Shown here: positions 1 to 64,000 of the stretch, piece by piece
How the letters are laid out: each line of letters opens with the position of its first letter
Position numbering within the stretch: position 1 is the stretch's first letter
Assembly: GCF_003545815.1 (NCBI RefSeq)
Contig: NZ_PDUW01000013.1
Location: forward strand, 1-64,000
Reading direction: 5' to 3'
Length of the DNA: 64,000 nt
Source of the DNA: Pusillimonas caeni
GTDB lineage: Bacteria > Pseudomonadota > Gammaproteobacteria > Burkholderiales > Burkholderiaceae_B
Translations under genes and position numbers: made by a program
The notes under the pieces: generated by a model
Told to the model about the DNA's origin: nothing
The model's database searches: none
Seen by the model: the letters and a program-made list of their open reading frames with translations, nothing else

Positions 1-95
1 TTCTTGCGCAGTACTTGCCGGCCGCTCTCATCTTGACCGTGAAGATGAAAACAGCGCTTACCCAGGTCAATGCCTATCAGCTTGATCGTCGCCAT
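1..95 (-). CDS. IS110-family transposase, N-terminal fragment cut by the window edge
   Basis: Reading leftward from an ATG at 95, the 31 visible codons begin MATIKLIGIDLGKRCFHLHG. This matches the N-terminus of IS110-family DEDD transposases, which opens with the first catalytic Asp in an IGID(L/V)GK motif; Asp9 is that residue here. A ribosome-binding site (aaggagac) lies just upstream of the ATG. The rest of the gene is outside the window, so whether the copy is intact cannot be judged. Identification rests on this short stretch, but the motif is characteristic. The element shows that mobile DNA borders the accessory region on the left. Confidence 0.72.
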   Translation of the reverse strand, partial: MATIKLIGIDLGKRCFHLHGQDESGRQVLRK

Positions 96-136
96 GATGG
101 TCTCCTTATCTCCAGGGGGAAATCCCCTACAGCGTA

Positions 137-158
137 CCCGCCCCCGGCCGGGGGCGGG
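137..158. repeat. Perfect 22-bp palindrome upstream of the IS110 transposase
   Basis: Two 11-base arms (cccgcccccgg and its complement) abut with no spacer. The palindrome lies about 40 bp upstream of the transposase start, in the gene-poor stretch 96-291. It could be a subterminal inverted repeat of an IS1111-type element, a terminator-like hairpin or a regulatory site. A shorter agggg/cccct hairpin lies between it and the transposase. Nothing else is recognisable between 159 and 291. Confidence 0.5.
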
Positions 159-291
159 CTGACCATCTCATTACTCAACAGCAGCGAGGCTCAAGAATCC
201 AAGCGGAGCAGCCAACTTCAAGGCCCAAGAAGAATCCAAGATCAAAGCCACGCCACAGCATTCTTGGTTCAAATGCGTAAGCCAAAAAGTC

Positions 292-1986
292 CTACGACAG
301 CACCGCCCCCGCCTCGACCGGCCTGGCCTTCCAGACCACCGGCTCGGGAACCAGTTCGCCCGCCACCACCGCGCGCGTCAACTCGCGCTTGAGAATCTTG
401 CCGCTGGCCGTCATGGGGAAAGCATCGATCAGCACCACGTATTCGGGCATGTCGTACTTCGACAAGCCGTTTTCATAGAGATACTGCAGCACCGAGGCGT
501 AGTCGGGGCTCTCCGCCCCCTCCCAGATCATGCCCAGGCAGGCCTTCTCGCCCAGCCGGGGATCGGGCACGGGAAACACGGCAGCCTTGCGGATGTGGGG
601 ATGGCTGTGCGCCAGGTCTTCGATGATGCCCGGGTAGATGTTGCGCCCGCCTCGAATCACCATTTCCTTCTTGCGGCCCACGATGCGCAGGCAGCCGCTT
701 TCATCGATGGTGCCCAGGTCGCCGGTCAGGAACCAGCCGTCCTGGTTGAAAGACTCTTCGGTCGCCTTCTGGTTGTCGAAGTAGCCCAGCATCAGCAGAC
801 CGCCCCGGCCGCCCAGCTCGCCGATCTCGCCCGGTTCGGCTTCGGCGTCGGGGTCGTCCTGCTTCCAGATGCGGGTTTCATAGCCGTTGCAGCTGCGGCC
901 GCAGGTGCCGACGATGACCGCCTCGGCGTCCGCCGGCACGGTGTAGTGATGCGTGCCGTTCTCGCTCATGCCGAAGCCGTTCTGCGGCACGACGCCGAGG
1001 TTGAAAAATTCCTGCGCCACCCAGGGCGGAATCACCGAGCCCGACAGATAGAACACCTTGACACGCCCCAAGGCGTTCATGCCGCGCTGGTGGACCTCTT
1101 TCAGCAAGTCTATGCCATGCGTGGGAACGCCCAGCAGATAAGCGGCTTGCGACTCGACGATCCAGTCCAGCCATTGCGCGGGCACGGACGAATCGCTGAC
1201 CACCAGCTCGGAGCCGGCGACAACGGACTGCTCGAGCGCCACCGTACCGATGTGATGGCTCATGGCGCTGAGCGTCAGCATGATGGTGTCGGCCGTGTGC
1301 CCCCAGTCTTCGACCATGCTGCGGCCATTGGCCAGCAGCGTGTTGTCGCTGTGCATCACCCCCTTGGGATTGCCCGTCGTTCCAGAGGTGAAGGCGAGAT
1401 ACAGGACCTTGTCGGGATCGGTATCGACCGGAGCCGGCGGGACGTCGGCATCGGCTTGTGGATAAGCCGACACCGGCCGGCCCGGCTCGCAGGATGCCGA
1501 AGCATCCTGCCCCACCAGGATCACCTGCTTGAGCGCGGGCACGTCCGCCATGCGCTCGACGATGGACCTGCCCGTGACGTCCGAACCATAGCCCGGACGC
1601 GTGAAAAGCACTTTGCAGCCCACCTGCGTGAGCAGATCGACGATGTTCTGCACGGTATGGTTCTTGTGCAGCGAAGGGCAGCACACATAGCCGTTTCGCG
1701 AGCAGGCCAGAAACGCCACGATGCTCTCGATGCAGCTCGGCAGCCATACCGCCACGCGATCGCCGCGGCGCAGGCCCATGCCGTGCAACACGCCCGACAC
1801 CCTGTCCACTTCCCGGACGAGCTCGGGCCAGGTAAGGCGGCGCCGCTTGTCCCGCGCCGCATAGCCCAGGGGATTGCGTTCGGCGTTGCGCGCCGTCAAG
1901 GTATAAAAAGTATCGTCTTTCCAGATGCCGCGCGCGTAGAAGTCGCGTGCCGCGCGCGGATTATGCAAAGTCAATAAAGCGCTCAT
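292..1986 (-). CDS. AMP-dependent acyl-CoA synthetase (ligase)
   Basis: A 564-residue member of the ANL adenylating-enzyme superfamily. It should activate a carboxylic acid with ATP and join it to coenzyme A in the cytoplasm. The phosphate-binding loop TSGTTGNPKGV lies near residues 200-210, the GWFLTGDLG motif and the hinge region GRKKEMVIRGG follow in the C-terminal third, and the catalytic lysine of TASGK is at about residue 530. Length is normal for the family. Fatty, cyclohexane-carboxylic or aromatic acids are all possible substrates; sequence alone does not decide. It is transcribed divergently from the CBS-domain gene and sits next to an IS fragment, not in an obvious operon. Confidence 0.88.
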   Translation of the reverse strand: MSALLTLHNPRAARDFYARGIWKDDTFYTLTARNAERNPLGYAARDKRRRLTWPELVREVDRVSGVLHGMGLRRGDRVAVWLPSCIESIVAFLACSRNGYVCCPSLHKNHTVQNIVDLLTQVGCKVLFTRPGYGSDVTGRSIVERMADVPALKQVILVGQDASASCEPGRPVSAYPQADADVPPAPVDTDPDKVLYLAFTSGTTGNPKGVMHSDNTLLANGRSMVEDWGHTADTIMLTLSAMSHHIGTVALEQSVVAGSELVVSDSSVPAQWLDWIVESQAAYLLGVPTHGIDLLKEVHQRGMNALGRVKVFYLSGSVIPPWVAQEFFNLGVVPQNGFGMSENGTHHYTVPADAEAVIVGTCGRSCNGYETRIWKQDDPDAEAEPGEIGELGGRGGLLMLGYFDNQKATEESFNQDGWFLTGDLGTIDESGCLRIVGRKKEMVIRGGRNIYPGIIEDLAHSHPHIRKAAVFPVPDPRLGEKACLGMIWEGAESPDYASVLQYLYENGLSKYDMPEYVVLIDAFPMTASGKILKRELTRAVVAGELVPEPVVWKARPVEAGAVLS

Positions 1987-2145
1987 TGAGTCGTGTCCCT
2001 TCGCACGCGGCGATTGACGGCGTCGGGGCGGCCTGGGCCCGCCGTTGGATTGTCTTTACTCCACCCGACACCGCTGATAAGATCCTATTTATGGTATGAC
2101 AGGATTATTCTACACCTAAGCCATACCACCCTCAAGGAGACTGAT

Positions 2146-2616
2146 ATGCGCGTCATGGACATCCTCAAGAACAAAACAGGCATTCTCTACACGACGACGC
2201 CGGACACGCTTCTGACGCACGCCATACAAACCATGGCCAGCCAGGACTCGGGCTCGCTGTTGGTCATGCGCCACAACCGCCTGGTCGGTCTGCTGTCGTT
2301 CCGCGAAGTCATCAACATCCTTGCCCGGCAGCAGGCCCAGCCCAGTTGCGAACCGCCCATCGTGCTGGAACAGCTCAAGATAAAGGACGTCATGAACGCC
2401 GACCCCATCGTGGTTCATCCGGACATGGACATACACAGCCTGCGCGGGCTGATGATCAAGGTGCGCCAGCGCTTCATGCCGGTGGTCGACAAGGACGTCG
2501 TGCTGGGAGTGCTGTCCTTCTACGACGTGGCCAAAGCCGTGCACGATGCTCAGGAATCCGAGAACCTGCTGCTGAAGGCCTACATCAACGATCAGCCGGC
2601 GCCGGTTTACGCCTAG
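2146..2616 (+). CDS. CBS-domain pair protein
   Basis: This 156-residue cytoplasmic protein consists of two CBS domains and little else (roughly residues 7-65 and 80-140). Such stand-alone pairs bind adenosyl ligands such as AMP, ATP or SAM and act as energy sensors on partner proteins; the partner here is unknown. The start at 2146 is chosen because aaggaga lies 5 bp upstream. The open frame extends 51 codons further, but that extension has no ribosome-binding site and reads as promoter DNA. A second, different CBS-pair protein is encoded at 10583-10993. Confidence 0.8.
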   Translation: MRVMDILKNKTGILYTTTPDTLLTHAIQTMASQDSGSLLVMRHNRLVGLLSFREVINILARQQAQPSCEPPIVLEQLKIKDVMNADPIVVHPDMDIHSLRGLMIKVRQRFMPVVDKDVVLGVLSFYDVAKAVHDAQESENLLLKAYINDQPAPVYA

Positions 2617-2743
2617 ACTGACCGCTCAACGCGGACGAGGACGCAACGGCGCCAAGGTCCATGACAGCCCCGGTCGGAGACCGGGGCAGTGGCGACGCTG
2701 TTGAGGTCGCTTGTCACCATAACCGCTGAGGGTGCATGGATTC

Positions 2744-3403
2744 TCAGGCAGCGTGGCCGTTCGCATCCTCGTCCAGGCAGGGCTTGAATTCGCCCGTGGC
2801 CGGGTCGCGCATGAACAGCAAGCCGGTGGCCACTCCGAAATAAGCGCCGTGCAACTCCAACTCGCCGTTCTCGACCGCGCGGCGCACAAACGGAAAAGTC
2901 ATGAGGTTCAGCAGACTCTGCTCCACCACCGCCAGCTCGAGCCGCCTGATATCGGTCTTGAGATCGCCCGTCAAAGGCCCGATGCGTTCGGCGGCGGGCT
3001 CGATCTGCGCCATCCACTTGCTGATGAAATCGCCCTGACTGAGCGGCGCCGCGTGGTCGTGAAACGCGCGCACGCCGCCGCAGGACGCATGGCCCAGCAC
3101 CACGATGTGCTTCACCTTGAGCCCGTTCACGCCGAACTCGATCGCCGCGCTGGTGCCGTGATGCGATGCCGTGGGGTCGGTCTCGTATTGCGGCACCAGA
3201 TTGGCCACATTGCGCACCACCAGCATTTCGCCCGGCCCCGCATCGAAGATCACCTCCGGCGACACCCGCGAATCGACACAGCCGATCAGCATGATCTCCG
3301 GGCTTTGCCCCGTTTCGCCGAGCTGCTGGTATCGCGTGCTTTCGGTTTTGAACCGGCCATCTAGAAAGCTTTGATAACCTGCGGCTAATCGTTGGGGCAA
3401 CAT
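2744..3403 (-). CDS. Beta-class carbonic anhydrase
   Basis: A 219-residue beta-carbonic anhydrase, interconverting CO2 and bicarbonate in the cytoplasm. The zinc ligands and catalytic dyad are visible: Cys42, Asp44 and Arg46 in CVDSR, and His105 and Cys108 in HASC. The start MLPQRLAAGY is supported by aaagga upstream; a longer frame to 3478 adds 25 residues with no ribosome-binding site. It faces the CBS gene tail to tail, and no cyanate genes are adjacent, so a general housekeeping role is more likely than a cyn-operon role. Confidence 0.92.
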   Translation of the reverse strand: MLPQRLAAGYQSFLDGRFKTESTRYQQLGETGQSPEIMLIGCVDSRVSPEVIFDAGPGEMLVVRNVANLVPQYETDPTASHHGTSAAIEFGVNGLKVKHIVVLGHASCGGVRAFHDHAAPLSQGDFISKWMAQIEPAAERIGPLTGDLKTDIRRLELAVVEQSLLNLMTFPFVRRAVENGELELHGAYFGVATGLLFMRDPATGEFKPCLDEDANGHAA

Positions 3404-3929
3404 GAGATTTCCTTTTGTGTTTTCGACGGGACCAGGCCTGCCGCACGAACCATAGAAGCCATTCGCGCGAGCAACCATATAGGTACTATGTTTCTATAAA
3501 CCGATCCATTATCCACAATTTGGCAATGCATGAACAGGGACGGCAAAACAGAATTTTACCCACACGCCCGATGATGCCCTGCTGACGCGCCCACGTTGGC
3601 CTCATAAAAGGCTGGCGTCATCAAGGAAGCCGCATACAAGTTCGGGAAATGGCCGGACCTGGCTTTCTATCAGAAGACACTGAGCACGCCGGAGCGGCCG
3701 ATGGAAGATTGATGCCCAGCCGCTAAGCGACGGCTTCCATTGCTTCGCGGCGCGGAGCTGCTTCTCATGGCGATACGCGCACTGGCGTCCTCGTCATGGC
3801 GATAGGATGCAAACGTCCAAACTCGTAGATAAACAACTACGGCCTCGCGCATACTACATTTCCAGTTTCCAGCAGACTTCCGGAGTCGTGCGTTCCTTTA
3901 TCCATACGCAATTTACGTATACAATAAAA
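3404..3929. other. 526-bp region without an intact gene; holds a possible C-terminal gene remnant
   Basis: Between the carbonic anhydrase start and the first toxin gene no complete gene is seen. At 3608-3712 (+) an open stretch of 34 codons without a start, reading KAGVIKEAAYKFGKWP and on to a stop, has a protein-like composition and may be the tail of a decayed gene; I cannot assign it to a family. The tetA-like motif tcatggcgata is repeated near 3768 and 3794. The right end holds the toxin promoter and operator. Confidence 0.3.
3904..3920. promoter_or_regulatory. Probable operator and promoter of the RelE-like/HTH toxin-antitoxin operon
   Basis: An inverted repeat atacg-N7-cgtat overlaps a good -10 element (tatacaat, 3918-3925) just upstream of the toxin ATG at 3930. 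No Shine-Dalgarno sequence is visible before the ATG. Type II antitoxins usually bind such palindromes over their own promoter, so autoregulation is inferred. Confidence 0.45.
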
Positions 3930-4271
3930 ATGAAAGCCAGCTTTATCGAGTTGCCTGCATTTCAAAGGCATCGTGAACACTATATGGACGACGCTACGTT
4001 GCGTAACTTCCAGTCCATGCTGCTTCAGCAGCCCGAAGCGGGCGATGTCATGGCAGGTACGGGCGGCCTGCGCAAGGCACGTTTCATCGACCTACGCAGA
4101 GGAAAAGGCAAGCGAGGCGGTTTGCGAGTAATTTACTACCAATGGGTTGCGGGCCGTCAGTTCTGGCTGTTCACTGTGTACGACAAAGGCGAAATGAACG
4201 ATTTGTCCGCCAAAGAACGAGCTATCTTGGCAACACTTTTGCAAAACGAGCTGGAAGCAAGAACGTTATGA
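3930..4271 (+). CDS. RelE/HigB-like toxin of a type II toxin-antitoxin system
   Basis: A 113-residue protein with the conserved core GTGGLRKARF (about residues 39-48) followed by KGKRGGLRVIYY, typical of RelE-superfamily toxins that pair with HTH antitoxins of the HigA2/NadS kind. These are usually mRNA interferases acting at the ribosome. The frame stays open 41 codons upstream, but the family start MKASFIELP and the promoter at about 3918-3925 favour 3930. Its last 4 bases overlap the antitoxin start (ATGA), so the toxin comes first. The pair looks intact. Confidence 0.85.
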   Translation: MKASFIELPAFQRHREHYMDDATLRNFQSMLLQQPEAGDVMAGTGGLRKARFIDLRRGKGKRGGLRVIYYQWVAGRQFWLFTVYDKGEMNDLSAKERAILATLLQNELEARTL

Positions 4272-4585
4272 ACAGCAAACGAAATCTATTTGCCGAATTG
4301 ACTGAAGGATTCGAAGCGCTGACCGCCGAACGCGAGGGCAAGGTCACCTTGCGAAAACATGTAATAGAGTTGCCCCCTGCTCCTGAACTATCAGCCGCCG
4401 AACTGCTCGGTTTGCGCAAACGCCTGAACCTTTCGCGAAGCGTGTTCGCACGCTATCTGCGCACCAACCCGCGCACACTCGAAAACTGGGAACAAGGGCG
4501 CGCAAAGCCCAATGCCCAAGCCGCGCTGCTGATTCGATTGGTAGAACGCTATCCCGACACCGTCGACAGGCTGGCGACTCTGTAA
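4268..4585 (+). CDS. HTH (XRE/HigA2-type) antitoxin
   Basis: A 105-residue partner of the preceding RelE-like toxin. The C-terminal half is a helix-turn-helix domain (about 47-95) with the recognition segment NPRTLENWEQGRAKP, the usual signature of this antitoxin group. It should neutralise the toxin and repress the operon by binding the palindrome at 3904-3920. Translation is coupled to the toxin by a 4-base overlap; the upstream in-frame extension belongs to the toxin's shadow. Confidence 0.85.
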   Translation: MNSKRNLFAELTEGFEALTAEREGKVTLRKHVIELPPAPELSAAELLGLRKRLNLSRSVFARYLRTNPRTLENWEQGRAKPNAQAALLIRLVERYPDTVDRLATL

Positions 4586-4595
4586 CCTCCCCCCC

Positions 4596-4973
4596 TTACG
4601 CTGCATTCTGGCACGGCAGCCGTACGTCTACAGATATCTCCGAATAAGGCGCAAACACCTTGCCCTTCGAGTTTTTTTCAATGACTTGCCACTCGATAAG
4701 CTGCGCGACATCGTTATAAACGTTCTTGTAGTCGCGCGACAGCCGCCTGGCCAGCTCAGCGACCGACACAGGGCCGCTTTGGCGTAAAACCGCTAAAAGC
4801 TCCCATCGACGGGGCGTGAATACAGCAAACAGCTGCCCAACATTTTCGAACCCTAGTCCAAAATATGGCCGAGGCGTTTTGCCTTGCTCTAGGGCAGTCA
4901 ACGTGCTTGCGAATTGCTTAAGCGCCGTCTGCGGGTCTTCACCGACCTTCACATGTAATGTACGGGGTTTCAT
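4596..4973 (-). CDS. HTH antitoxin/regulator paired with a decayed DUF6516 toxin
   Basis: A 125-residue winged-helix-type DNA-binding protein of the HVO_A0114-like group. The segment FTPRRWELLAVLRQ, then SVAELARRLSRDYKNVYNDV (about residues 53-90), is the winged-helix core. Genes of this group commonly sit directly after DUF6516 toxin genes. Here the frame upstream (4970-5116) is exactly such a gene with most of its middle missing, and it overlaps this start by 4 bases. The antitoxin frame is intact, so it may now be a lone repressor. It is convergent with the preceding antitoxin gene, 10 bp away. Confidence 0.78.
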   Translation of the reverse strand: MKPRTLHVKVGEDPQTALKQFASTLTALEQGKTPRPYFGLGFENVGQLFAVFTPRRWELLAVLRQSGPVSVAELARRLSRDYKNVYNDVAQLIEWQVIEKNSKGKVFAPYSEISVDVRLPCQNAA

Positions 4974-5116
4974 AATGCCGCCTTTTCGATATCAGCCAGA
5001 CGATACTTATAGCAATGAGACGACGCCGGCACCGAACGATGCAAACGCCATATCACCATCTCGATAAAACCCTGCCGATACAGCACCCTGCGACGAAGCA
5101 GCAAGACGGAACTCAT
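4970..5116 (-). pseudogene. Internally deleted DUF6516-family toxin gene
   Basis: A 48-codon open frame. Its first 40 residues carry the DUF6516 N-terminal signature: LLLRRRVLY, then FIEMVIWRL, then SVPASSHCYKYRLA. Full members are about 90-105 residues and continue with a conserved KGDHRH-containing half before a tail like ADFLADIEKA. Here RLA runs straight into DIEKAAL and the stop, so about half the protein, including the KGDHRH segment, seems to have been removed in frame. The ATGA overlap with the downstream HTH gene is kept. No ribosome-binding site is seen before the ATG. A natural short form cannot be excluded. Confidence 0.65.
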
Positions 5117-5134
5117 GAGTCTATTGACTCATGA
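5113..5134. promoter_or_regulatory. Perfect 9-bp inverted repeat over the start of the DUF6516 toxin frame
   Basis: The arms tcatgagtc and gactcatga are separated by tatt. The left arm contains the toxin start codon (5114-5116). The position fits an operator used by the HTH partner for autorepression. A smaller palindrome, actcatgagt (5111-5120), overlaps it. Confidence 0.5.
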
Positions 5135-5224
5135 TGGGTTATGGTATTAGAGGCCATATTAATTCCTCTCCAACAAAATCTCAATGTATGTTCGGGAGCT
5201 AGACGCAGGACGAGCGCCGGCAGG

Positions 5225-5461
5225 TGTTATCCAGCTCGGGATTTTCGCAGGTCAACACCTCAAGAGCTTATGTATATCGAGATCAGCGAGTTGGCTGACG
5301 CGATGAGCGTGCACAGAAACACGCTCAGCAGAATCGTGCACGACAAGGGAACCCTAACCGCTCCCATGGCCATCAAGCTGGCCGCGGCACTTGGCGACAC
5401 TCCCGAGTTAACCTTCCCAAGGCCCTCAACGCAGCCTCCGGCTCGCGATCCAGTACTGTGA
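5225..5461 (+). pseudogene. HigA-like antitoxin remnant
   Basis: The frame reads YPARDFRRS, then ISELADAMSVHRNTLSRIVH and APMAIKLAAALGDTPEL. This follows the HigA (XRE family) pattern of HPGE, helix-turn-helix, then TADTALRLARALGTSPE. The family's next block (WLNLQ) is missing and is replaced by a proline-rich tail. The N-terminal block is poorly matched and no HigB toxin frame lies upstream, so I read this as a decayed antitoxin. A diverged small HTH protein starting at ATG 5270 is the alternative. Confidence 0.5.
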
Positions 5462-5486
5462 GCAAAGCCTTTGCCGCGCCTATCGG

Positions 5487-5732
5487 CTAGCGCTTGCCCT
5501 GCTCCCAATTACGTATCGTCTCGATGGGCACATTGATGCGCTCGGAAAATTGAGCTTGGCTCAAGCCCAAACGGATACGATCACGCTGCGCGAACTTTGC
5601 GGCATCTTGCAAGCCGTTCTTGTCGTCCGCCAACTGATGCTTGGCGATATCTCGTTCTGTCGTGGCATCGATCCGCGCAAGATCGACCCTTCCTTGCCGC
5701 AACGAGGCCGGTACGGATGCATCAATTTTCAT
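5487..5732 (-). CDS. Shortened HTH antitoxin of a decayed BrnT-type locus
   Basis: An 81-residue protein: an N-terminal part with IDATTERDIAKH, typical of antitoxins that follow BrnT toxins, then a helix-turn-helix ending IRNWEQGKR. The stop comes immediately after this recognition helix, whereas relatives carry another 20 or so residues, so the C-terminus is probably lost. The start at 5732 overlaps the stop of the BrnT remnant (tgaaaattga arrangement), as in functional operons. Starts at 5747 or 5825 are possible but would lie inside the old toxin frame. Confidence 0.6.
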   Translation of the reverse strand: MKIDASVPASLRQGRVDLARIDATTERDIAKHQLADDKNGLQDAAKFAQRDRIRLGLSQAQFSERINVPIETIRNWEQGKR

Positions 5733-5830
5733 TCGTACGGTTTTCATAGCATCGAACCTGGCGTCGATTGGCTTTCCGAGCGGAGAGAAATGAGGTTTTT
5801 CTCCGGCTGGGAAAACATGCAACACCGTAG
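5722..5830 (-). pseudogene. C-terminal remnant of a second BrnT toxin
   Basis: Two adjacent frames together spell a BrnT C-terminus: MFSQPEKNLISLR, then, after a shift equal to a 4-base insertion, RKANRRQVRCYENRTNEN and a stop. The intact BrnT encoded at 5927-6217 contains RLISLRKANRREF at the same place, giving an internal reference. The N-terminal two thirds is not recognisable in 5830-5926. The remnant precedes the HTH antitoxin frame in the order expected of a toxin-first operon. Confidence 0.6.
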
Positions 5831-5895
5831 TTTCCGAAGCTGTCTGCGTGGACGCTCTGAGGCAAGCTGACGGGACCGGCGCATCCCCTTTTCTT

Positions 5896-5925
5896 TTGCC
5901 CGGCCATAATTATTGGGGCTACAAT
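5896..5925 (+). promoter_or_regulatory. Predicted brnTA promoter with AT-rich palindrome
   Basis: A -35-like ttgccc (5896-5901) and a -10-like tacaat (5920-5925) are separated by 18 bp. The 8-bp palindrome ataattat (5906-5913) lies in the spacer. BrnA antitoxins repress their own promoter, so the palindrome is a plausible BrnA operator. The start codon follows within a few bases of the -10 element, so the leader is very short or absent. Confidence 0.4.
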
Positions 5926-5926
5926 A

Positions 5927-6217
5927 ATGATGCAAGAACGTCTTGACTGGCATGAGTCAAAACGCCGGGCAAATTTTCTCAAACATGGCGTGGATTTTCA
6001 TGAGGTAGCGGCCTTCGATTGGGATAACGCTCTGGTCAAGATCGATACGCGACGCGACTACGGAGAGCTACGCTGGATTGCCCTGGGCCTCATCAAAAGG
6101 CGCCTTCATGTCATGGTATACAGCCGGCGATCAGACGCCATACGCCTGATCAGCCTGCGCAAAGCCAACCGCCGGGAGTTTTTATATTATGTCTCGCAAA
6201 TTGATCCGGCCGACTGA
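5927..6217 (+). CDS. brnT: BrnT toxin (type II toxin-antitoxin ribonuclease)
   Basis: A 96-residue BrnT (DUF497) protein, a RelE-fold ribonuclease toxin. Visible signature: LDWHESKRRANFLKHGVDF at the N-terminus, a central GLIKRRLHVMVYSRR strand and the C-terminal RLISLRKANRREF. Two ATGs, at 5927 and 5930, are possible starts. It overlaps the antitoxin gene by 29 bp, which couples their translation. Full length, with no visible damage. Confidence 0.9.
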   Translation: MMQERLDWHESKRRANFLKHGVDFHEVAAFDWDNALVKIDTRRDYGELRWIALGLIKRRLHVMVYSRRSDAIRLISLRKANRREFLYYVSQIDPAD

Positions 6218-6461
6218 CGCCGAAGACGCAGCCATCACCGCAGCCGCCCTTCAAGACCCCGACAACCCTCCGCTAACCGACACCGAGCTGGCCTCACTGC
6301 GCCCGCGCCGTGGACGCCCGCTCAAGGACCAGCCCAAGGTCCAAATCTCCATCCGCTACTCGCCCGAAGTGGTGAGGTTCTTCAAATCAGGCGGCAAGGG
6401 ATGGCAAGCGCGCATGAACGCCGTATTGTTGGAATACGTGGATGCACAACAAGGAAAATAG
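6189..6461 (+). CDS. brnA: BrnA antitoxin
   Basis: A 90-residue BrnA-family (ribbon-helix-helix) antitoxin. The N-terminal half (DAEDAAITAAALQDPDNPPL) is the toxin-binding part, and the C-terminal VQISIRYSPEVVRFFKSGGK, then WQARMNAVL, is the DNA-binding RHH domain. It neutralises BrnT and represses the operon. The start lies inside the end of brnT. Confidence 0.9.
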   Translation: MSRKLIRPTDAEDAAITAAALQDPDNPPLTDTELASLRPRRGRPLKDQPKVQISIRYSPEVVRFFKSGGKGWQARMNAVLLEYVDAQQGK

Positions 6462-6501
6462 CGGCGCTCAACCGTATCATGCGGCTGCAGACGCAGGCGA
6501 A

Positions 6502-6816
6502 CTACGACCCATGATGCTCCATCGCCAACTCGCGCAATACGTCGGGGTGCCGAATGGCGACCGCCAGCAGCGTTTGCGCCGCGCCGGACGGTCTGCGGCG
6601 GCCCTGCTCCCATTCCTGAAGCGTACGCACAGAGACGCCCATGAGTCCGGCAAACTGAGTTTGTGACAAGCCGGACGCAATCCGCGCCTGAGCCGTCGGC
6701 GAATGAACAACCGTCCCCGCGCCCGCCTTCATCTGTCTGACCGAGGCCAGCAGCTTCTGGCCCAGTTCTTCACCGGTCATGTTGCCTTTTCCAGTCATGC
6801 CGCCAAGTTCAGCCAT
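6502..6816 (-). CDS. HTH (XRE/NadS-type) antitoxin of a broken RelE-like pair
   Basis: A 104-residue antitoxin. The helix-turn-helix spans about residues 45-75, with SGLSQTQFAGLMGVSVRTLQ and EWEQGRRRPSG, and a typical tail HPDVLRELA follows. It overlaps the toxin gene by 8 bp in a toxin-first operon. The upstream toxin is frameshifted while this gene is intact, so it may persist as a stand-alone regulator or as protection against related toxins. Confidence 0.85.
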   Translation of the reverse strand: MAELGGMTGKGNMTGEELGQKLLASVRQMKAGAGTVVHSPTAQARIASGLSQTQFAGLMGVSVRTLQEWEQGRRRPSGAAQTLLAVAIRHPDVLRELAMEHHGS

Positions 6817-7124
6817 GGTCCAGTTCCTCTTTGATAGCCCGCAGAATGTGCGCCGGGATACTGCCCCGCACTGGCTTGGCGTAGATCACCAGCAGGTAGA
6901 TCACTCCGAATTCCAAACGGTTAAAGTAAATCACCCGCACCCCGCCTCGTTTCCCCGTTCCCGGACGCGCCCAGCGCACCTTGCGGCAGCCGCCGGATCC
7001 GGGAATGACGCGGCCTGCCTCGGCATGGCGTGCCATGCCAAGCACAAAACTCACCGCGCTCGTCCTCCCGCCAGATGACGCCCGCATCCGCACTGAAGAG
7101 CGGCGTTTCGACGACTGTGTACAC
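6809..7124 (-). pseudogene. Frameshifted RelE-like toxin
   Basis: The N-terminal part is in one frame from a GTG at 7124: YTVVETPLFSADAG, then EDERGEFCAW. The rest is in another: HAEAGRVIPGSGGCRKVRWA, KRGGVRVIYF and AHILRAIKEELDHG, ending at 6809. Joined, they make a complete RelE-superfamily toxin of about 104 residues. The frame changes by one base near 7030-7040, inside an imperfect ggcatgg/ccatgcc repeat, which suggests a slippage error. A start in the second frame at 7093 would give a protein lacking the native N-terminus. Sequencing error is an alternative explanation. Confidence 0.75.
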
Positions 7125-7403
7125 AGATATACGTCAATGACGTATTAAACCATAGAAGGAGAATCTGAGTCCCACGCGGGTAAGATGCTGTGTAAACAGG
7201 TATCGGACAGAGACAGCGTGCCGGCCCATGATCGATCTCCTTTGAACAAAGAAGTCAATCATGAGCTATGCCTATGCATAGCGGCATAATGAGTGAATGG
7301 ATTTATCACGGTGGAAGCCACTAATTCCGTCGGCGAAACGGCGATTAACGCACCCAGGTAAAGATCACGTCAAAGTTCATGACCCATCGCCTTCACATAA
7401 AAA
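7125..7403. other. Gene-free spacer between the broken toxin and the flagellin gene
   Basis: No gene is seen. A short hairpin ctatgc-ctat-gcatag lies near 7266-7281. The left end would hold the promoter of the frameshifted toxin-antitoxin pair. The flagellin terminator follows on the right, and 7435-7535 is the flagellin 3' untranslated stretch. Confidence 0.4.
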
Positions 7404-7434
7404 GAAGCCCCGCGATCGTTGACCTTGGGGCTTC
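7404..7434 (-). terminator. Rho-independent terminator of the flagellin gene
   Basis: The 8-bp stem gaagcccc/ggggcttc has a 15-base loop. On the minus strand it is followed directly by a T-rich run (complement of ataaaaa at 7397-7403). It lies about 100 bp beyond the flagellin stop codon. Confidence 0.7.
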
Positions 7435-7535
7435 TTGTCGATCCATGGCGGCGATGCCACCATGGACCTTCGGTTCCAAACGAGCCGGAAATAAAACAGC
7501 TTGAATCCGGCTATTCGAAACTCGCGGCTTGTGTA

Positions 7536-8861
7536 TTAACGCAGCAGCGACAGCACGGTCTGCGGAACCTGGTTGGCTTGCGCCAGAACCGAGGTGCCGG
7601 CCTGCTGCAGGATCTGCGCGCGAGTCATGTTGGAGACTTCGACGGCGTAGTCGGCGTCTTCAATACGCGAGCGGGCTGCGGACAGGTTGTTGACGGTGTT
7701 GTTCAGGTTGGCGATGGTGGATTCGAAACGATTTTGAATCGCACCGAGGTGGCTGCGCAGGTCGTCGACTTGCTGCAAAGCGTCGTCCAAGGCTGCCAGC
7801 GGGTTTGCATTAGCACCGGTAGGGGCTCCGGCAGGTGTAGAAGGAGCGGACCAGTCAGCAACTGCCACAACGCCGTCGCCATCAACGGTCGCTGCATAGT
7901 AACCATTTTGAGCTGCATCGGTAGCACCCGAAACACGAACATAGTAGCTGTCGTTTTCAGTGTCGTGTACCAAAGTGGCAGTACCACCGGCGGGTACAGT
8001 AAGACTTTCAAGATCTACATCGACACGGTTACCCGTGGCCACCGTCGTAGTCGTTGCACCGCCAACTTCAGCGGCCGTCCTCACGTTGGCTGCGTCAAGT
8101 ACGATCGCATTAGCGTCACCGTTGCTGTCGAAAGTGACCTGATAAAAGCCGTTTTCTGCAGGCGTATCACTAGTCGTTACTTCGACGTAATAGTTGCCAT
8201 CGTCGCCCTTGGTTACAGCCGCACCTACTGCAGCGTTGTCGTCAAGACCGGTAACACTGATACCGCTAAGATCGCCAACAGCAACCTCTTCATTAACTTG
8301 GCTAACAGTCGCAAACGGCGTGCCGAAAGCTTCGGTGACGTTGAAGTCGGCCAACTGCAGCGTATCGGCGCTGATTTCCTGCAGGTTGATGGTGATGGTC
8401 TGGTTGTCGTGCGCACCCACCTGGATCGTCAGGCTGCCGCCGTCCTTGCCCAGCACGTACTTGCCGTTGAACTGGGTTTCGTCAGAGACGCGGGTGATTT
8501 CGTCCAGACGCTCTTTGATTTCGTTTTGAATGGACTGCAGATCTTCGGCCGAGTTCGAGCCGTTGGCGGCCTGCACGGTCAGTTCACGAACGCGCTGCAG
8601 GTTGTTGTTGATTTCGTTCAGTGCGCCTTCGGTCGTCTGAGCGATGGAGATACCGTCGTTGGCGTTACGAGCAGCTTGGGTCAAGCCCTTGACGTTGGCG
8701 GTGAAGCGGTTGGCGATGGCCTGGCCGGCAGCGTCGTCCTTGGCGCTGTTGATACGCAAGCCCGAGGACAGGCGCTCAATAGCGGTGCCCAGAGCGCTTT
8801 GCGAGCGGGTCAGGTTGTTCTGCGAAACCAGAGCCAGGTAGTTGGTGTTGATGACTGACAT
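7536..8861 (-). CDS. fliC: Flagellin
   Basis: A 441-residue flagellin, the subunit of the flagellar filament, exported by the flagellar type III system. The conserved D0/D1 regions are complete: the N-terminal SVINTNYLALVSQNNLTRSQ and ERLSSGLRINSAKDDAAG (to about 180), and the C-terminal SRIEDADYAVEVSNMTRAQI with the terminal VPQTVLSLLR. The central variable region (about 185-345) contains two related modules, near 195-256 and 279-337. A good ribosome-binding site (aggag) precedes the ATG. No other flagellar gene is in the window, so this copy is isolated from any flagellar operon. Could equally be named flaA. Confidence 0.95.
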   Translation of the reverse strand: MSVINTNYLALVSQNNLTRSQSALGTAIERLSSGLRINSAKDDAAGQAIANRFTANVKGLTQAARNANDGISIAQTTEGALNEINNNLQRVRELTVQAANGSNSAEDLQSIQNEIKERLDEITRVSDETQFNGKYVLGKDGGSLTIQVGAHDNQTITINLQEISADTLQLADFNVTEAFGTPFATVSQVNEEVAVGDLSGISVTGLDDNAAVGAAVTKGDDGNYYVEVTTSDTPAENGFYQVTFDSNGDANAIVLDAANVRTAAEVGGATTTTVATGNRVDVDLESLTVPAGGTATLVHDTENDSYYVRVSGATDAAQNGYYAATVDGDGVVAVADWSAPSTPAGAPTGANANPLAALDDALQQVDDLRSHLGAIQNRFESTIANLNNTVNNLSAARSRIEDADYAVEVSNMTRAQILQQAGTSVLAQANQVPQTVLSLLR

Positions 8862-8984
8862 GGATTACTCCTGTAGGGAAAAGGCGGCATCTACCGCCGG
8901 TTGACCAGGAAAGCCCGTTTCCGGGTGGAATCCTGGCCCTTCACCTGGGTGTTGGGCAGGCCCGGTATTTCCTGTACATCCTGG

Positions 8985-9011
8985 ATTACGGAGCCCGCGG
9001 TGCTTAATTTA
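8985..9011 (-). promoter_or_regulatory. Candidate sigma-28 (FliA) promoter of the flagellin gene
   Basis: On the minus strand TAAA is followed, after exactly 15 bases, by TCCGTAAT. The FliA consensus is TAAA-N15-GCCGATAA. Spacing is ideal, and 5 of 8 bases of the -10 box agree. It lies about 120 bp upstream of the ATG. The stretch 8862-9233 has no gene. Confidence 0.4.
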
Positions 9012-9233
9012 GGGGTGGGAAGACCGGTTTTTGAGGCGACCAACACGCTTTGCGGCGGTTTGCAAAACGGTGGTGCCGAAGTGATACCGACGACCCGATA
9101 TTGGGGTTGACGGCCCTGGAAGAGGAAAATTTAGCTCGGGCGCTAAAAAATTGCGCGATATCGGGCGAATGCATTGGCCCGGCCGCTTGAACACCATGCT
9201 AGCCGCTCGGCGGCAGGCCAATATTTGGCATGT

Positions 9234-9623
9234 TTATCTGTTATTGTCGTCGCGCGAGCGGCTTTCCGGTTGCCGACCGCCTCGTTCTATGGAGATGAAC
9301 CCGCCCAGGGAGTAGTTTTCATATCCGGCCCGGCCGCTGTCGCCGCGGGCGTCGTGGTAATAGGCGGGCGGCGTACGTAGAACCTTGCCGCCAGCGTCGC
9401 TCCCAGCGCCTTGGCTGCCGCCATGCGTGCTCAGCGACTTATACGAACCTTTGTGGTCCCCTCGGGCCGAGTCGTCGCCCCTGCCGTTGCTGTACACGCC
9501 CTTCCCCGCTTGAGCCACACTGTATGCCTGCGGTGAGTCGGGCGGCGACGCCTGCGCGGCGAAGGCCGGCATGCTGCCGGCAACCAGCAGGGCAATCAAG
9601 GCTGTGCATCGTTGCAGGTCCAT
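9234..9623 (-). CDS. Small secreted protein of unknown function
   Basis: A 129-residue protein with a clear Sec signal peptide (hydrophobic ALIALLVAGSMPAFAA, likely cut after about residue 23). The mature part is rich in Gly, Ser, Asp and Arg, with RGD-like repeats (GRGDDSARGDHKGS, ARGDSGRAG, SRDDNNR), and looks disordered. It should act in the periplasm or outside the cell. The ATG at 9623 is preceded by aaaggggg. No family is recognised. It lies next to flagellin and on the same strand, but is separated from it by the flagellin promoter region. Confidence 0.55.
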   Translation of the reverse strand: MDLQRCTALIALLVAGSMPAFAAQASPPDSPQAYSVAQAGKGVYSNGRGDDSARGDHKGSYKSLSTHGGSQGAGSDAGGKVLRTPPAYYHDARGDSGRAGYENYSLGGFISIERGGRQPESRSRDDNNR

Positions 9624-9815
9624 ATCGCCCCCTTTCAATCAAACTATGACGGACCGATTTATCTGACGGAGCAGCAGTCCGCTCCCTTCGGCTTTCACGA
9701 ATAGTCGTCCTCTTTATCTGCCGTCATCATTGTCTCTTGGCTCCTGCATCGACCGCAAGTAACAGCACGCCGAGAGCTCTCATATCCGTCCCTATAAGTA
9801 GGTACAATAACCACC

Positions 9816-9998
9816 GTGAACAGCAAACAGATCATCAAGCGACTGGAGGCTGAAGGCTGGTATTTGACGCGCGTGCGCGGCTCGCATCACCAGTTCAAGC
9901 ATCCCTTCAGGTCCGGCCTGGTGACTGTGAAACATCCTGACAGCGATCTACCTGCCGGCACGCTGAACAACATCAGGAAACAGGCGGGATGGAAGTAG
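9816..9998 (+). CDS. hicA: HicA toxin (mRNA interferase)
   Basis: A 60-residue HicA with the double-stranded-RNA-binding-like fold. KQIIKRLEAEGWYLTRVRGS is followed by HHQFKHP, whose His (about residue 25) is the catalytic residue of the family, and VKHPDSDLPAGTLNNIRKQAG closes the fold. Translation starts at GTG. A -10-like tacaat lies just upstream. It is directly followed by hicB, 7 bp away. The locus looks intact. Confidence 0.92.
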   Translation: MNSKQIIKRLEAEGWYLTRVRGSHHQFKHPFRSGLVTVKHPDSDLPAGTLNNIRKQAGWK

Positions 9999-10005
9999 GA
10001 AACAC

Positions 10006-10407
10006 ATGCGATTTCCCGTGGTTCTGCATACAGATGATGGCATCCGCTACGGCGTCTCGGTGCCCGACCTGCCCGGTTGCTTTTCGGCGGGCGATGCGCT
10101 GGAAGAAGCGCTGGAAAACGTAAAAGAAGCCATCGATCTTCACCTGGAAGGCCTGGTGGAAGAAGGCCACGATCTACCACTACCCCGTCCGATTGCACAG
10201 CATCGCACCAATCCCGATTTGGCGAACGGCATCTGGGCGCTGGTTGACGTCGATGTGTCGCGCTTCGATGGACGGGCCGAAAAAATCAACATCACCGTGC
10301 CGCGCCGCATGCTGGCGAAGATCGACAGCTACGCGAAGGCGCACGGCGCGACACGCAGCGGATTCCTCGTAGAAGCGGCACGCCGAGTGATGGAAGGGCA
10401 TGATTAG
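10006..10407 (+). CDS. hicB: HicB antitoxin
   Basis: A 133-residue antitoxin. The N-terminal partial RNase-H-like fold (residues 1-70: YGVSVPDLPGCFSAGDALEE) neutralises HicA, and the C-terminal KINITVPRRMLAKIDSYAKA with TRSGFLVEAA is a ribbon-helix-helix DNA-binding domain. It therefore probably represses the hicAB promoter itself. Complete and in the usual toxin-first order. Confidence 0.92.
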   Translation: MRFPVVLHTDDGIRYGVSVPDLPGCFSAGDALEEALENVKEAIDLHLEGLVEEGHDLPLPRPIAQHRTNPDLANGIWALVDVDVSRFDGRAEKINITVPRRMLAKIDSYAKAHGATRSGFLVEAARRVMEGHD

Positions 10408-10432
10408 GCGATCGACAACCGACACGCCGCTC

Positions 10433-10510
10433 CTACGCAATACCGGCTTCAATGGCCTTCTTGAGCGCATCGTTGATACGAGCCCGGCCGCAGCCCGCTT
10501 GACCAAAATC
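10433..10510 (-). pseudogene. Possible tail of a BrnA/RHH-type antitoxin
   Basis: A frame without a start ends in GRARINDALKKAIEAGIA and a stop. This resembles the C-terminus of RHH antitoxins, which often end RINAALRKAIEAG. The stretch lies in the 175-bp gap between hicB and the CBS gene. It is short, so the identification is tentative. Confidence 0.33.
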
Positions 10511-10582
10511 AATACCCGCCCCACCCGATTGATTAACATTTCCTCAAGACCATCGTTGTTCCATCTACAGTGAGAGGACGAA

Positions 10583-10993
10583 ATGACAATCGAAAAAGCC
10601 ATGAGCAGTACGGTCGTCACCATCGACGCGGACGACACCCTCCTTCATGCGACGCGCATGATGAAGGACAACAAGATAAAGCACCTTCCGGTGGTCGACC
10701 GTTCGGGCTCGCTGGTGGGCATCGTGACGGACCGCGACCTGAAAAAGGCTTCGGCATCCGATGCGACGACGCTGGAGGTGCATGAATTACTGTATCTATT
10801 GGATAAAGTGACGATCCAGACCATCATGAGCAAGAACGTCGTCACGGTCGACAAGGGCACGCCATTGAAACAGGCGGCGCTGCTCATGGTCGACAAGGGC
10901 ATCGGCTGCCTGCCGGTCATGGACGGCAAGCAACTGGTCGGCATCGTTACCCGCACCGACGTGCTGCGGTATTTCGCCAGTCTGGACGGCTAG
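10583..10993 (+). CDS. CBS-domain pair protein
   Basis: A 136-residue protein made of two CBS domains (about 5-60 and 75-133), with the recurring pattern IKHLPVVDRSGSLVGIVTDR and GCLPVMDGKQLVGIVTRTDV. It probably senses an adenosyl nucleotide and controls an unknown partner. A weak aggac precedes the ATG. It differs clearly from the CBS protein at 2146-2616. It stands alone between decayed toxin-antitoxin fragments, and its stop codon overlaps the VapC remnant on the other strand. Confidence 0.8.
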   Translation: MTIEKAMSSTVVTIDADDTLLHATRMMKDNKIKHLPVVDRSGSLVGIVTDRDLKKASASDATTLEVHELLYLLDKVTIQTIMSKNVVTVDKGTPLKQAALLMVDKGIGCLPVMDGKQLVGIVTRTDVLRYFASLDG

Positions 10994-11181
10994 CTCTCCG
11001 AGTCGGCGGCAAGGTCCAGGCGCAAAGCGGTTTCATACAGGCGGCAGTCTCGCGTCCATAGTTTTACGCCGAGCGTCAGACGAACCGAGGCCAGCAGATG
11101 GGCATCGACATAGCCGATGCCCAGACTGTAAAGCGGCTGGTGCTCGATGAATCTCTCTACTTCTTCAATGGGTCGGGCGCC
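10990..11181 (-). pseudogene. vapC: C-terminal remnant of a PIN-domain (VapC) toxin
   Basis: The frame has no start codon and reads RPIEEVERFIEHQPLYSLGI, then GYVDAHLLASVRLTLGVKLW and TRDCRLYETA to a stop. This is the C-terminal half of VapC ribonucleases; the Asp of GYVDAHLL and the Asp of TRD are the conserved metal-binding acidic residues. The N-terminal half and a vapB partner are missing: the frame begins directly after, and in phase with, the stop of the LysR gene, which suggests that a deletion fused the two neighbourhoods. Confidence 0.7.
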
Positions 11182-12126
11182 CTACAACCCCCTCTCGAAC
11201 CTGGCAGGCAGGAAGTCGGTCTCGTTGTCGCGGAACATCTTGTAGATCAGTTCGCGCAGCCATCGGTGCCCGGCGTCGTTATGGTAGCGGCCATGCCAGT
11301 ATTGCGAGATGGTGTATTCGGGAAAGGCGATGGGCGGCTCGATGATTTTCAGGTTGGTGACCGGCACATAGGATTCGGCCAGCATCGTGGGGATGGTCAC
11401 GATGAGGTCCGTGCTGGCGACGATGAGCGGAATCGCCAGGAAGTGCGATAAGCGCAGCGCAACGCGGCGCTGGTACCCCTTTTTGGTCAAGGTGTTTTCA
11501 ATGATGTCGTGCCCCGAGCCCGGCGCCGAGACCACGGCGTGCGGCATGGCCAGATAGTCTTCCAGGCTGATGGTGTCGCCGATCTTGGGGTGGTCGCGGC
11601 GCACCATGCACACATACGAACGGCGAAACAGCTGCTGCTGGTAGCAGTCGGCGAACAGGCCATGTATGAAGCCCAGGGCCAGATCCATATCGCCCGACTC
11701 GAGGGCGTCGCGCATGTCTTTCACAGGCAGCTGCACGGTGTTCAGATCGACGTTCGGCGCGATGCGGCTGAGCTGTCCCAGCAAAGGCGGCAGGAATACC
11801 CGCGCGCCGATGTCGGTCATGACCATGTGGAACGTGCGCGTCGACGTGCTGGGGTCGAAATCGTGCGTGTGGTTCAGCGTCTGGCGCAGCAGGTTAAGGG
11901 CCTGCAGGATCGGCTCTTTGAGCTCTTGCGCCAGCACCGTGGGCTCCATGCCATGCGAGGTGCGCACGAAAAGCGGGTCGTTGTGCAGCTCGCGCAGCTT
12001 CTTCAGGCAGACGCTGAGCGCGGGCTGGGTGAGGCCGATGGATTCGGCCGCCGCGGTCACGTTGCGGTGCGTCATCATGGCTTCGAAGACCAGCAGGAAC
12101 CTGATGTTCAAGTCCGTAATATTCAT
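11182..12126 (-). CDS. LysR-type regulator, divergent from the dioxygenase operon
   Basis: A 314-residue LysR-family activator. The N-terminal winged HTH (residues 5-65: NVTAAAESIGLTQPALSVCL) is followed by an effector-binding domain (about 92-300). Sequence style resembles the NahR/NodD/LinR branch, which senses aromatic compounds. It is transcribed away from the reductase/dioxygenase operon, and a T-N11-A palindrome lies between them, so it most likely activates that operon in response to an aromatic substrate. The stop codon abuts a VapC remnant. Confidence 0.88.
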   Translation of the reverse strand: MNITDLNIRFLLVFEAMMTHRNVTAAAESIGLTQPALSVCLKKLRELHNDPLFVRTSHGMEPTVLAQELKEPILQALNLLRQTLNHTHDFDPSTSTRTFHMVMTDIGARVFLPPLLGQLSRIAPNVDLNTVQLPVKDMRDALESGDMDLALGFIHGLFADCYQQQLFRRSYVCMVRRDHPKIGDTISLEDYLAMPHAVVSAPGSGHDIIENTLTKKGYQRRVALRLSHFLAIPLIVASTDLIVTIPTMLAESYVPVTNLKIIEPPIAFPEYTISQYWHGRYHNDAGHRWLRELIYKMFRDNETDFLPARFERGL

Positions 12127-12181
12127 TTTTCGATATACATGACATTACTGATGCGACATGGACAGGGGGTGGACGCTTCAC

Positions 12182-12203
12182 TACATTGAACACATCGAAT
12201 GTA
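12182..12203. promoter_or_regulatory. LysR-type operator (tacatt-N10-aatgta)
   Basis: A perfect 6-bp inverted repeat with a 10-base centre contains the T-N11-A LysR motif. It lies 35 bp upstream of the reductase start and 56 bp from the LysR start. It is the only strong palindrome in the divergent intergenic region. Confidence 0.55.
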
Positions 12204-12237
12204 TCTGTTTCACGCACAATAGAACAAGGCGGCGGAT

Positions 12238-13383
12238 ATGGCGTCAACAGTGATCGTAGGCAGCGGCCTGGCAGGCTATACAGTGGCTCGGGAAGCGCGC
12301 AAGCGCAACAAGGCCGACGAAATTATTGTGGTGACGCAGGATGACGGGCACTTTTATTCCAAGCCTGTTCTGTCTGAAGTATACCGTCTGGGCATCCCCG
12401 TCAACGAGCTGGTTTCGCGCACCGCCGAAGAGATGGCCCGTCAGTTCAAGGGCCGGGTATTGGCCGATACGAAAGTGCTGGCCATCGATCCCGCCGCCCG
12501 GACCCTTGCCCTCGATCGGGGCAGCCTGGGCTACGACAAACTGGTGCTGGCCCTGGGGGCCGAGCCGGCGGCCTTGCCGCTGGACAGCGAGTCGCTCGGC
12601 TGCCTCGTCACGGTAAACAGCCTGGCCGACTATCGGCGCTTCCGCCAATTGGCCGAAGGCAAGAAGACGATCGCCATCATCGGCGCCGGCCTGATAGGCT
12701 GCGAGTTCGCCAACGATCTGGTGCGCGCCGGCTATGCAGTCACCGTGATCGACATCGCCCCCCTGCCCCTGCCCCGCCTGCTGCCGGACGCCAACGGCCA
12801 ATACACCTATGCCGCGCTCGAAGGCCTGGGGGTGCGGTGGCATCTCGGCACCGGCGTCGCCGCGCTTTCGCGTCGGGGCGACTCCATTGCGGTGGCCCTG
12901 TCGGACGGTACGCAATTGACAGTGGACCTGGTGCTGGCGGCCACCGGCCTGCGGCCCCGGACCGAACTGGCGCGGCGGGCCGGCTTGCAGGTTGCGCACG
13001 GCATCGCCGTGAACCGGGAACTGCGCACCAGTGATCGGAACATCTACGCCCTGGGCGATTGCGCCGAGATAGGCGGCCTATGGCTGCCCTATATCGCGCC
13101 CATCGCCCCCGCCGCCCGCGCGGTCGCGGCGTCGCTGGCCGGCGGCCCGCAGTCCATCAGCTACCCCTGTATGCCGGTCACGATAAAAACCCCGGCCTGC
13201 CCCACCGTCGCCTGTCCTCCCGCTCCCCGGGCGGAAGGCCGGTGGCACAGCATCGTCGCCGACGACGGCGTCCAATCCCTGTTTCAAGACTCGAACGGCC
13301 AATTGCTGGGCTTCGCGCTCAGCGGCGCCTATGCGGAGCGGGCCGCCGAACTGGCGCCCGCCCTGCCCGCTCTGCTGCACTGA
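12238..13383 (+). CDS. FAD-dependent ferredoxin/rubredoxin reductase component
   Basis: A 381-residue pyridine nucleotide-disulfide-type oxidoreductase. The FAD-binding motif GSGLAGYTVA is at residues 8-17, a second Rossmann motif IIGAGLIGCEFA (about 143-154) binds NAD(P)H, and YALGDCAE near 265 closes the FAD site. It resembles rubredoxin reductases and AndAa-type dioxygenase reductases. It should pass electrons from NAD(P)H to the Rieske ferredoxin encoded at 15210-15536. First gene of the dioxygenase operon; aaggcgg precedes the ATG. Confidence 0.85.
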   Translation: MASTVIVGSGLAGYTVAREARKRNKADEIIVVTQDDGHFYSKPVLSEVYRLGIPVNELVSRTAEEMARQFKGRVLADTKVLAIDPAARTLALDRGSLGYDKLVLALGAEPAALPLDSESLGCLVTVNSLADYRRFRQLAEGKKTIAIIGAGLIGCEFANDLVRAGYAVTVIDIAPLPLPRLLPDANGQYTYAALEGLGVRWHLGTGVAALSRRGDSIAVALSDGTQLTVDLVLAATGLRPRTELARRAGLQVAHGIAVNRELRTSDRNIYALGDCAEIGGLWLPYIAPIAPAARAVAASLAGGPQSISYPCMPVTIKTPACPTVACPPAPRAEGRWHSIVADDGVQSLFQDSNGQLLGFALSGAYAERAAELAPALPALLH

Positions 13384-13450
13384 TTCGGTTTCACGCAGTT
13401 CTCCGGCTGCTTACGGCGCCGGCAACATCATGATTCACAGGAGACAAGAA

Positions 13451-14701
13451 ATGAACGATCCACGTCCATTGCCATTCGTCCCGGCCCCCGCATGGAAACG
13501 GGAAGGCACGGCGAGACTGCCGTTCTGGCTTTATACCGACGAGGACATCTACCAGCGCGAACTCGAGCGGCTGTTCTATGGCCCGCACTGGAGTTATGTG
13601 GGATTGTCTTGCGAGATTCCCAAGCCCGGCGATTTCAAGCGCACCTGGATCGGCGAACGCAGCGTGCTGATCGTGCGCGATCCGGACGGCAGCGTCAACG
13701 CGGTGGAGAATCGCTGCGCGCACCGCGGCGTGCAGTTCTGCAAAGAGCCTCAGGGCAATCGCAAGGGCTTCGTCTGCCCCTACCACCAGTGGAGTTACGA
13801 CCTCAAGGGCAATCTGCTGGGCGTGCCTTACATGCGCGGCATCAAGGGCAAGGGCGGCATGCCGCAGGATTTCAAGCGCGAAGACCACGGCCTGCGCAAG
13901 CTGCGGGTGGTCGATTACAACGGCGTCATCTTCGCCAGCTTCGATCCCAAGGTGCCCGACTTCAAGGAGTTTCTCGGTCCGACCATGTTGAAGTACTTCG
14001 AACGGGTCTTCGACGGCCGCGAGCTGACGGTGCTGGGCTACAACCGCCAGCGGGTGCCGGGCAACTGGAAGCTGATCCACGAGAACCTGAAGGACTGCTA
14101 CCACCCCGGCCTGCTGCATACCTGGTTCATCAATTTCGGCCTGTGGCGCGCCGACAATGAGTCGCTGAACGTGATGGACGAGAACTTCTGCCATTCGGCC
14201 ATGGTCACCGTGCGCAACAAGGGCGGCAAGGGGGAAGCGACCGAAGGCGTTTCCAGCTTCCGGGAGAACATGCAGCTGAACGACGGCCGTTTTCTCGACG
14301 TCGAGGACGAGTATTGGTGGGGCGGCCCCTCGGCCGTCATACACAGCATCTTTCCCAGCCTGATCGTGCAGCAGCAGATCAACTCGATCGCCATGCGCCA
14401 GGTGATACCGCGCGGCCCGCGCAACTTCGACTACATCTGGACCCACCTCGGCTTCACCGAAGACACGCCCGAGATGACCGAACGCCGGCTCACCCAGGCC
14501 AACCTGTTCGGCCCGGCGGGCTTCGTGTCCGGCGACGACAGCGAAATCATCGGCATGGTGGAGGACAACATGCACACCGACAAGGACGGGGAAGTCCTGT
14601 GCGAGCTGGGCGGGCGCGACGTCGCCGACACCGACACGCACATTTCCGAGACGCTGCTTCGGGGCATGTATCACTACTACCGCAAAATCATGGAGATCTA
14701 G
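13451..14701 (+). CDS. Rieske ring-hydroxylating oxygenase, alpha subunit (anthranilate/salicylate type)
   Basis: A 416-residue catalytic subunit. The Rieske [2Fe-2S] ligands are Cys89, His91, Cys109 and His112 (CAHRG and CPYHQW). The mononuclear iron site shows in ENLKDCYHPGLLH: His218 and His223 are ligands and Asp215 is the bridging residue that passes electrons between subunits. The overall pattern is closest to anthranilate 1,2-dioxygenase (AndAc) and salicylate 5-hydroxylase (NagG) large subunits. The ATG at 13451 follows caggagacaagaa; an upstream ATG at 13434 has a poorer site. The substrate is inferred, not shown. Confidence 0.88.
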   Translation: MNDPRPLPFVPAPAWKREGTARLPFWLYTDEDIYQRELERLFYGPHWSYVGLSCEIPKPGDFKRTWIGERSVLIVRDPDGSVNAVENRCAHRGVQFCKEPQGNRKGFVCPYHQWSYDLKGNLLGVPYMRGIKGKGGMPQDFKREDHGLRKLRVVDYNGVIFASFDPKVPDFKEFLGPTMLKYFERVFDGRELTVLGYNRQRVPGNWKLIHENLKDCYHPGLLHTWFINFGLWRADNESLNVMDENFCHSAMVTVRNKGGKGEATEGVSSFRENMQLNDGRFLDVEDEYWWGGPSAVIHSIFPSLIVQQQINSIAMRQVIPRGPRNFDYIWTHLGFTEDTPEMTERRLTQANLFGPAGFVSGDDSEIIGMVEDNMHTDKDGEVLCELGGRDVADTDTHISETLLRGMYHYYRKIMEI

Positions 14702-14703
14702 GA

Positions 14704-15201
14704 ATGGAAGAGGTAATGGACCAGAGGCTGGAGGAAGTGGCGCTGAATCTTGCGGTGCAGAACCTGTACAACGATTACACCACCTGTGTCGACAACACCA
14801 AGTTCGAGAAGTGGCCCGATTTTTTCGCCGACGAATGCCGCTATCGCATCGTCTCGCGCGAGAACTTCGACGCCGGCTCGCGCATGTCCACGCTATTCCT
14901 GGACAGCAAGGCCATGCTGCTGGACCGCGTCTATGGCATGAACGACACCATTCTGCACGTTCCCTATCATCAGCGGCACGTCGTCAGCCCGCCGCGCCTG
15001 CACCGCATCGAAGGCGACACCATCCACGCCGAGGCGAACTACGTCGTGATCAGGTCTCGCGTGGACTTCTTCTCTGAAGTCTTCAATACCGGCCGCTACC
15101 TGGACATCATCGTCCGGCAAGGCGACGGCCTGAAATTCAAGGAGCGGGTCTGCGTCTTCGATGGCGACCTGGTGCCCAACTCCATCATCTACCCTTTGTA
15201 A
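14704..15201 (+). CDS. Ring-hydroxylating oxygenase, beta subunit
   Basis: A 165-residue small subunit with the NTF2/SnoaL-like fold (LYNDYTTCVDNTKFEKWPDF near the N-terminus). It forms the alpha3beta3 oxygenase with the preceding gene, whose stop is 2 bp upstream, and has a mainly structural role. An ATG at 14716 is an alternative start. The aromatic-ring oxygenase beta pattern at the C-terminus (KERVCVFDGDLVPNSIIYPL) is complete. Confidence 0.85.
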   Translation: MEEVMDQRLEEVALNLAVQNLYNDYTTCVDNTKFEKWPDFFADECRYRIVSRENFDAGSRMSTLFLDSKAMLLDRVYGMNDTILHVPYHQRHVVSPPRLHRIEGDTIHAEANYVVIRSRVDFFSEVFNTGRYLDIIVRQGDGLKFKERVCVFDGDLVPNSIIYPL

Positions 15202-15209
15202 GGAGAACC

Positions 15210-15536
15210 ATGAGCAGCGAAGAGATCGGAACCGAATGGGAGCGCGTGGCGCTGGCCGAAGACGTGATGGACGACGACGTCCTGGGCGTCCAGGCCGCAG
15301 GCAAGGCCGTGGCCCTTTATAAAGTGGACGGCCGGTTCTATGCCACGCACGGCATATGCAGCCACGAATATGCGCATCTGGCCGACGGATTCCTGGAGGG
15401 GTGCGAGATCGAATGCCCCTTGCACCAGGCGCGCTTCGACATCCGCACGGGACAGGCCATGTGCTCGCCCGCCACCGAAGGCATCGCAGTGTATCCCGTC
15501 AAAGTCGTAGGAAACGAGGTGTTTGTAAAAGTATGA
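15210..15536 (+). CDS. Rieske-type ferredoxin of the dioxygenase
   Basis: A 108-residue Rieske [2Fe-2S] ferredoxin. Ligands are Cys50 and His52 (CSHEY) and Cys69 and His72 (CPLHQ). It carries electrons from the flavoprotein reductase to the oxygenase. An aaggaga site precedes the ATG, and it is 8 bp behind the beta subunit in the same operon. With the reductase first and ferredoxin last, all components of a three-part dioxygenase are present. Confidence 0.92.
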   Translation: MSSEEIGTEWERVALAEDVMDDDVLGVQAAGKAVALYKVDGRFYATHGICSHEYAHLADGFLEGCEIECPLHQARFDIRTGQAMCSPATEGIAVYPVKVVGNEVFVKV

Positions 15537-15607
15537 AGCCGGCAACGTAATTCTAAATAAGCGGACCGGCATCGCGACGCCGGCTCCGCCATAAAGGAGG
15601 CATTACC

Positions 15608-16759
15608 ATGCGCAATGTACTACTAAAGAGCATTCTTCTATCAGGCTGTATCTTGCTGGGCGCCGCTGCTCAGGCGCAAGAAACCATAAAAATCGGCATC
15701 ATCCAGCCCTTGAGCGGTTCGGTGGCGGCCTCGGGCAATTTCGTGCTCAACGGAGCCCGCATCGCGGTCGACCAGATCAACGCCAAGGGCGGCGTGCTGG
15801 GCAAGAAGCTTCAGCTGCTCGCCGAAGACAATAAAAGCAGCCCGACCGAAGCGTCCAATGCCGCCGAAAAACTCATCGTACGCGACAAGGTGCCGGTGCT
15901 GATCGGCGCATGGGGCTCCACCTTCACCCTGGCCGTATTGCCCAAGCTGATGGAATACAAGGTGCCCATGGTGGTCGAAACGGCGGGCGCCGACAAGATC
16001 ACCACGTCGGGCAACCCCTACGTATTCCGCATCTGCCCCACCAACGATATGGAGGCCCAGAGCTTCGCCCGCCATATCGAGCCGCTGGGCATCAAGAAGG
16101 CCGACATCCTGGTCGTGAACAACGACTGGGGGCTGGGCTCTTCGGCGTCGATACAGCGCATATTGAAAGAAAAGGGCCTGGCGGTCGGCAAGACGCTTAC
16201 CATGGACCACAATGCCCAGGATATGACCTCGCAGCTTTCGGAAATCCGCTCGTCGGACGCCGACACCCTGTTCATCGTGACCGCCGTCGAGCAGCTTACC
16301 CTGGTGCTGAAGCAGGCCGAGTCCCTGGCGGTGAAGCATAGAATCATCACCCTCGGAGGCTCGCAAAGCCCTGATCAGCTGATCGCCCACGCCGGCGCCG
16401 CGGCCGAAGGCACGATGCACAACGTGATGTTCGCGCCATGGGTGCTGGAGGCCTCTTCCGATCCCGAAACCGCCAAGCGCTTCGTCGACGAGTGGAACAA
16501 TCGCAAGCTGGACAAATCGGGCTTGACGGAAAGCTTCCGGGGCTATGATGCCGTGCGCACGGTGGCGGCCGCCATCGAGAAGGCCGGCGAGGCCGATCCC
16601 GAGAAGATCCGGGAAGCGCTCTGGAACGTCGAGCTCACCGGTCTGAACGGCCAGATCAAATTCAATAAAGCGGGACCCGAAGGACGCGAGAGCGGCCAGA
16701 GCGTGCCCAACACCTATCTGGTCAAGATCGACAACGGCAAGATAGACATCGTCGAATAA
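15608..16759 (+). CDS. Periplasmic LivK-type substrate-binding protein
   Basis: A 383-residue branched-chain-amino-acid-type binding protein (type I periplasmic fold). The signal peptide MRNVLLKSILLSGCILLGAA is cut near AQAQE, and mature protein starts IKIGIIQPLSGSVAASGNFV. A strong aaaggagg lies before the ATG. It follows the dioxygenase operon by 71 bp without a terminator, so it is probably co-transcribed. In catabolic clusters such proteins often bind the aromatic substrate. The permease and ATPase genes are not in the window, so it must use a remote transporter. Confidence 0.9.
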   Translation: MRNVLLKSILLSGCILLGAAAQAQETIKIGIIQPLSGSVAASGNFVLNGARIAVDQINAKGGVLGKKLQLLAEDNKSSPTEASNAAEKLIVRDKVPVLIGAWGSTFTLAVLPKLMEYKVPMVVETAGADKITTSGNPYVFRICPTNDMEAQSFARHIEPLGIKKADILVVNNDWGLGSSASIQRILKEKGLAVGKTLTMDHNAQDMTSQLSEIRSSDADTLFIVTAVEQLTLVLKQAESLAVKHRIITLGGSQSPDQLIAHAGAAAEGTMHNVMFAPWVLEASSDPETAKRFVDEWNNRKLDKSGLTESFRGYDAVRTVAAAIEKAGEADPEKIREALWNVELTGLNGQIKFNKAGPEGRESGQSVPNTYLVKIDNGKIDIVE

Positions 16760-16781
16760 GCCGCCGGCCCGCGGCGGCCGC

Positions 16782-16811
16782 ATTCCCCTCCCGCCCCGCC
16801 GGGAGGGGAAT
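16782..16811. terminator. Bidirectional hairpin between the binding-protein gene and the TetR gene
   Basis: A perfect 12-bp stem (attcccctcccg and its complement) has a 6-base loop between two convergent genes. There is no long T run, so it may act with Rho or only partly terminate. Confidence 0.55.
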
Positions 16812-16816
16812 GCGCG

Positions 16817-17392
16817 TTAGGGTGCGTAGCCGCGCATCATGGCGCACAAGAACGCCACGTCCTCTTCCGACGCGGTTTCGCCGTCGTTCAAATGGTAGTT
16901 CAAGGCGTATCCGTCGAACGCCATCAACAAGAACCTGGCCAGGGCGCGGTGCTGTTCGCGCGCCAACGCCGGCAGGCACTCCGCCAGCATGTCGGCCAGG
17001 CCGCGCTCGACCACCACGCGCAGGCTGGAGCTGTATTTTTCTTTGCTGCCGGGCGCGGAGAGAGCCTCGATGAGGCTGTTGCAAAAGCCGTTGTCGGCGG
17101 CGGGCAGGTCGCGCCAGACAGCCATGACGATCTTGCGCAGCTTGTCGTCTGGGGTGGCGCAGTGCGCCAGCGCGGCGCGCAGCTCGTCCAGCCTTTCGGC
17201 GAACCATTGCTCGTACACCCGGGCAAGCAATTCGAGCTTGGAACTGAAATACACGTAGATATTGGCGGGCGAGACGCCGGCGGCCCTGGCCACCTGCGGA
17301 ACGCGGGTGCCGGCATAGCCGTGCTGCATGAACAGTTCTCGGGCCGCGCAGACGATGGCCTGCTCGACTTCCGCCTTTCTGATCTGTACCAC
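16817..17392 (-). CDS. TetR-family regulator
   Basis: A 191-residue TetR repressor with an N-terminal HTH (residues 8-55: VPQVARAAGVSPANIYVYFS) and an all-helical ligand domain. It starts at GTG behind aggacaggaa. It is divergent from the alpha/beta hydrolase gene, with about 225 bp between the starts, and convergent with the binding-protein gene. It probably controls one or both of those neighbours; no clear operator palindrome was found. Confidence 0.85.
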   Translation of the reverse strand: MVQIRKAEVEQAIVCAARELFMQHGYAGTRVPQVARAAGVSPANIYVYFSSKLELLARVYEQWFAERLDELRAALAHCATPDDKLRKIVMAVWRDLPAADNGFCNSLIEALSAPGSKEKYSSSLRVVVERGLADMLAECLPALAREQHRALARFLLMAFDGYALNYHLNDGETASEEDVAFLCAMMRGYAP

Positions 17393-17617
17393 TTCCTGTC
17401 CTTGTGATGGCGCTGTTTTTCGGGCGCCGCAGGCGTGCCGGCCCCTTCAGGGAAAACCACAATATACGCTCTCGGTGCAATCTACCATTATTGCCCATAA
17501 AACCGAATATTGTTCGTTATTGTCGCAGTTGCCGTGGCGGCCGTGGTTCGAGAAGATCGAACTCTCTATCATCCACGGGCGCGGCCACGCTTGCCGAAGC
17601 ATCCCCTATCTGGACCG

Positions 17618-18451
17618 ATGATGAAAATAGAGCTTTACCCTCCCCAGGAACCCATGTCGGCCAATATGCTGGCCTACCACAAGAAACTGGTCAGCCAGGC
17701 CGACGAAAGCCGCGCCCACGAAATCCAGTATGGCGCCGATCCCTACCAGAGCCTCATGGTGTATCCGGCCGACCAGCCCGACGGCACGGTGCTGATGTAT
17801 ATGCACGGCGGCGGCTGGACCAACGGCTACAAGGAATGGATGGCGTTCATGGCGCCGGCCCACAATGCGCTGGGCGTCACCTTCGCCACGGTGGGCTATC
17901 GCCTGGCGCCGCAGCATGTGTTTCCCGCCGGCTTTCAAGACTGCGGCGACGCGCTGCGCTGGCTGGCCAACAATGTCGCGCAGTACGGCGGCGACCCGGA
18001 ACAGATCTTCGTCGGCGGTCACTCGGCGGGCGGCCATTATGCCGCCCTGCTGGCCACCGCGGAAGCCCTGCCCGACGGCGGCGACGTGCGTTCCTTGATA
18101 CGCGGCTGCGCGCCGGTGTCGGGCAGCTATTACTTTGGCGAAGACTCCGGCATGGCGGTGCGGCCGCGCTTTCTGGGCGCGCCCGAAGCCGGCAACGAGC
18201 GGCATGCCGCTCCCCTGTGGCGGTTATCCGGCCCCGCCTGCCCATTTCTTCTGACCTGGGGCGAAAACGACTTTCCCCATCTCATCGCTCAAGCCCGGAA
18301 AATGTCCGACGCGTTGCAGCAGCACGGCACCCGCGTCGACACTCTGGTGCTTCCCGGGCAGGATCATTTCACGGCCAGCTACGCGGCCGGCGAAGCGGGC
18401 GGATTGTGGCCGAACCGTCTTCATTCGTGGATGCTGTCCATTACCGGATAG
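17618..18451 (+). CDS. Alpha/beta hydrolase, arylformamidase/esterase-like
   Basis: A 277-residue hydrolase. HGGGW (about residue 63) forms the oxyanion hole, GHSAGGHYAA near 130 carries the nucleophilic Ser, and an Asp in WGENDFPH and His in GQDHFTA complete the triad. The combination of HGG(G)W and GHSAGGH is seen in arylformamidase-like members of the hormone-sensitive lipase group, which release formate from N-formylkynurenine on the way to anthranilate. This would suit an anthranilate-type dioxygenase next door, but simple esterases look alike. Start chosen at the tandem ATGs 17618/17621. Confidence 0.7.
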   Translation: MMKIELYPPQEPMSANMLAYHKKLVSQADESRAHEIQYGADPYQSLMVYPADQPDGTVLMYMHGGGWTNGYKEWMAFMAPAHNALGVTFATVGYRLAPQHVFPAGFQDCGDALRWLANNVAQYGGDPEQIFVGGHSAGGHYAALLATAEALPDGGDVRSLIRGCAPVSGSYYFGEDSGMAVRPRFLGAPEAGNERHAAPLWRLSGPACPFLLTWGENDFPHLIAQARKMSDALQQHGTRVDTLVLPGQDHFTASYAAGEAGGLWPNRLHSWMLSITG

Positions 18452-18623
18452 AACCTGCGACGGGGCTGCGCGGGGTATCCACCGGCCTGCCTGCGCATGG
18501 CAACGGCGCGCGCGGCGCTAAACTGATAATGTCCAGAAATGTTCAGAACGCAGGGGGGCCCTGGCGTCCCGGTGCTGCTTCATGGTACTAATAAGCGCTG
18601 CCGCAGCCACGTACGGAGCAAGC

Positions 18624-20630
18624 ATGCCGTCTCGCCCAAGAACCACCATCAACCGTCCCGTCTTCGCCGCATCGGCCTTCTTCATCCTGGCCCTCGTCCT
18701 TTTCGCCATACTTACGCCCGAATCGGCCCAGCGCCTGTTCAGCGTTGTCCAGGACTGGATACTCACCAACGCGAGCTGGTTCTACGTGCTGACCGTGGCC
18801 ATCATCCTCATCGCGGTGGTCTTCCTGGCCTTCAGCCGCTACGGCGACATCAAGCTGGGGCCCGACCACAGCCGGCCCGACTACCGCGACGTCACGTGGT
18901 TCGCCATGCTGTTCTCCACCGGCATGGGCATCGGCCTGATGTTCTTCGGCGTGGCCGAGCCCGTCATGCACTTCATCGATCCGCCGGTCGGCGCGGGCTC
19001 GACGGTATTCGACGCCCGCGAAGCGATGAGCATCACCTTCTTTCACTGGGGGCTGCACGCCTGGGCCATCTACGCCATCGTGGGGCTGATCCTGGCCTTC
19101 TTCAGCTATCGGCACGGACTGCCGCTGCGGCTCCGCTCCGCGCTGTATCCGTTGATCGGCAATCGCATCCATGGGCCGATAGGCCATGCCGTGGACGTCT
19201 TCGCCATCATCGGCACGGTGTTCGGCGTGGCCACTTCGCTGGGCGTGGGCGTGTCCCAGATCAACAGCGGCCTGAACCATTTGTTCGACCTGCCAGTCAC
19301 CATCCCCGTGCAGATCGGCCTCATCGCCATCGCCTGCGGGCTGGCCACCATCTCGGTCGCCAGCGGCCTGGACCGGGGCATACGCATGCTGTCCGAGTTC
19401 AATCTGATTCTGGCCGTGCTGCTGCTGTTGTTCGTGCTGGTGCTCGGGCCGACCGTGTTCCTGCTCCAGGCCTTCGTCCAGAACACCGGCAGCTATCTGT
19501 CCGACATCGTCCACAAGACCTTCAACCTCTATGCCTACGAACCCAACGACTGGATAGGCGGCTGGACCCTCTTCTACTGGGGCTGGTGGATCGCCTGGTC
19601 GCCCTTCGTGGGCCTGTTCATCGCCCGCATTTCGCGCGGCCGCACCATACGCGAATTCGTGCGCGGCGTGCTGCTGGTGCCGGCCGGCTTCACCCTGTTC
19701 TGGATGACGGTGTTCGGCGACAGCGCCATTTATCTGATTTTGGTCGACGGCGCGCAGAATCTGGCCGAAATCGTGAGGGCGGACAGTTCACTGGCCCTCT
19801 TCGCGTTTTTCGAGACCTTGCCGCTGGCCAGCATCACGTCCTTCATCGCCATCGTGATGGTGGTCGTGTTCTTCATTACCTCGGCCGACTCGGGCGCCCT
19901 GGTGGTCGACTTGCTGGCGTCCGACGAGGCCAGGAACTCGCCTGTCTGGCAGCGCATATTCTGGTCGGTGCTGATGGGCGTCGTGGCCATCGCCCTGCTG
20001 CTGGCCGACGGGCTGACCGCGCTGCAGACGGCCACCATCGCCAGCGCCCTGCCGTTTTCCATCATTCTGCTGGTGGCGATATGGGGGCTGTTCAAGGCCC
20101 TGAAACTCGACGCCACCAAACGGCGCATCCGCTACCAGACCATTACGCGCTCCCAGCCGCTGGTCGGCGGACAAGGCTGGCAGCGCAGGCTGCGCAACAT
20201 TGTCATGATGCCCACCCGCAGACATGTGCTGCGCTTTATCGACGATGTGGTGGTGCCTGCCATGGAGGCTGTGGCGAACGAACTGCGGCGCCAGGGGTAC
20301 GAAGTGAACGTCGGCCGCGACGCCGAAAACGGCCAGGCCGATCTGCACGTGGAGCATCACGGTGAATACCTGGACTTCAGCTATGCGGTGCGCCCGCTCG
20401 AGCAGATGCAGCCCAGCCTGGCCATGGACGAGGACAGCGGCCAGGAAGAACGCCGCTATTGCCGGGCCGAGGTCTTCCTGCGCGAAGGCGGCCAGGACTA
20501 CGACATCATGGGCTGGAGCAACGACGAGGTCATTGGCGACATCCTGGACCAGTACGAGCGTCATCGCCAATACCTGCACATGGTGCACGGCTCGACGCGG
20601 TCCAAGCCCGAGCCGGAGTCCGGCGACTGA
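18624..20630 (+). CDS. betT: BCCT-family choline/betaine transporter, BetT type
   Basis: A 668-residue transporter with about 12 membrane segments (residues 12-520). The BCCT signature near the eighth segment is present (FYWGWWIAWSPFVGLFIARI), and the G-M-G-I-G motif lies in segment 3. A cytoplasmic C-terminal domain of about 150 residues, as in E. coli BetT (677 residues) and osmosensing relatives, follows. The Gly-rich GMGIG pattern is typical of proton-driven choline carriers. Start at 18624 after cggagc; a longer frame from 18582 has no ribosome-binding site. No betaine synthesis genes are adjacent. Confidence 0.88.
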   Translation: MPSRPRTTINRPVFAASAFFILALVLFAILTPESAQRLFSVVQDWILTNASWFYVLTVAIILIAVVFLAFSRYGDIKLGPDHSRPDYRDVTWFAMLFSTGMGIGLMFFGVAEPVMHFIDPPVGAGSTVFDAREAMSITFFHWGLHAWAIYAIVGLILAFFSYRHGLPLRLRSALYPLIGNRIHGPIGHAVDVFAIIGTVFGVATSLGVGVSQINSGLNHLFDLPVTIPVQIGLIAIACGLATISVASGLDRGIRMLSEFNLILAVLLLLFVLVLGPTVFLLQAFVQNTGSYLSDIVHKTFNLYAYEPNDWIGGWTLFYWGWWIAWSPFVGLFIARISRGRTIREFVRGVLLVPAGFTLFWMTVFGDSAIYLILVDGAQNLAEIVRADSSLALFAFFETLPLASITSFIAIVMVVVFFITSADSGALVVDLLASDEARNSPVWQRIFWSVLMGVVAIALLLADGLTALQTATIASALPFSIILLVAIWGLFKALKLDATKRRIRYQTITRSQPLVGGQGWQRRLRNIVMMPTRRHVLRFIDDVVVPAMEAVANELRRQGYEVNVGRDAENGQADLHVEHHGEYLDFSYAVRPLEQMQPSLAMDEDSGQEERRYCRAEVFLREGGQDYDIMGWSNDEVIGDILDQYERHRQYLHMVHGSTRSKPEPESGD

Positions 20631-20730
20631 CAGGCGGCGCTCCTCATCGATCAGGGCCGCTCCCATGGCTCCGCAAAGGCGGGCGTAGCGGCGCGCCCGG
20701 CCGCCCTGCAATGCGCTTGCGATAGAATGC

Positions 20731-20752
20731 GGCCCTGCCCGGAGGCAGGGCC
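20731..20752. terminator. Hairpin downstream of betT
   Basis: The 9-bp stem ggccctgcc/ggcagggcc has the loop cgga and lies 100 bp after betT and 78 bp before paoA. It has no T run. It may be a transcription terminator or a leader structure for the molybdoenzyme operon. Confidence 0.4.
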
Positions 20753-20829
20753 GGGCCTCAACCGGCGCACCCCCGCTGCGGGGCACATTATTTGCTGCCT
20801 GCGAAGCCTATGCAGCTTCGGAGAACGCC

Positions 20830-21317
<488 letters not shown>

Positions 21318-21321
<4 letters not shown>

Positions 21322-22331
21322 ACCCATTCCGCTATGAACGCGCGCTCGACGTCGATCACGCTGTGCAGGCCGCCAGCCAGGGCGGCCGCTTCATCGCCGG
21401 CGGCACCAATCTGCTCGACCTGATGAAGGAGAATGTCGAACGGCCCCGGCGGCTGGTGGACATCAGCCGCCTGAATCTGGACCGCATAGAGCCGCTTTCC
21501 GACGGGGGCCTGCGCATCGGCGCGCTGGCGCGCAATGCCGACCTGGCGGGCCATCCGCAGGTGCTGCGGCAATATCCTTTGCTGAGCAGCGCCCTGATGG
21601 CGGGCGCCAGCCCCCAGCTGCGCAATATGGCCACCACGGGCGGCAACCTGATGCAGCGCACGCGCTGCTATTACTTCTACGACACCGCCACGCCTTGCAA
21701 CAAGCGCTCGCCCGGCTCGGGCTGCGGCGCGGTGGGCGGCTGTACGCGCATCCACGCCATTCTGGGCGCCAGCGAACATTGCATCGCCGTCCACCCTTCG
21801 GACATGTGCGTCGCCATGGCGGCGCTTGGAGCCACCATCAACGTCGCGGGGCCTCAGGGCCGGCGGACCATACCCTTCGAGGAATTTCATCGCCTGCCCG
21901 GCGATGCGCCCCAGTACGACAACACCCTGGGCGAAGGCGAACTCATCACCGGCGTGGACCTTCCCGCCGAAGGCTTTGCCGGGCACTACAGCTATCTGAA
22001 GATACGCGACCGCCTGAGCTATGCCTTTGCCCTGGTCTCGGTCGCAGCCGCCCTGCGCCTGGAAGACGACGGCCGCATCGCCGAGGCGCGCGTGGCATTG
22101 GGCGGAGTGGCCCACAAGCCCTGGCGCCTGCCCGATGCCGAGCGCATGCTGGCCGGCGAAACTCCGGGCAGCCGCGTATTCGCCCGCTTTGCCGACGCCC
22201 TGCTGGAGGGCGCAACGGGACAAGGCGACAATGAATTCAAGATCGAGCTTGCCTGCCGCGCAATCGTGCGAGCCCTCGAGCAGGCCGCCAACGGCACACC
22301 GCAATCGCAGGTGGACAAGCGCATTGCATGA
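21318..22331 (+). CDS. paoB: PaoB-like FAD and [4Fe-4S] subunit
   Basis: A 337-residue FAD-binding subunit. FIAGGTNLLDLM (about 25-36) and TTGGNL near 107 hold FAD. As in E. coli PaoB, an insert with Cys117, Cys127, Cys136 and Cys155 (RCYYF, PCNKRSPGSGC, SEHC) should bind an extra [4Fe-4S] cluster, which most xanthine-dehydrogenase relatives lack except the 4-hydroxybenzoyl-CoA reductase and Pao groups. Start at ATG 21318, overlapping the paoA stop. Passes electrons between the molybdenum centre and an acceptor. Confidence 0.9.
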
Positions 22332-22391
22332 CAAGGCGCGGCGCCCCATGCTGCCATGGGAAGCGCCACGCCGGCAGGCTAAGGAGGCAAC

Positions 22392-24548
22392 ATGACCCAA
22401 TCACCCGGCAACAGCACGATTCCCGGCATCGGCGCGGCCATAGACCGTATCGAAGGCATCGCCAAGGTCACCGGACAAGCGCGCTATGCCGCCGAACATC
22501 CGAGCGAGGCACTGCTATACGGCGTGGCGGTATGCGCGGGCGTTGCGCGCGGCCGCATCCAGTCGCTGGACATCGCCGGCGCCATGAAGACGCCGGGGGT
22601 GGTTCAGGTGCTGACCCACGAGAACCGGCCCCACGTGCCCTGGTATGAAACCACCGAAGACGACGACACGGCCGGCAATGCCAAGCCGCCCGTTCCCTTG
22701 CTGCTCAATGACGTCATCATGTACAGCGGCCAGCCTATCGCGCTGGTCGTGGCCGAGACGTTCGAGGCGGCGCGCCAGGGCGCCATGCAGGTCGAAGCCG
22801 CCTATGAAACCCAACCGCACAACACCCTGCTCGATACCGCGCTGGCGCAACGCTTTACCCCCGCCGACAAGGCCCAGGGCAACATCGTGCGCGGCGACAC
22901 GCACACCGCGCTGGCCGAGAGCGCGGCCCGGATCGATTGCCGCTACGAGCTGGCCATGGAGCATCACAACCCGATGGAAATGCATGCTACCACCGTGCAA
23001 TGGCATGGCGAGGGACGGCTGACCGTGTACGACAAGAACCAGGGGTCGCAAAACGCGCAGCGCCAGCTCGCCCAGGCCTTCGGCCTGGACCCCGATTCGA
23101 TCGAGGTCGCCAATCATCACGTCGGCGGCGCCTTCGGCTCGGGCCTGCGTCCGGGCTATCAAGCCTATCTGGCCATGCTGGCCGCCCTGATGTTGAAGCG
23201 TTCGGTGCGCGTGGTGATGACGCGCCAGCAGATGTTCACCCACGTACACCGCCCCGCCGCCATGCAGGACATGCACCTGGCCTGTGATACGCGCGGCAGG
23301 CTGCAGGCCATGGATGTCACCGCCACCACCAGCACGGCGCGGATCGAGACCTATACCGAGAACCTCGTCAAATGGGGCGCCATCGCCTACCCTTCCGACC
23401 ACGTCCGGCTGGATTACGCCGTCGCCCCCATCGACACGCCCACGCCTGGCAATATGCGCGCACCCGGCGCGGCCACCGGCGTCAATCTGCTCGAAATGGC
23501 GCTGGATGAACTGGCCTATGCCAACGGCATGGACCCGCTCGCCCTGCGCCTGGTGAACTGTTCGGACGTGGACGGCATCACCGGCCACCCCTTTACCAGC
23601 AAGGCGCTCAAGAAAGCCTACGAGGCCGGCGCCGAGCGCTTCGGCTGGGACAGGCGCAGCCTGGAGCCCCGCTCGATGCGCAAAGGCAAGGAACTGATGG
23701 GGTGGGGCATGGCCACCGGCATCTGGGAAGCACTGGTCCTGCACGCCAGCGCCACCGCCACGCTGGACGCCGGAGGCATATTGACCGTTCGCTCCGCCGC
23801 CTCGGACATCGGCACCGGCACCTATACCATCATGGCGCAGATCGCCGCCGGCGCGCTGGGCCTGCCCCTGGATCGCGTGCGGGTGGAAATAGGCGAATCC
23901 GGCTTGCCCGACTCGCCCTTCGCGGGCGGCTCCGCCATGGCCGCCTCGGTGGGCGCGGCGGTCCACCGCGCGTGCAAAGGCGTGGCCCGGCAGCTCTCCG
24001 ACCGGGCCGGCGGCCGGAACCGCGACATCGATCTCGGGCAGCTCGCCGCCCAGGCCCCGGACGGACGCATCGAATGCTCCGCCACCGTCGAGCCGCCGCA
24101 GGAAGACGGCAAGGCCCGCAACACGCATTCGGCGGTATTCGCCGAAGTGTGCGTGGACGAAAGGCTGGGCGTGGTGCGCGTCACCCGCCTGCTGGCTTCT
24201 GTGGCCGCCGGCCGCATCATCAACCCCAAGACGGCCCGCAGCCAAGTGCTGGGCGGCCTGGTGATGGGCATGGGCATGGCGCTGCAGGAGGAAGCCCTGT
24301 TCGACCATCGTCTCGGTCGCATCATGAACCACAACCTGGCCGAATACCACATACCCTGCCATGCCGACGTGCACGACATGGAGGTGATCTTCGTCGAAGA
24401 ACCCGACGGCCAGGCCAGCCCTCTGGGCGTGAAGGGAGTCGGCGAGATCGGCATCGTGGGCACCGCGGCGGCCATTGCCAACGCCCTCTATCACGCCACC
24501 GGAAAACGCATCAGGACACTGCCCATCACCCTCGACAAGCTGTTGTGA
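22392..24548 (+). CDS. paoC: PaoC-like molybdopterin-binding catalytic subunit
   Basis: A 718-residue catalytic subunit of the xanthine-dehydrogenase family, near the length of E. coli PaoC (732). GGAFGSG and the terminal GVKGVGEIGIVGTAAAIANA with the base-acting Glu are present. Likely oxidises aldehydes, often aromatic, to acids, which fits the aromatic catabolic genes upstream. It follows paoB by 60 bp. No XdhC/PaoD-like cofactor-insertion gene is adjacent, so that factor would have to be encoded elsewhere. Confidence 0.9.
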   Translation: MTQSPGNSTIPGIGAAIDRIEGIAKVTGQARYAAEHPSEALLYGVAVCAGVARGRIQSLDIAGAMKTPGVVQVLTHENRPHVPWYETTEDDDTAGNAKPPVPLLLNDVIMYSGQPIALVVAETFEAARQGAMQVEAAYETQPHNTLLDTALAQRFTPADKAQGNIVRGDTHTALAESAARIDCRYELAMEHHNPMEMHATTVQWHGEGRLTVYDKNQGSQNAQRQLAQAFGLDPDSIEVANHHVGGAFGSGLRPGYQAYLAMLAALMLKRSVRVVMTRQQMFTHVHRPAAMQDMHLACDTRGRLQAMDVTATTSTARIETYTENLVKWGAIAYPSDHVRLDYAVAPIDTPTPGNMRAPGAATGVNLLEMALDELAYANGMDPLALRLVNCSDVDGITGHPFTSKALKKAYEAGAERFGWDRRSLEPRSMRKGKELMGWGMATGIWEALVLHASATATLDAGGILTVRSAASDIGTGTYTIMAQIAAGALGLPLDRVRVEIGESGLPDSPFAGGSAMAASVGAAVHRACKGVARQLSDRAGGRNRDIDLGQLAAQAPDGRIECSATVEPPQEDGKARNTHSAVFAEVCVDERLGVVRVTRLLASVAAGRIINPKTARSQVLGGLVMGMGMALQEEALFDHRLGRIMNHNLAEYHIPCHADVHDMEVIFVEEPDGQASPLGVKGVGEIGIVGTAAAIANALYHATGKRIRTLPITLDKLL

Positions 24549-24562
24549 CATACATATCGTTA

Positions 24563-24578
24563 CAGACAATAATGTCTG
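24563..24578. promoter_or_regulatory. Small palindrome downstream of paoC
   Basis: The inverted repeat cagaca-ataa-tgtctg lies in the 131-bp gap between paoC and the next gene. It could be an operator or a weak terminator; nothing further supports either. Confidence 0.3.
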
Positions 24579-24679
24579 AAATGATATGATTTTGTCTCAA
24601 TGGCCGCTATGGCTATCCGCCGTGCCGCCGGCTCTACGACGAGCCGGGCGCGAATAAGGTCAAATTCTATGGATGAGCC

Positions 24680-25627
24680 ATGCAAGGTTTCTGGAAGGAA
24701 CATGCAGGCCTGGGAATGCTGGGCCCGGGCGCCGACGAAGCGCTCGCGCCCCTGGCGGCGCCTGAAATCAGACAGCGCGTCCTGATCGCCCATTTTTTTG
24801 CCCGCCTGCGCCATGCCTCGCAGCACTACATCGGCCTGCCGTTCGGCCGCGCCATGCTCGAGCGCTGGATGCGCGGCAAGATCGGCGGCCGTCTCGTCGA
24901 AGACTGGGGGCTGCCCCGCCACGTGCTGAGCGAAGTGATGGGCGAAGAAGCCCTGACGCTGCACGTCGACCCGCGCAAGCTCATCCAGGAAGCCATCCAC
25001 GCGCCCCTGCATGTCGAAAAGCGCCCCTCCCCCCTCGCCTTCATCTGGGACGGCTCCTGGGACGAGCGCCGCGAAGACCTGCGCACGGGCAGCCGCTATC
25101 GATTGATCAGCGAACTGGACCAGAACCGCCATCGCCTCGAAAACACCGCCCGGTATGCAAAGCTTCTGGCCCGCATCGAGACCGGCAAGCCATGGGCCTC
25201 CCACCAGCAGGGCGTCTTTCTCGACACACCCGAAAAAATCCGGCACTACCTGCGCGTCTATATCGGCTTCATGGACGACATGGCTCTCAACGGCTTCGAC
25301 CCGGCGCGCGGCAAGGACGCGCTGGACGTGGCGATTTCCCGCGAGGGACGCATTCTTAAAATCGATCGCGGGCTGCATCGCCTGGCCATGGCCCAGCGCC
25401 TGGGCCTGCCTTCGATTCCCGTGCGCGTACGCCACGTCCACCGCCTATGGTGGAAGCGCATCACAGAGGGCGCCCACGGGGCAGAAGCCCTGCAGCGCGT
25501 GGAACAGGCTCTGCGCCAATGCATGCCTGAAGAGTCGCCCGGCCCGCTGGACGAAATGCCGGCTCCGGCATTGCCCGACGATTTCTGGCCCGAGCCGCGG
25601 CTCCCCATCCGCGGGAACATTCAGTAA
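24680..25627 (+). CDS. Uncharacterised protein with a ParB/sulfiredoxin-like segment
   Basis: I do not recognise a characterised family for this 315-residue, soluble, Arg- and His-rich protein. Residues about 150-255 contain LDQNRHRLENTARYAKLLAR, then LDVAISREGRILKIDRGLHR, LAMAQRLGLPSIPVRVRHVH and RLWW. The order I-x-x-G(L/H)HR-x-x-A-x-x-LG-x-x-x-(I/V)PV is that of ParB/sulfiredoxin-like domains. The N-terminal 140 residues show no known motif. No signal peptide or membrane segment. It stands alone, with a TetR gene 121 bp downstream on the same strand. Function unknown; nuclease, NTP-binding or kinase-like activity of this fold are all possible. Confidence 0.6.
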   Translation: MQGFWKEHAGLGMLGPGADEALAPLAAPEIRQRVLIAHFFARLRHASQHYIGLPFGRAMLERWMRGKIGGRLVEDWGLPRHVLSEVMGEEALTLHVDPRKLIQEAIHAPLHVEKRPSPLAFIWDGSWDERREDLRTGSRYRLISELDQNRHRLENTARYAKLLARIETGKPWASHQQGVFLDTPEKIRHYLRVYIGFMDDMALNGFDPARGKDALDVAISREGRILKIDRGLHRLAMAQRLGLPSIPVRVRHVHRLWWKRITEGAHGAEALQRVEQALRQCMPEESPGPLDEMPAPALPDDFWPEPRLPIRGNIQ

Positions 25628-25748
25628 AATCCAGACGCGAAACGTTGCTGCCTGTGAGCCGGATGTTCCGAACGGCGTGCGGGCCGCGACGCGGACAGCA
25701 AGCCGGAGGCACGCGGGCCAACTTCAATAATGCCGGCATGGAGCGAAT

Positions 25749-26294
25749 ATGACTGGAGCGAAACTCCGGAACCGAGAGCAATTGCTTGTAAGCCTGGCCA
25801 ATGCGCTGGCGGACGAGCCGCGTGCGTCGATGGGCCAGTTGGCCGCGATGGTGGGACTGAGCCGCGCCACGCTGTGCAGGCATTTTCCGTCGCGCGAGGC
25901 CATGATGCTGGCCCTGTTCGAAGCGGGCGTCAGCCAGGCCGAGCAGGCGTTGACGCGCGCCCGCCCCGATGAGGGCGATGTGGAACAGTGCGTGAAGCGC
26001 CTGATCGAAGAGCTGCTGCCCATTGCCGAACTGTATGCCTACATCGATCAAGAACTGCGGGACGATGATGCCGTGGCTTCCCGGGCCCAGCCTTTCAGGG
26101 AGTCGCTGATCGGCCTGTTCCAGCAATGGCAGGCTTCGGGCCGATTGCGTGTCGACCTTCCGGCCGCCTGGCTGGTCGAATCCATGTCGGCCCTGCTGCG
26201 CAGCGCCGCAACCATGATACGCTCTGGAAGGCTGGCGCGCCGCGATGCTGTGCAAAGCGTCTTCGGCCTTCTGTGGCATGGCATGTCCAGATAG
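25749..26294 (+). CDS. TetR-family regulator
   Basis: A 181-residue regulator with an N-terminal HTH (about 10-55: SMGQLAAMVGLSRATLCRHF) followed by a helical ligand domain. The second helix and the T-L-C-R-H-F turn match TetR proteins. Its target is unclear; panE begins 39 bp after its stop on the same strand and may be co-transcribed. Confidence 0.8.
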   Translation: MTGAKLRNREQLLVSLANALADEPRASMGQLAAMVGLSRATLCRHFPSREAMMLALFEAGVSQAEQALTRARPDEGDVEQCVKRLIEELLPIAELYAYIDQELRDDDAVASRAQPFRESLIGLFQQWQASGRLRVDLPAAWLVESMSALLRSAATMIRSGRLARRDAVQSVFGLLWHGMSR

Positions 26295-26333
26295 GCGTCC
26301 GCCGGCACGAGTTCCATCTGCTACTGTATCGAC

Positions 26334-27254
26334 ATGAAGACTTTGATTGTTGGCGCCGGCGCGGTCGGCGCGCTGTTCGGCTCGAGCCTGCATCAGCACG
26401 GCGCAGAGCTGCACTTTCTGTTGCGCCCGGCACGCAAGGCGCTGGTCGACGCCGAAGGCCTGACACTCGAACTGCCATCCGGCTCGCGCCGCATCCAGCC
26501 GCGCACCGTCACCGCCGATCGGCTGGAGGGCGGCTACGACCTCGTCGTCCTCGCCAACAAGGCGCCCGCGCTCGACAGCGTCATCGCCGACATCTCCGCG
26601 GCCGTGGGCCCGGCGACCCACATCCTGCCCCTGCTCAACGGCCTGCGCCATCTCGATCGCCTGGATCAGGCTTTCGGACAAGAACGCGTGCTGGGCGGCA
26701 TTGCAAAAACCATCGCCACCCAGGTGTCGCCCACCCGCATCCGCGTCAGCAATGCCTACAGCAGCCTGACCGTGGGCGCCCGCATCGCAAGCCAGCAGGC
26801 CAAGGCAAGGGCCGTCTGGCAATTGATGTCCGAGGCCGGCGTGGACGCCGAGCTCAGCGAACGCATCATGGACGATATGTGGGACAAATTCTGCCGCATG
26901 GCTGCGCTGGGCGCCGCCAACTGCATGCTGCAAGGCACCGTGGGCGAATACATGCGCAGCCAGGCGGGCGGCGCCATCGCCCTGCAGTTGCTGCGCGAAT
27001 GCACCGACACCGCGCAGGCTGCCGGCCACCCCATGCATCCGCAGGACATCGCGGGCTTCCAGCGCGCGCTCACCAATCCCCATTCCAGCTTCAATTCGTC
27101 GATGTATCGCGATATGCGGGCCGGCCTGCCCATCGAGGGCGACCACCTGGTGGGCGACATGTTGCGCCGGGGCGAAGCAGCCGGCCTGGCCTGCCCCATG
27201 CTCGCCGTCGCCAATGCCGTGCTGCAGACTTATACCGCCAGGCGCGAGGCCTGA
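26334..27254 (+). CDS. panE: 2-dehydropantoate 2-reductase (ketopantoate reductase)
   Basis: A 306-residue enzyme that reduces ketopantoate to pantoate with NADPH in pantothenate and coenzyme A synthesis. The dinucleotide motif [10 protein letters not shown] lies at residues 7-16, and Lys of ANKAP (about residue 78) is the likely active-site lysine. The C-terminal helical domain has the [15 protein letters not shown] segment typical of the family. It converges on mnmH with a 25-bp overlap. Members of this family with other hydroxyacid substrates exist. Confidence 0.87.
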
Positions 27255-28360
27255 GACCCCGTCGCCGCGCTGGAATCGAGCAGATACGCCACCACAGCAG
27301 CGAAGTCGCCGGCAAACACGATGCGCGACGACTTCTGCTCGCGCTGATAAGCGTACATGGGATCGTAGTATTCCGTCAGCAAGGCTTCTATCCAGCCATG
27401 GTGCGGGTCGACACCGCCGCCGCGCCGCTGCTCGGCCAGCGCCTCGTCCATGATGGCCGCCAGGCGCGCGTAGCGCTCGCCGCCCAGCCGGCGCTTGATA
27501 TTGTCCAGGCTCTGGCGCAAGCGCCGGGCGTATAGATCGAAACCCGGGTCCTCGCCATGAAGCGCGGTGAACTCGGCGCACAGGTCGACGACGTAATCGC
27601 GCGCAATGCGCCGCACCCGGTTCTCGAGCGTGTCCTCCAGCCAGACCACGGGACGGCGCTGCATGTCCTGGTACAGATCAAGCGGCAGGCTGCAGCTGCC
27701 TATGAGCCGGCTTTCGTCTTCCACGACGAAGCCCGCATGGCCGGCGGCGCGCTTTCTGAGCACGTCGATGGACAGGCGGTTCTCGAAATCGATCTGCGCC
27801 GGCTGAGCCGACGCGCGCTTGCCGAAGCTGGAGCCGCGGTGATGGGCATGCCCCTCCAGGTCCAGCGCATGCGCGAGCTGCGCCAGCACGTCGGTCTTGC
27901 CCGTGCCGGTCATGCCTCCCAACACGGTGAACCCGCATTCGGCCACCGCGCTCTCCAGGGTCTGCAGCAGAAAGCCGCGCATGGCCTTGTAGCCGCCCAC
28001 CACTCTGGGGTAGGGTATGCCGGCCTCGGCCAGCCATTGCTGCGTGATGCGCGAACGGTGGCCGCCGCGGAAGCAGTACAGGTAGCCCTGCGGATGGGAT
28101 GCGGCAAAATCCGCCCACGCCGCAATGCGTTCGGCCTTGAGTTCTCCGCTGACCAGGCGGTGCCCCAAAGCGACGGCCGCCTCGGGCCCATCGCGTTTGT
28201 AGCACACGCCCACCTCGTGCCGCTCGGCGTCGTTCATCAGCGGCAGGTTGACGGCGCCCGGAAACGCCCCTTTGTTGAACTCCACGGGCGCGCGCACGTC
28301 CATCAAGGGTAGGCCGCTTAGAAACAACGCGCGGTAATCGTCGGTATCGTTACGAGTCAT
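27230..28360 (-). CDS. mnmH: tRNA 2-selenouridine/geranyl-2-thiouridine synthase
   Basis: A 376-residue SelU/YbbB protein. The N-terminal rhodanese domain (about 8-125) has the catalytic Cys96 in YCFRGGHRS. The C-terminal P-loop domain carries [10 protein letters not shown] at 148-157. It replaces sulfur by selenium in the wobble 2-thiouridine of tRNAs for Lys, Glu and Gln, through a geranylated intermediate. The start at 28360 matches the family; a longer frame begins at 28405. No selD is nearby. Also called selU. Confidence 0.92.
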
Positions 28361-28410
28361 GATGCCGCCAATTTTAACGCCCGACCGGCGCAACCCGACG
28401 TCCACTCGAT

Positions 28411-28884
28411 ATGAATTACGCCCTTGCCGCCAACGCCGTCCTGATCGTCCACGGCCTCTTCGTCGCCTTCGTGATCTTCGGCGGCCTGCTGGCGCTGTGG
28501 CGCCGGCGCCTGGCCTGGCTGCACCTGCCCGCCCTCGCCTGGGGCGCGACCGTCATCGCCATGGGATGGATATGCCCGCTGACGCCGCTGGAGAATCATC
28601 TGCGCGCCTTGGCGGGCCAAGGCACATACGACGGCGGCTTCATCCAGCATTACCTGTGGCCGCTGATCTACCCACCCGGCCTGACTCGCGGCATGCAGGC
28701 CGGGCTGGCCGCGCTGCTGGTCGCGGGAAACACCGCCGTCTACCTGACCCTGTGGCGGCGGCGCAAAAGGCCCGAAGCGCCGGCGCCAGATGGAAATGAA
28801 CCGCGAGCGTTCGAAGGGACGCCAATAGCCCGAGGCCTCCGGCGGAGAAGGGGCAACGGACGGATAAACGATGCCGATCAATAA
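28411..28884 (+). CDS. DUF2784 membrane protein
   Basis: A 157-residue inner-membrane protein with about four hydrophobic segments (near 5-28, 35-55, 80-95 and 95-115). The DUF2784 pattern is visible: [11 protein letters not shown], then [16 protein letters not shown]. The C-terminal 45 residues are basic and low in complexity. Function is unknown for the whole family. It is divergent from mnmH, 50 bp away, and overlaps the end of slyX by 7 bp. Confidence 0.8.
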
Positions 28885-29084
28885 TGCGGCGGCCTTTCCT
28901 GGGCATACGGGTCGGGGCCTTCGGCCTCGCCCTCGTTCATTCTGCGCACCAGCGCCTTGTACAAGGCTTGCAGCTCCTGTATCTGCTTTTGCTGTTCGTA
29001 GACCAGTTCGCTCAGCTGCTGCGTCAGGTCTTCCTGAGCGGTGAGCTTTATCTCGATGTCGATGAAGCGTTGTTCGTAATCCAT
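28878..29084 (-). CDS. slyX: SlyX family protein
   Basis: A 68-residue coiled-coil protein: FIDIEIKLTAQEDLTQQLSE followed by LVYEQQKQIQEL, with the usual C-terminal PPHY. The molecular role of SlyX is not established. The start MDYEQRF at 29084 fits the family; a frame five codons longer begins at 29099. Its stop overlaps the DUF2784 gene. Confidence 0.87.
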   Translation of the reverse strand: MDYEQRFIDIEIKLTAQEDLTQQLSELVYEQQKQIQELQALYKALVRRMNEGEAEGPDPYAQERPPHY

Positions 29085-29121
29085 ATCGCGCCAATGCATG
29101 GTGCCGATTCAAAGCACCATT

Positions 29122-30690
29122 TTACTTCGCCAGCATATTGGCCAGCATGAAGCCCGAACCCGCCCCCGTGCCCGCGCCGGGCCAGGTGGACGCGCCGCAC
29201 AGATACAGCGACTTGATCGGCGTGCGATAGCGCGAATAGCCCGCCACAGGCCGGAACAGGAAGTTCTGGTCGAGGTGATGGCTGCCGCCCAGGCTGTCGC
29301 CTCCGATGAGGCAGGGGTTTTCGCGCTCCAGATCGGCAGGCGTCATGACGCGGCGCGCCAGTATCTTGCCGCGCAGGCCGGGGGCATAGGTTTCCAGCAG
29401 TTCGAGCACGCGGTCGGCGTATGCCTGGCCGCAGGCCTCCCAGTCGGCGCCTTCTATCCGGCCCAGCGCATCGCCGCGGATCTGCGCCGGCAGGACGCGT
29501 ACCTGCAGCCACAATACGTGCCTGCCCTCGGGCGCGCGGGACGGATCCAGAGCCGTGGGCTGGCCCACCACCACCACGGGCTCGGCAGGCAGCAGGCCGG
29601 CGGCGGCTTCGGCATAGACGCGCGACATCATGGCCATGTCCGGCGCCACATGCACATAGGCGTACTTTTGCAGGTGCGCACCGGCCTTCCAGTCGGGCAG
29701 GCCGTCGGTGGCCAGGTGTATCATCATCGCGCCCGGCCCGGCACGGAAGGCCCTCACCCTGGACTCGAAGGATTCAGGCGCCGACCCGGCAGGCAGCAAG
29801 CCGCCGAAAACCAGCCTGGGATTGAGGTTGGCCACCACGGCGCGCGCCGCGGCAAACTCGCGCCCGTCCTCCAGCACGACGCCGGTGGCCGCGCCGTCGC
29901 GCACGGTGATGCTGCGCACCGGCGCGCCGGTGATGATGTCACCGCCCTTGGCGCGCAACAGCCCGGTCATGGCGCGGATGATGGTGTCCGCCCCGCCCTT
30001 ACCGATGACCATGCCGAAATTCTGGTTCGCCATGGACTCCAGGTAGGGAAACAGGGCACCGCCCGCCGCGTCGGGCGCGAAATCGACGTGCAGGCCCCAG
30101 GCCGCCATCATGGCCTTGAGCTTGTCGCTTTCGAAATGGCGGTCCAGGAAATCGCGCGGCGAGGCCAGCACCAGGCGAAGCAGTTCGTACAAGCCGCCCA
30201 TGCCCTGCCCGCGCCAGGCGTTGAACAGCGTGCGCACCGCGCCCCACGAGGGCATGGGCGACCCCAGCAGTCCGAAAAGATGGGGCGCGGTCTCTTTGAA
30301 GCGGGCCGCCATCTGGCTCCATGCCACGGCATCCCTGGGCGATAGCGCATGGATCGCCGACACGGTCTCTTCCAGGTTCACGCCCACGCCCAGCGCAGTG
30401 TCATCGCGGAACACCGAGGCGAAGCAGTGCTGCGCGGGCACGAATTCCAGGCCATGCGCGGCGAGCTCGCCTTTGTAGCGCTGGCAAAAGGCCGAACCGG
30501 CGAAATTGGAAAGATTCATGGCGCAGAGGTCGTGCCGGTAGCCGGGCAGCGTGAGTTCCTGCGTCTTGACGGCCCCTCCGGCCTCATCGCGGGCCTCGAC
30601 CACCAGCACCTTGCGGCCCTGGGCGGCCAGATGCACGGCCGCCGCCAGGCCATTGTGGCCCGCACCCACGACGATGACTTCATAGCTCAT
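29122..30690 (-). CDS. Phytoene-dehydrogenase-like FAD oxidoreductase
   Basis: A 522-residue flavoprotein of the CrtI/PYROXD2-like amine-oxidase fold. The FAD motif VIVVGAGHNGLAAA is at residues 5-18, and the C-terminal FAD segment LYLCGASTWPGAGTGAGSG is present. The start is supported by aaaggagacgca. Closest in style to bacterial NAD(P)/FAD-dependent proteins that are not carotenoid enzymes, and no carotenoid genes are nearby. The substrate is unknown. It is divergent from the secreted hydrolase gene. Confidence 0.8.
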   Translation of the reverse strand: MSYEVIVVGAGHNGLAAAVHLAAQGRKVLVVEARDEAGGAVKTQELTLPGYRHDLCAMNLSNFAGSAFCQRYKGELAAHGLEFVPAQHCFASVFRDDTALGVGVNLEETVSAIHALSPRDAVAWSQMAARFKETAPHLFGLLGSPMPSWGAVRTLFNAWRGQGMGGLYELLRLVLASPRDFLDRHFESDKLKAMMAAWGLHVDFAPDAAGGALFPYLESMANQNFGMVIGKGGADTIIRAMTGLLRAKGGDIITGAPVRSITVRDGAATGVVLEDGREFAAARAVVANLNPRLVFGGLLPAGSAPESFESRVRAFRAGPGAMMIHLATDGLPDWKAGAHLQKYAYVHVAPDMAMMSRVYAEAAAGLLPAEPVVVVGQPTALDPSRAPEGRHVLWLQVRVLPAQIRGDALGRIEGADWEACGQAYADRVLELLETYAPGLRGKILARRVMTPADLERENPCLIGGDSLGGSHHLDQNFLFRPVAGYSRYRTPIKSLYLCGASTWPGAGTGAGSGFMLANMLAK

Positions 30691-30908
30691 TGCGTCTCCT
30701 TTATGATTCACGCGATTTCGCAAGGATTCTACGCCCAAAGCGCGAGCGCTGGCCTGCGGAATCGAGCCACGGCCATGCGGCCTGTCTCGCGGACACTCTC
30801 TTATTGAAACAAAAGTTACGCAATGATAAATTCGGGCAGCGGCACGGCAGGCTTTTTCAAAATCCATCACGGCCCGGGCCAAATGCCCGAACATAGATAG
30901 GGGGAATC

Positions 30909-32468
30909 ATGACCACGAAGAACGCGGCACGCTTGGCCGTGCTGGCTTGCCTGGTGGGGCTGATTTGCGCTTGCGGCGACTCGCCAAACCCCAATGCCGA
31001 CGCGAAAAAAAATCATGCCGCCACCGTCTTCCAGGTGCAGGCGCCCGATTGGCAGCCATGCATCGTCGTCTTCCCCGGCGATACCGCCCTGTCCGCCTCC
31101 GACGAAGAGCCGCTGGACTGCGCGGTCGTCAGCGTTCCTCTCGACTATGCCCGGCCTGCTGGCCAAACAATGGACCTGGCCTTGCGCCGTCGGCCGGCCG
31201 ATGCACCCGAACGCAAGATCGGCACGCTTTTCATCGAACCCGGCGGCCCGGGCGGCTCGGGGGTGGACGCCGTTCCCGACTTCGCGTCCAAACTGTCGCC
31301 CGAAGTGCTCGCCCGCTTTGACATCGTCGGCTTCGATCCGCGCGGCGTGGGACGCACGCGGCCAAGCAGGCTGCCGCCAGGCGCGCCGGCCCTGCAATGC
31401 GGCGCAGGGCTGGGCGAATACTTTTCCCACGACTTGGCCGACACCCGCCCGGGGAATGCCGCAACACTAGCGACAGCGGCATCGCGATACGCCGACACCT
31501 GCCGGGACGACCCCATACTGCCGTTCATGGGCACCTTGAATGTCGTGCGCGACCTTGAGGTGCTGCGCCGCGCGGTCGGCGACGCTGAACTGACGTACCT
31601 GGGCGTGTCCTACGGCACCGAAATCGGCATTGTCTATGCCGACCTCTATCCGGCCCACGTGCGCGCCATGATCATCGACGGCGTGGTCAACCCCGCGCTA
31701 TCGCCCGAAGAGATTCTCGTTCGCCAAGCCGTGGGCTGGCAGGAAGGCTTGGAGGCCTTCTTCCGCTGGTGCAAGCACAACGCCGACGAATGCCCGATCA
31801 GCGACGATCCGCAGGCCCGGTTTCAACACATGCTGGACTTGGCCCGCACCACTCCGGCAATGTTCGACTACAAGGGCAGGCCCTTGCCCCTATCGACGGG
31901 GTGGGTGACGCTGCTGTCGGTGCTCAGCATCTATTCCCCTGACGGCTATCCCTCGATGGCCCGGACGATAAACGGGGTGCTGCAACCCGTGCCCGACTGG
32001 ACACCCTTGATCGCCACGGCTTCCAGCATGGCCAGCGCCGATTCGCTCGGCCCTACAGTATGGACCGGCTGTATGGATCAACCCCTGCCCCGCCCAGCGG
32101 ACTATGACGCGCTGGTGGCCAAGTCTGCCGCAGCAGCGCCGCTGACCGGCGCCGTACAGGCCAACATCAATCGACCCTGCGCCTACCTGCCGGTAGACCC
32201 CGACCCAGTACCGCGCCACTACGAAGCGCAAGGTGCGCCCCCTATCATGGTCTGGGGCACCACTGGGGATCCCGCCACGCCTTACCAGAACGCAGTGGAA
32301 GCCGCCGGACAGCTTGCAAACGCCATGTTGTTCACCTTTGTCGCCGATCAGCACGTGGCCATGGGCGGCGGCCCCCACCGCCAGTCTTGCGTCGTGGACG
32401 TGCAATCAGACTATCTGCTCACCGCCGTGCTCGAACCACAGGCGGCACCATGCCACGCCTATCCATAA
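30909..32468 (+). CDS. Secreted TAP-type alpha/beta hydrolase (tripeptidyl aminopeptidase-like lipoprotein)
   Basis: A 519-residue exported hydrolase. The N-terminus is a lipoprotein signal ending in LICAC, with Cys22 the likely lipidated residue. The oxyanion-loop motif EPGGPGGSG (about 105), the nucleophile in GVSYGTE (about 236), Asp in WGTTGDPATPY and the terminal His in ADQHVAMG form the S33-peptidase/TAP pattern, and a TAP-like C-terminal domain is present. It probably trims short peptides or esters at the cell envelope. A gggg site lies 7 bp before the ATG. Confidence 0.85.
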   Translation: MTTKNAARLAVLACLVGLICACGDSPNPNADAKKNHAATVFQVQAPDWQPCIVVFPGDTALSASDEEPLDCAVVSVPLDYARPAGQTMDLALRRRPADAPERKIGTLFIEPGGPGGSGVDAVPDFASKLSPEVLARFDIVGFDPRGVGRTRPSRLPPGAPALQCGAGLGEYFSHDLADTRPGNAATLATAASRYADTCRDDPILPFMGTLNVVRDLEVLRRAVGDAELTYLGVSYGTEIGIVYADLYPAHVRAMIIDGVVNPALSPEEILVRQAVGWQEGLEAFFRWCKHNADECPISDDPQARFQHMLDLARTTPAMFDYKGRPLPLSTGWVTLLSVLSIYSPDGYPSMARTINGVLQPVPDWTPLIATASSMASADSLGPTVWTGCMDQPLPRPADYDALVAKSAAAAPLTGAVQANINRPCAYLPVDPDPVPRHYEAQGAPPIMVWGTTGDPATPYQNAVEAAGQLANAMLFTFVADQHVAMGGGPHRQSCVVDVQSDYLLTAVLEPQAAPCHAYP

Positions 32469-32491
32469 CGTCGGCATAAGCTTCGCATGAT

Positions 32492-32620
32492 TCAGGATGC
32501 CGCCCACTCCGTCTGGCGCTGGCGCGCCAGGATATCGTCATAGGCCTGCCAGGCGTCCCCGCCGGCGAGCCGCGAGCCCAACCTTGCCCAAACCAGGCGG
32601 AATGGCGGGCCGGGGTCAGT
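32492..32620 (-). other. Possible C-terminal remnant of an unidentified gene
   Basis: A frame without start codon reads FRLVWARLGSRLAGGDAWQA and then YDDILARQRQTEWAAS to a stop at 32492. Composition and codon use look protein-like, but I cannot place it in a family. It fills the 147-bp gap between two convergent genes, and upstream it is replaced by the GST gene in another frame. Confidence 0.25.
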
Positions 32621-33329
32621 TTGAAGCCTGTCTGGGAGGAATATCCAGCCCCCTGGCGACGGCCGGCCGGGCCACGAAAGTGGCGAGCACCCGCGTCACG
32701 TTGGGAAAATCCTTGATGCCCACGAGTTCGCCCGCTTCGTAGAAGCCGACGAGGTTGCGCACCCAGGGCCAGACGGCCATGTCGGCGATGGTGTAGTCCT
32801 CGCCCATGATCCAGTCGCGCCCCTCGAGCCGGCCCTCGAGCACGCCCAGCAGGCGCCGGGACTCGGCCGCGTAGCGATCGCGGGGACGCTTGTCCTCGTA
32901 GTCCTTGCCGGCGAATTTGTGAAAAAAGCCCACCTGGCCGAACATCGGCCCGATGCCGCCCATCTGGAACATCAGCCACTGTATGGTCTCGTAGCGAGCG
33001 GCCGGGTCCTGCGAAATGAACTTGCCCGATTTGTCCGCCAGGTACAGCAAGATGGCGCCGGACTCGAACAGGGGCAAGGGCTTGCCGCCGGGGCCGTCCG
33101 GGTCGATGATGGCCGGAATCTTGTTATTGGGATTGAGCGACAGAAACTCGGGCGTCATCTGGTCGCTGTTCTCGAAACCCACTCGATGCGCCTCGTAAGG
33201 CAGCCCGGTCTCTTCGAGCATGATCGACACCTTGACCCCGTTGGGAGTAGGCAGCGAATACAGCTGGATGCGGTCGGGATGCCGGGCGGGCCACTTCTTG
33301 GTGATCGGGAAAGCGGACAAATCGGTCAT
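32616..33329 (-). CDS. Nu-class glutathione S-transferase (YfcG/YghU-like)
   Basis: A 237-residue cytoplasmic GST. The thioredoxin-like N-terminal domain includes IQLYSLPTPNGVKVSIMLEE (about 21-40), with Thr/Asn in the TPNG motif at the active site as in YfcG, and NNKIPAI with FESGAILLYLA for glutathione binding. The C-terminal helical domain has MFQMGGIGPMFGQ. YfcG relatives mainly reduce disulfide bonds. It lies 7 bp behind ugpB on the same strand and may be co-transcribed. Confidence 0.88.
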   Translation of the reverse strand: MTDLSAFPITKKWPARHPDRIQLYSLPTPNGVKVSIMLEETGLPYEAHRVGFENSDQMTPEFLSLNPNNKIPAIIDPDGPGGKPLPLFESGAILLYLADKSGKFISQDPAARYETIQWLMFQMGGIGPMFGQVGFFHKFAGKDYEDKRPRDRYAAESRRLLGVLEGRLEGRDWIMGEDYTIADMAVWPWVRNLVGFYEAGELVGIKDFPNVTRVLATFVARPAVARGLDIPPRQASN

Positions 33330-33336
33330 GGAGATC

Positions 33337-34659
33337 CTATTTTTCGCGCATCAGCCTGGTTGCCTGGGCCGACGCGGTGTTGAGCGCGGTCGGAGCGGAC
33401 TGCTCGCCGCTGAGGGCGCGTTGCAGCGTCAGATGGAACATGGCGCGGATCTTGGGATAGTTCTTGATCTTGAACGAACTGGCGGTGACCGCGGGCTTCT
33501 GATTGTAGACCGCGACGAGATGGCGCCAGTCGCCCAGATTGCGGTAGTAGCTGTCGCCCGTGGCCGCAAACGCCTGTTCGGTCAGCGGCAGGAAGCCGGT
33601 TTCCTGGTACCAGGCGGCGGCGTTCTCGGGCTGGGTCAGCCACGCCAGGAATTCGGCCACGGCTTTTTCCTGGTCGGCGCTTTGTCCTGCGGTAAGCCAG
33701 AAGGCCGCGCCGTCCACGAAAGGATTGCCCGGCTGCTTGGTGACCTGCGGGTAATACGGCAGGCCCGACACGCCGAAGTCGAGCGAACGCGCCTCGCGGA
33801 AGGCGCCCAGGTTGCCCGACTCGGACAGCAGCACGGCGCACTCGTTGTTGGCGAAGCGCTGCGTGGCGCTGCTGTCGAACTCGGGCTTGACCATCAGTTC
33901 GCTGCGCACCCAGCTTATCATCAGCGACAGATGGCGCACATACACCGTATCGAAGGCGAAGGACGGCGCGCCCTTGGCCTTGCCGTTCTGGTTCGAGGTG
34001 AAGAACTGGTTGTTGACGGCCGCCAGGTTCTCCAGATTGATCGATACCGGCTGGTCGCTGGTGGCGGGGCAGTTGCGGGTGGCCTTGTTGGCCAGGTCGA
34101 CGAGCTGGCCCTGCAGCTCGCTCCAGGCGCGATTGGGCACCTCGGGCTTCAGGCCGGCTTTCTTGAAAGCGCCGATGTTGTAATACATGACCGGCACTTC
34201 GGCCATGTAGGGGAAGGCCAGCAGGCGGCTCTTGTCGTCGCGGGCGAAGCCGCTTTCGGGGTGGATGAACCACTTGGCATCCTTGATCGGATGCTTGGCC
34301 AGCAGCGAATACAAGGGCTTGACGTTGCTGTGGCCGTCGTTCTGGTCGGGCGAGCGCCTGGCTTCGAGCTGCACCAGGTTGGGCGCGGCGCCCTTGGCGC
34401 TGCGCGCCAGCTTGCTTTCCAGCACTTCGGGGCTGTTGAAAGATTCGAGCCGCACCTTGACATCGCCGCTTTGGCGATTGAACTGCTTGACGAGCTTTTC
34501 GAAAACCGTGGAATTGTGGGCGTTGAGGGCGTGCCACACCGTGATGTCGGTTGCCGCAGCGGCCGGCGACATGGCTGCCAGGGCGGCCGCCACGGCCGCC
34601 CCGCCCACCGCCTTCGGCATACGCTGGAGCCGGGTGCCGAAAAGACGATGTACTTTCAT
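33337..34659 (-). CDS. ugpB: Periplasmic sn-glycerol-3-phosphate-binding protein, UgpB type
   Basis: A 440-residue extracellular solute-binding protein (family 1). A signal peptide (KAVGGAAVAAALAAMSPAAA) is cut near AAAT; mature protein begins DITVWHALNA. The UgpB pattern (VWHAL, NLVQL, FPYMAEVPVMYYN, KNYPKIRAMF) supports glycerol-3-phosphate or glycerophosphodiesters as ligands. The ugpA, ugpE and ugpC genes are not adjacent, which is unusual because they normally form one operon. dadA ends 10 bp upstream of its start region on the same strand. Confidence 0.85.
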   Translation of the reverse strand: MKVHRLFGTRLQRMPKAVGGAAVAAALAAMSPAAAATDITVWHALNAHNSTVFEKLVKQFNRQSGDVKVRLESFNSPEVLESKLARSAKGAAPNLVQLEARRSPDQNDGHSNVKPLYSLLAKHPIKDAKWFIHPESGFARDDKSRLLAFPYMAEVPVMYYNIGAFKKAGLKPEVPNRAWSELQGQLVDLANKATRNCPATSDQPVSINLENLAAVNNQFFTSNQNGKAKGAPSFAFDTVYVRHLSLMISWVRSELMVKPEFDSSATQRFANNECAVLLSESGNLGAFREARSLDFGVSGLPYYPQVTKQPGNPFVDGAAFWLTAGQSADQEKAVAEFLAWLTQPENAAAWYQETGFLPLTEQAFAATGDSYYRNLGDWRHLVAVYNQKPAVTASSFKIKNYPKIRAMFHLTLQRALSGEQSAPTALNTASAQATRLMREK

Positions 34660-34668
34660 ATGACTAAC

Positions 34669-35922
34669 CTAACCTAGAAAAGGAAACTCGGGCTCCGGAC
34701 GGTTGCCGGAGATCAGGTCGGCCAATGCGCGGCCCGAACCCACGCCCATGGTCCAGCCCAGGGTGCCATGCCCCGTATTGAGATAGAGATTGGGGATGCG
34801 CGTGCGGCCGATCAAAGGGACGTTGGATGGCGTGGACGGGCGAAGTCCCGACCAGAAACGAACATTATCAAAATCGAGCGCGCTTGGAAACAAGGCGCGC
34901 GCCATCTCCCTCAAATTTTCGCAACGAGTTGTATTCAGGGCACGCGAATAGCCGCCCAGTTCGGCAACCCCCGCCATGCGCAGCTGATTGCCCAGGCGCG
35001 AATACACCACCTTGTGGGCGCTGTCGGTCAGGCTGACGGTGGGTGCGGCCATGGCGTCGACGACATCGAACGTGGCCGAATAGCCTTTGGCGGGATACAC
35101 CGGGCAGCGCACTCCCAGAGGATTGACCAGCTGCGGCGTCCAGCTGCCCAGCGCGGCGACGTAGGCGTCCGCGCGCAGCGTCTGGTACAGGCCCTGCGAG
35201 TCGATGAGCTCGACGGCCCGGACCTCGCCGCCGGCCGCCAGCAGGCGGCTCACCTGGGTCGAGAAGCGGAACTCCACCCCCGCCTGTTCCGCCAAGCGGG
35301 CCAGCGCGGTGGTGAACAGGTAGACGTCGCCCGACTCGTCCTCGGCGGTGTAGTCGCCGCCCACGATGGTGGCGCGCGCCGGCGCCAGCGCAGGCTCGAT
35401 CTGAATCACCTCGTCGGCGGTGACGATGCGCCGGTCGAGGCCGAAATCGCGCATCAGGTCGGCGGCGTCCTGCGAAGCGTCGAATTCGACCGGATCCTGG
35501 TAGAAATTGAGAATGCCGCGTTCGAGGTGGTTGTACTCGATGCCCAGCTCGGCGCGCATGTGCTTGAGCGTGGCCAGGCTGTATTCGGACATCGCCACCA
35601 TGGCGCGTATGTTCGGCGCCAGCCGGGACGGCAAGCACTCGCGCAGAAAAGCCAGCCCCCAGGCCCACTGCCGCAGGTCGAGCCGGGGCCGGAACGAAAT
35701 GGGCGCCTTGTCCGATAGCAGCCACTTCAGCATCCGCAATGGCATGCGCGGATTGGCCCAGGGCTCCGAATACGACACCGAGATCTGGCCTCCGTTGGCG
35801 CGGCTGGTTTCCAGCGCCGGGCCGTTCTCACGCTCGATCACGACCACGTCGTGCCCCGCCTGCGACAGCCACCAGGCCGTCGCCGTGCCGATGATTCCGC
35901 TTCCCAGTACCGCTACTTTCAT
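34669..35922 (-). CDS. dadA: D-amino acid dehydrogenase
   Basis: A 417-residue FAD enzyme that oxidises D-amino acids (chiefly D-alanine) to 2-oxoacids, passing electrons to the respiratory chain at the inner membrane. VLGSGIIGTATAWWL at about 5-19 binds FAD; ETSRANGGQIS follows, and NTGHGTLGWTMGVGSG near 385 completes the site. The ATG at 35922 follows aaggtg; a GTG three codons earlier is possible. No dadX racemase is adjacent. Closest match by length and motifs is E. coli DadA (432). Confidence 0.88.
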   Translation of the reverse strand: MKVAVLGSGIIGTATAWWLSQAGHDVVVIERENGPALETSRANGGQISVSYSEPWANPRMPLRMLKWLLSDKAPISFRPRLDLRQWAWGLAFLRECLPSRLAPNIRAMVAMSEYSLATLKHMRAELGIEYNHLERGILNFYQDPVEFDASQDAADLMRDFGLDRRIVTADEVIQIEPALAPARATIVGGDYTAEDESGDVYLFTTALARLAEQAGVEFRFSTQVSRLLAAGGEVRAVELIDSQGLYQTLRADAYVAALGSWTPQLVNPLGVRCPVYPAKGYSATFDVVDAMAAPTVSLTDSAHKVVYSRLGNQLRMAGVAELGGYSRALNTTRCENLREMARALFPSALDFDNVRFWSGLRPSTPSNVPLIGRTRIPNLYLNTGHGTLGWTMGVGSGRALADLISGNRPEPEFPFLG

Positions 35923-35973
35923 GGCTTTCACCTTATAAACGTCGAGCCGCTGCGCGGACCGCGCGGCCCGTGC

Positions 35974-37008
35974 TTAATGCACGTCGGCCTGCGAAGTGAA
36001 GGCGTCGGCAAAGAACGCTTCATCCGGCAGGCCACAGAGCTGCGTGAAGTCCCGGCGGGCGCTTTCCACCATGATGGGCGCGCCACAGGCATAGACCTGA
36101 TGGCCCGAGAGATCGGGCAGATCCTGCATGACGGCCTGGTGCACGAAGCCGGCGCGGCCCGTCCAGCCGTCTTCGGCCTGGGCCTCTGACACCACCGGCA
36201 CATAGCTGAAGCCGGGCAGCGTGCGCGCCCATTCCTGCGCCTTGTCGTGCATGTACAGATCGCGCGGCCGGCGGCCGCCCCAGTACAGCACGGCCGGGCG
36301 CTGCGTGCCCTGGGCGATCATCTGTTCGACGATGGCCTTGATGGGCGCGAAACCCGTGCCGCTGGCCAGGAACACAACTGGCTTGTCGCTGTCTTCGCGC
36401 AGAAAGAACGAGCCCAGCGGACCTTCGACACGCAGGATCTCGCGCAGCTTCATCTGCGTTTCGCCGGCCCCGAATACGTGGTCGGTAAACACCCCGCCCG
36501 GCATATGGCGCAGATGCAGCTCGACCAGGTTTTTTTCGTTGGGCGCGCAGGCCATCGAATAACTGCGGCGGCTGCCGTCCTTGAGAATGAATTCGATGTA
36601 CTGGCCGGCGTAATAGCGAAACGGCTCGGAAGGCGGCAACTGCAGCTGGATGGCCTTCACGTCGTGCGCCAGGTCTTCCAGCCCCATGACGCGCGCGGGC
36701 ATCTTGCGGATCTGTATGTCGCTGGCCATGCGGATCTCGTGCGCCTCGACCACCAGGTCGGAAGTGGGCTTGGCCTGGCAGAACAGGGTATAGCCCTGCG
36801 CCAGTTCTTCCGGCGAAAGAATCTGCGCCGGGCTGGACCCGGCGTCGTAATCGCCCGACACCACCTTGCCCTTGCAGGTGGAGCACGCCCCGGTGCGGCA
36901 ACTGTATGGCAGCACGATGCCCGCCTCCATGGCGCCATCCAGTACGGACTGCCCCGGCGCAACCTGGAACTCGTGCTCGCTGGGCAGCACCTTGACCTTG
37001 AAACTCAT
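35974..37008 (-). CDS. Ferredoxin/flavin reductase (CDP-6-deoxyglucoseen reductase-like)
   Basis: A 344-residue electron-transfer protein. The N-terminal plant-type [2Fe-2S] domain has Cys37, Cys42, Cys45 and Cys77 (YSCRTGACSTC and FCQA). A FAD domain (RRSYSMA, about 150) and NAD domain (FLASGTGFAPIKAI) follow. Order and length match AscD/RfbI-type reductases, widely kept in betaproteobacteria next to housekeeping genes. Here it is 30 bp behind parC on the same strand. The partner oxygenase or dehydratase is unknown. The weakly preceded ATG at 37008 is chosen over a GTG at 37017. Confidence 0.85.
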   Translation of the reverse strand: MSFKVKVLPSEHEFQVAPGQSVLDGAMEAGIVLPYSCRTGACSTCKGKVVSGDYDAGSSPAQILSPEELAQGYTLFCQAKPTSDLVVEAHEIRMASDIQIRKMPARVMGLEDLAHDVKAIQLQLPPSEPFRYYAGQYIEFILKDGSRRSYSMACAPNEKNLVELHLRHMPGGVFTDHVFGAGETQMKLREILRVEGPLGSFFLREDSDKPVVFLASGTGFAPIKAIVEQMIAQGTQRPAVLYWGGRRPRDLYMHDKAQEWARTLPGFSYVPVVSEAQAEDGWTGRAGFVHQAVMQDLPDLSGHQVYACGAPIMVESARRDFTQLCGLPDEAFFADAFTSQADVH

Positions 37009-37038
37009 ACTACGCACTCATCCATAGAAAAAGCCATT

Positions 37039-39342
37039 TTAAGCGCGCCGCAACACCGGCTGCTTGACCTTCAGCGACAGCGCCCTGCCCTTGCGCGCGC
37101 GCTTGCCGATATAGGGCGCCAATTCGCCCGCATCCAGCAGCTGTTCGGTCTGCTTGTTGCGATACACGCCTTCGGCCACGATACCATCCGGACCCGCCGC
37201 CACCCACTGCGCAATGCCGTCGCCCGCATCGAGGCCCATCAGCACCGTGCCGCGGCCGCCGCCCGACAAGGTCTTGAGCTCGGCGAGCTCGACCACCAGG
37301 AAGCGGCCCTTGCCGGTCAGCAGGGCCAGGTGCAGATCGTCGTCCGCCAGCACCAGCGGCTTGAGCAGCGTGTCGTCCTTCTCGAGGTTGACGAACTGCT
37401 TGCCCGCGCGCTGGCGCGTGGTCATGTCCTTGAGCGTGGTGATGAAGCCGTAGCCCAGCCGCGTGCCGATCAGATAGCGCCGGTTCTCGTTGCCGGCCAC
37501 CATCTGCACGATGCGGGCGCCCGCCTCCAGGTCGATCATGGACGTGATGGGCTGGCCGTCGCCGCGGGCCGAGGGCAGGCTGGATACCGCCACGGTGTAG
37601 ACCCGCCCCGTGTTCGACATGGCCACCAGATTGTCCGTACTGCGGCATTCGATGGCGTCGTACATGGCGTCGCCGGCCTTGAAGTTGAATTGCGAGGCGT
37701 CGTGCCCATGCCCCTGCCGGCTGCGCAGCCAGCCCTTCTGCGACACGATGACGGTAACCGGCTCGTCGACCACGCGATTCTCGAGCACGGCCCGTTCGGC
37801 CACCTCGATCAGTGTGCGCCGTTCGTCGCCGTATTGCTTGGCGTCCGCCTCGATCTCCTTGATGATCATGCGCTTGAGGGACGAGGGATTGTCCAGCAGT
37901 TCTTGCAGGCGCTGCTGCTGGTCCTTCTGCTCGGCCAGTTCTTTTTCGATCTTGAAGCCCTCGAGCCGTGCCAGCTGGCGCAGGCGCATCTCCAGGATGT
38001 CTTCCGCCTGCCTTTCCGAAAGATCGAAACGCTGCATCAGGGCGGCGCGCGGCTCGTCGGACTCGCGTATGGTCTGGATCACTTCGTCGACGTTGAGGTA
38101 GACCACCATGCGTCCTTCAAGCACATGGATGCGATCGGTGACTTTGTCCAGGCGATGGCGCGTGCGGCGCGTAACCGTCTCGGTGCGAAAGCCCAGCCAT
38201 TCCGTCAGGATGCGGCGCAGGGGACGCTGGGCCGGGCGCGAATCGGTGCCGATGCACACCAGGTTGATCGGCACGCTGCCTTCCATGCTGGTCTGCGCCA
38301 GCAGCAGATTGACGAATTCGTCGCGATCGACCCGGCTGGTCTTGGGTTCGAACACCAGCCGCACGGCGTCCTCTTTGCCCGACTCGTCTCGCACCGCATC
38401 GAGCACGCCCAGCACCAGGGCCTTGGTCTGCTGCTGGTCGGCGGTCAGGCTCTTCTTGCCCGCTTTGACCTTGGGATTGGTGCGATCTTCGATTTCTTCG
38501 AGGATCTTCTGGGCCGATGTGCCGGGCGGCAGCTCGTACACCACTAGCTGCCACTGGCCGCGCGCCAGCTCTTCGAAGCGCCAGCGCGCGCGCGCCTTGA
38601 TCGAGCCCCTGCCGCTGCCGTAGATATGGGCGATGTCCTCGGGCGAAGAAATGATCTGCCCGCCGCCGGCGAAGTCCGGCCCGGGCACCAGTTCGTGCAG
38701 CGCCTCGTCGGGCAGCTTGGGGTTCTTGAGCAGCGCCACGCAAGCTGACGCTACCTCGCGCAGATTGTGCGAAGGGATTTCCGTGGCCATGCCCACCGCG
38801 ATGCCCGATGCGCCGTTCAGAAGCATGACGGGCAGGCGGGCCGGCAGCAGCAGGGGCTCTTGCTGGCTGCCGTCGTAGTTGGGGATGAAGTCGACCGTTC
38901 CCTCGCCCAGCTCGTCGAGCAGCACGCGCGCAAAAGGCGTCAGGCGGGCCTCGGTATAACGCATGGCCGCCGCGTTGTCGCCGTCGCGCGAGCCGAAGTT
39001 GCCCTGGCCATCGATGAGGGGATAGCGCAGGGAGAAGTCTTGCGCCATGCGCACCATGGCGTCGTAGGCGGCCTGGTCGCCGTGCGGATGGTATTTGCCC
39101 AGCACGTCGCCCACCACGCGCGCGGACTTGACGGGCTTGGCGCCGGGGCCCAGCCCCATGGCGTCCATGGCGTACAGGATGCGCCGCTGCACCGGCTTCT
39201 GGCCGTCGGCCACGTCGGGCAGGGCCCGGCCGCGCACCACCGAAACGGCGTAGTCCAGATAGGCCTGTTCGGCGTAATAGCCCAGCACCAGGCTGTCGCC
39301 GTCGTCGCCGCTGTCGAATAAACCTGCTTGTGTAGTGTCCAT
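37039..39342 (-). CDS. parC: DNA topoisomerase IV subunit A
   Basis: A 767-residue ParC, which with ParE separates linked daughter chromosomes. The winged-helix and tower domains (1-490) are complete, with the catalytic Tyr in AMRYTEARL; the C-terminal beta-pinwheel is present. In the quinolone-resistance region, [15 protein letters not shown], the position matching E. coli Ser80 is Gln90 and that matching Glu84 is Asp94. parE lies 9 bp upstream, so the two form an operon. Confidence 0.95.
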
Positions 39343-39351
39343 GATGCTCTC

Positions 39352-41313
39352 TTAGATGTCGACGTCGGCCAGGTTGCCTTTTTCTTCGAGCCAGCTGCGC
39401 CGCTGGCCCGATTCGCCCTTGCCCATCAGCATGTCGAACATGCGCACCGTGGCTTCGACGCCCAGTTCGCCGCAGCTTACGGCCATCAGGCGGCGCGTGT
39501 CGGGGTTCATGGTGGTGTCCCACAACTGTTCGGCGCTCATTTCGCCCAGCCCCTTGAAGCGGCTGATGCTCCATGAGCCCTCGCGCACGCCGTCGGCGCG
39601 CAGCTTGTCCAGCGCCGCATCGAGTTCGCCCTGGTCCAGGCAATACAGTTTGCGCACGGGCCGCTTGCCCAGCGCCGGAACGTCGACCCGGAACAGCGGC
39701 GGCCGGGCGATATAGACATTGCCGGCCTCGACCAGGCGCGGAAAATGCCGGAAGAACAGCGTCAGCAGCAAGACCTGGATATGGGCGCCGTCGACGTCGG
39801 CATCGGACAGGATGCAGATGCGGCCGTAGCGCAGATTGGACAGGTCCACCTTGTCGTCCTGCCCATGCGGGTCGACGCCGATGGCCACGGAAATGTCATG
39901 GATCTCGTTGTTGGCGAACAGGCGGTCGCGCTCGACCTCCCACGAGTTGAGCACCTTGCCGCGCAACGGCAGCACGGCCTGGAATTCCTTGTCGCGGCCC
40001 ATCTTGGCCGAACCGCCGGCCGAGTCGCCCTCGACCAGGAAGATTTCGGTGCGCGAGGCGTCGGACGACTCGCAATCGGTCAGCTTGCCGGGCAGCACCG
40101 CCACCCCCGAACTCTTGCGCTTTTCGACCTTCTGGGCCGAACGCGCACGCGCCTGCGCCTGCCGGATGGCGGTCTCGGCCAGCTTCTTGCCCAGGTCCAC
40201 ATTGGCATGCATGGCCAGTTCAAGCGCATTCTTGACGTAGCCGCCGACCAGGCGCACCGCGTCGCGGCTGTTCAGGCGCTCTTTGATCTGGCCCTGGAAC
40301 TGCGGGTCGAGCACCTTGGCCGACAGGACGAAACTGGCGCGGGCGAACACGTCTTCGGGCAGCAGGCGCACCCCCTTGGGAATCAGGCCGTGCAATTCGG
40401 CGAAGGACTTGACCGCATTGAACAGGCCTTCGCGCAGGCCCGCCTCGTGCGTGCCGCCGGCGGGGGTGGGGATGAGGTTGACATAGGACTCGCGCACCAC
40501 GTTGCCCTCGGTCGTCCAGGCCACCGCCCAGTGCGCGCCCTCGCCTTCGGAGAAGTTTTCGTCGTCTTCGCCGGCGTACTGGCGCCCTTCGAACAGGGGC
40601 ACGATCTTCTCGGCGTCGGCCAGGGCCTCGTTGAGATAGCCCTTGAGGCCGTCTTCGTACTGCCACTGCTGGGTGTCGCCGGTCTTTTCAGTGACGAGCA
40701 CGACCTTGATGCCGCCCAGCAGGACCGCCTTGCTGCGCAGCGAGTGGATCAGTTCGGCCGCCGGAATGGCCGCGCTGTCGAAATACTTGGGATCGGGCCA
40801 GACCCTGACCCGCGTGCCGCTCTTGCGGCGCCCGACCGTATCGGTCTCGGTCAGGGGCTGGGCCACGTTGCCGCCGGCGAACACCAGTTGATGCTCTTTG
40901 CCGTCGCGCCACACCGTGACCTCCAGGCGCGAGGACAAGGCGTTGGTCACCGACACGCCGACGCCATGCAGGCCGCCGGAAAAGGCGTAGGCGCCGCCGC
41001 TTTTCTTGTCGAACTTGCCGCCCGCATGCAGGCGGGTGAAGACGATTTCCACCACCGGCACCTGCTCTTCGGGATGCAGGCCGACCGGAATGCCGCGCCC
41101 GTCGTCCTCGACCGAGATGCTGCCATCGGTATGCAGGGTGACCTTGATCTGCTTGCCATACCCCGCCAGCGCCTCGTCGGCCGCGTTGTCGATGACCTCT
41201 TGCAGCATGTGCAGGGGATTGTCGGTGCGGGTGTACATGCCCGGCCGCTGGCGCACGGGCTCCAGGCCTTTCAGGACCCGGATGGACGCTTCGTCGTAAC
41301 GTGATGTAGCCAA
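39352..41313 (-). CDS. parE: DNA topoisomerase IV subunit B
   Basis: A 653-residue ATPase subunit with the GHKL ATP site (EVIDNAADEA, DDGRGIPVG, GLHGVGVSVTNALS), the transducer domain and the TOPRIM domain (FLVEGDSAGGSAKMGRD and the DADVDGAHI metal site). The open frame runs far upstream to 41565 without any ribosome-binding site. I choose the TTG at 41313, preceded by ggggacaa and giving the family start MATSRYDEASIRVLKGLEPV. It is the first gene of a parE-parC operon. Confidence 0.93.
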   Translation of the reverse strand: MATSRYDEASIRVLKGLEPVRQRPGMYTRTDNPLHMLQEVIDNAADEALAGYGKQIKVTLHTDGSISVEDDGRGIPVGLHPEEQVPVVEIVFTRLHAGGKFDKKSGGAYAFSGGLHGVGVSVTNALSSRLEVTVWRDGKEHQLVFAGGNVAQPLTETDTVGRRKSGTRVRVWPDPKYFDSAAIPAAELIHSLRSKAVLLGGIKVVLVTEKTGDTQQWQYEDGLKGYLNEALADAEKIVPLFEGRQYAGEDDENFSEGEGAHWAVAWTTEGNVVRESYVNLIPTPAGGTHEAGLREGLFNAVKSFAELHGLIPKGVRLLPEDVFARASFVLSAKVLDPQFQGQIKERLNSRDAVRLVGGYVKNALELAMHANVDLGKKLAETAIRQAQARARSAQKVEKRKSSGVAVLPGKLTDCESSDASRTEIFLVEGDSAGGSAKMGRDKEFQAVLPLRGKVLNSWEVERDRLFANNEIHDISVAIGVDPHGQDDKVDLSNLRYGRICILSDADVDGAHIQVLLLTLFFRHFPRLVEAGNVYIARPPLFRVDVPALGKRPVRKLYCLDQGELDAALDKLRADGVREGSWSISRFKGLGEMSAEQLWDTTMNPDTRRLMAVSCGELGVEATVRMFDMLMGKGESGQRRSWLEEKGNLADVDI

Positions 41314-41705
41314 ATTGTCCCCAAATTTCGGTGGATGAAAAAACAGTATTTTACGGACATCGCCCGGCCGGACGTCAACAGCGTGAAAAGAAGCGCGTAC
41401 AAAACGGTCCGCCAAGGCGGCCCGTCGCGAGTCCGCCTCGAGGGACTCGCCGGACCTCGCTCGCTTGTATCGGTAGGCGTTGGATAGGCGCAAAAGCGCC
41501 TTGGTTCCAGCGTCCGGGCATATGCAGCGCCCGCTCGAGAGTGGTATGCTTGGAAAAATCGACAAAAAACCGGCGCCCCATCAATAGAACAACGTTCCGG
41601 CCGTTCCAGCCAGCGCGCATTTCCTAATCAGAAAGCAAACCGGGACGAGGATTACACGGTTTGTCCATCCGCACAGTTTTAGTATCCACATCCATCCTTA
41701 TCACT
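41314..41705. other. Divergent intergenic region parE/trxA (392 bp)
   Basis: No gene is supported here. The region must hold the promoters of parE (leftward) and of trxA (rightward). An AT-richer stretch near 41550-41705 with ttagtatccacat and tatcactatga probably contains the trxA promoter. Confidence 0.4.
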
Positions 41706-42032
41706 ATGAGCGAATTAATACGAAACGTAAGCGATGCCAGCTTCGAGGCCGAGGTATTGCAGGCCGACGGGCCGGTTCTGGTCGACTACTGGGCTGCGTG
41801 GTGCGGCCCTTGCAAAATGATCGCCCCCCTGCTGGACGAGGCCGCCAAGCAGTATGAAGGCCGTGTTACCATTGCGAAACTCAACGTCGACGAAAACCCC
41901 GACACCGCGGCCCGGTTCGGCGTTCGCGGCATCCCCACCCTGATGCTGTTCAAGGACGGCAAGGCCGCCGCGACCAAGGTGGGCGCATTGTCCAAATCCC
42001 AATTGGCCGCCTTCCTCGACGAATCCGTTTAA
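41706..42032 (+). CDS. trxA: Thioredoxin 1
   Basis: A 108-residue thioredoxin, the cytoplasmic disulfide reductant. The active site WCGPC is at residues 32-36, and Pro of the cis-Pro loop (GIPTLMLF) is near residue 76. The start [10 protein letters not shown] is the family start; the frame is open 15 codons further but without a ribosome-binding site. It precedes rho, a neighbourhood common in proteobacteria. Confidence 0.95.
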
Positions 42033-42052
42033 TCGCAATCACCGCCTTGCGC

Positions 42053-42073
42053 GCGGGCCCCTCACGGGCCCGC
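42053..42073. terminator. GC-rich hairpin between trxA and rho
   Basis: The perfect 8-bp stem gcgggccc/gggcccgc has a 5-base loop and no T run. It lies 35 bp before the rho start. It may be a partial terminator or part of the rho leader, which in other bacteria is subject to autoregulatory attenuation. Confidence 0.4.
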
Positions 42074-42107
42074 CACCCACTTTGCACGAATCCCCTTCTT
42101 TCTTCTC

Positions 42108-43364
42108 ATGCATCTCACAGAACTAAAAGCGCTGCACGTTTCGCAGTTGCTCGAAATGGCATCGAGCCTGGACATCGACAACGCCAGCCGCCTGCGCAAG
42201 CAGGAAATCATGTTCGCCATCATGAAAAAGCGCGCCAAGCAGGGCGAGCAGATTTTCGGCGACGGCGTGCTCGAAGTCCTGCCCGACGGCTTCGGCTTCC
42301 TGCGCTCGCCCGATACCTCGTATCTGGCCAGCACCGACGACATCTACATCTCGCCCTCGCAGATACGCCGCTTCAACCTGCACACCGGGGATTCGATCGA
42401 AGGCGAGGTGCGCACGCCCAAGGACGGCGAACGCTATTTCGCCCTGGTCAAGGTGGACAAGGTCAACGGCATGCAGCCCGAGGCCATCAAGCACCGCATC
42501 ATGTTCGAGAACCTGACCCCGCTGCATCCGGACGAGGTCATGACGCTCGAGCGCGACATCAAGAGCGAAGAAAACATCACGGGCCGCATCCTCGACATCT
42601 TCGCGCCGCTGGGCAAGGGCCAGCGCGCGCTGATCGTCGCCAGCCCCAAGTCGGGCAAGACGGTGATGATGCAGCACATCGCCCATGCCATCACCACCAA
42701 CTACCCCGACGCAACCATGATCGTGCTGCTGGTCGACGAACGTCCCGAGGAAGTCACCGAAATGCAGCGCACCGTGCGCGGTGAAGTAGTGGCTTCGACC
42801 TTCGACGAACCCGCCACCCGCCATGTGCAGGTGGCCGAAATGGTCATCGAAAAAGCCAAGCGCCTGGTCGAACTCAAGAAAGACGTGGTGATTCTGCTCG
42901 ACTCCATCACCCGCCTGGCCCGCGCCTACAACACCGTGGTGCCGGCGTCGGGCAAGGTGCTGACCGGCGGCGTGGACGCCAACGCGCTGCAGCGCCCCAA
43001 GCGCTTCTTCGGCGCGGCGCGCAACATCGAAGAAGGCGGCTCGCTCACCATCATCGGCACGGCATTGATCGAAACCGGCAGCCGCATGGACGAAGTCATC
43101 TACGAAGAATTCAAGGGCACGGGCAACTCCGAGGTGCACCTCGAGCGCCGTCTGGCCGAAAAGCGCGTCTACCCGGCCATCAACCTGAACAAATCGGGCA
43201 CCCGCCGCGAAGAGCTGCTCATCAAGCCCGAACTGCTGCAGAAAGTCTGGGTGCTGCGCAAGTTCATCCACGACATGGACGACGTCGCCGCCATGGAATT
43301 CATCCTCGACAAGATTCGCGCCACCAAGACCAATGCCGAATTTTTCGACATGATGAAAAAATAA
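42108..43364 (+). CDS. rho: Transcription termination factor Rho
   Basis: A 418-residue hexameric RNA helicase, almost the length of E. coli Rho (419). The N-terminal Rho-specific domain starts [20 protein letters not shown], a cold-shock-like RNA-binding domain (about 50-120, [13 protein letters not shown]) follows, and the P-loop [10 protein letters not shown] is near 176-185. The Q and R loops are complete. It is transcribed after trxA and followed by gdhA. Confidence 0.97.
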
Positions 43365-43431
43365 TCACCACAATCTTCGACAACACCGCCGGGCCCGCGC
43401 GGGTTCGGCGCGCACCACAGAGCACCACTTG

Positions 43432-44778
43432 ATGAAACTAACTACTCTGAATCAATTCCTCGACCACGTACAGGCCCGCGACCCGCATCAACCCGAGTTC
43501 ATGCAAGCGGTGAAAGAAGTCATGGGCTGTTTGTGGCCCTTCATCGAACAGAACCCGCGCTATGCCGAGATGGGGCTGCTCGAGCGCCTGGTGGAACCCG
43601 AGCGAGTGATCCAGTTTCGTGTTTCGTGGGTGGACGACAAGGGCCAGGTGCAAGTCAATCGCGCCTTCCGCATCCAGCACAGTTCGGCCATCGGCCCCTT
43701 CAAGGGCGGCATGCGCTTCCATCCCTCGGTCAATCTTTCCATCCTCAAGTTCCTGGCCTTCGAGCAGACTTTCAAGAACGCCCTGACCACGCTGCCCATG
43801 GGCGGCGGCAAGGGCGGCTCCGACTTCGATCCCAAGGGCAAGTCCGACGCTGAAGTCATGCGCTTCTGCCAGGCGCTGATGATCGAGCTCTACCGCCACC
43901 TGGGTCCCGACACCGACGTGCCCGCCGGCGACATCGGCGTGGGCGCCCGCGAAGTCGGCTTCATGGCCGGCATGATGAAGAAGCTCTCGAACTCGGCCTC
44001 CAGCGTCTTCACCGGCAAGGGCATCACCTTCGGCGGCAGCCTGATCCGCCCGGAAGCCACCGGCTACGGCACCGTGTATTTCGCCGAAGAAATGCTCAAG
44101 CACATGCGCCAGTCGCTCGACGGCCTGACGGTGTCGGTGTCCGGCTCGGGCAACGTGGCCCAGTACGCCATCGAAAAGTGCATGCAGATGGGCGCCAAGG
44201 TGGTCACCGTTTCCGACTCGCACGGCTGCGTGGTCGACAAGGCGGGCTTCACGCCGGCCAAGCTGGCGGCCCTCATCGAACTCAAGAACACCCGCCGCGA
44301 ACGCCTCGAGACCTTTGCACAAGAGCAAGGCCTGGTCTATGAAGCCGGCAAGCGTCCCTGGCACGTTCCGGTCGACGTCGCCCTGCCCTGCGCCACCCAG
44401 AACGAGCTCGAGCTCGAAGACGCGCTCACCCTCATCAAGAACGGCGTGCGCTGCGTGGCCGAAGGCGCCAACATGCCGACCAGCCTGGATGCCGTCGACG
44501 CCTTCATCCAGGCCGGCGTGCTGTATGCCCCGGGCAAGGCCAGCAATGCCGGCGGCGTCGCCGTGTCGGGCCTGGAAATGAGCCAGAACGCCCTGCGCCT
44601 CAGCTGGACCCGCGACGAGGTCGAGACCCGCCTGCATTCCATCATGCGCGACATCCACGAAAGCTGCGTGCGCTACAGCAATCAGGCTCCCGGCAAGCCG
44701 GTCAACTACCTGAACGGGGCCAATATCGCGGGCTTCGTCAAAGTGGCCGATGCCATGCTGCAGCAAGGCGTGTACTGA
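43432..44778 (+). CDS. gdhA: Glutamate dehydrogenase (NADP-type)
   Basis: A 448-residue hexameric glutamate dehydrogenase, interconverting 2-oxoglutarate plus ammonium and glutamate. The catalytic motif LPMGGGKGGSDFDPKGKSD (about 124-142) has the active-site Lys, and the nucleotide motif VSGSGNVAQYAIEK follows near 236. Length and C-terminus (VKVADAMLQQGVY) match the small NADP-dependent class. The ATG at 43432 is 67 bp after rho; a TTG lies just upstream. A terminator follows. Confidence 0.93.
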   Translation: MKLTTLNQFLDHVQARDPHQPEFMQAVKEVMGCLWPFIEQNPRYAEMGLLERLVEPERVIQFRVSWVDDKGQVQVNRAFRIQHSSAIGPFKGGMRFHPSVNLSILKFLAFEQTFKNALTTLPMGGGKGGSDFDPKGKSDAEVMRFCQALMIELYRHLGPDTDVPAGDIGVGAREVGFMAGMMKKLSNSASSVFTGKGITFGGSLIRPEATGYGTVYFAEEMLKHMRQSLDGLTVSVSGSGNVAQYAIEKCMQMGAKVVTVSDSHGCVVDKAGFTPAKLAALIELKNTRRERLETFAQEQGLVYEAGKRPWHVPVDVALPCATQNELELEDALTLIKNGVRCVAEGANMPTSLDAVDAFIQAGVLYAPGKASNAGGVAVSGLEMSQNALRLSWTRDEVETRLHSIMRDIHESCVRYSNQAPGKPVNYLNGANIAGFVKVADAMLQQGVY

Positions 44779-44800
44779 ACCGTACTGGCCTTACTAAAAT

Positions 44801-44832
44801 CGGCGGCGGGCCTCGGCCCGGCCGCCGTTTTT
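44801..44832 (+). terminator. Rho-independent terminator of gdhA
   Basis: A long GC stem (cggcggcgggcc with its near-complement, one bulge) is followed by ttttt at 44828-44832. It lies 22 bp after the gdhA stop and abuts the stop codon of the convergent yhdP. Confidence 0.75.
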
Positions 44833-47800
44833 CATTCCGGCGCCGCCGCGCCGCGGCGGCCCGCCCCCGAGTTCGCGACCGAGCCCTTCGCCCGGCCATT
44901 GAGTTCGACCGCGTCGTGCAGTCCCTTCCCGGCCTCGCCGTCCAGTTCGATGCCCTGGCCCTCTATCTGCCCCGCCGGAGCCGTTTTGTCCCCCGCCTTC
45001 TCGGCGGGCGCCGGCGCTTCCTTCAGTTGCGGCGCGTTCAGGTCGCCCGATACGTCGTAATGCGCCGTCATGGCTTTGGACAACGGCTTGCTGAGCAGCC
45101 ACTGGGTCACGAAGGCGCCCAGGCCGACGATGGGATTGATGGCGATGCCCGCCGCCACCGTCGCGCCGCTGACGTCTAGCTTGGGCACCACCATGGCCTG
45201 CAGATCGATCTTTTCGGTTTTCAGGTCCACGTCGCCGCCGATGCTGATGGTCGCCACCGGACCGGTCACGCGATAGTCGTTGGTCGTCATGACGCCGTCT
45301 CGGATGTGCAGCGTTCCGGCCACGCGATCGAAGGGAAAGCCTTCCTTGAAGATGGATGCGGGATTCATACTGAAGGTGGCCAGCCTCTGGAGCGACTGCA
45401 GGGACAACAGTTCGAGCAGGCGGGCCGAACGCGAATTGAGCGTGCTCAGCCGTCCCTTCTCCAGTTCAAAGCGCAACTGCCCGTTCAGGTCGGAACGATC
45501 GAAGCGCCATGGCATGTTGCGCCATTCGAACCGGCCCTTCAGCGAACCTTGACCGCCCTCCATCATGTTCTTCATGTCGATCTGGTCCAGGAAGGCGCCC
45601 ATGTCGCTGAAGCTCGCATCGGCGTCCAGCGTCAGCCCGCGCTGGCCGCCCGCCAGCCGCCAGATGCCCGAGCCGCGCAGTTCGGCCGTAGGGCTGGTCA
45701 GGCTGAGCTTGTTCAAGCGCCAGAACCGGCCGCGCTGCTCGTTCACGCCCTCCACCGCCAGCTTGCCGACCGAACGGCCATACAGGATGAGCTTGTCCAC
45801 TTTGAGATCGACCGCCGGCACATCCACGTCTCCGTCCCAGGAGCCGTCTTCTTCAGTCGCTTCCAGCAGGGCGTCGGGAGACTCGGGTTCGGGACGAGCC
45901 TGCGGACTCGGCTTGTCGTCGCCCAGCGCCAGTCGATCGAAGCGGGCGTCCACCTTGCCGGTGGTCGTCGCGTCGGCCTGGTTCCAGAACACCGTGCCCG
46001 CCGTACGCGCCGAAGCGACGTCCATGCGCCATTGGAGCGGCTGCTCTCGCTGCGCCGTCAAGGTGGCGGCGTCGAGCTGCAGCCCGTACATCGCCATGCT
46101 GTCGGCCTGCAGCCGCAGGCGCTGCAGCGGCGGGAAGATCTCGCGCTGCGATGACCGGGCATCCCCGCCTTCGTCCTGCAGGGGCGCGGAGAATTCGTCG
46201 ACGATGGCGTTCCACTCGTTGACGTCGATGCGGCCGTGGCGCGCGTCGACCACCAGGCCGGCATCGGGCAGCTTCTGGGGCAAAGCCGTGCCCACGGCGC
46301 CCGCAACGAAATAGGGCCCGTCCGCGGCGCCTTGTCTGCGCAGGAACTGCGCCTTCACCGCCGGGCCGAGCGCGGCCTTCAATATCATCTGCCGGGCCGC
46401 AGGCGCGGGAGTCCACTGCACCTCCAATCTGACCGGCGTCCCCGCCGGCTTGCCGACAGGCGCGGGCAGATCGATGGCGAGCTCGCGCAGGTCGCTCTGG
46501 GCCGTCATGGCATAGCGCCCCGACGGCTGGCGGCGCAGCTGGGCCGTGTAGGCCAGCGCTCCTTCCAGGCGCTGCATGCCTTTCAGGCCCACATACCGCC
46601 GCAGCGCCTCGGCGCCGATTCGACCCTTCATCTGCAGGCCCTTGCGGCCGCCCCCGATGCCGCCGTGGAAGTCGGCCGGACCGCCCAGGAAGCGGGCCTT
46701 CAGCCCTTCTGCGCTGAAGCCCGTCTCGGAAAATTCGAGCGTCCCCTGCACTTGCTCGAAAGGCGGCGCCTGCGGCTCCAGCGCGACCAGGCCCCCGCCG
46801 AAGCGGACGGCGCCGCGTACCCGGGTATGGTCGACGTCCAGCAGCGGTATGGTCAGGCGCAGCGGCACCTCCCAGTCGCCCTCTGCCCGGGCCGGATCGA
46901 GAAACCCGTCGAGCAGCCGATGCAAGGGCGAGTGGCGCGCCAAGGCGAGATAGGCCGGGGCGGGCGCCTTGGACCGGCCTTCGATGTTCAGCATCGAATC
47001 CCGCTCGATATCCGGAATGTGCGCCCGGACGTCGCGCAGCTCGATGACATGGCCTTCGGCGGGCGCGACGAGGGCCTCATCGGCCACCAGACGCAGATCC
47101 ACGCGGTCCAGCGCTACCCGGCCCCGTACTTGGCGCAATGCGGGCCAGCTCTCGTCCCCGCCGCGGCCGGGGGCATAGTCGATGACGCCGTCGCGGAAAC
47201 TGCCCTCGATGCGGAAACGGCCCGTTCCGTCGCCGAAAGGAAAATCCTCCAGATCGCCCTGCAGCAGCGCAGCGGCGTTCTCGATCTCGCCGTCCAGCAG
47301 GCCATGGACCAGCCACTCGCGCGCTTCCAGGTTGATGCTGTTCGGCATGTAGAGATCGATGCCGTCCAGGGTGGCGCGATGGAACACGCCCCGGATGTCG
47401 GCCAGCCCGGCCGCGCCGGAGCCGCCTTCTTTCCAGCTTCCGCGCCACTGCAGGTCCATGTCCCGGTTGATCACGCGTGTGTTGTCGAAGCGCGCGGCAA
47501 GCCGTCCGCCTGCGGCGCGCCGCAGGCCGCCGCGCGTCTCGATGTGATCGAATGCCAGCTCGTGATCGAAAACCTCGGGAGCGTCCAGCACCATGCCCTG
47601 GGCGTCGAACCAGAAGCGCACCGGCTCGCCCTCTTCGATCGCCGCGCCGTTTCCCTCGTCCTGATCAGGGCGGACATCATGGACAGCCGGATCGGCGGCC
47701 TCCGAATCTGCTAGCCCCGGCGGCGTCGGCGCCACGAGCGCCTCGAACGCTTCCAGGGCGCCGGCGTAGGCCGGCCAGGATCCGTCCAGAAACAGCTCGA

Positions 47801-48716
47801 CCGTCCCCGCCCGCACGCCGCTCCGGTCGCCCAGCCGCCAGTCGCCGTCCCGCACCCTGACCTGGGCCGCCACCCGGCTGGGGGCCGACCGGGCGAAGCC
47901 CAGCCACCATTGCGCCGACACCCGGCCCGACGTCATATGGCCCGGGATGTCCATCCAGGGACGCCATTGCGCCGGCGACATGCCTTCGACCTGTACATAG
48001 AACAGGCCTTCCCAGGCCATGGGATCGGTGGCCGCGAGGCTGGAATCGGCATGCTCGAATCGGGCGCGCAGCTCGAACTCCCTGCCCAGCGCCTCGGGCG
48101 GCGTCGCGGTCAGCAGCAGGCTGTGTTTCCCGGGCTCGGACGCCAGGCCCAGGGTGACCCCGTCCAGCCTGAGCGCCGCACCGTCCCGCGTTTCGTCCCG
48201 CCAGGTGATGGCGGCGTCCCGCAAGGCCACGCGCGGTTGCCGGGCCAGCCATTGCACTAGGGGATGGTCCAATCCCAGCTCGGGAGAGTCGCGGGAATCA
48301 TCGAGGCCGAGCTCCTTGCCCAGGACCCATATCCGCCCCTGCGCGTCGCGCCGGGCCTCGATGTCCAGCCCCGACGCCTCGATGTAGGAAAACCTCGGCA
48401 AGCCGGAAAAAAGGCCCTGCCAGCTGAGCATGGTGCGGATGACCGGCAGCCTCAGCACCTGTTGTCCCCGCTCGTCGAACACCGCCACGTCGTTGAGCTC
48501 GAGGCGCGGATGCAACCCCTTCCAGCTCGCTTCGATGCGCCCCAGTTCGATGCGGGTATCCAGCGCGGATGACAGTTCGGCCTGGATGCGCGGCCGCCAA
48601 TGATCGATGTTGGGCAGGACTCCGTGCCGGAAGACGAGAAACAGCACCGCGGCCGACAGGTACAGGACCAGCGCCGTTCGGCCCAGTACGCGAAGGAATG
48701 CGGAAATTCGAAACAC
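44832..48716 (-). CDS. yhdP: YhdP family AsmA-like envelope protein
   Basis: A 1294-residue protein close to E. coli YhdP (1266). One N-terminal membrane anchor (VLYLSAAVLFLVF, about residues 17-30) precedes a very long periplasmic part of AsmA/DUF3971 type, ending with the AsmA-like C-terminal domain (RVAGTLHIRDGVMTTNDYRV, GGDVDLKTEKIDLQAMVVP). Such proteins form a hydrophobic groove that moves phospholipids between the inner and outer membranes, partly redundant with TamB and YdbH. It is divergent from glnE, 89 bp between starts. Confidence 0.9.
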   Translation of the reverse strand: MFRISAFLRVLGRTALVLYLSAAVLFLVFRHGVLPNIDHWRPRIQAELSSALDTRIELGRIEASWKGLHPRLELNDVAVFDERGQQVLRLPVIRTMLSWQGLFSGLPRFSYIEASGLDIEARRDAQGRIWVLGKELGLDDSRDSPELGLDHPLVQWLARQPRVALRDAAITWRDETRDGAALRLDGVTLGLASEPGKHSLLLTATPPEALGREFELRARFEHADSSLAATDPMAWEGLFYVQVEGMSPAQWRPWMDIPGHMTSGRVSAQWWLGFARSAPSRVAAQVRVRDGDWRLGDRSGVRAGTVELFLDGSWPAYAGALEAFEALVAPTPPGLADSEAADPAVHDVRPDQDEGNGAAIEEGEPVRFWFDAQGMVLDAPEVFDHELAFDHIETRGGLRRAAGGRLAARFDNTRVINRDMDLQWRGSWKEGGSGAAGLADIRGVFHRATLDGIDLYMPNSINLEAREWLVHGLLDGEIENAAALLQGDLEDFPFGDGTGRFRIEGSFRDGVIDYAPGRGGDESWPALRQVRGRVALDRVDLRLVADEALVAPAEGHVIELRDVRAHIPDIERDSMLNIEGRSKAPAPAYLALARHSPLHRLLDGFLDPARAEGDWEVPLRLTIPLLDVDHTRVRGAVRFGGGLVALEPQAPPFEQVQGTLEFSETGFSAEGLKARFLGGPADFHGGIGGGRKGLQMKGRIGAEALRRYVGLKGMQRLEGALAYTAQLRRQPSGRYAMTAQSDLRELAIDLPAPVGKPAGTPVRLEVQWTPAPAARQMILKAALGPAVKAQFLRRQGAADGPYFVAGAVGTALPQKLPDAGLVVDARHGRIDVNEWNAIVDEFSAPLQDEGGDARSSQREIFPPLQRLRLQADSMAMYGLQLDAATLTAQREQPLQWRMDVASARTAGTVFWNQADATTTGKVDARFDRLALGDDKPSPQARPEPESPDALLEATEEDGSWDGDVDVPAVDLKVDKLILYGRSVGKLAVEGVNEQRGRFWRLNKLSLTSPTAELRGSGIWRLAGGQRGLTLDADASFSDMGAFLDQIDMKNMMEGGQGSLKGRFEWRNMPWRFDRSDLNGQLRFELEKGRLSTLNSRSARLLELLSLQSLQRLATFSMNPASIFKEGFPFDRVAGTLHIRDGVMTTNDYRVTGPVATISIGGDVDLKTEKIDLQAMVVPKLDVSGATVAAGIAINPIVGLGAFVTQWLLSKPLSKAMTAHYDVSGDLNAPQLKEAPAPAEKAGDKTAPAGQIEGQGIELDGEAGKGLHDAVELNGRAKGSVANSGAGRRGAAAPE

Positions 48717-48805
48717 GGGTTGAGTAGCCAGTACGGGGGGATATGCAGTATCTTTTCAGACCTTATACCTGAAAATCCACCGATCGTCGCGACCAACCCC
48801 TACTC

Positions 48806-51583
48806 ATGACCGCAAGTTCCCGTCTGTCCAAAGCCCTGGAATGGTCCGGCGCCCTGCGCCGCAAGACCGGCTCGAATCAAGCCTTCGCGGCATGGCTGGA
48901 ACAGGCCTGCGCACAACCGGTGGACGACCGGGCCATCGGCGCCTGGTTCGACGAGCTGCGCGGCGGCGCCGCGCCCGGCCCGGCCCTGCCCACCGCCGAC
49001 GCGCGCCGGGTGCTGCGCCAGTTGCGCCAGCGCGTGTTCTACGCCCTGATGGTGCGCGACATCAATGGCGAAGCGCCCTTGGCGGAGGTGGTGGAAGCCA
49101 CCAGCAATCTGGCCGACCTGGCCATCGCCCAGGCTTACCAGAGCGTGGCAGCCGACCTGGCCGACACCCATGGCGCCCCGCTGGACCCGGGCACCGGCCA
49201 GCCCCAGGAGATGCTGATCATCGGCATGGGCAAGCTGGGCGGCAGGGAATTGAACGTGTCGTCGGACATCGACCTGATCATGCTGTATGGCGAAGAAGGC
49301 GAGACGACGGGACGCCGCAAGATCAGCCACCATGAGTTCTATGGGCGCCTCGTGCAGCGCATGATGCCGGTGCTGTCCGAGCCGGACGCGGACGGCCAGG
49401 TGTTTCGCACCGACCTGCGCCTGCGGCCCGACGGCGACTCGGGCCCGCTGGCCTGGAGCCTGGACGCGCTGGAGCACTATCTGGTGGCCCAGGGCCGCGA
49501 ATGGGAACGCTACGCCTGGCTCAAGGCCCGCCCGATCCCCGGCGCGGCGTTCCAGGGCAGCGACCGCCGGCCCCAACTGGCGCAGCTCGAGTCGCTGCGC
49601 GTTCCCTTCGTGTACCGCAAGTATTTCGACTTCGATGCGCTGGCCGCCCTGCGGCAGCTGCGCGAGCGCATCCGCGAAGACTGGCAGCGGCGCGCCCAGG
49701 CCCGCAGCGGCGTGGACGCCACCCACAACATCAAGCTGGGCGACGGCGGCATCCGCGAAATCGAGTTCATTGTCCAGTTGAACCAGTTGATACGGGGCGG
49801 GCGCATGCCTTCGCTGCAGAAGCGCGGCCTGCTGGCCGCCCTGCAACGCCAGAAGACCGCCGGCGTGATGCCCGAGGCCATTGCCGACAAGCTGCAGGCC
49901 GCCTACTGCTTTCTGCGGCGCACCGAACACATGCTGCAATACCGCGAAGACGAGCAGACTCACCTGCTGCCCTTCGATCCCGCCCTGCGCGAGCAGCTCG
50001 CCCACGCCATGGGCATGGCGCCCCGCGACTTCGAACAGGCGCTGGCCGAGCACCGGCATTTCGTCAACCAGACTTTCCGCAACGCCTTCCGGCTCGCCGG
50101 CATGGGCGAGGCCGAGGACGAGGACGAAACCGCCTCCGGCCCGGCGCCGGACTGCAGCCTGAGCGACTATGTCGACGGCCAGCTGGGCGAGCACGCCGAC
50201 GCGCTCAACCAGCGCATCCAGGCCCTGCTCGACACGCACCGCATCCGCAGCCTGCCGGCCAACAGCCGCAAGCGCCTGGACGCCCTGCTGCCCGCCCTCG
50301 TCGATGCCGCCGCCAAAACGCCCGATCCCGAACAGACCGCCATCCGGCTGCTGAACCTGATCGAGCACATCGCTCAGCGCAGCGCCTACCTGGCGCTGCT
50401 GGCCGAGTATCCCGAGATCCTGGCCCGCGTGTCGCGCATCGTGGGCGCCAGCCCCTGGGCGTCGCAATACCTCTGCCAATACCCCTTGCTGCTGGACAGC
50501 CTGATCGAGTGGCATTCCTTGATGTCGCCGCTGGATCTGGCCGCCCACGCCAAGAGCCTGCACGACGAACTGGACGCGTCGCTGTTGCCCGACGGCAAGC
50601 CCGACGTCGAGCAGCAGATGAACCTGATGCGCGACTTGCAGCGCCAGCTCAGCTTCCAGCTGCTGGCCCAGGATCTGGCCGGCGTGCTCACCGTCGAGCA
50701 ACTGGCCGATCAGCTTTCCGGGCTGGCGGACATGCTGCTGGAAGAAACCCTGCACCGCGTCTGGCCCCTCGTCCAGCCCCGCGGCGCCCCTACCGGCGGC
50801 GCCTTGCCGCCGCCCCGCTTCGCCATCATCGCCTACGGCAAGCTGGGAGGCAAAGAGCTGGGCTACGCTTCCGACCTGGACCTGGTGTTCCTGTACGACG
50901 ACCCGCGCGAGGACGCGCCGGAACTCTATGCCAAGCTGGGCCGCCGCATGGCCTCGTGGCTGTCCACCATGACTTCTTCGGGGCGCCTCTACGACATCGA
51001 CCTGCGCCTGCGTCCGGACGGCGACGCCGGCGTGCTGGCCGTATCCGTGGAAGCGTTCTCGCAGTACCAGTTGAACCATGCCTGGCCCTGGGAGCACCAG
51101 GCCATCACCCGCGCCCGCTTCGCCGCGGGCGACAGCACCGTGGGCGAGCGCTTCGAGGCCGTGCGCCGCGAAATCCTGCTGGCCCCGCGCGACCCGCAGC
51201 AGCTCAAGCAGGACGTGCGCGCCATGCGCGACAAGATCAGCGCGGGCCATCCCAACCACTCGCTGGACTTCGACCTCAAGCACGACCGCGGCGGCATGGT
51301 CGACGTCGAATTCGTCACTCAGTACCTGGTATTGGCATACTCCAGCAAGCACCCCGTGCTGGTCGACAACCTGGGCAACATCACGCTTCTGAAACTCGCC
51401 GGCGAACACGGCCTGATTCCGCGGCAGCTGGCCACCGAAGTGTCCGATGCCTATCGGGTGTTCCGCAGGATGCAGCATTCGCTGCGGCTGCAGGGCGCGG
51501 AAAAAGCCCGTGTCTCGCCCAGCCTGCTCGCTGCCGAGCGCGCCTGCGTGCGCCTGCTCTGGAACACCGTCATCGGCGAATGA
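48806..51583 (+). CDS. glnE: Bifunctional glutamine synthetase adenylyltransferase/adenylyl-removing enzyme
   Basis: A 925-residue enzyme (E. coli 946) that attaches AMP to, and removes it from, glutamine synthetase according to nitrogen status. Two nucleotidyltransferase domains show paired motifs: [20 protein letters not shown] (about residue 140) and [20 protein letters not shown] (about 675), each with metal-binding Asp pairs. Both C-terminal helical domains are present. No glnB or glnA is in the window. gdhA lies nearby but in a separate unit. Confidence 0.95.
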
Positions 51584-51684
51584 GCCCGACGGGCCGGCAG
51601 GCGCCGGGCTGCATGCGCGGCTGGCGCGGACCGTGCGAGGCATTACAATCGGTGTGCCTTTGACATCAACACTGGAGCCGCCCA

Positions 51685-51945
51685 ATGAGCAACGCCATCC
51701 CGCGCATGACCAATCTGTTCCTACAACTCGGGCTGGACGCCAGCGAAGAAGCGATCGCGCAATTCATCAAGGACCATCAATTGCCCACGGACGTCGAGAT
51801 TGCCGACGCGCCATATTGGAATGACGCCCAGCGCCAGTTCCTGACCGAGCAGATCGCGGCCGATGCGCCCTGGGCCATCATCGTCGACCAGTTGAACGAG
51901 TCCCTGCACGAAGACGCGGTCAAGCTCAGTTCGGGGCTGGAATAA
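51685..51945 (+). CDS. DUF2789 family protein
   Basis: An 86-residue soluble protein of unknown function. The family pattern is visible in MTNLFLQLGLDASEEAIAQF, then LPTDVEIADAPYWNDAQRQF and AIIVDQLNESLH. It precedes gor by only 3 bp, so the two are very likely co-transcribed and translationally linked. A possible link with redox metabolism is an inference from this position only. Confidence 0.82.
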   Translation: MSNAIPRMTNLFLQLGLDASEEAIAQFIKDHQLPTDVEIADAPYWNDAQRQFLTEQIAADAPWAIIVDQLNESLHEDAVKLSSGLE

Positions 51946-51948
51946 ACA

Positions 51949-53316
51949 ATGAGCGGGCAAGACGTGACACAGCACTACGACTACATCGCCATAGGCGGCG
52001 GCAGCGGCGGCATCGCCTCCGCCAACCGCGCAGCGATGCACGGAAGAAAATGCGCGCTGATCGAAGCCAAAGAGCTCGGCGGCACCTGCGTCAACGTGGG
52101 ATGCGTGCCCAAGAAAGTCATGTGGCACGCGGCGCAAATCGCCGAGGCCATTCACCACTATGGGCCGGACTACGGCTTTAACGCCACGGTGAACCGCTTC
52201 GACTGGAACACCCTGGTCGAGAACCGCAGCGCCTACATCGACCGCATCCATGCTTCGTACGACACGGTGCTGGGCAAGAACCAGGTCGACGTGATCCGCG
52301 GCTGGGCCAGCTTCGTCGATGCGCGCACCATCGAAGTCGACGGCAAGCGCTACACCGCCGACCACATCCTGATCGCCACCGGCGGCCGGCCCGTGCGCCC
52401 CGACATTCCCGGCGCGGAACACGGCATCGATTCGGACGGCTTCTTCGCCTTGTCCGAATTGCCCCGGCGCACCGCCGTGGTGGGGGCGGGCTACATCGCG
52501 GTCGAACTGGCGGGCGTGATGAACGCCCTGGGTTCGGAAACCCATCTCTTCGTGCGGCAGCATGCCCCGCTGCGCAATTTCGATCCCCTGATCAGCGAAA
52601 CCCTGGTCGAAGTGATGCAGGCCGAAGGCCCTCTGCTGCACACACACTCCGTACCCAAGGCGGTTTTGAAGAACGCCGACGGCAGCCTGACGCTGCAACT
52701 CGAGAACGGCGAAAGCCACACCGTGGACTGCCTGGTCTGGGCGGTCGGCCGGGAGCCCCATACGGCCCACCTGAACCTGAAGGCGGCGGGCGTACAGGTG
52801 AACCCGCTCGGCTACATCACGGTGGACAAGTACCAGAACACCAATGTGCCCGGCGTCTACGCGGTGGGAGACATCACCGGGCAGGTCGAACTGACGCCGG
52901 TGGCCGTTGCCGCCGGACGCCGCCTGTCCGAGCGGCTGTTCAACGACAAGCCCGACGAACACCTCGATTACAGCAATGTCCCCACGGTGGTGTTCAGCCA
53001 CCCGCCGATAGGCACGGTCGGCCTCAGCGAACCCGAGGCGCGGGCCAAATACGGCGACGATGCGGTGAAGGTGTACCGGTCTTCTTTCACCGCCATGTAC
53101 ACCGCGGTGACGCGGCGCCGCCAGCCCGCGCGCATGAAGCTCGTCTGCGCCGGGCCGGAAGAGAAGATCGTCGGCATACACGGCATCGGCTTCGGCATGG
53201 ACGAAATGCTGCAGGGCTTCGCGGTGGCGCTGAAGATGGGCGCCACCAAGAAGGACTTCGACGACACCGTGGCGATACATCCCACCGCCTCTGAAGAGTT
53301 CGTGACGATGCGGTAG
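51949..53316 (+). CDS. gor: Glutathione-disulfide reductase
   Basis: A 455-residue flavoprotein disulfide reductase. FAD motif [14 protein letters not shown] (about 12-25), redox-active Cys47 and Cys52 in [17 protein letters not shown] motif [14 protein letters not shown] (about 178), and the terminal catalytic HPTASEE are all present. It reduces oxidised glutathione with NADPH in the cytoplasm. It follows the DUF2789 gene closely. Its stop codon is 6 bp before the composite repeat region. Confidence 0.95.
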
Positions 53317-53322
53317 AGCTAA

Positions 53323-53430
53323 ATTGGGTTCTTGAGGGCCGTTGGGGATTGTTGCGATGTTGCTATTGGGTTCTTGAGCGCCGCTGGGGATTGTTGCGAT
53401 GCTGTTATTGGGTTCTTGAGCGCCGCTGAA
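53323..53430. repeat. 42-bp tandem repeat, two full units and a 24-bp partial third
   Basis: Units at 53323-53364, 53365-53406 and 53407-53430 start attgggttcttgag and contain ggggattgttgcgatg. The first two differ at only a few positions, and the third runs into hairpin A. The array begins 6 bp after the gor stop codon. There are no spacers between units, so it is not a CRISPR array. An inverted copy of the unit's start (ctcaagaaccc) lies at 53670-53680. Confidence 0.85.
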
Positions 53431-53510
53431 GGAGCCCCGGGTTTTCCCCGGACGGTCGGGCGGTCCGAGGCAGCGCCCTCCAACGTCCGGGGACAACCCG
53501 GGGCTCCTTC
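53428..53510. repeat. Long hairpin A: 26-bp arms around a 31-bp core
   Basis: The left arm 53428-53453 (gaaggagccccggg...) and right arm 53485-53510 are complementary except for one base. Between them, 53454-53484, is a 31-bp core that starts ggtcgggcggtccg and ends ccctccaac. The flanks gccgctgaa (left) and ttcaacggc (right) extend the inverted repeat. The exact reverse complement of the core recurs in hairpin B. Confidence 0.85.
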
Positions 53511-53515
53511 AACGG

Positions 53516-53569
53516 CTTGCGTCATTTGCCAGACTCGCGTCATTTGCCTACTCGCGTTATTTTCTCAGA
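53516..53569. repeat. Three imperfect copies of a 17-19-bp repeat
   Basis: Copies at 53516-53533, 53534-53550 and 53551-53569 follow the pattern ctcgcgtcatttgccta. They fill the spacer between the two hairpins. Confidence 0.6.
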
Positions 53570-53583
53570 CGTAAGCCGCTGGA

Positions 53584-53658
53584 GGCGGGCATGCCCAGGC
53601 CGGGCGTTGGAGGGCGCTGCCTCGGACCGCCCGACCGCCCGGCCTGGGCATGCCCGCC
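53584..53658. repeat. Long hairpin B: perfect 22-bp arms around the same core, inverted
   Basis: The arms 53584-53605 and 53637-53658 (ggcgggcatgcccaggcc...) are perfect complements. The 31-bp loop 53606-53636 is the exact reverse complement of the core of hairpin A. The arm sequence is unrelated to that of hairpin A. The flanks gccgctgga (53575-53583) and ttcagcggc (53659-53667) match those of hairpin A. A palindromic gcatgc lies in each arm. Confidence 0.85.
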
Positions 53659-53848
53659 TTCAGCGGCGTCTCAAGAACCCAAACGCCAAGTCCCGACCCA
53701 AGAGTCACGTCCGAAAAAACCCGATCAAAGCTGCACTCGCGCATTTGGGTATAACCCGACAACAGACTAAAATCGCTTAATACTCCCTAAATAAATGGCA
53801 TCGCCAGGCTCACTGTGCGTGCCGACCGCATCGCCTGCTTCGAACACC

Positions 53849-54502
53849 ATGACCGAATTAAAACGCCCCACCCTCGAACTGCCGGACTCCCGCAAGAAAG
53901 TGCTGCTGCACTCCTGCTGCGCGCCCTGCTCGGGCGAAGTCATGGAGGCCATGACGGCATCCGGCATCGATTACTCCATCTACTTCTACAACCCCAACAT
54001 CCACCCCGACCGCGAATACGAGATCCGCAAGAACGAGAACATCCGTTTTGCCGAAGAGCATGGCATCGAGTTCATCGATGCCGACTACGACCGCGACAAC
54101 TGGTTCGAGCGCGTCAAGGGCCTCGAGAACGAACCCGAACGCGGGGCCCGCTGCACCGTCTGCTTCGACATGCGCTTCGAGCGCACCGCCCTCTATGCCC
54201 ACGAGCACGGCTTCGATACCATCACCAGCTCGCTGGGCATCTCGCGCTGGAAGGACATGAACCAGATCAACGGCTGCGGCGAACGCGCCGCGGCGCGCTA
54301 CCCCGACCTGGTGTACTGGACCTACAACTGGCGCAAGGGCGGCGGCTCGGCGCGCATGATCGAGATCAGCAAGCGCGAAGAGTTCTACCAGCAAGAGTAC
54401 TGCGGCTGCATCTATTCGCTGCGCGACACCAATCGCCACCGGCGCTCGCAGGGGCGCGAGGCGATCGAGATCGGCGTGAAGTTCTACGGCAAAGACGACT
54501 GA
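53849..54502 (+). CDS. queH: Epoxyqueuosine reductase QueH
   Basis: A 217-residue QueH (DUF208) protein, which reduces epoxyqueuosine to queuosine in tRNA in place of QueG. The Cys-rich N-terminus HSCCAPCSG (Cys23, Cys24, Cys27), CTVCFDMR, and the C-terminal YCGCIYSL bind the iron-sulfur cluster and extra metal. The start at 53849 matches the family; an ATG at 53795 would add 18 unrelated residues. It converges on the outer-membrane lipoprotein gene with a 19-bp overlap. Confidence 0.9.
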
Positions 54503-55995
54503 ACGGCCGGCGCATTGCCTACCGCCTTGTTGATCATCACATAGCGCGTGGCGAGCCGCCCTTCGCTGACCGCCAGGTCGCGGCGCGCCTGCAGGTAGCC
54601 GCGCTGGCTGTCCAGCACCGCCATGAAGTCGACCATGCCGCCCTCGTAGCGCGCCTGGGCCAGTTCATAGGCCTCGCGCGCGCTTCGCTCGCGTGACGCC
54701 AGCTGGCGCGCCCGCTGCTGCTCGGCGGTATAGGCGCTGAGCGCGTCGTCGATTTCCTGCCACGCCCCGAGCACTGTCCGCTGATAATTCACCGCCGCCT
54801 CCTGCTGCTCCAGTTCGCGCAGCCGTACGACGCTGCGGCGCCGGCCGCGATCGAAGAGCGGCAGGTTCAGGCTGGGTCCGACCGACCAGCTTCGGCTGCC
54901 CCAGTCGGCGAACTCTCCGCTCAGATAGGATTCATAGCCGAAGCGCGCTCCCAGGCGTATGCTGGGATACAGCTCCGCCTGCGCAACGCCGATGCTCGCC
55001 GTGGCCCGATGCAGACGGGCTTCCGCCGCCCTGATGTCGGGACGGCGCAGCGCAATCTCCGAAGGCAGCCCCAGGGATAGATCGGGCAGCGCCGATGCCG
55101 CCGCCTGGCCTCGCTCCGGCTGCGGCACAAGCAGGTCACGCAGCGCGCCGGGCGGTTCGCCCAGCAGAAGCGCGATCTGATTGATGCCTGCGCCTTCCCG
55201 GGCCAGCAGGTCGGGTAGCTGCGCCTTGTTCGCCGCCACCTCCGTGCGCTGGCGCTCCAGATCGAGATGGTCGGCGACACCGCCCCGCACCCAGGCTTCC
55301 AGTATCCGCAGGCGCCCCTCCAGGGCGGACACGTCCTCCCGCAGCAATCGAATCTGGCGCTGCGTGGTGCGCAGCTCGATGTAGTTGCGCGCCACTTCGC
55401 TGGCCAGGCTCAGCCGCGCCAGGTCGTACAGCGCGGCCTGCTGGGCCACGTCGGCGTCCGCGGCTTCGACGGAGCGCCGCACGCGCCCCCATAGGTCGGG
55501 CTCCCATGAGGCATCGAAGCCCGCCTGGTAAAGCGTGAAGGGTTCGCTCAGCACATCCACCAGCGCCGAGCGGTCGCCGCCGATGGCATCGATCATGCGC
55601 ACGCCGGCGCCATATTCGCTTTGGCGCTGGCGGGTGACGCTGCCGCTTGCGCCAATGTCCGGGCCCCGCTGGGCGGCGACCGTGCTGCGCTGGACACGCG
55701 CCTGGGCGAAATGCAGCGCGGCGGTCTGCAGGTCGGGGCCGGCCCGAAAGGCGCGCTCCTGCAGCGTGTCCAGCACCGGGTCGCCGAACGCGCGCCACCA
55801 TTCCGCCGGAAGCGTCCCTTCGGTATCGACAGGCGTTCGAAGCGATTCATCCGCGCTGCGCCAGCTCGTCCAGTCGTCCGGGGCCTGCGGAGCCGGCCTG
55901 GCGAAATCCGGTCCCGCCGTGCATCCGGCCAACACCAGTACCAGCGCCAGGCCGGCATACGAGCTTGCTCTACGACGAAAATGCAAATCAGACAT
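54484..55995 (-). CDS. Outer-membrane efflux lipoprotein (NodT/OprM/CusC type)
   Basis: A 503-residue outer-membrane factor. The signal [10 protein letters not shown] has the lipobox LAGC with Cys25 lipidated. The two homologous halves are typical of TolC-like trimers, with long periplasmic coiled coils ([20 protein letters not shown]). It forms the outer channel of a tripartite exporter and is the last gene of the ABC exporter operon, 15 bp after the second permease gene. This gives the Ybh-type system a dedicated exit duct. Confidence 0.9.
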
Positions 55996-56010
55996 GTCAA
56001 ATTTCCCGAC

Positions 56011-57126
56011 TCAGGAAAGACGGTGGCGAAACAGCCAGGCCGCCATGGGCAGCGTGACGCAGGCCAGCGCCAGCAAGGGAATGAAGTCGCGCCACACATC
56101 CCGCAGGGTGGCGCCCTCGAGATAGACGCGGCGCACGATATTCATGCCGAAGCGCAAGGGGTTGGCATAGGTCGCGATCTGCAGCGCCTCGGGCATGTTG
56201 CGCACCGGGGTCAGCAGGCCCGACAACAGCATCAGTGGCATGATCAATAAAAACGTGTAGAGCATGGCCTGCTGCATGGTGAGGGAGAGCGCCGAAATCG
56301 AAAGCCCCATGCCCACCGCCGCGACGGTGAAAGTCAGCAGGCCGAGATAGAGCAGCCACACCGAGCCCGCCAGGGGAACTCCGAACCAGAACCGGATCAC
56401 GAGAAAAATGATGGTGGACTGGATCAGGCCGATCAGAATGGCCGGCAAGGCCTTGCCGATCAGTATCTGCATCGGCGTCAGCGGGGTGACCAGCAGCTGG
56501 TCGAAAGTGCCCTGTTCGCGCTCGCGGGCGACGGACAGCGCGGCCAGCAACAAGGTCTGAAGCATGCTCAAGGCTGCAATCAGGCCCGACATGAGGTTCC
56601 AGCGCGACTCCAGGTTGGGGTTGAACCACACGCGCCGATCGATGGCGATGCCCGGGCCGCCCGCGCCCATCGACGCGTTGTAGTCGGCCACGATGGCGCC
56701 GACGTAGCCCGAGGCGACGCCCGCGGTCGTGGAGTTGCGCCCATCGAAAATGACCTGAAGCGCAACCCGCTGGCCGGCGGCCAGCCGCTCCTCGAAATCC
56801 GGCGGAATGCCGAGCACCAGCAAGGCTTTCTGCTCGTCGACGATCCGGGCGATCTGCCGCGACGAAGTCAGCGTGGCCTCGCGCACGAAGACGCCCGTGC
56901 CGTCCAGCCGCGCCAGCAGCTCGGTCGATGCCGCGCCACGGCTCTGGTCCAGCACCGCGTAGGGAACGTGCCTGAGGTCATAGGTGGCGCCATAACCGAA
57001 CAGCAGCGCCTGCACCAGCACGGGCATCAGCAGGATGGCGCGGCTGGCGGGCTCCTTGATCAAGGCAAGCAGTTCCTTGCGAATCAGGGAAGCGATCTGT
57101 GCGAGCGGTGCGAGCAAGGCGTCCAT
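56011..57126 (-). CDS. ybhR: ABC-2 type exporter permease, YbhR type
   Basis: A 371-residue permease with one N-terminal membrane segment, a large periplasmic loop (about 45-175) and five C-terminal segments (about 175-368), the ABC2-membrane_3 arrangement. The pattern REREQGTFDQLLVTPLTP is characteristic. The ATG at 57126 lies shortly after the stop of the ybhS-like gene; the open frame runs far upstream but that part is a shadow of the preceding gene. It pairs with the ybhS-like permease. Confidence 0.88.
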   Translation of the reverse strand: MDALLAPLAQIASLIRKELLALIKEPASRAILLMPVLVQALLFGYGATYDLRHVPYAVLDQSRGAASTELLARLDGTGVFVREATLTSSRQIARIVDEQKALLVLGIPPDFEERLAAGQRVALQVIFDGRNSTTAGVASGYVGAIVADYNASMGAGGPGIAIDRRVWFNPNLESRWNLMSGLIAALSMLQTLLLAALSVAREREQGTFDQLLVTPLTPMQILIGKALPAILIGLIQSTIIFLVIRFWFGVPLAGSVWLLYLGLLTFTVAAVGMGLSISALSLTMQQAMLYTFLLIMPLMLLSGLLTPVRNMPEALQIATYANPLRFGMNIVRRVYLEGATLRDVWRDFIPLLALACVTLPMAAWLFRHRLS

Positions 57127-57134
57127 AATGGGTT

Positions 57135-58259
57135 TCAATCCAGCCTCTTGCGCAGCGTGCGCCGCGTCGCCCACGCCAGCACCAGGGCGTAGGCCGCAAG
57201 AATCACCGTGCCGCGCAGGATGTCGGGCCAATAGTCGCCCGCCAGCAGCAGCGTCTTGATCAGGTTCATGAAGTGCGTTGCCGGCAGCAATTGGCCCACG
57301 CCCTGTATCACCCAGGGCACGTTGCGCAGGTCGAACACGAAGCCCGATAGCATCATGGCCGGCATGAAGCTGACCAGCAGGGCCACCTGGCTGGCCTGGA
57401 ACTGGCTGCGCATCGTCCCGGAAATGAACAACCCCAGCAGCAGCGAGACCGTGAGATACAGCATCGAGACCAGGAAGATGATCAGCAGCGAGCCGCGCAT
57501 CGGCACGTCGAACAGGAAGCGGGCGGCCAGCAGGCACATTGCCAGGTCGATCGCCCCGATGACGAGATACGGCGCCACTTTGGACAGCACCAGTTCCGTG
57601 GGCCGCAGCGGCGTGACGAAAAGCGACTCGAGGGTGCCGCGCTCCCATTCGCGGGCGATCAACAGCGAAGTCAGAAAGGCTCCGATCAGCGTCAATACCA
57701 GCACGATCAGCCCCGGCACCAGATACCAGGTGCTGTCGCTCGCCTCGTTGAACCAGATGCGCTCCTGCACATCGATGCCCCCGGACGCCTTGCCGCCGGC
57801 CCGCTCGGCCTGCCGTTGCGCCCAAAGGCCCGCCGCTCCGCGCACGTAGCCGTCCACGATGGACGCGGTGGTCGAGTTGATGCCGTTGAGCAGCAGCTGG
57901 ATGTGCGCATCGCCCGAAGCGAGCCGGCGCGAGAAATCCGCCGGCAGGCGCACGATTCCATCCACTTCTCCCGCGCGCATGCGGTCTTCGGCCTCGGCCA
58001 TGCTGCCCGTCCACACAGGCGAAATATAGGGCGAACCCTGCAGCCCCTGGACGACTTCGCGCGCGGTGGGCGAGCTGTCCTCCAGAACCACGGCTATGGG
58101 CGCGTCGTCCACATCGAACGACAGGCCGTAGCCGAACAGGAGAATCAAGGCGACGGGCAGGAGCAGGCCCACGGCCAGATTGCTTTTATCGCGCAGCAGC
58201 TGCCGCACTTCCTTGCGCAGCAAGGCGGTGAACCGGCGCGCGAATCCCGATGCTTTCAT
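57135..58259 (-). CDS. ybhS: ABC-2 type exporter permease, YbhS type
   Basis: A 374-residue permease of the same architecture as the next gene: an N-terminal segment (LAVGLLLPVALILLFGYGL), a periplasmic domain and five C-terminal segments. REWERGTLESLFVTPLRPTE marks the family. It starts at 58259, overlapping the ATPase gene by 4 bases, which couples their translation. The two permeases likely form a heterodimer. Confidence 0.88.
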   Translation of the reverse strand: MKASGFARRFTALLRKEVRQLLRDKSNLAVGLLLPVALILLFGYGLSFDVDDAPIAVVLEDSSPTAREVVQGLQGSPYISPVWTGSMAEAEDRMRAGEVDGIVRLPADFSRRLASGDAHIQLLLNGINSTTASIVDGYVRGAAGLWAQRQAERAGGKASGGIDVQERIWFNEASDSTWYLVPGLIVLVLTLIGAFLTSLLIAREWERGTLESLFVTPLRPTELVLSKVAPYLVIGAIDLAMCLLAARFLFDVPMRGSLLIIFLVSMLYLTVSLLLGLFISGTMRSQFQASQVALLVSFMPAMMLSGFVFDLRNVPWVIQGVGQLLPATHFMNLIKTLLLAGDYWPDILRGTVILAAYALVLAWATRRTLRKRLD

Positions 58260-60022
58260 GCGCCCGCCTCCGCCGACCGGGCCCGGGCGCGTCCCTGCTC
58301 GACGATGGCGATGAAGGCGCTGTCCATGTCGGCGCCGCTGTCGCCCGCCATTTCGCGCACCTCGCGCGGCGTGCCCAGCGCCAGCACGCGCCCGGCATCC
58401 TGGATGGCGATGCGGTCGCAATACTCCGCTTCTTCCATGAAGTGGGTCGTGATGATGATGGTGACGCCGGTCTGCGCCAGCGCGGTGATGGTGCGCCAGA
58501 AGGCGCGGCGGGCCAGGGGATCGATGCCGCTGGTGGGCTCGTCCAGGAACAGGATCTCCGGCTCGTGCAGCAGGCCGGCGGCCATCGCCAGGCGCTGCTT
58601 GTAGCCGCCGGGCAGCAAGCCGCTGGCGGCGGCGGGATCCAGTTCGAACTGCTCGATCATGGCGTCCACCCTCCGGTGCAGCGCCTGGCGGCGCAGTCCG
58701 TACGCGCCGCCGAAGAATTCCAGGTTCTCGCGCACGGTCAGCTCGCCGTACAGCGCGAACTTCTGCGACACATAGCCGATGCGGCCGCGCGCCCTTGCGC
58801 GCGCCGTGCGCAGATTCAGGCCCGCGACCTCCAAGTGGCCGCTGGTGGCCGGAAGCAGCCCGCACAGCATGCGAAAGGTCGTCGTCTTGCCCGCGCCGTT
58901 GGGTCCCAGCAGGCCGAAGATCTCGCCCCGCGCCACCTCGAACGAGGTGCTGGCGACCGCGGTGAAGTCGCCGAACTTGCGCACCAGGTCTCGCACCACG
59001 ATGGCCGGCTGGTCCGTCCTCTCCGGCGCATCGGCCGCCACGGAGCGCCCGGGGGCGGGCGGCGCCGCGTCCTCGCGGGCTTGCTGCCGGCGCAGCAGCA
59101 TCATGAAGGCGTCCTCCAGCTCTTCGGGCCGCGGCCCATGGTCGACGCCGCCGAGCAGGCGCCGCAGCGCCTCCGGCTCTGCCTGCGGTTGGCGAATGAA
59201 CCATACGGCGCCGCCCTTGGGCACCGCATCGACCACCTGCGCTCCGGCATCCAGCAGGCGGGCCTGCAGGTCGCGCGCGGGTGTGCCGGGGGGCGGCGTC
59301 GCCGTAAAAGTCAGGCCCCGGGCACGTTCACGCAGCGTTCCCGGGTCGCCCTGGTCCAGCAGGCGGCCCTCGTGCATCACGAACACCTGGGCGCAGTGCG
59401 CGGCCTCGTCCATGTAGGCCGTGCTGACAATGACGCTGAGATTCTCGTCGTCCACCAGCTGCTGCACGATCTTCCAGAGATCGCGCCGCGACAGTGGATC
59501 GACGCCCACGCTGGGTTCGTCCAGCAAGAGCAGATCGGGCAAGCGCACCAGGGTGCAGGCCAGGCCCAGTTTCTGCTTCATGCCGCCCGACAGCTTGCCG
59601 GCCGGCCTTGCGGTGAACCGCGCCATGTCGGTCATCTCGAGCATGCGCCTGAACCGTTCGCGGCGCTGCTCGAGCGGGACGCCGTGCAGGTCGGCGTAAA
59701 GATCCAGATTTTCCTGGACGCTCAGGTCCTCGTACAGGCCGAAACGCTGCGGCATGTAGCTGATGCGATCCTGCACCGCCTGGGGATCGCGGCCCACGTC
59801 CATGCCCAATACCCGCAAGCTTCCGGCGTCGGGTTCCAGCAACCCGGCCATCATGCGCAACAGCGTCGTCTTGCCCGCGCCGTCCGGGCCCACCAGGGCC
59901 GTGAGTTCGCCCGCGCGCACCGTCATGGAAATGTCTCTCACCGCGTGCAGCGGACCGCCCGCCGGCGCCACGAAGGTCTTGCGCAGGCCTTCGGCGACGA
60001 CCGTGGCGCCGGCGGCGCTCAT
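58256..60022 (-). CDS. ybhF: Fused double ATPase of an ABC exporter, YbhF type
   Basis: A 588-residue protein with two complete ATP-binding domains in one chain, as in E. coli YbhF (578). Domain 1 has Walker A GPDGAGKTT, signature LSGGMKQ and Walker B LLLLDEP; domain 2 has GPNGAGKTT, the signature variant LPGGYKQ and Walker B ILFLDEP. The linker (about 300-350) is proline- and alanine-rich. The start overlaps the stop of the adaptor gene (ATGA). It powers the two permeases downstream. Confidence 0.92.
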   Translation of the reverse strand: MSAAGATVVAEGLRKTFVAPAGGPLHAVRDISMTVRAGELTALVGPDGAGKTTLLRMMAGLLEPDAGSLRVLGMDVGRDPQAVQDRISYMPQRFGLYEDLSVQENLDLYADLHGVPLEQRRERFRRMLEMTDMARFTARPAGKLSGGMKQKLGLACTLVRLPDLLLLDEPSVGVDPLSRRDLWKIVQQLVDDENLSVIVSTAYMDEAAHCAQVFVMHEGRLLDQGDPGTLRERARGLTFTATPPPGTPARDLQARLLDAGAQVVDAVPKGGAVWFIRQPQAEPEALRRLLGGVDHGPRPEELEDAFMMLLRRQQAREDAAPPAPGRSVAADAPERTDQPAIVVRDLVRKFGDFTAVASTSFEVARGEIFGLLGPNGAGKTTTFRMLCGLLPATSGHLEVAGLNLRTARARARGRIGYVSQKFALYGELTVRENLEFFGGAYGLRRQALHRRVDAMIEQFELDPAAASGLLPGGYKQRLAMAAGLLHEPEILFLDEPTSGIDPLARRAFWRTITALAQTGVTIIITTHFMEEAEYCDRIAIQDAGRVLALGTPREVREMAGDSGADMDSAFIAIVEQGRARARSAEAGA

Positions 60023-61020
60023 TGCGCCTCGCCGGCAATCAGGTGAACGGTGGCAGGCTGCCCCAGCCGCAGCACATCGCCCGCATCCTCGACCAACACT
60101 CGCGCCTCGTAGACCAGGCTCGTGCGCTGCTCTTCGGTCTGGACCGTCTTGGGCGTAAACTCGGCCACCGACGAGATATAGCCTACTTTGCCGGCGACCG
60201 CCTCGCCCGGGCGTCCATCGGTAAAGACGCGGGCCTGCATGCCCGGCCGTATCCGGCCAAGGTCCGGTTCGGCGACGTAGACGCGTATCCATTTCGGCCG
60301 CGTTAGGGCCAGCGCGAAGACAGGGCGCTGCGGCGTGGCCATGTCGCCCGGTTCCAGCAGGCGCGACCGCACCACCGCGTCGGCGGGCGCCTTCAGTTCG
60401 CCCTGCGCAATCTGATGCCGCAGCAGCGCCAACTGCGCCCGCGCCGCCTCCAGCTGAGCCTGCGCACCCGCCACTTCTTCCGTACGCGGGCCCGCCTCCA
60501 CAAGATGCAGGGCTTCGCGCTGCTCCGCCACCCGGGCCTGCGCGACGCTCAGCGCGCTTCGAGCCCGATCCAGGTCTTGCGCGCTGACCCCGCGCCCTTG
60601 CGTCCGGGCCGATATGCCCTGCACGCGCTTGAGGTCCTGCTCGGCCTGCGAGGCCTCTGCCCGGGCCGCGGCAAGGCGGCTGCGAGCCTGCGCAAGCTCT
60701 TGCGGCCGTGCGCCGTTGCGCAGGCTGAGCAGGGCCTGCTCTCTGACTTCTACCTGAGCCTGCGCCTGCTCGGCCTGCAGGGCCAGCGTGCGAGTGTCCA
60801 GCACGGCCAGCACGCTGCCCGCCTCGACATGGTCGCCTTCCTCGGCGCGCACTTGCGCCACGCGGCCGTTGCCATCGAAAGCCAGCGATATCTGCCTGAT
60901 GTCCACATTGCCGTACAGCACGAGCGGCCCCTCCTCATCGCGCTGGCTCGAATGCCACCAGGCCCATGCCGCAAGAATCACGGCCAAAGCCGCCGCGACG
61001 AGAATGAGAGGCTTCTTCAT
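60019..61020 (-). CDS. ybhG: Membrane-fusion (HlyD-family) adaptor, YbhG type
   Basis: A 333-residue periplasmic adaptor. One N-terminal membrane segment (ILVAAALAVILAAWAWW) is followed by biotinyl-lipoyl halves around a long coiled coil rich in Ala, Gln, Arg and Glu (about 80-210), then beta-barrel regions. It connects the inner-membrane ABC complex to the outer-membrane lipoprotein. First gene of the operon and divergent from the CecR-like regulator. Confidence 0.9.
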   Translation of the reverse strand: MKKPLILVAAALAVILAAWAWWHSSQRDEEGPLVLYGNVDIRQISLAFDGNGRVAQVRAEEGDHVEAGSVLAVLDTRTLALQAEQAQAQVEVREQALLSLRNGARPQELAQARSRLAAARAEASQAEQDLKRVQGISARTQGRGVSAQDLDRARSALSVAQARVAEQREALHLVEAGPRTEEVAGAQAQLEAARAQLALLRHQIAQGELKAPADAVVRSRLLEPGDMATPQRPVFALALTRPKWIRVYVAEPDLGRIRPGMQARVFTDGRPGEAVAGKVGYISSVAEFTPKTVQTEEQRTSLVYEARVLVEDAGDVLRLGQPATVHLIAGEAQ

Positions 61021-61117
61021 GATCGGTATTCCGGGTAGGAGGACGATTGATCAGGACATGCAGGAGGAATCGATTCGAGCCGCCGCCGGCTGGACGGCCG
61101 TGAATGAGCAGCTTACC

Positions 61118-61138
61118 CTAAATTTAAATTGAATTTAG
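61118..61138. promoter_or_regulatory. Palindromic operator before the ybh-type operon
   Basis: The AT-rich inverted repeat ctaaattt...gaatttag (7 of 8 base pairs matching, 5-base centre) lies in the 230-bp divergent region between ybhG and the TetR gene. It contrasts with the high-GC surroundings. This is the expected place for a CecR-type repressor site controlling both directions. Confidence 0.55.
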
Positions 61139-61250
61139 TATCTAATTCAAGCAAAATCTTTATGAACATGAGCTCATGCACAAGGTCTAGCCACCGCCAC
61201 ATCGCGTCGACCTGAGTCTCGACATCCCGGCCCCGCAGGAATATGAATCC

Positions 61251-61928
61251 ATGACCACAGCCCCGCGCGCCCCTCGCACCGACGGTGAAACGACCCGCGC
61301 CCGCATCCTGGATGCCGCGGGCGAACTCTTCGGCGTCACGGGATTCGCCGAAACCACCAGCAAAGCCATCGCCGCGCGCGCCGGCGTGGACCTGGCATCC
61401 ATCAACTACCACTTCGGCAGCCGCAACGGCCTGTACCGCGCCGTATTGAGCGAAGCGCACCGCCGCGTGGTCGACCTGGCCGATCTGCAGCAGCTCGCCC
61501 AGAGCCCCCTGCCGGCTTCCGAGAAGCTTCGGGTCTTGATCGATCAGCTGGTTCAAAGAGCGGCCGATGGTTCCGAAGGATGGCACCTTACCGTGCTGGC
61601 CGCCGAGCTCGTCGCGCCCTCTTCCCACATCAAAGTGCTTTTCAAGTCGGAAGTGCCCATGAAGGCCTCGCTGATCGCCGACATTCTCAGCGAGATAAGC
61701 GGCATCCCCGCGGACGACCCCGCCCTGCGCCGCTGCCTGTTCAGCGTCGCCGCCCCCTGCCTGCTCCTGCAGATCGGCCGGCGCGGCCTTCCCGGCCCCG
61801 TGCAAGCCATGCTGCGCACGCCGCGCGAAGTGGTGGTGGACCACCTCCACCGATTCGCCATCGCCGGCCTGGAAGCCATCGGAAACGAATACCACGCGGG
61901 AAAAACGCCCCCACGCTGCGCAGGCTGA
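61251..61928 (+). CDS. cecR: TetR-family regulator, CecR-like, of the ybh-type exporter
   Basis: A 225-residue repressor. The TetR HTH (about 15-62: TRARILDAAGELFGVTGFAE and TSKAIAARAGVDLASINYHF) is followed by a C-terminal domain of the DUF1956/CecR type (about 95-215). In E. coli CecR controls ybhGFSR, and here the homologous operon is divergently next door, supporting the assignment. Probably binds the palindrome at 61118-61138. Confidence 0.83.
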   Translation: MTTAPRAPRTDGETTRARILDAAGELFGVTGFAETTSKAIAARAGVDLASINYHFGSRNGLYRAVLSEAHRRVVDLADLQQLAQSPLPASEKLRVLIDQLVQRAADGSEGWHLTVLAAELVAPSSHIKVLFKSEVPMKASLIADILSEISGIPADDPALRRCLFSVAAPCLLLQIGRRGLPGPVQAMLRTPREVVVDHLHRFAIAGLEAIGNEYHAGKTPPRCAG

Positions 61929-61940
61929 TGCCTGCTTGCT

Positions 61941-61971
61941 GCCCCCCAAGGGGGCTTTTTTTCCCTTGGGG
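61941..61971 (+). terminator. Rho-independent terminator of the CecR-like gene
   Basis: A ccccaaggg/cccttgggg hairpin encloses, and a shorter gcccc/ggggc hairpin precedes, a run of seven T bases (61956-61962). It lies 13 bp after the stop codon. Confidence 0.65.
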
Positions 61972-61999
61972 CGGCCCGGCGGCTCGGCGCCCCCGGCAA

Positions 62000-62028
62000 A
62001 AAACCGGCCTCGAAAAGAGGCCGGTTTT
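62000..62028. terminator. Bidirectional terminator between the regulator gene and clpB
   Basis: The perfect 12-bp stem aaaaccggcctc/gaggccggtttt has the loop gaaaa. A and T runs on either side let it work in both directions; for clpB (leftward) it lies 35 bp after the stop. Confidence 0.75.
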
Positions 62029-62062
62029 CTCGACGATGAAAATACCGATCGGCGAAAAACGA

Positions 62063-64000
<1,938 letters not shown>

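Follow-up and report, generated by a model that had tools for sequence, protein, structure and literature searches.

Two neighbouring hairpins in the 64 000-nucleotide stretch of the Pusillimonas caeni genome analysed here (the window) have unlike stems, and their loops are one sequence in opposite orientation. We asked what kind of element these hairpins belong to and how stems can stay complementary while their sequences differ.

Architecture of the element in the window

The hairpins lie between two genes that we take to be gor (51949–53316) and queH (gene end at 54502), facing each other inside a unit that has inverted TTGGGTTCTTGAG boxes at its ends. The left terminal box TTGGGTTCTTGAG (53408–53420, + strand) adjoins hairpin A and belongs to a tandem array (53323–53428, + strand) in which repeat analysis found 2.5 copies of the 42-bp outer box unit, with further copies of the box at 53324 and 53366. 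Inverted-repeat and fold analysis placed the arms of hairpin A at 53422–53454 (left) and 53484–53516 (right), both on the + strand; these 33-nt arms are 94% complementary and enclose a conserved 29-nt loop (53455–53483, + strand) with an inner GGGCG/CGCCC stem. Hairpin B, identified in the same way, is read on the − strand, with its left arm at 53636–53667, its right arm at 53575–53606 (32 nt each, 97% complementary), and the loop with the same core in opposite orientation at 53607–53635. The inverted right terminal box follows at 53670–53682 (− strand). Between the hairpins are the inner tails and a spacer (53517–53574, no strand assigned). The spacer holds short 17-bp direct repeats, GCGTCATTTGCC(AGACTC), at 53519–53562, which we did not notice in other pairs.

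The initial annotation had described two hairpins with different stems around a shared, opposed core of 31 bp, as well as inverted boundary motifs and the 42-bp array. All of these were confirmed; the core is slightly longer, since 33 nt (53453–53485) are the exact reverse complement of 53605–53637, and the 26-bp arms claimed for hairpin A sit inside the 33-nt arms found here. The box, with at most one mismatch, matched six times in the window (mean in shuffled sequences 0.06) and the core twice (0.02 expected). The DNA folds of the two hairpins had z scores of −8.6 and −9.7.

A family of intergenic hairpin pairs

Confinement of the core to this locus, which would have refuted the reading of the initial annotation, was not observed. 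A 23-nt loop core, searched with up to three mismatches, gave 49 copies in the 4.44-Mb genome, 36 of them exact, and the reversed pattern gave none. Of the 49 copies, 36 have a partner no more than 400 bp away, making 18 pairs (spacing 142–296 bp), and the remaining 13 have none within that distance. All 18 pairs are in +/− orientation with the boxes pointing outward, and each combines one T1 and one T2 tail, labels that were given by the nearest of two consensus strings written after the tails had been inspected. Five copies received neither label, none of them in a pair; the window pair, judged by eye, fits its own labels poorly.

A box was recognised in 43 copies; its majority form is TTGGGTTCTTAAGCGCC, and nine of these copies carry extra boxes farther out, at distances of 42–44 bp (five boxes), 83–84 bp (three), 24–25 bp (two) and 64 bp (one); one shuffle per flank, used as a control, gave none. 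According to a simple ORF model the copies are intergenic. We read the family as a non-coding, multicopy, intergenic repeat with a BIME/MITE-like layout.

Stem co-variation within the genome

We aligned the 45 intact copies, leaving out two that were cut by insertion sequences (IS) and two with broken arms. The stem is ~31 bp long (31–33 pairs) and the loop 29 nt. Almost all stems are individual: among the 47 copies with both arms, the 26-nt left arm occurs in 46 distinct versions. Nevertheless, 13 of the 45 stems are free of mismatches and 21 have a single one. Of the 1625 cells in the two helices, 97.1% were paired; 312 cells showed two-sided change, two showed one-sided change and ~47 were unpaired, counts that take related copies as independent and so are not probabilities. 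Two-sided change affected 29 of the 38 pairs. In helix 1 (33 pairs), five pairs were invariant and 28 were altered on both sides. None of 500 shuffles reached any of the five measures, and sliding the partner arm lowered pairing to 36–49%. Stem indels were paired as well, with extra or missing bases on both arms together.

These data bear out what the initial annotation proposed, namely repeats whose loop and ends are conserved and whose stems are exchangeable and co-vary. The co-variation is a pattern read from a comparison of standing copies. That nearly every stem is different and yet its arms match suggests that one side has repeatedly been copied from the other.

Orthologous loci in sister species

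A covariance model matched all three genomes of the genus that were compared: P. caeni, P. noertemannii DSM 10065 and a Pusillimonas metagenome-assembled genome (MAG). Seven of ten P. noertemannii loci compared shared flanking DNA with the P. caeni loci examined. In five orthologous hairpins (150 pairs) we counted 22 double changes from one Watson–Crick pair to another, one other double change and 14 single changes, whereas ~6 doubles and 48 singles would be expected if the two sides changed independently, each site at the 20% rate observed; this count leaves out L085/L118, where the loop is duplicated, and L089/L104, where orthology is not clear.

The initial annotation had suggested selection for structure. 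A purely selective origin of the co-variation finds no support in the paired indels, the orthologous changes compensated in place and the small number of one-sided changes, which argue at least in part for arm-to-arm copying.

The apical loop reads GTTTGTGG in 11 of 11 pattern-found P. noertemannii copies and GTCCGAGG or close variants in P. caeni, and the difference also holds at orthologous loci. Since all 11 copies carry the change, those loci included, the apical loop has changed together genome-wide.

Presence of the element also varies. At three loci (L072/L112, L085/L118 and L061/L120) the hairpin found in P. caeni is absent from P. noertemannii, with exact ends that are unreadable. At L089/L104, P. 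caeni has two hairpins and P. noertemannii one, with a T2-like tail and in the other orientation, an arrangement that the reading preferred below does not account for. By eye, the gor–queH site of the MAG has no such hairpin, and that of P. noertemannii has a different box-ended sequence at a contig end. A different repeat, AACGGGTACGGGCCGGCAGC, occurs twice in the gor–queH gap of the MAG, upstream of queH (L146). Near-identical contig-end hairpins were seen in a Pusillimonas MAG (L097) and an Alcaligenaceae MAG (L125), perhaps one misbinned contig.

Several contig ends coincide with the hairpin repeats and with copies of IS elements, a circumstance that could suggest an assembly artefact or chance palindromes. 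This explanation is contradicted by the copies at loci common to the separately assembled sister species and by the reversed-core, shuffled and slid controls, and we regard its probability as negligible.

Strand bias of the mismatches

The 48 mismatches in helix 1 comprise 33 A.C or C.A, 11 C.T or T.C, one C.C and three G.T or T.G. Read on the complementary strand, 45 of the 48 contain G. G-containing mismatches are the more stable kinds. In P. noertemannii, all 20 mismatches in ten hairpins belonged to the same G-containing class (L118 was left out because its loop is duplicated). Stems of the 20 long-form copies described below showed the same direction weakly (seven versus two, three neutral; P=0.18). 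Some mismatches are common by descent. In the reading of the favoured strand the 33 A.C cells become wobble pairs (G.U), which leaves fewer one-sided changes on that strand than on its complement. We see in the bias a sign either that the strand with the box on its 3′ side is selected for its fold or that mutation itself is strand-biased.

One form of such selection would act on a structured RNA involved in 3′-end protection, protein binding or transcription end, with compensatory mutation under selection for the RNA fold alone producing the co-variation. Besides the G-containing mismatches on one strand, the RNA fold of the whole window unit (z −10.9) and the gene neighbourhood speak for it. 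At 23 sites with genes on both sides, the simple ORF model gave 12 convergent, nine co-directional, one divergent and one unclear arrangement (eight further sites were at contig ends), and the favoured strand was the sense strand for all four unpaired short hairpins between co-directional genes, one of these genes being a weak call. However, stem indels are paired, the two one-sided cells stand against 312 two-sided ones, and 33 G.U cells are few even for the favoured strand. Moreover, the pairs place one hairpin on each strand, Rfam gave no match in the window at gathering score, and no terminator-like site was found in 53200–53900. We therefore rate RNA-fold selection on its own as a distinctly weaker candidate, albeit the strongest of the rivals. 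In four other stretches, two from this genome and two from relatives, Rfam gave sub-threshold matches only. Intrinsic terminators, considered separately as an identity for the hairpins, were discarded on the same scan of 53200–53900; by eye, some neighbouring genes have apparent terminators of their own outside the element.

Selection might instead act on the fold of single-stranded DNA alone, as at the sites of single-strand transposases or integron integrases, with no copying between arms. Strand-biased mismatches and a conserved loop and foot next to a free stem are what this explanation has in its favour. A precedent is TnpA-REP, for which strand-specific binding and, for some REPs, loss of cleavage upon stem mismatch are reported (PMC8266576). 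The 22 double versus 14 single changes between two species and the paired indels, however, would need very fast second mutations, and the Y1 transposase (PF01797) was absent from all three genus genomes (5 of 14 control genomes were positive). We consider this explanation unlikely.

A long form and look-alikes beyond the genus

A long form of the hairpin combines the foot and box of the short form with a 28–38-bp stem and a structured loop of 146–160 nt. Matches numbered 13 in P. caeni, ten in P. noertemannii and four in the MAG; from these 27 matches, 22 loci were parsed and 20 distinct stretches kept. The 20 copies have 20 different arms, with 12 mismatches in 638 pairs. We infer that the short form arose by deletion of the long-form loop.

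A relative, G103, carries at unrelated sites one unit of 411 bp and one of 417 bp, each with inverted TTGGGTTCTTTAG-like boxes and two facing hairpins. Their hairpin halves are near-identical and their middles differ; one stem position is set apart by a compensated double change, and both loops within each unit are in the same state. By eye we saw no target-site duplication at the two units, and no clean empty site was found. Two near-identical units at unrelated sites imply mobility, in line with the suggestion of the initial annotation that these could be small mobile elements.

Other Alcaligenaceae contain look-alikes, in which the same box accompanies long hairpins. G125 has three copies whose outer stems are different and perfect, and G312, G376 and G632 have similar nested hairpins. 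Homology of these look-alikes to the window family would rest on box, layout and loop fragments rather than on a tested alignment. A scan of named genomes for the exact core found nothing; a degenerate core gave 11 stretches. The box pattern had 14 matches over 61 genomes against nine in the reversed control, a count that proves nothing, and its spacing was off by one for P. caeni (three own matches). The evidence rests on the sequence after the matches: outside P. caeni, 7 of 11 lead into a long hairpin, judged by eye and by fold, and four do not clearly do so. An order-wide pattern matched 16 of 399 genomes (12 control matches). Eleven of its loci were folded, of which one was from P. caeni, six (in G312, G376 and G632) were alike and four were not; G494 has the same matched letters, as read from sequence alone. 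A wide family search, with 13 candidates scored per genome, was positive in at least 6 of 268 genomes, the G096 and G126 matches being weak (E about 1e-5).

Several further observations were made in these searches. In G312 (L246, L253 and L257) a palindrome of the type TTACTTTTCTTGGCGAGACAAGAAAAGTGAC lies beside the long hairpin, and part of the L246 stretch has a 93.5% match on Variovorax paradoxus CP063167. In G112 (L184) there are three head-to-tail hairpin units, the third stem differing from the first by paired changes (by eye). Plasmid or phage cargo was considered and rejected: a long form (L061, 1670–1910), compared at E 1e-5 with 72 556 plasmid records and 50 697 phage records, matched none of them, the short core pattern matched no viral contig, and the sole viral match to the long-form pattern had a fold that was not alike.

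Insertion sequences at the repeat

Among the stretches examined, seven contig-end junctions share one IS end, and in all seven it is followed by TTCTT(A/T/G)A(A/G)CG, which is the box. The contig C4 (L094) ends in a reading frame starting MATIKLIGIDLGKRCFHLHG (by eye), which we take to be IS110-like. The TTCTTRA box seems to be a recurrent insertion site of an IS110/IS1111-like element; the contig ends concerned are the C4 end (L094), L064, L066, L075, L083, L084, L200 and L207. At three contig ends (L063, 165; L088, 2332; L091, about 120) an IS end lies in the loop, at positions that agree to a few bases. These element ends are presumably IS3-like, and the three junctions probably represent two hairpins. 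REPs are known IS targets (PMC1525189), and IS1111/IS110 elements choose their sites by means of a guide RNA (PMC11187229).

How the stems may be maintained

Indels that come in pairs and the scarcity of one-sided changes favour arm-to-arm copying, and the strand bias favours selection. We think that both act. Strand-biased mismatches would not be expected from a purely symmetric DNA process alone, and loops that stay fixed next to drifting stems still call for selection or conversion. Our preferred reading, to which we assign a probability of slightly over one half, is that of a BIME/MITE-like repeat without a tag, in which DNA copying between the arms, together with selection on one folded strand, keeps the stems complementary.

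Under this reading, complementarity would be maintained mainly in the DNA itself: during replication, a template switch at the hairpin would copy one arm onto the other. For template switching, a role in both the origin and the upkeep of stems has been published (PMC8794818). The selected fold would be that of the strand with the box on its 3′ side, as single-stranded DNA or RNA. Units would have been spread, mostly in the past of the genus, by an enzyme reading box and loop; the Y1 transposase search of the three genus genomes yielded no mobilising enzyme. None of the three proposed steps (copying, strand selection and spread) would require a host function.

More tentatively, and with less confidence than in the preferred reading, these elements may be a class of their own, mobile hairpin pairs bounded by boxes and present across Alcaligenaceae and perhaps wider. 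Recognition would then use box, loop and a fixed stem length and leave the stem sequence free; arms would be re-copied perfect, loops would shift together genome-wide, and the enzyme would act on one folded strand.

Template switching may resolve the open question of how perfect long DNA stems can persist as their sequence changes. With dozens of stems in one genome, several of which have sister-species orthologs, the rate of paired change and the tract length become measurable.

Comparison with known systems

MITEs are elements with inverted termini. The window unit and both G103 units likewise end in inverted boxes, and the G103 unit of 411–417 bp occurs at two unrelated sites. The units described here differ in having large internal hairpins with conserved loops; inspection of the two G103 units by eye showed no target-site duplication.

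Integron attC sites are defined by RYYYAAC/GTTRRRY boxes and an integron integrase. They resemble the repeat in that structure is kept as stem sequence varies and one strand is favoured. The attC box is given as RYYYAAC (PMC8632094). The Pusillimonas repeat differs in that it has a conserved loop and occurs as single pairs between ordinary genes, with no cassette array.

In the literature on repeats of Alcaligenaceae, Betaproteobacteria and Pusillimonas, the sole candidate was the untagged repeat BRE of Bordetella (Hot et al. 2011, PMC3110155), a result that is no proof of novelty as most subscription journals were outside the search. BRE is ~90 bp long, GC-rich, usually intergenic, possibly mobile and from the same bacterial family. 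Its units are of 75–91 bp, sometimes in tandem, whereas a long variable stem is not part of the description that we compared (PMC3110155). BRE could be related to the Pusillimonas repeat, a comparison made by description only.

The initial annotation had named REP/BIME elements as a parallel. REPs and BIMEs are intergenic palindromes, often heterodimers in opposite orientation, and targets of IS elements (PMC3733652, PMC2817692, PMC1525189). The BIME-like layout stands, with 18 of 18 close pairs in opposite orientation and the copies intergenic in the simple ORF model. Membership of REP proper fails on tag, stem length and transposase: at the stem ends of the 49 copies, on either strand, GTAG was near three and CGTC near six, and the stems have 31–33 pairs, whereas tagged REP families have stems of 5–13 bp (PMC3733652). 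The repeat differs further in its 29-nt or ~150-nt loop, its terminal box TTGGGTTCTTAA and the lack of a conserved tag. A RAYT-mobilised REP/BIME family in the strict sense would agree with the intergenic, palindromic, opposed pairs and with the IS ends at box and loop, but is contradicted by the missing PF01797 as well as by tags and stems, and we hold it to be very improbable. The family has a BIME-like layout and MITE-like ends and is not a REP; it has the look of a REP-like system that lacks the known REP transposase, and one IS element recurs at its repeated box.
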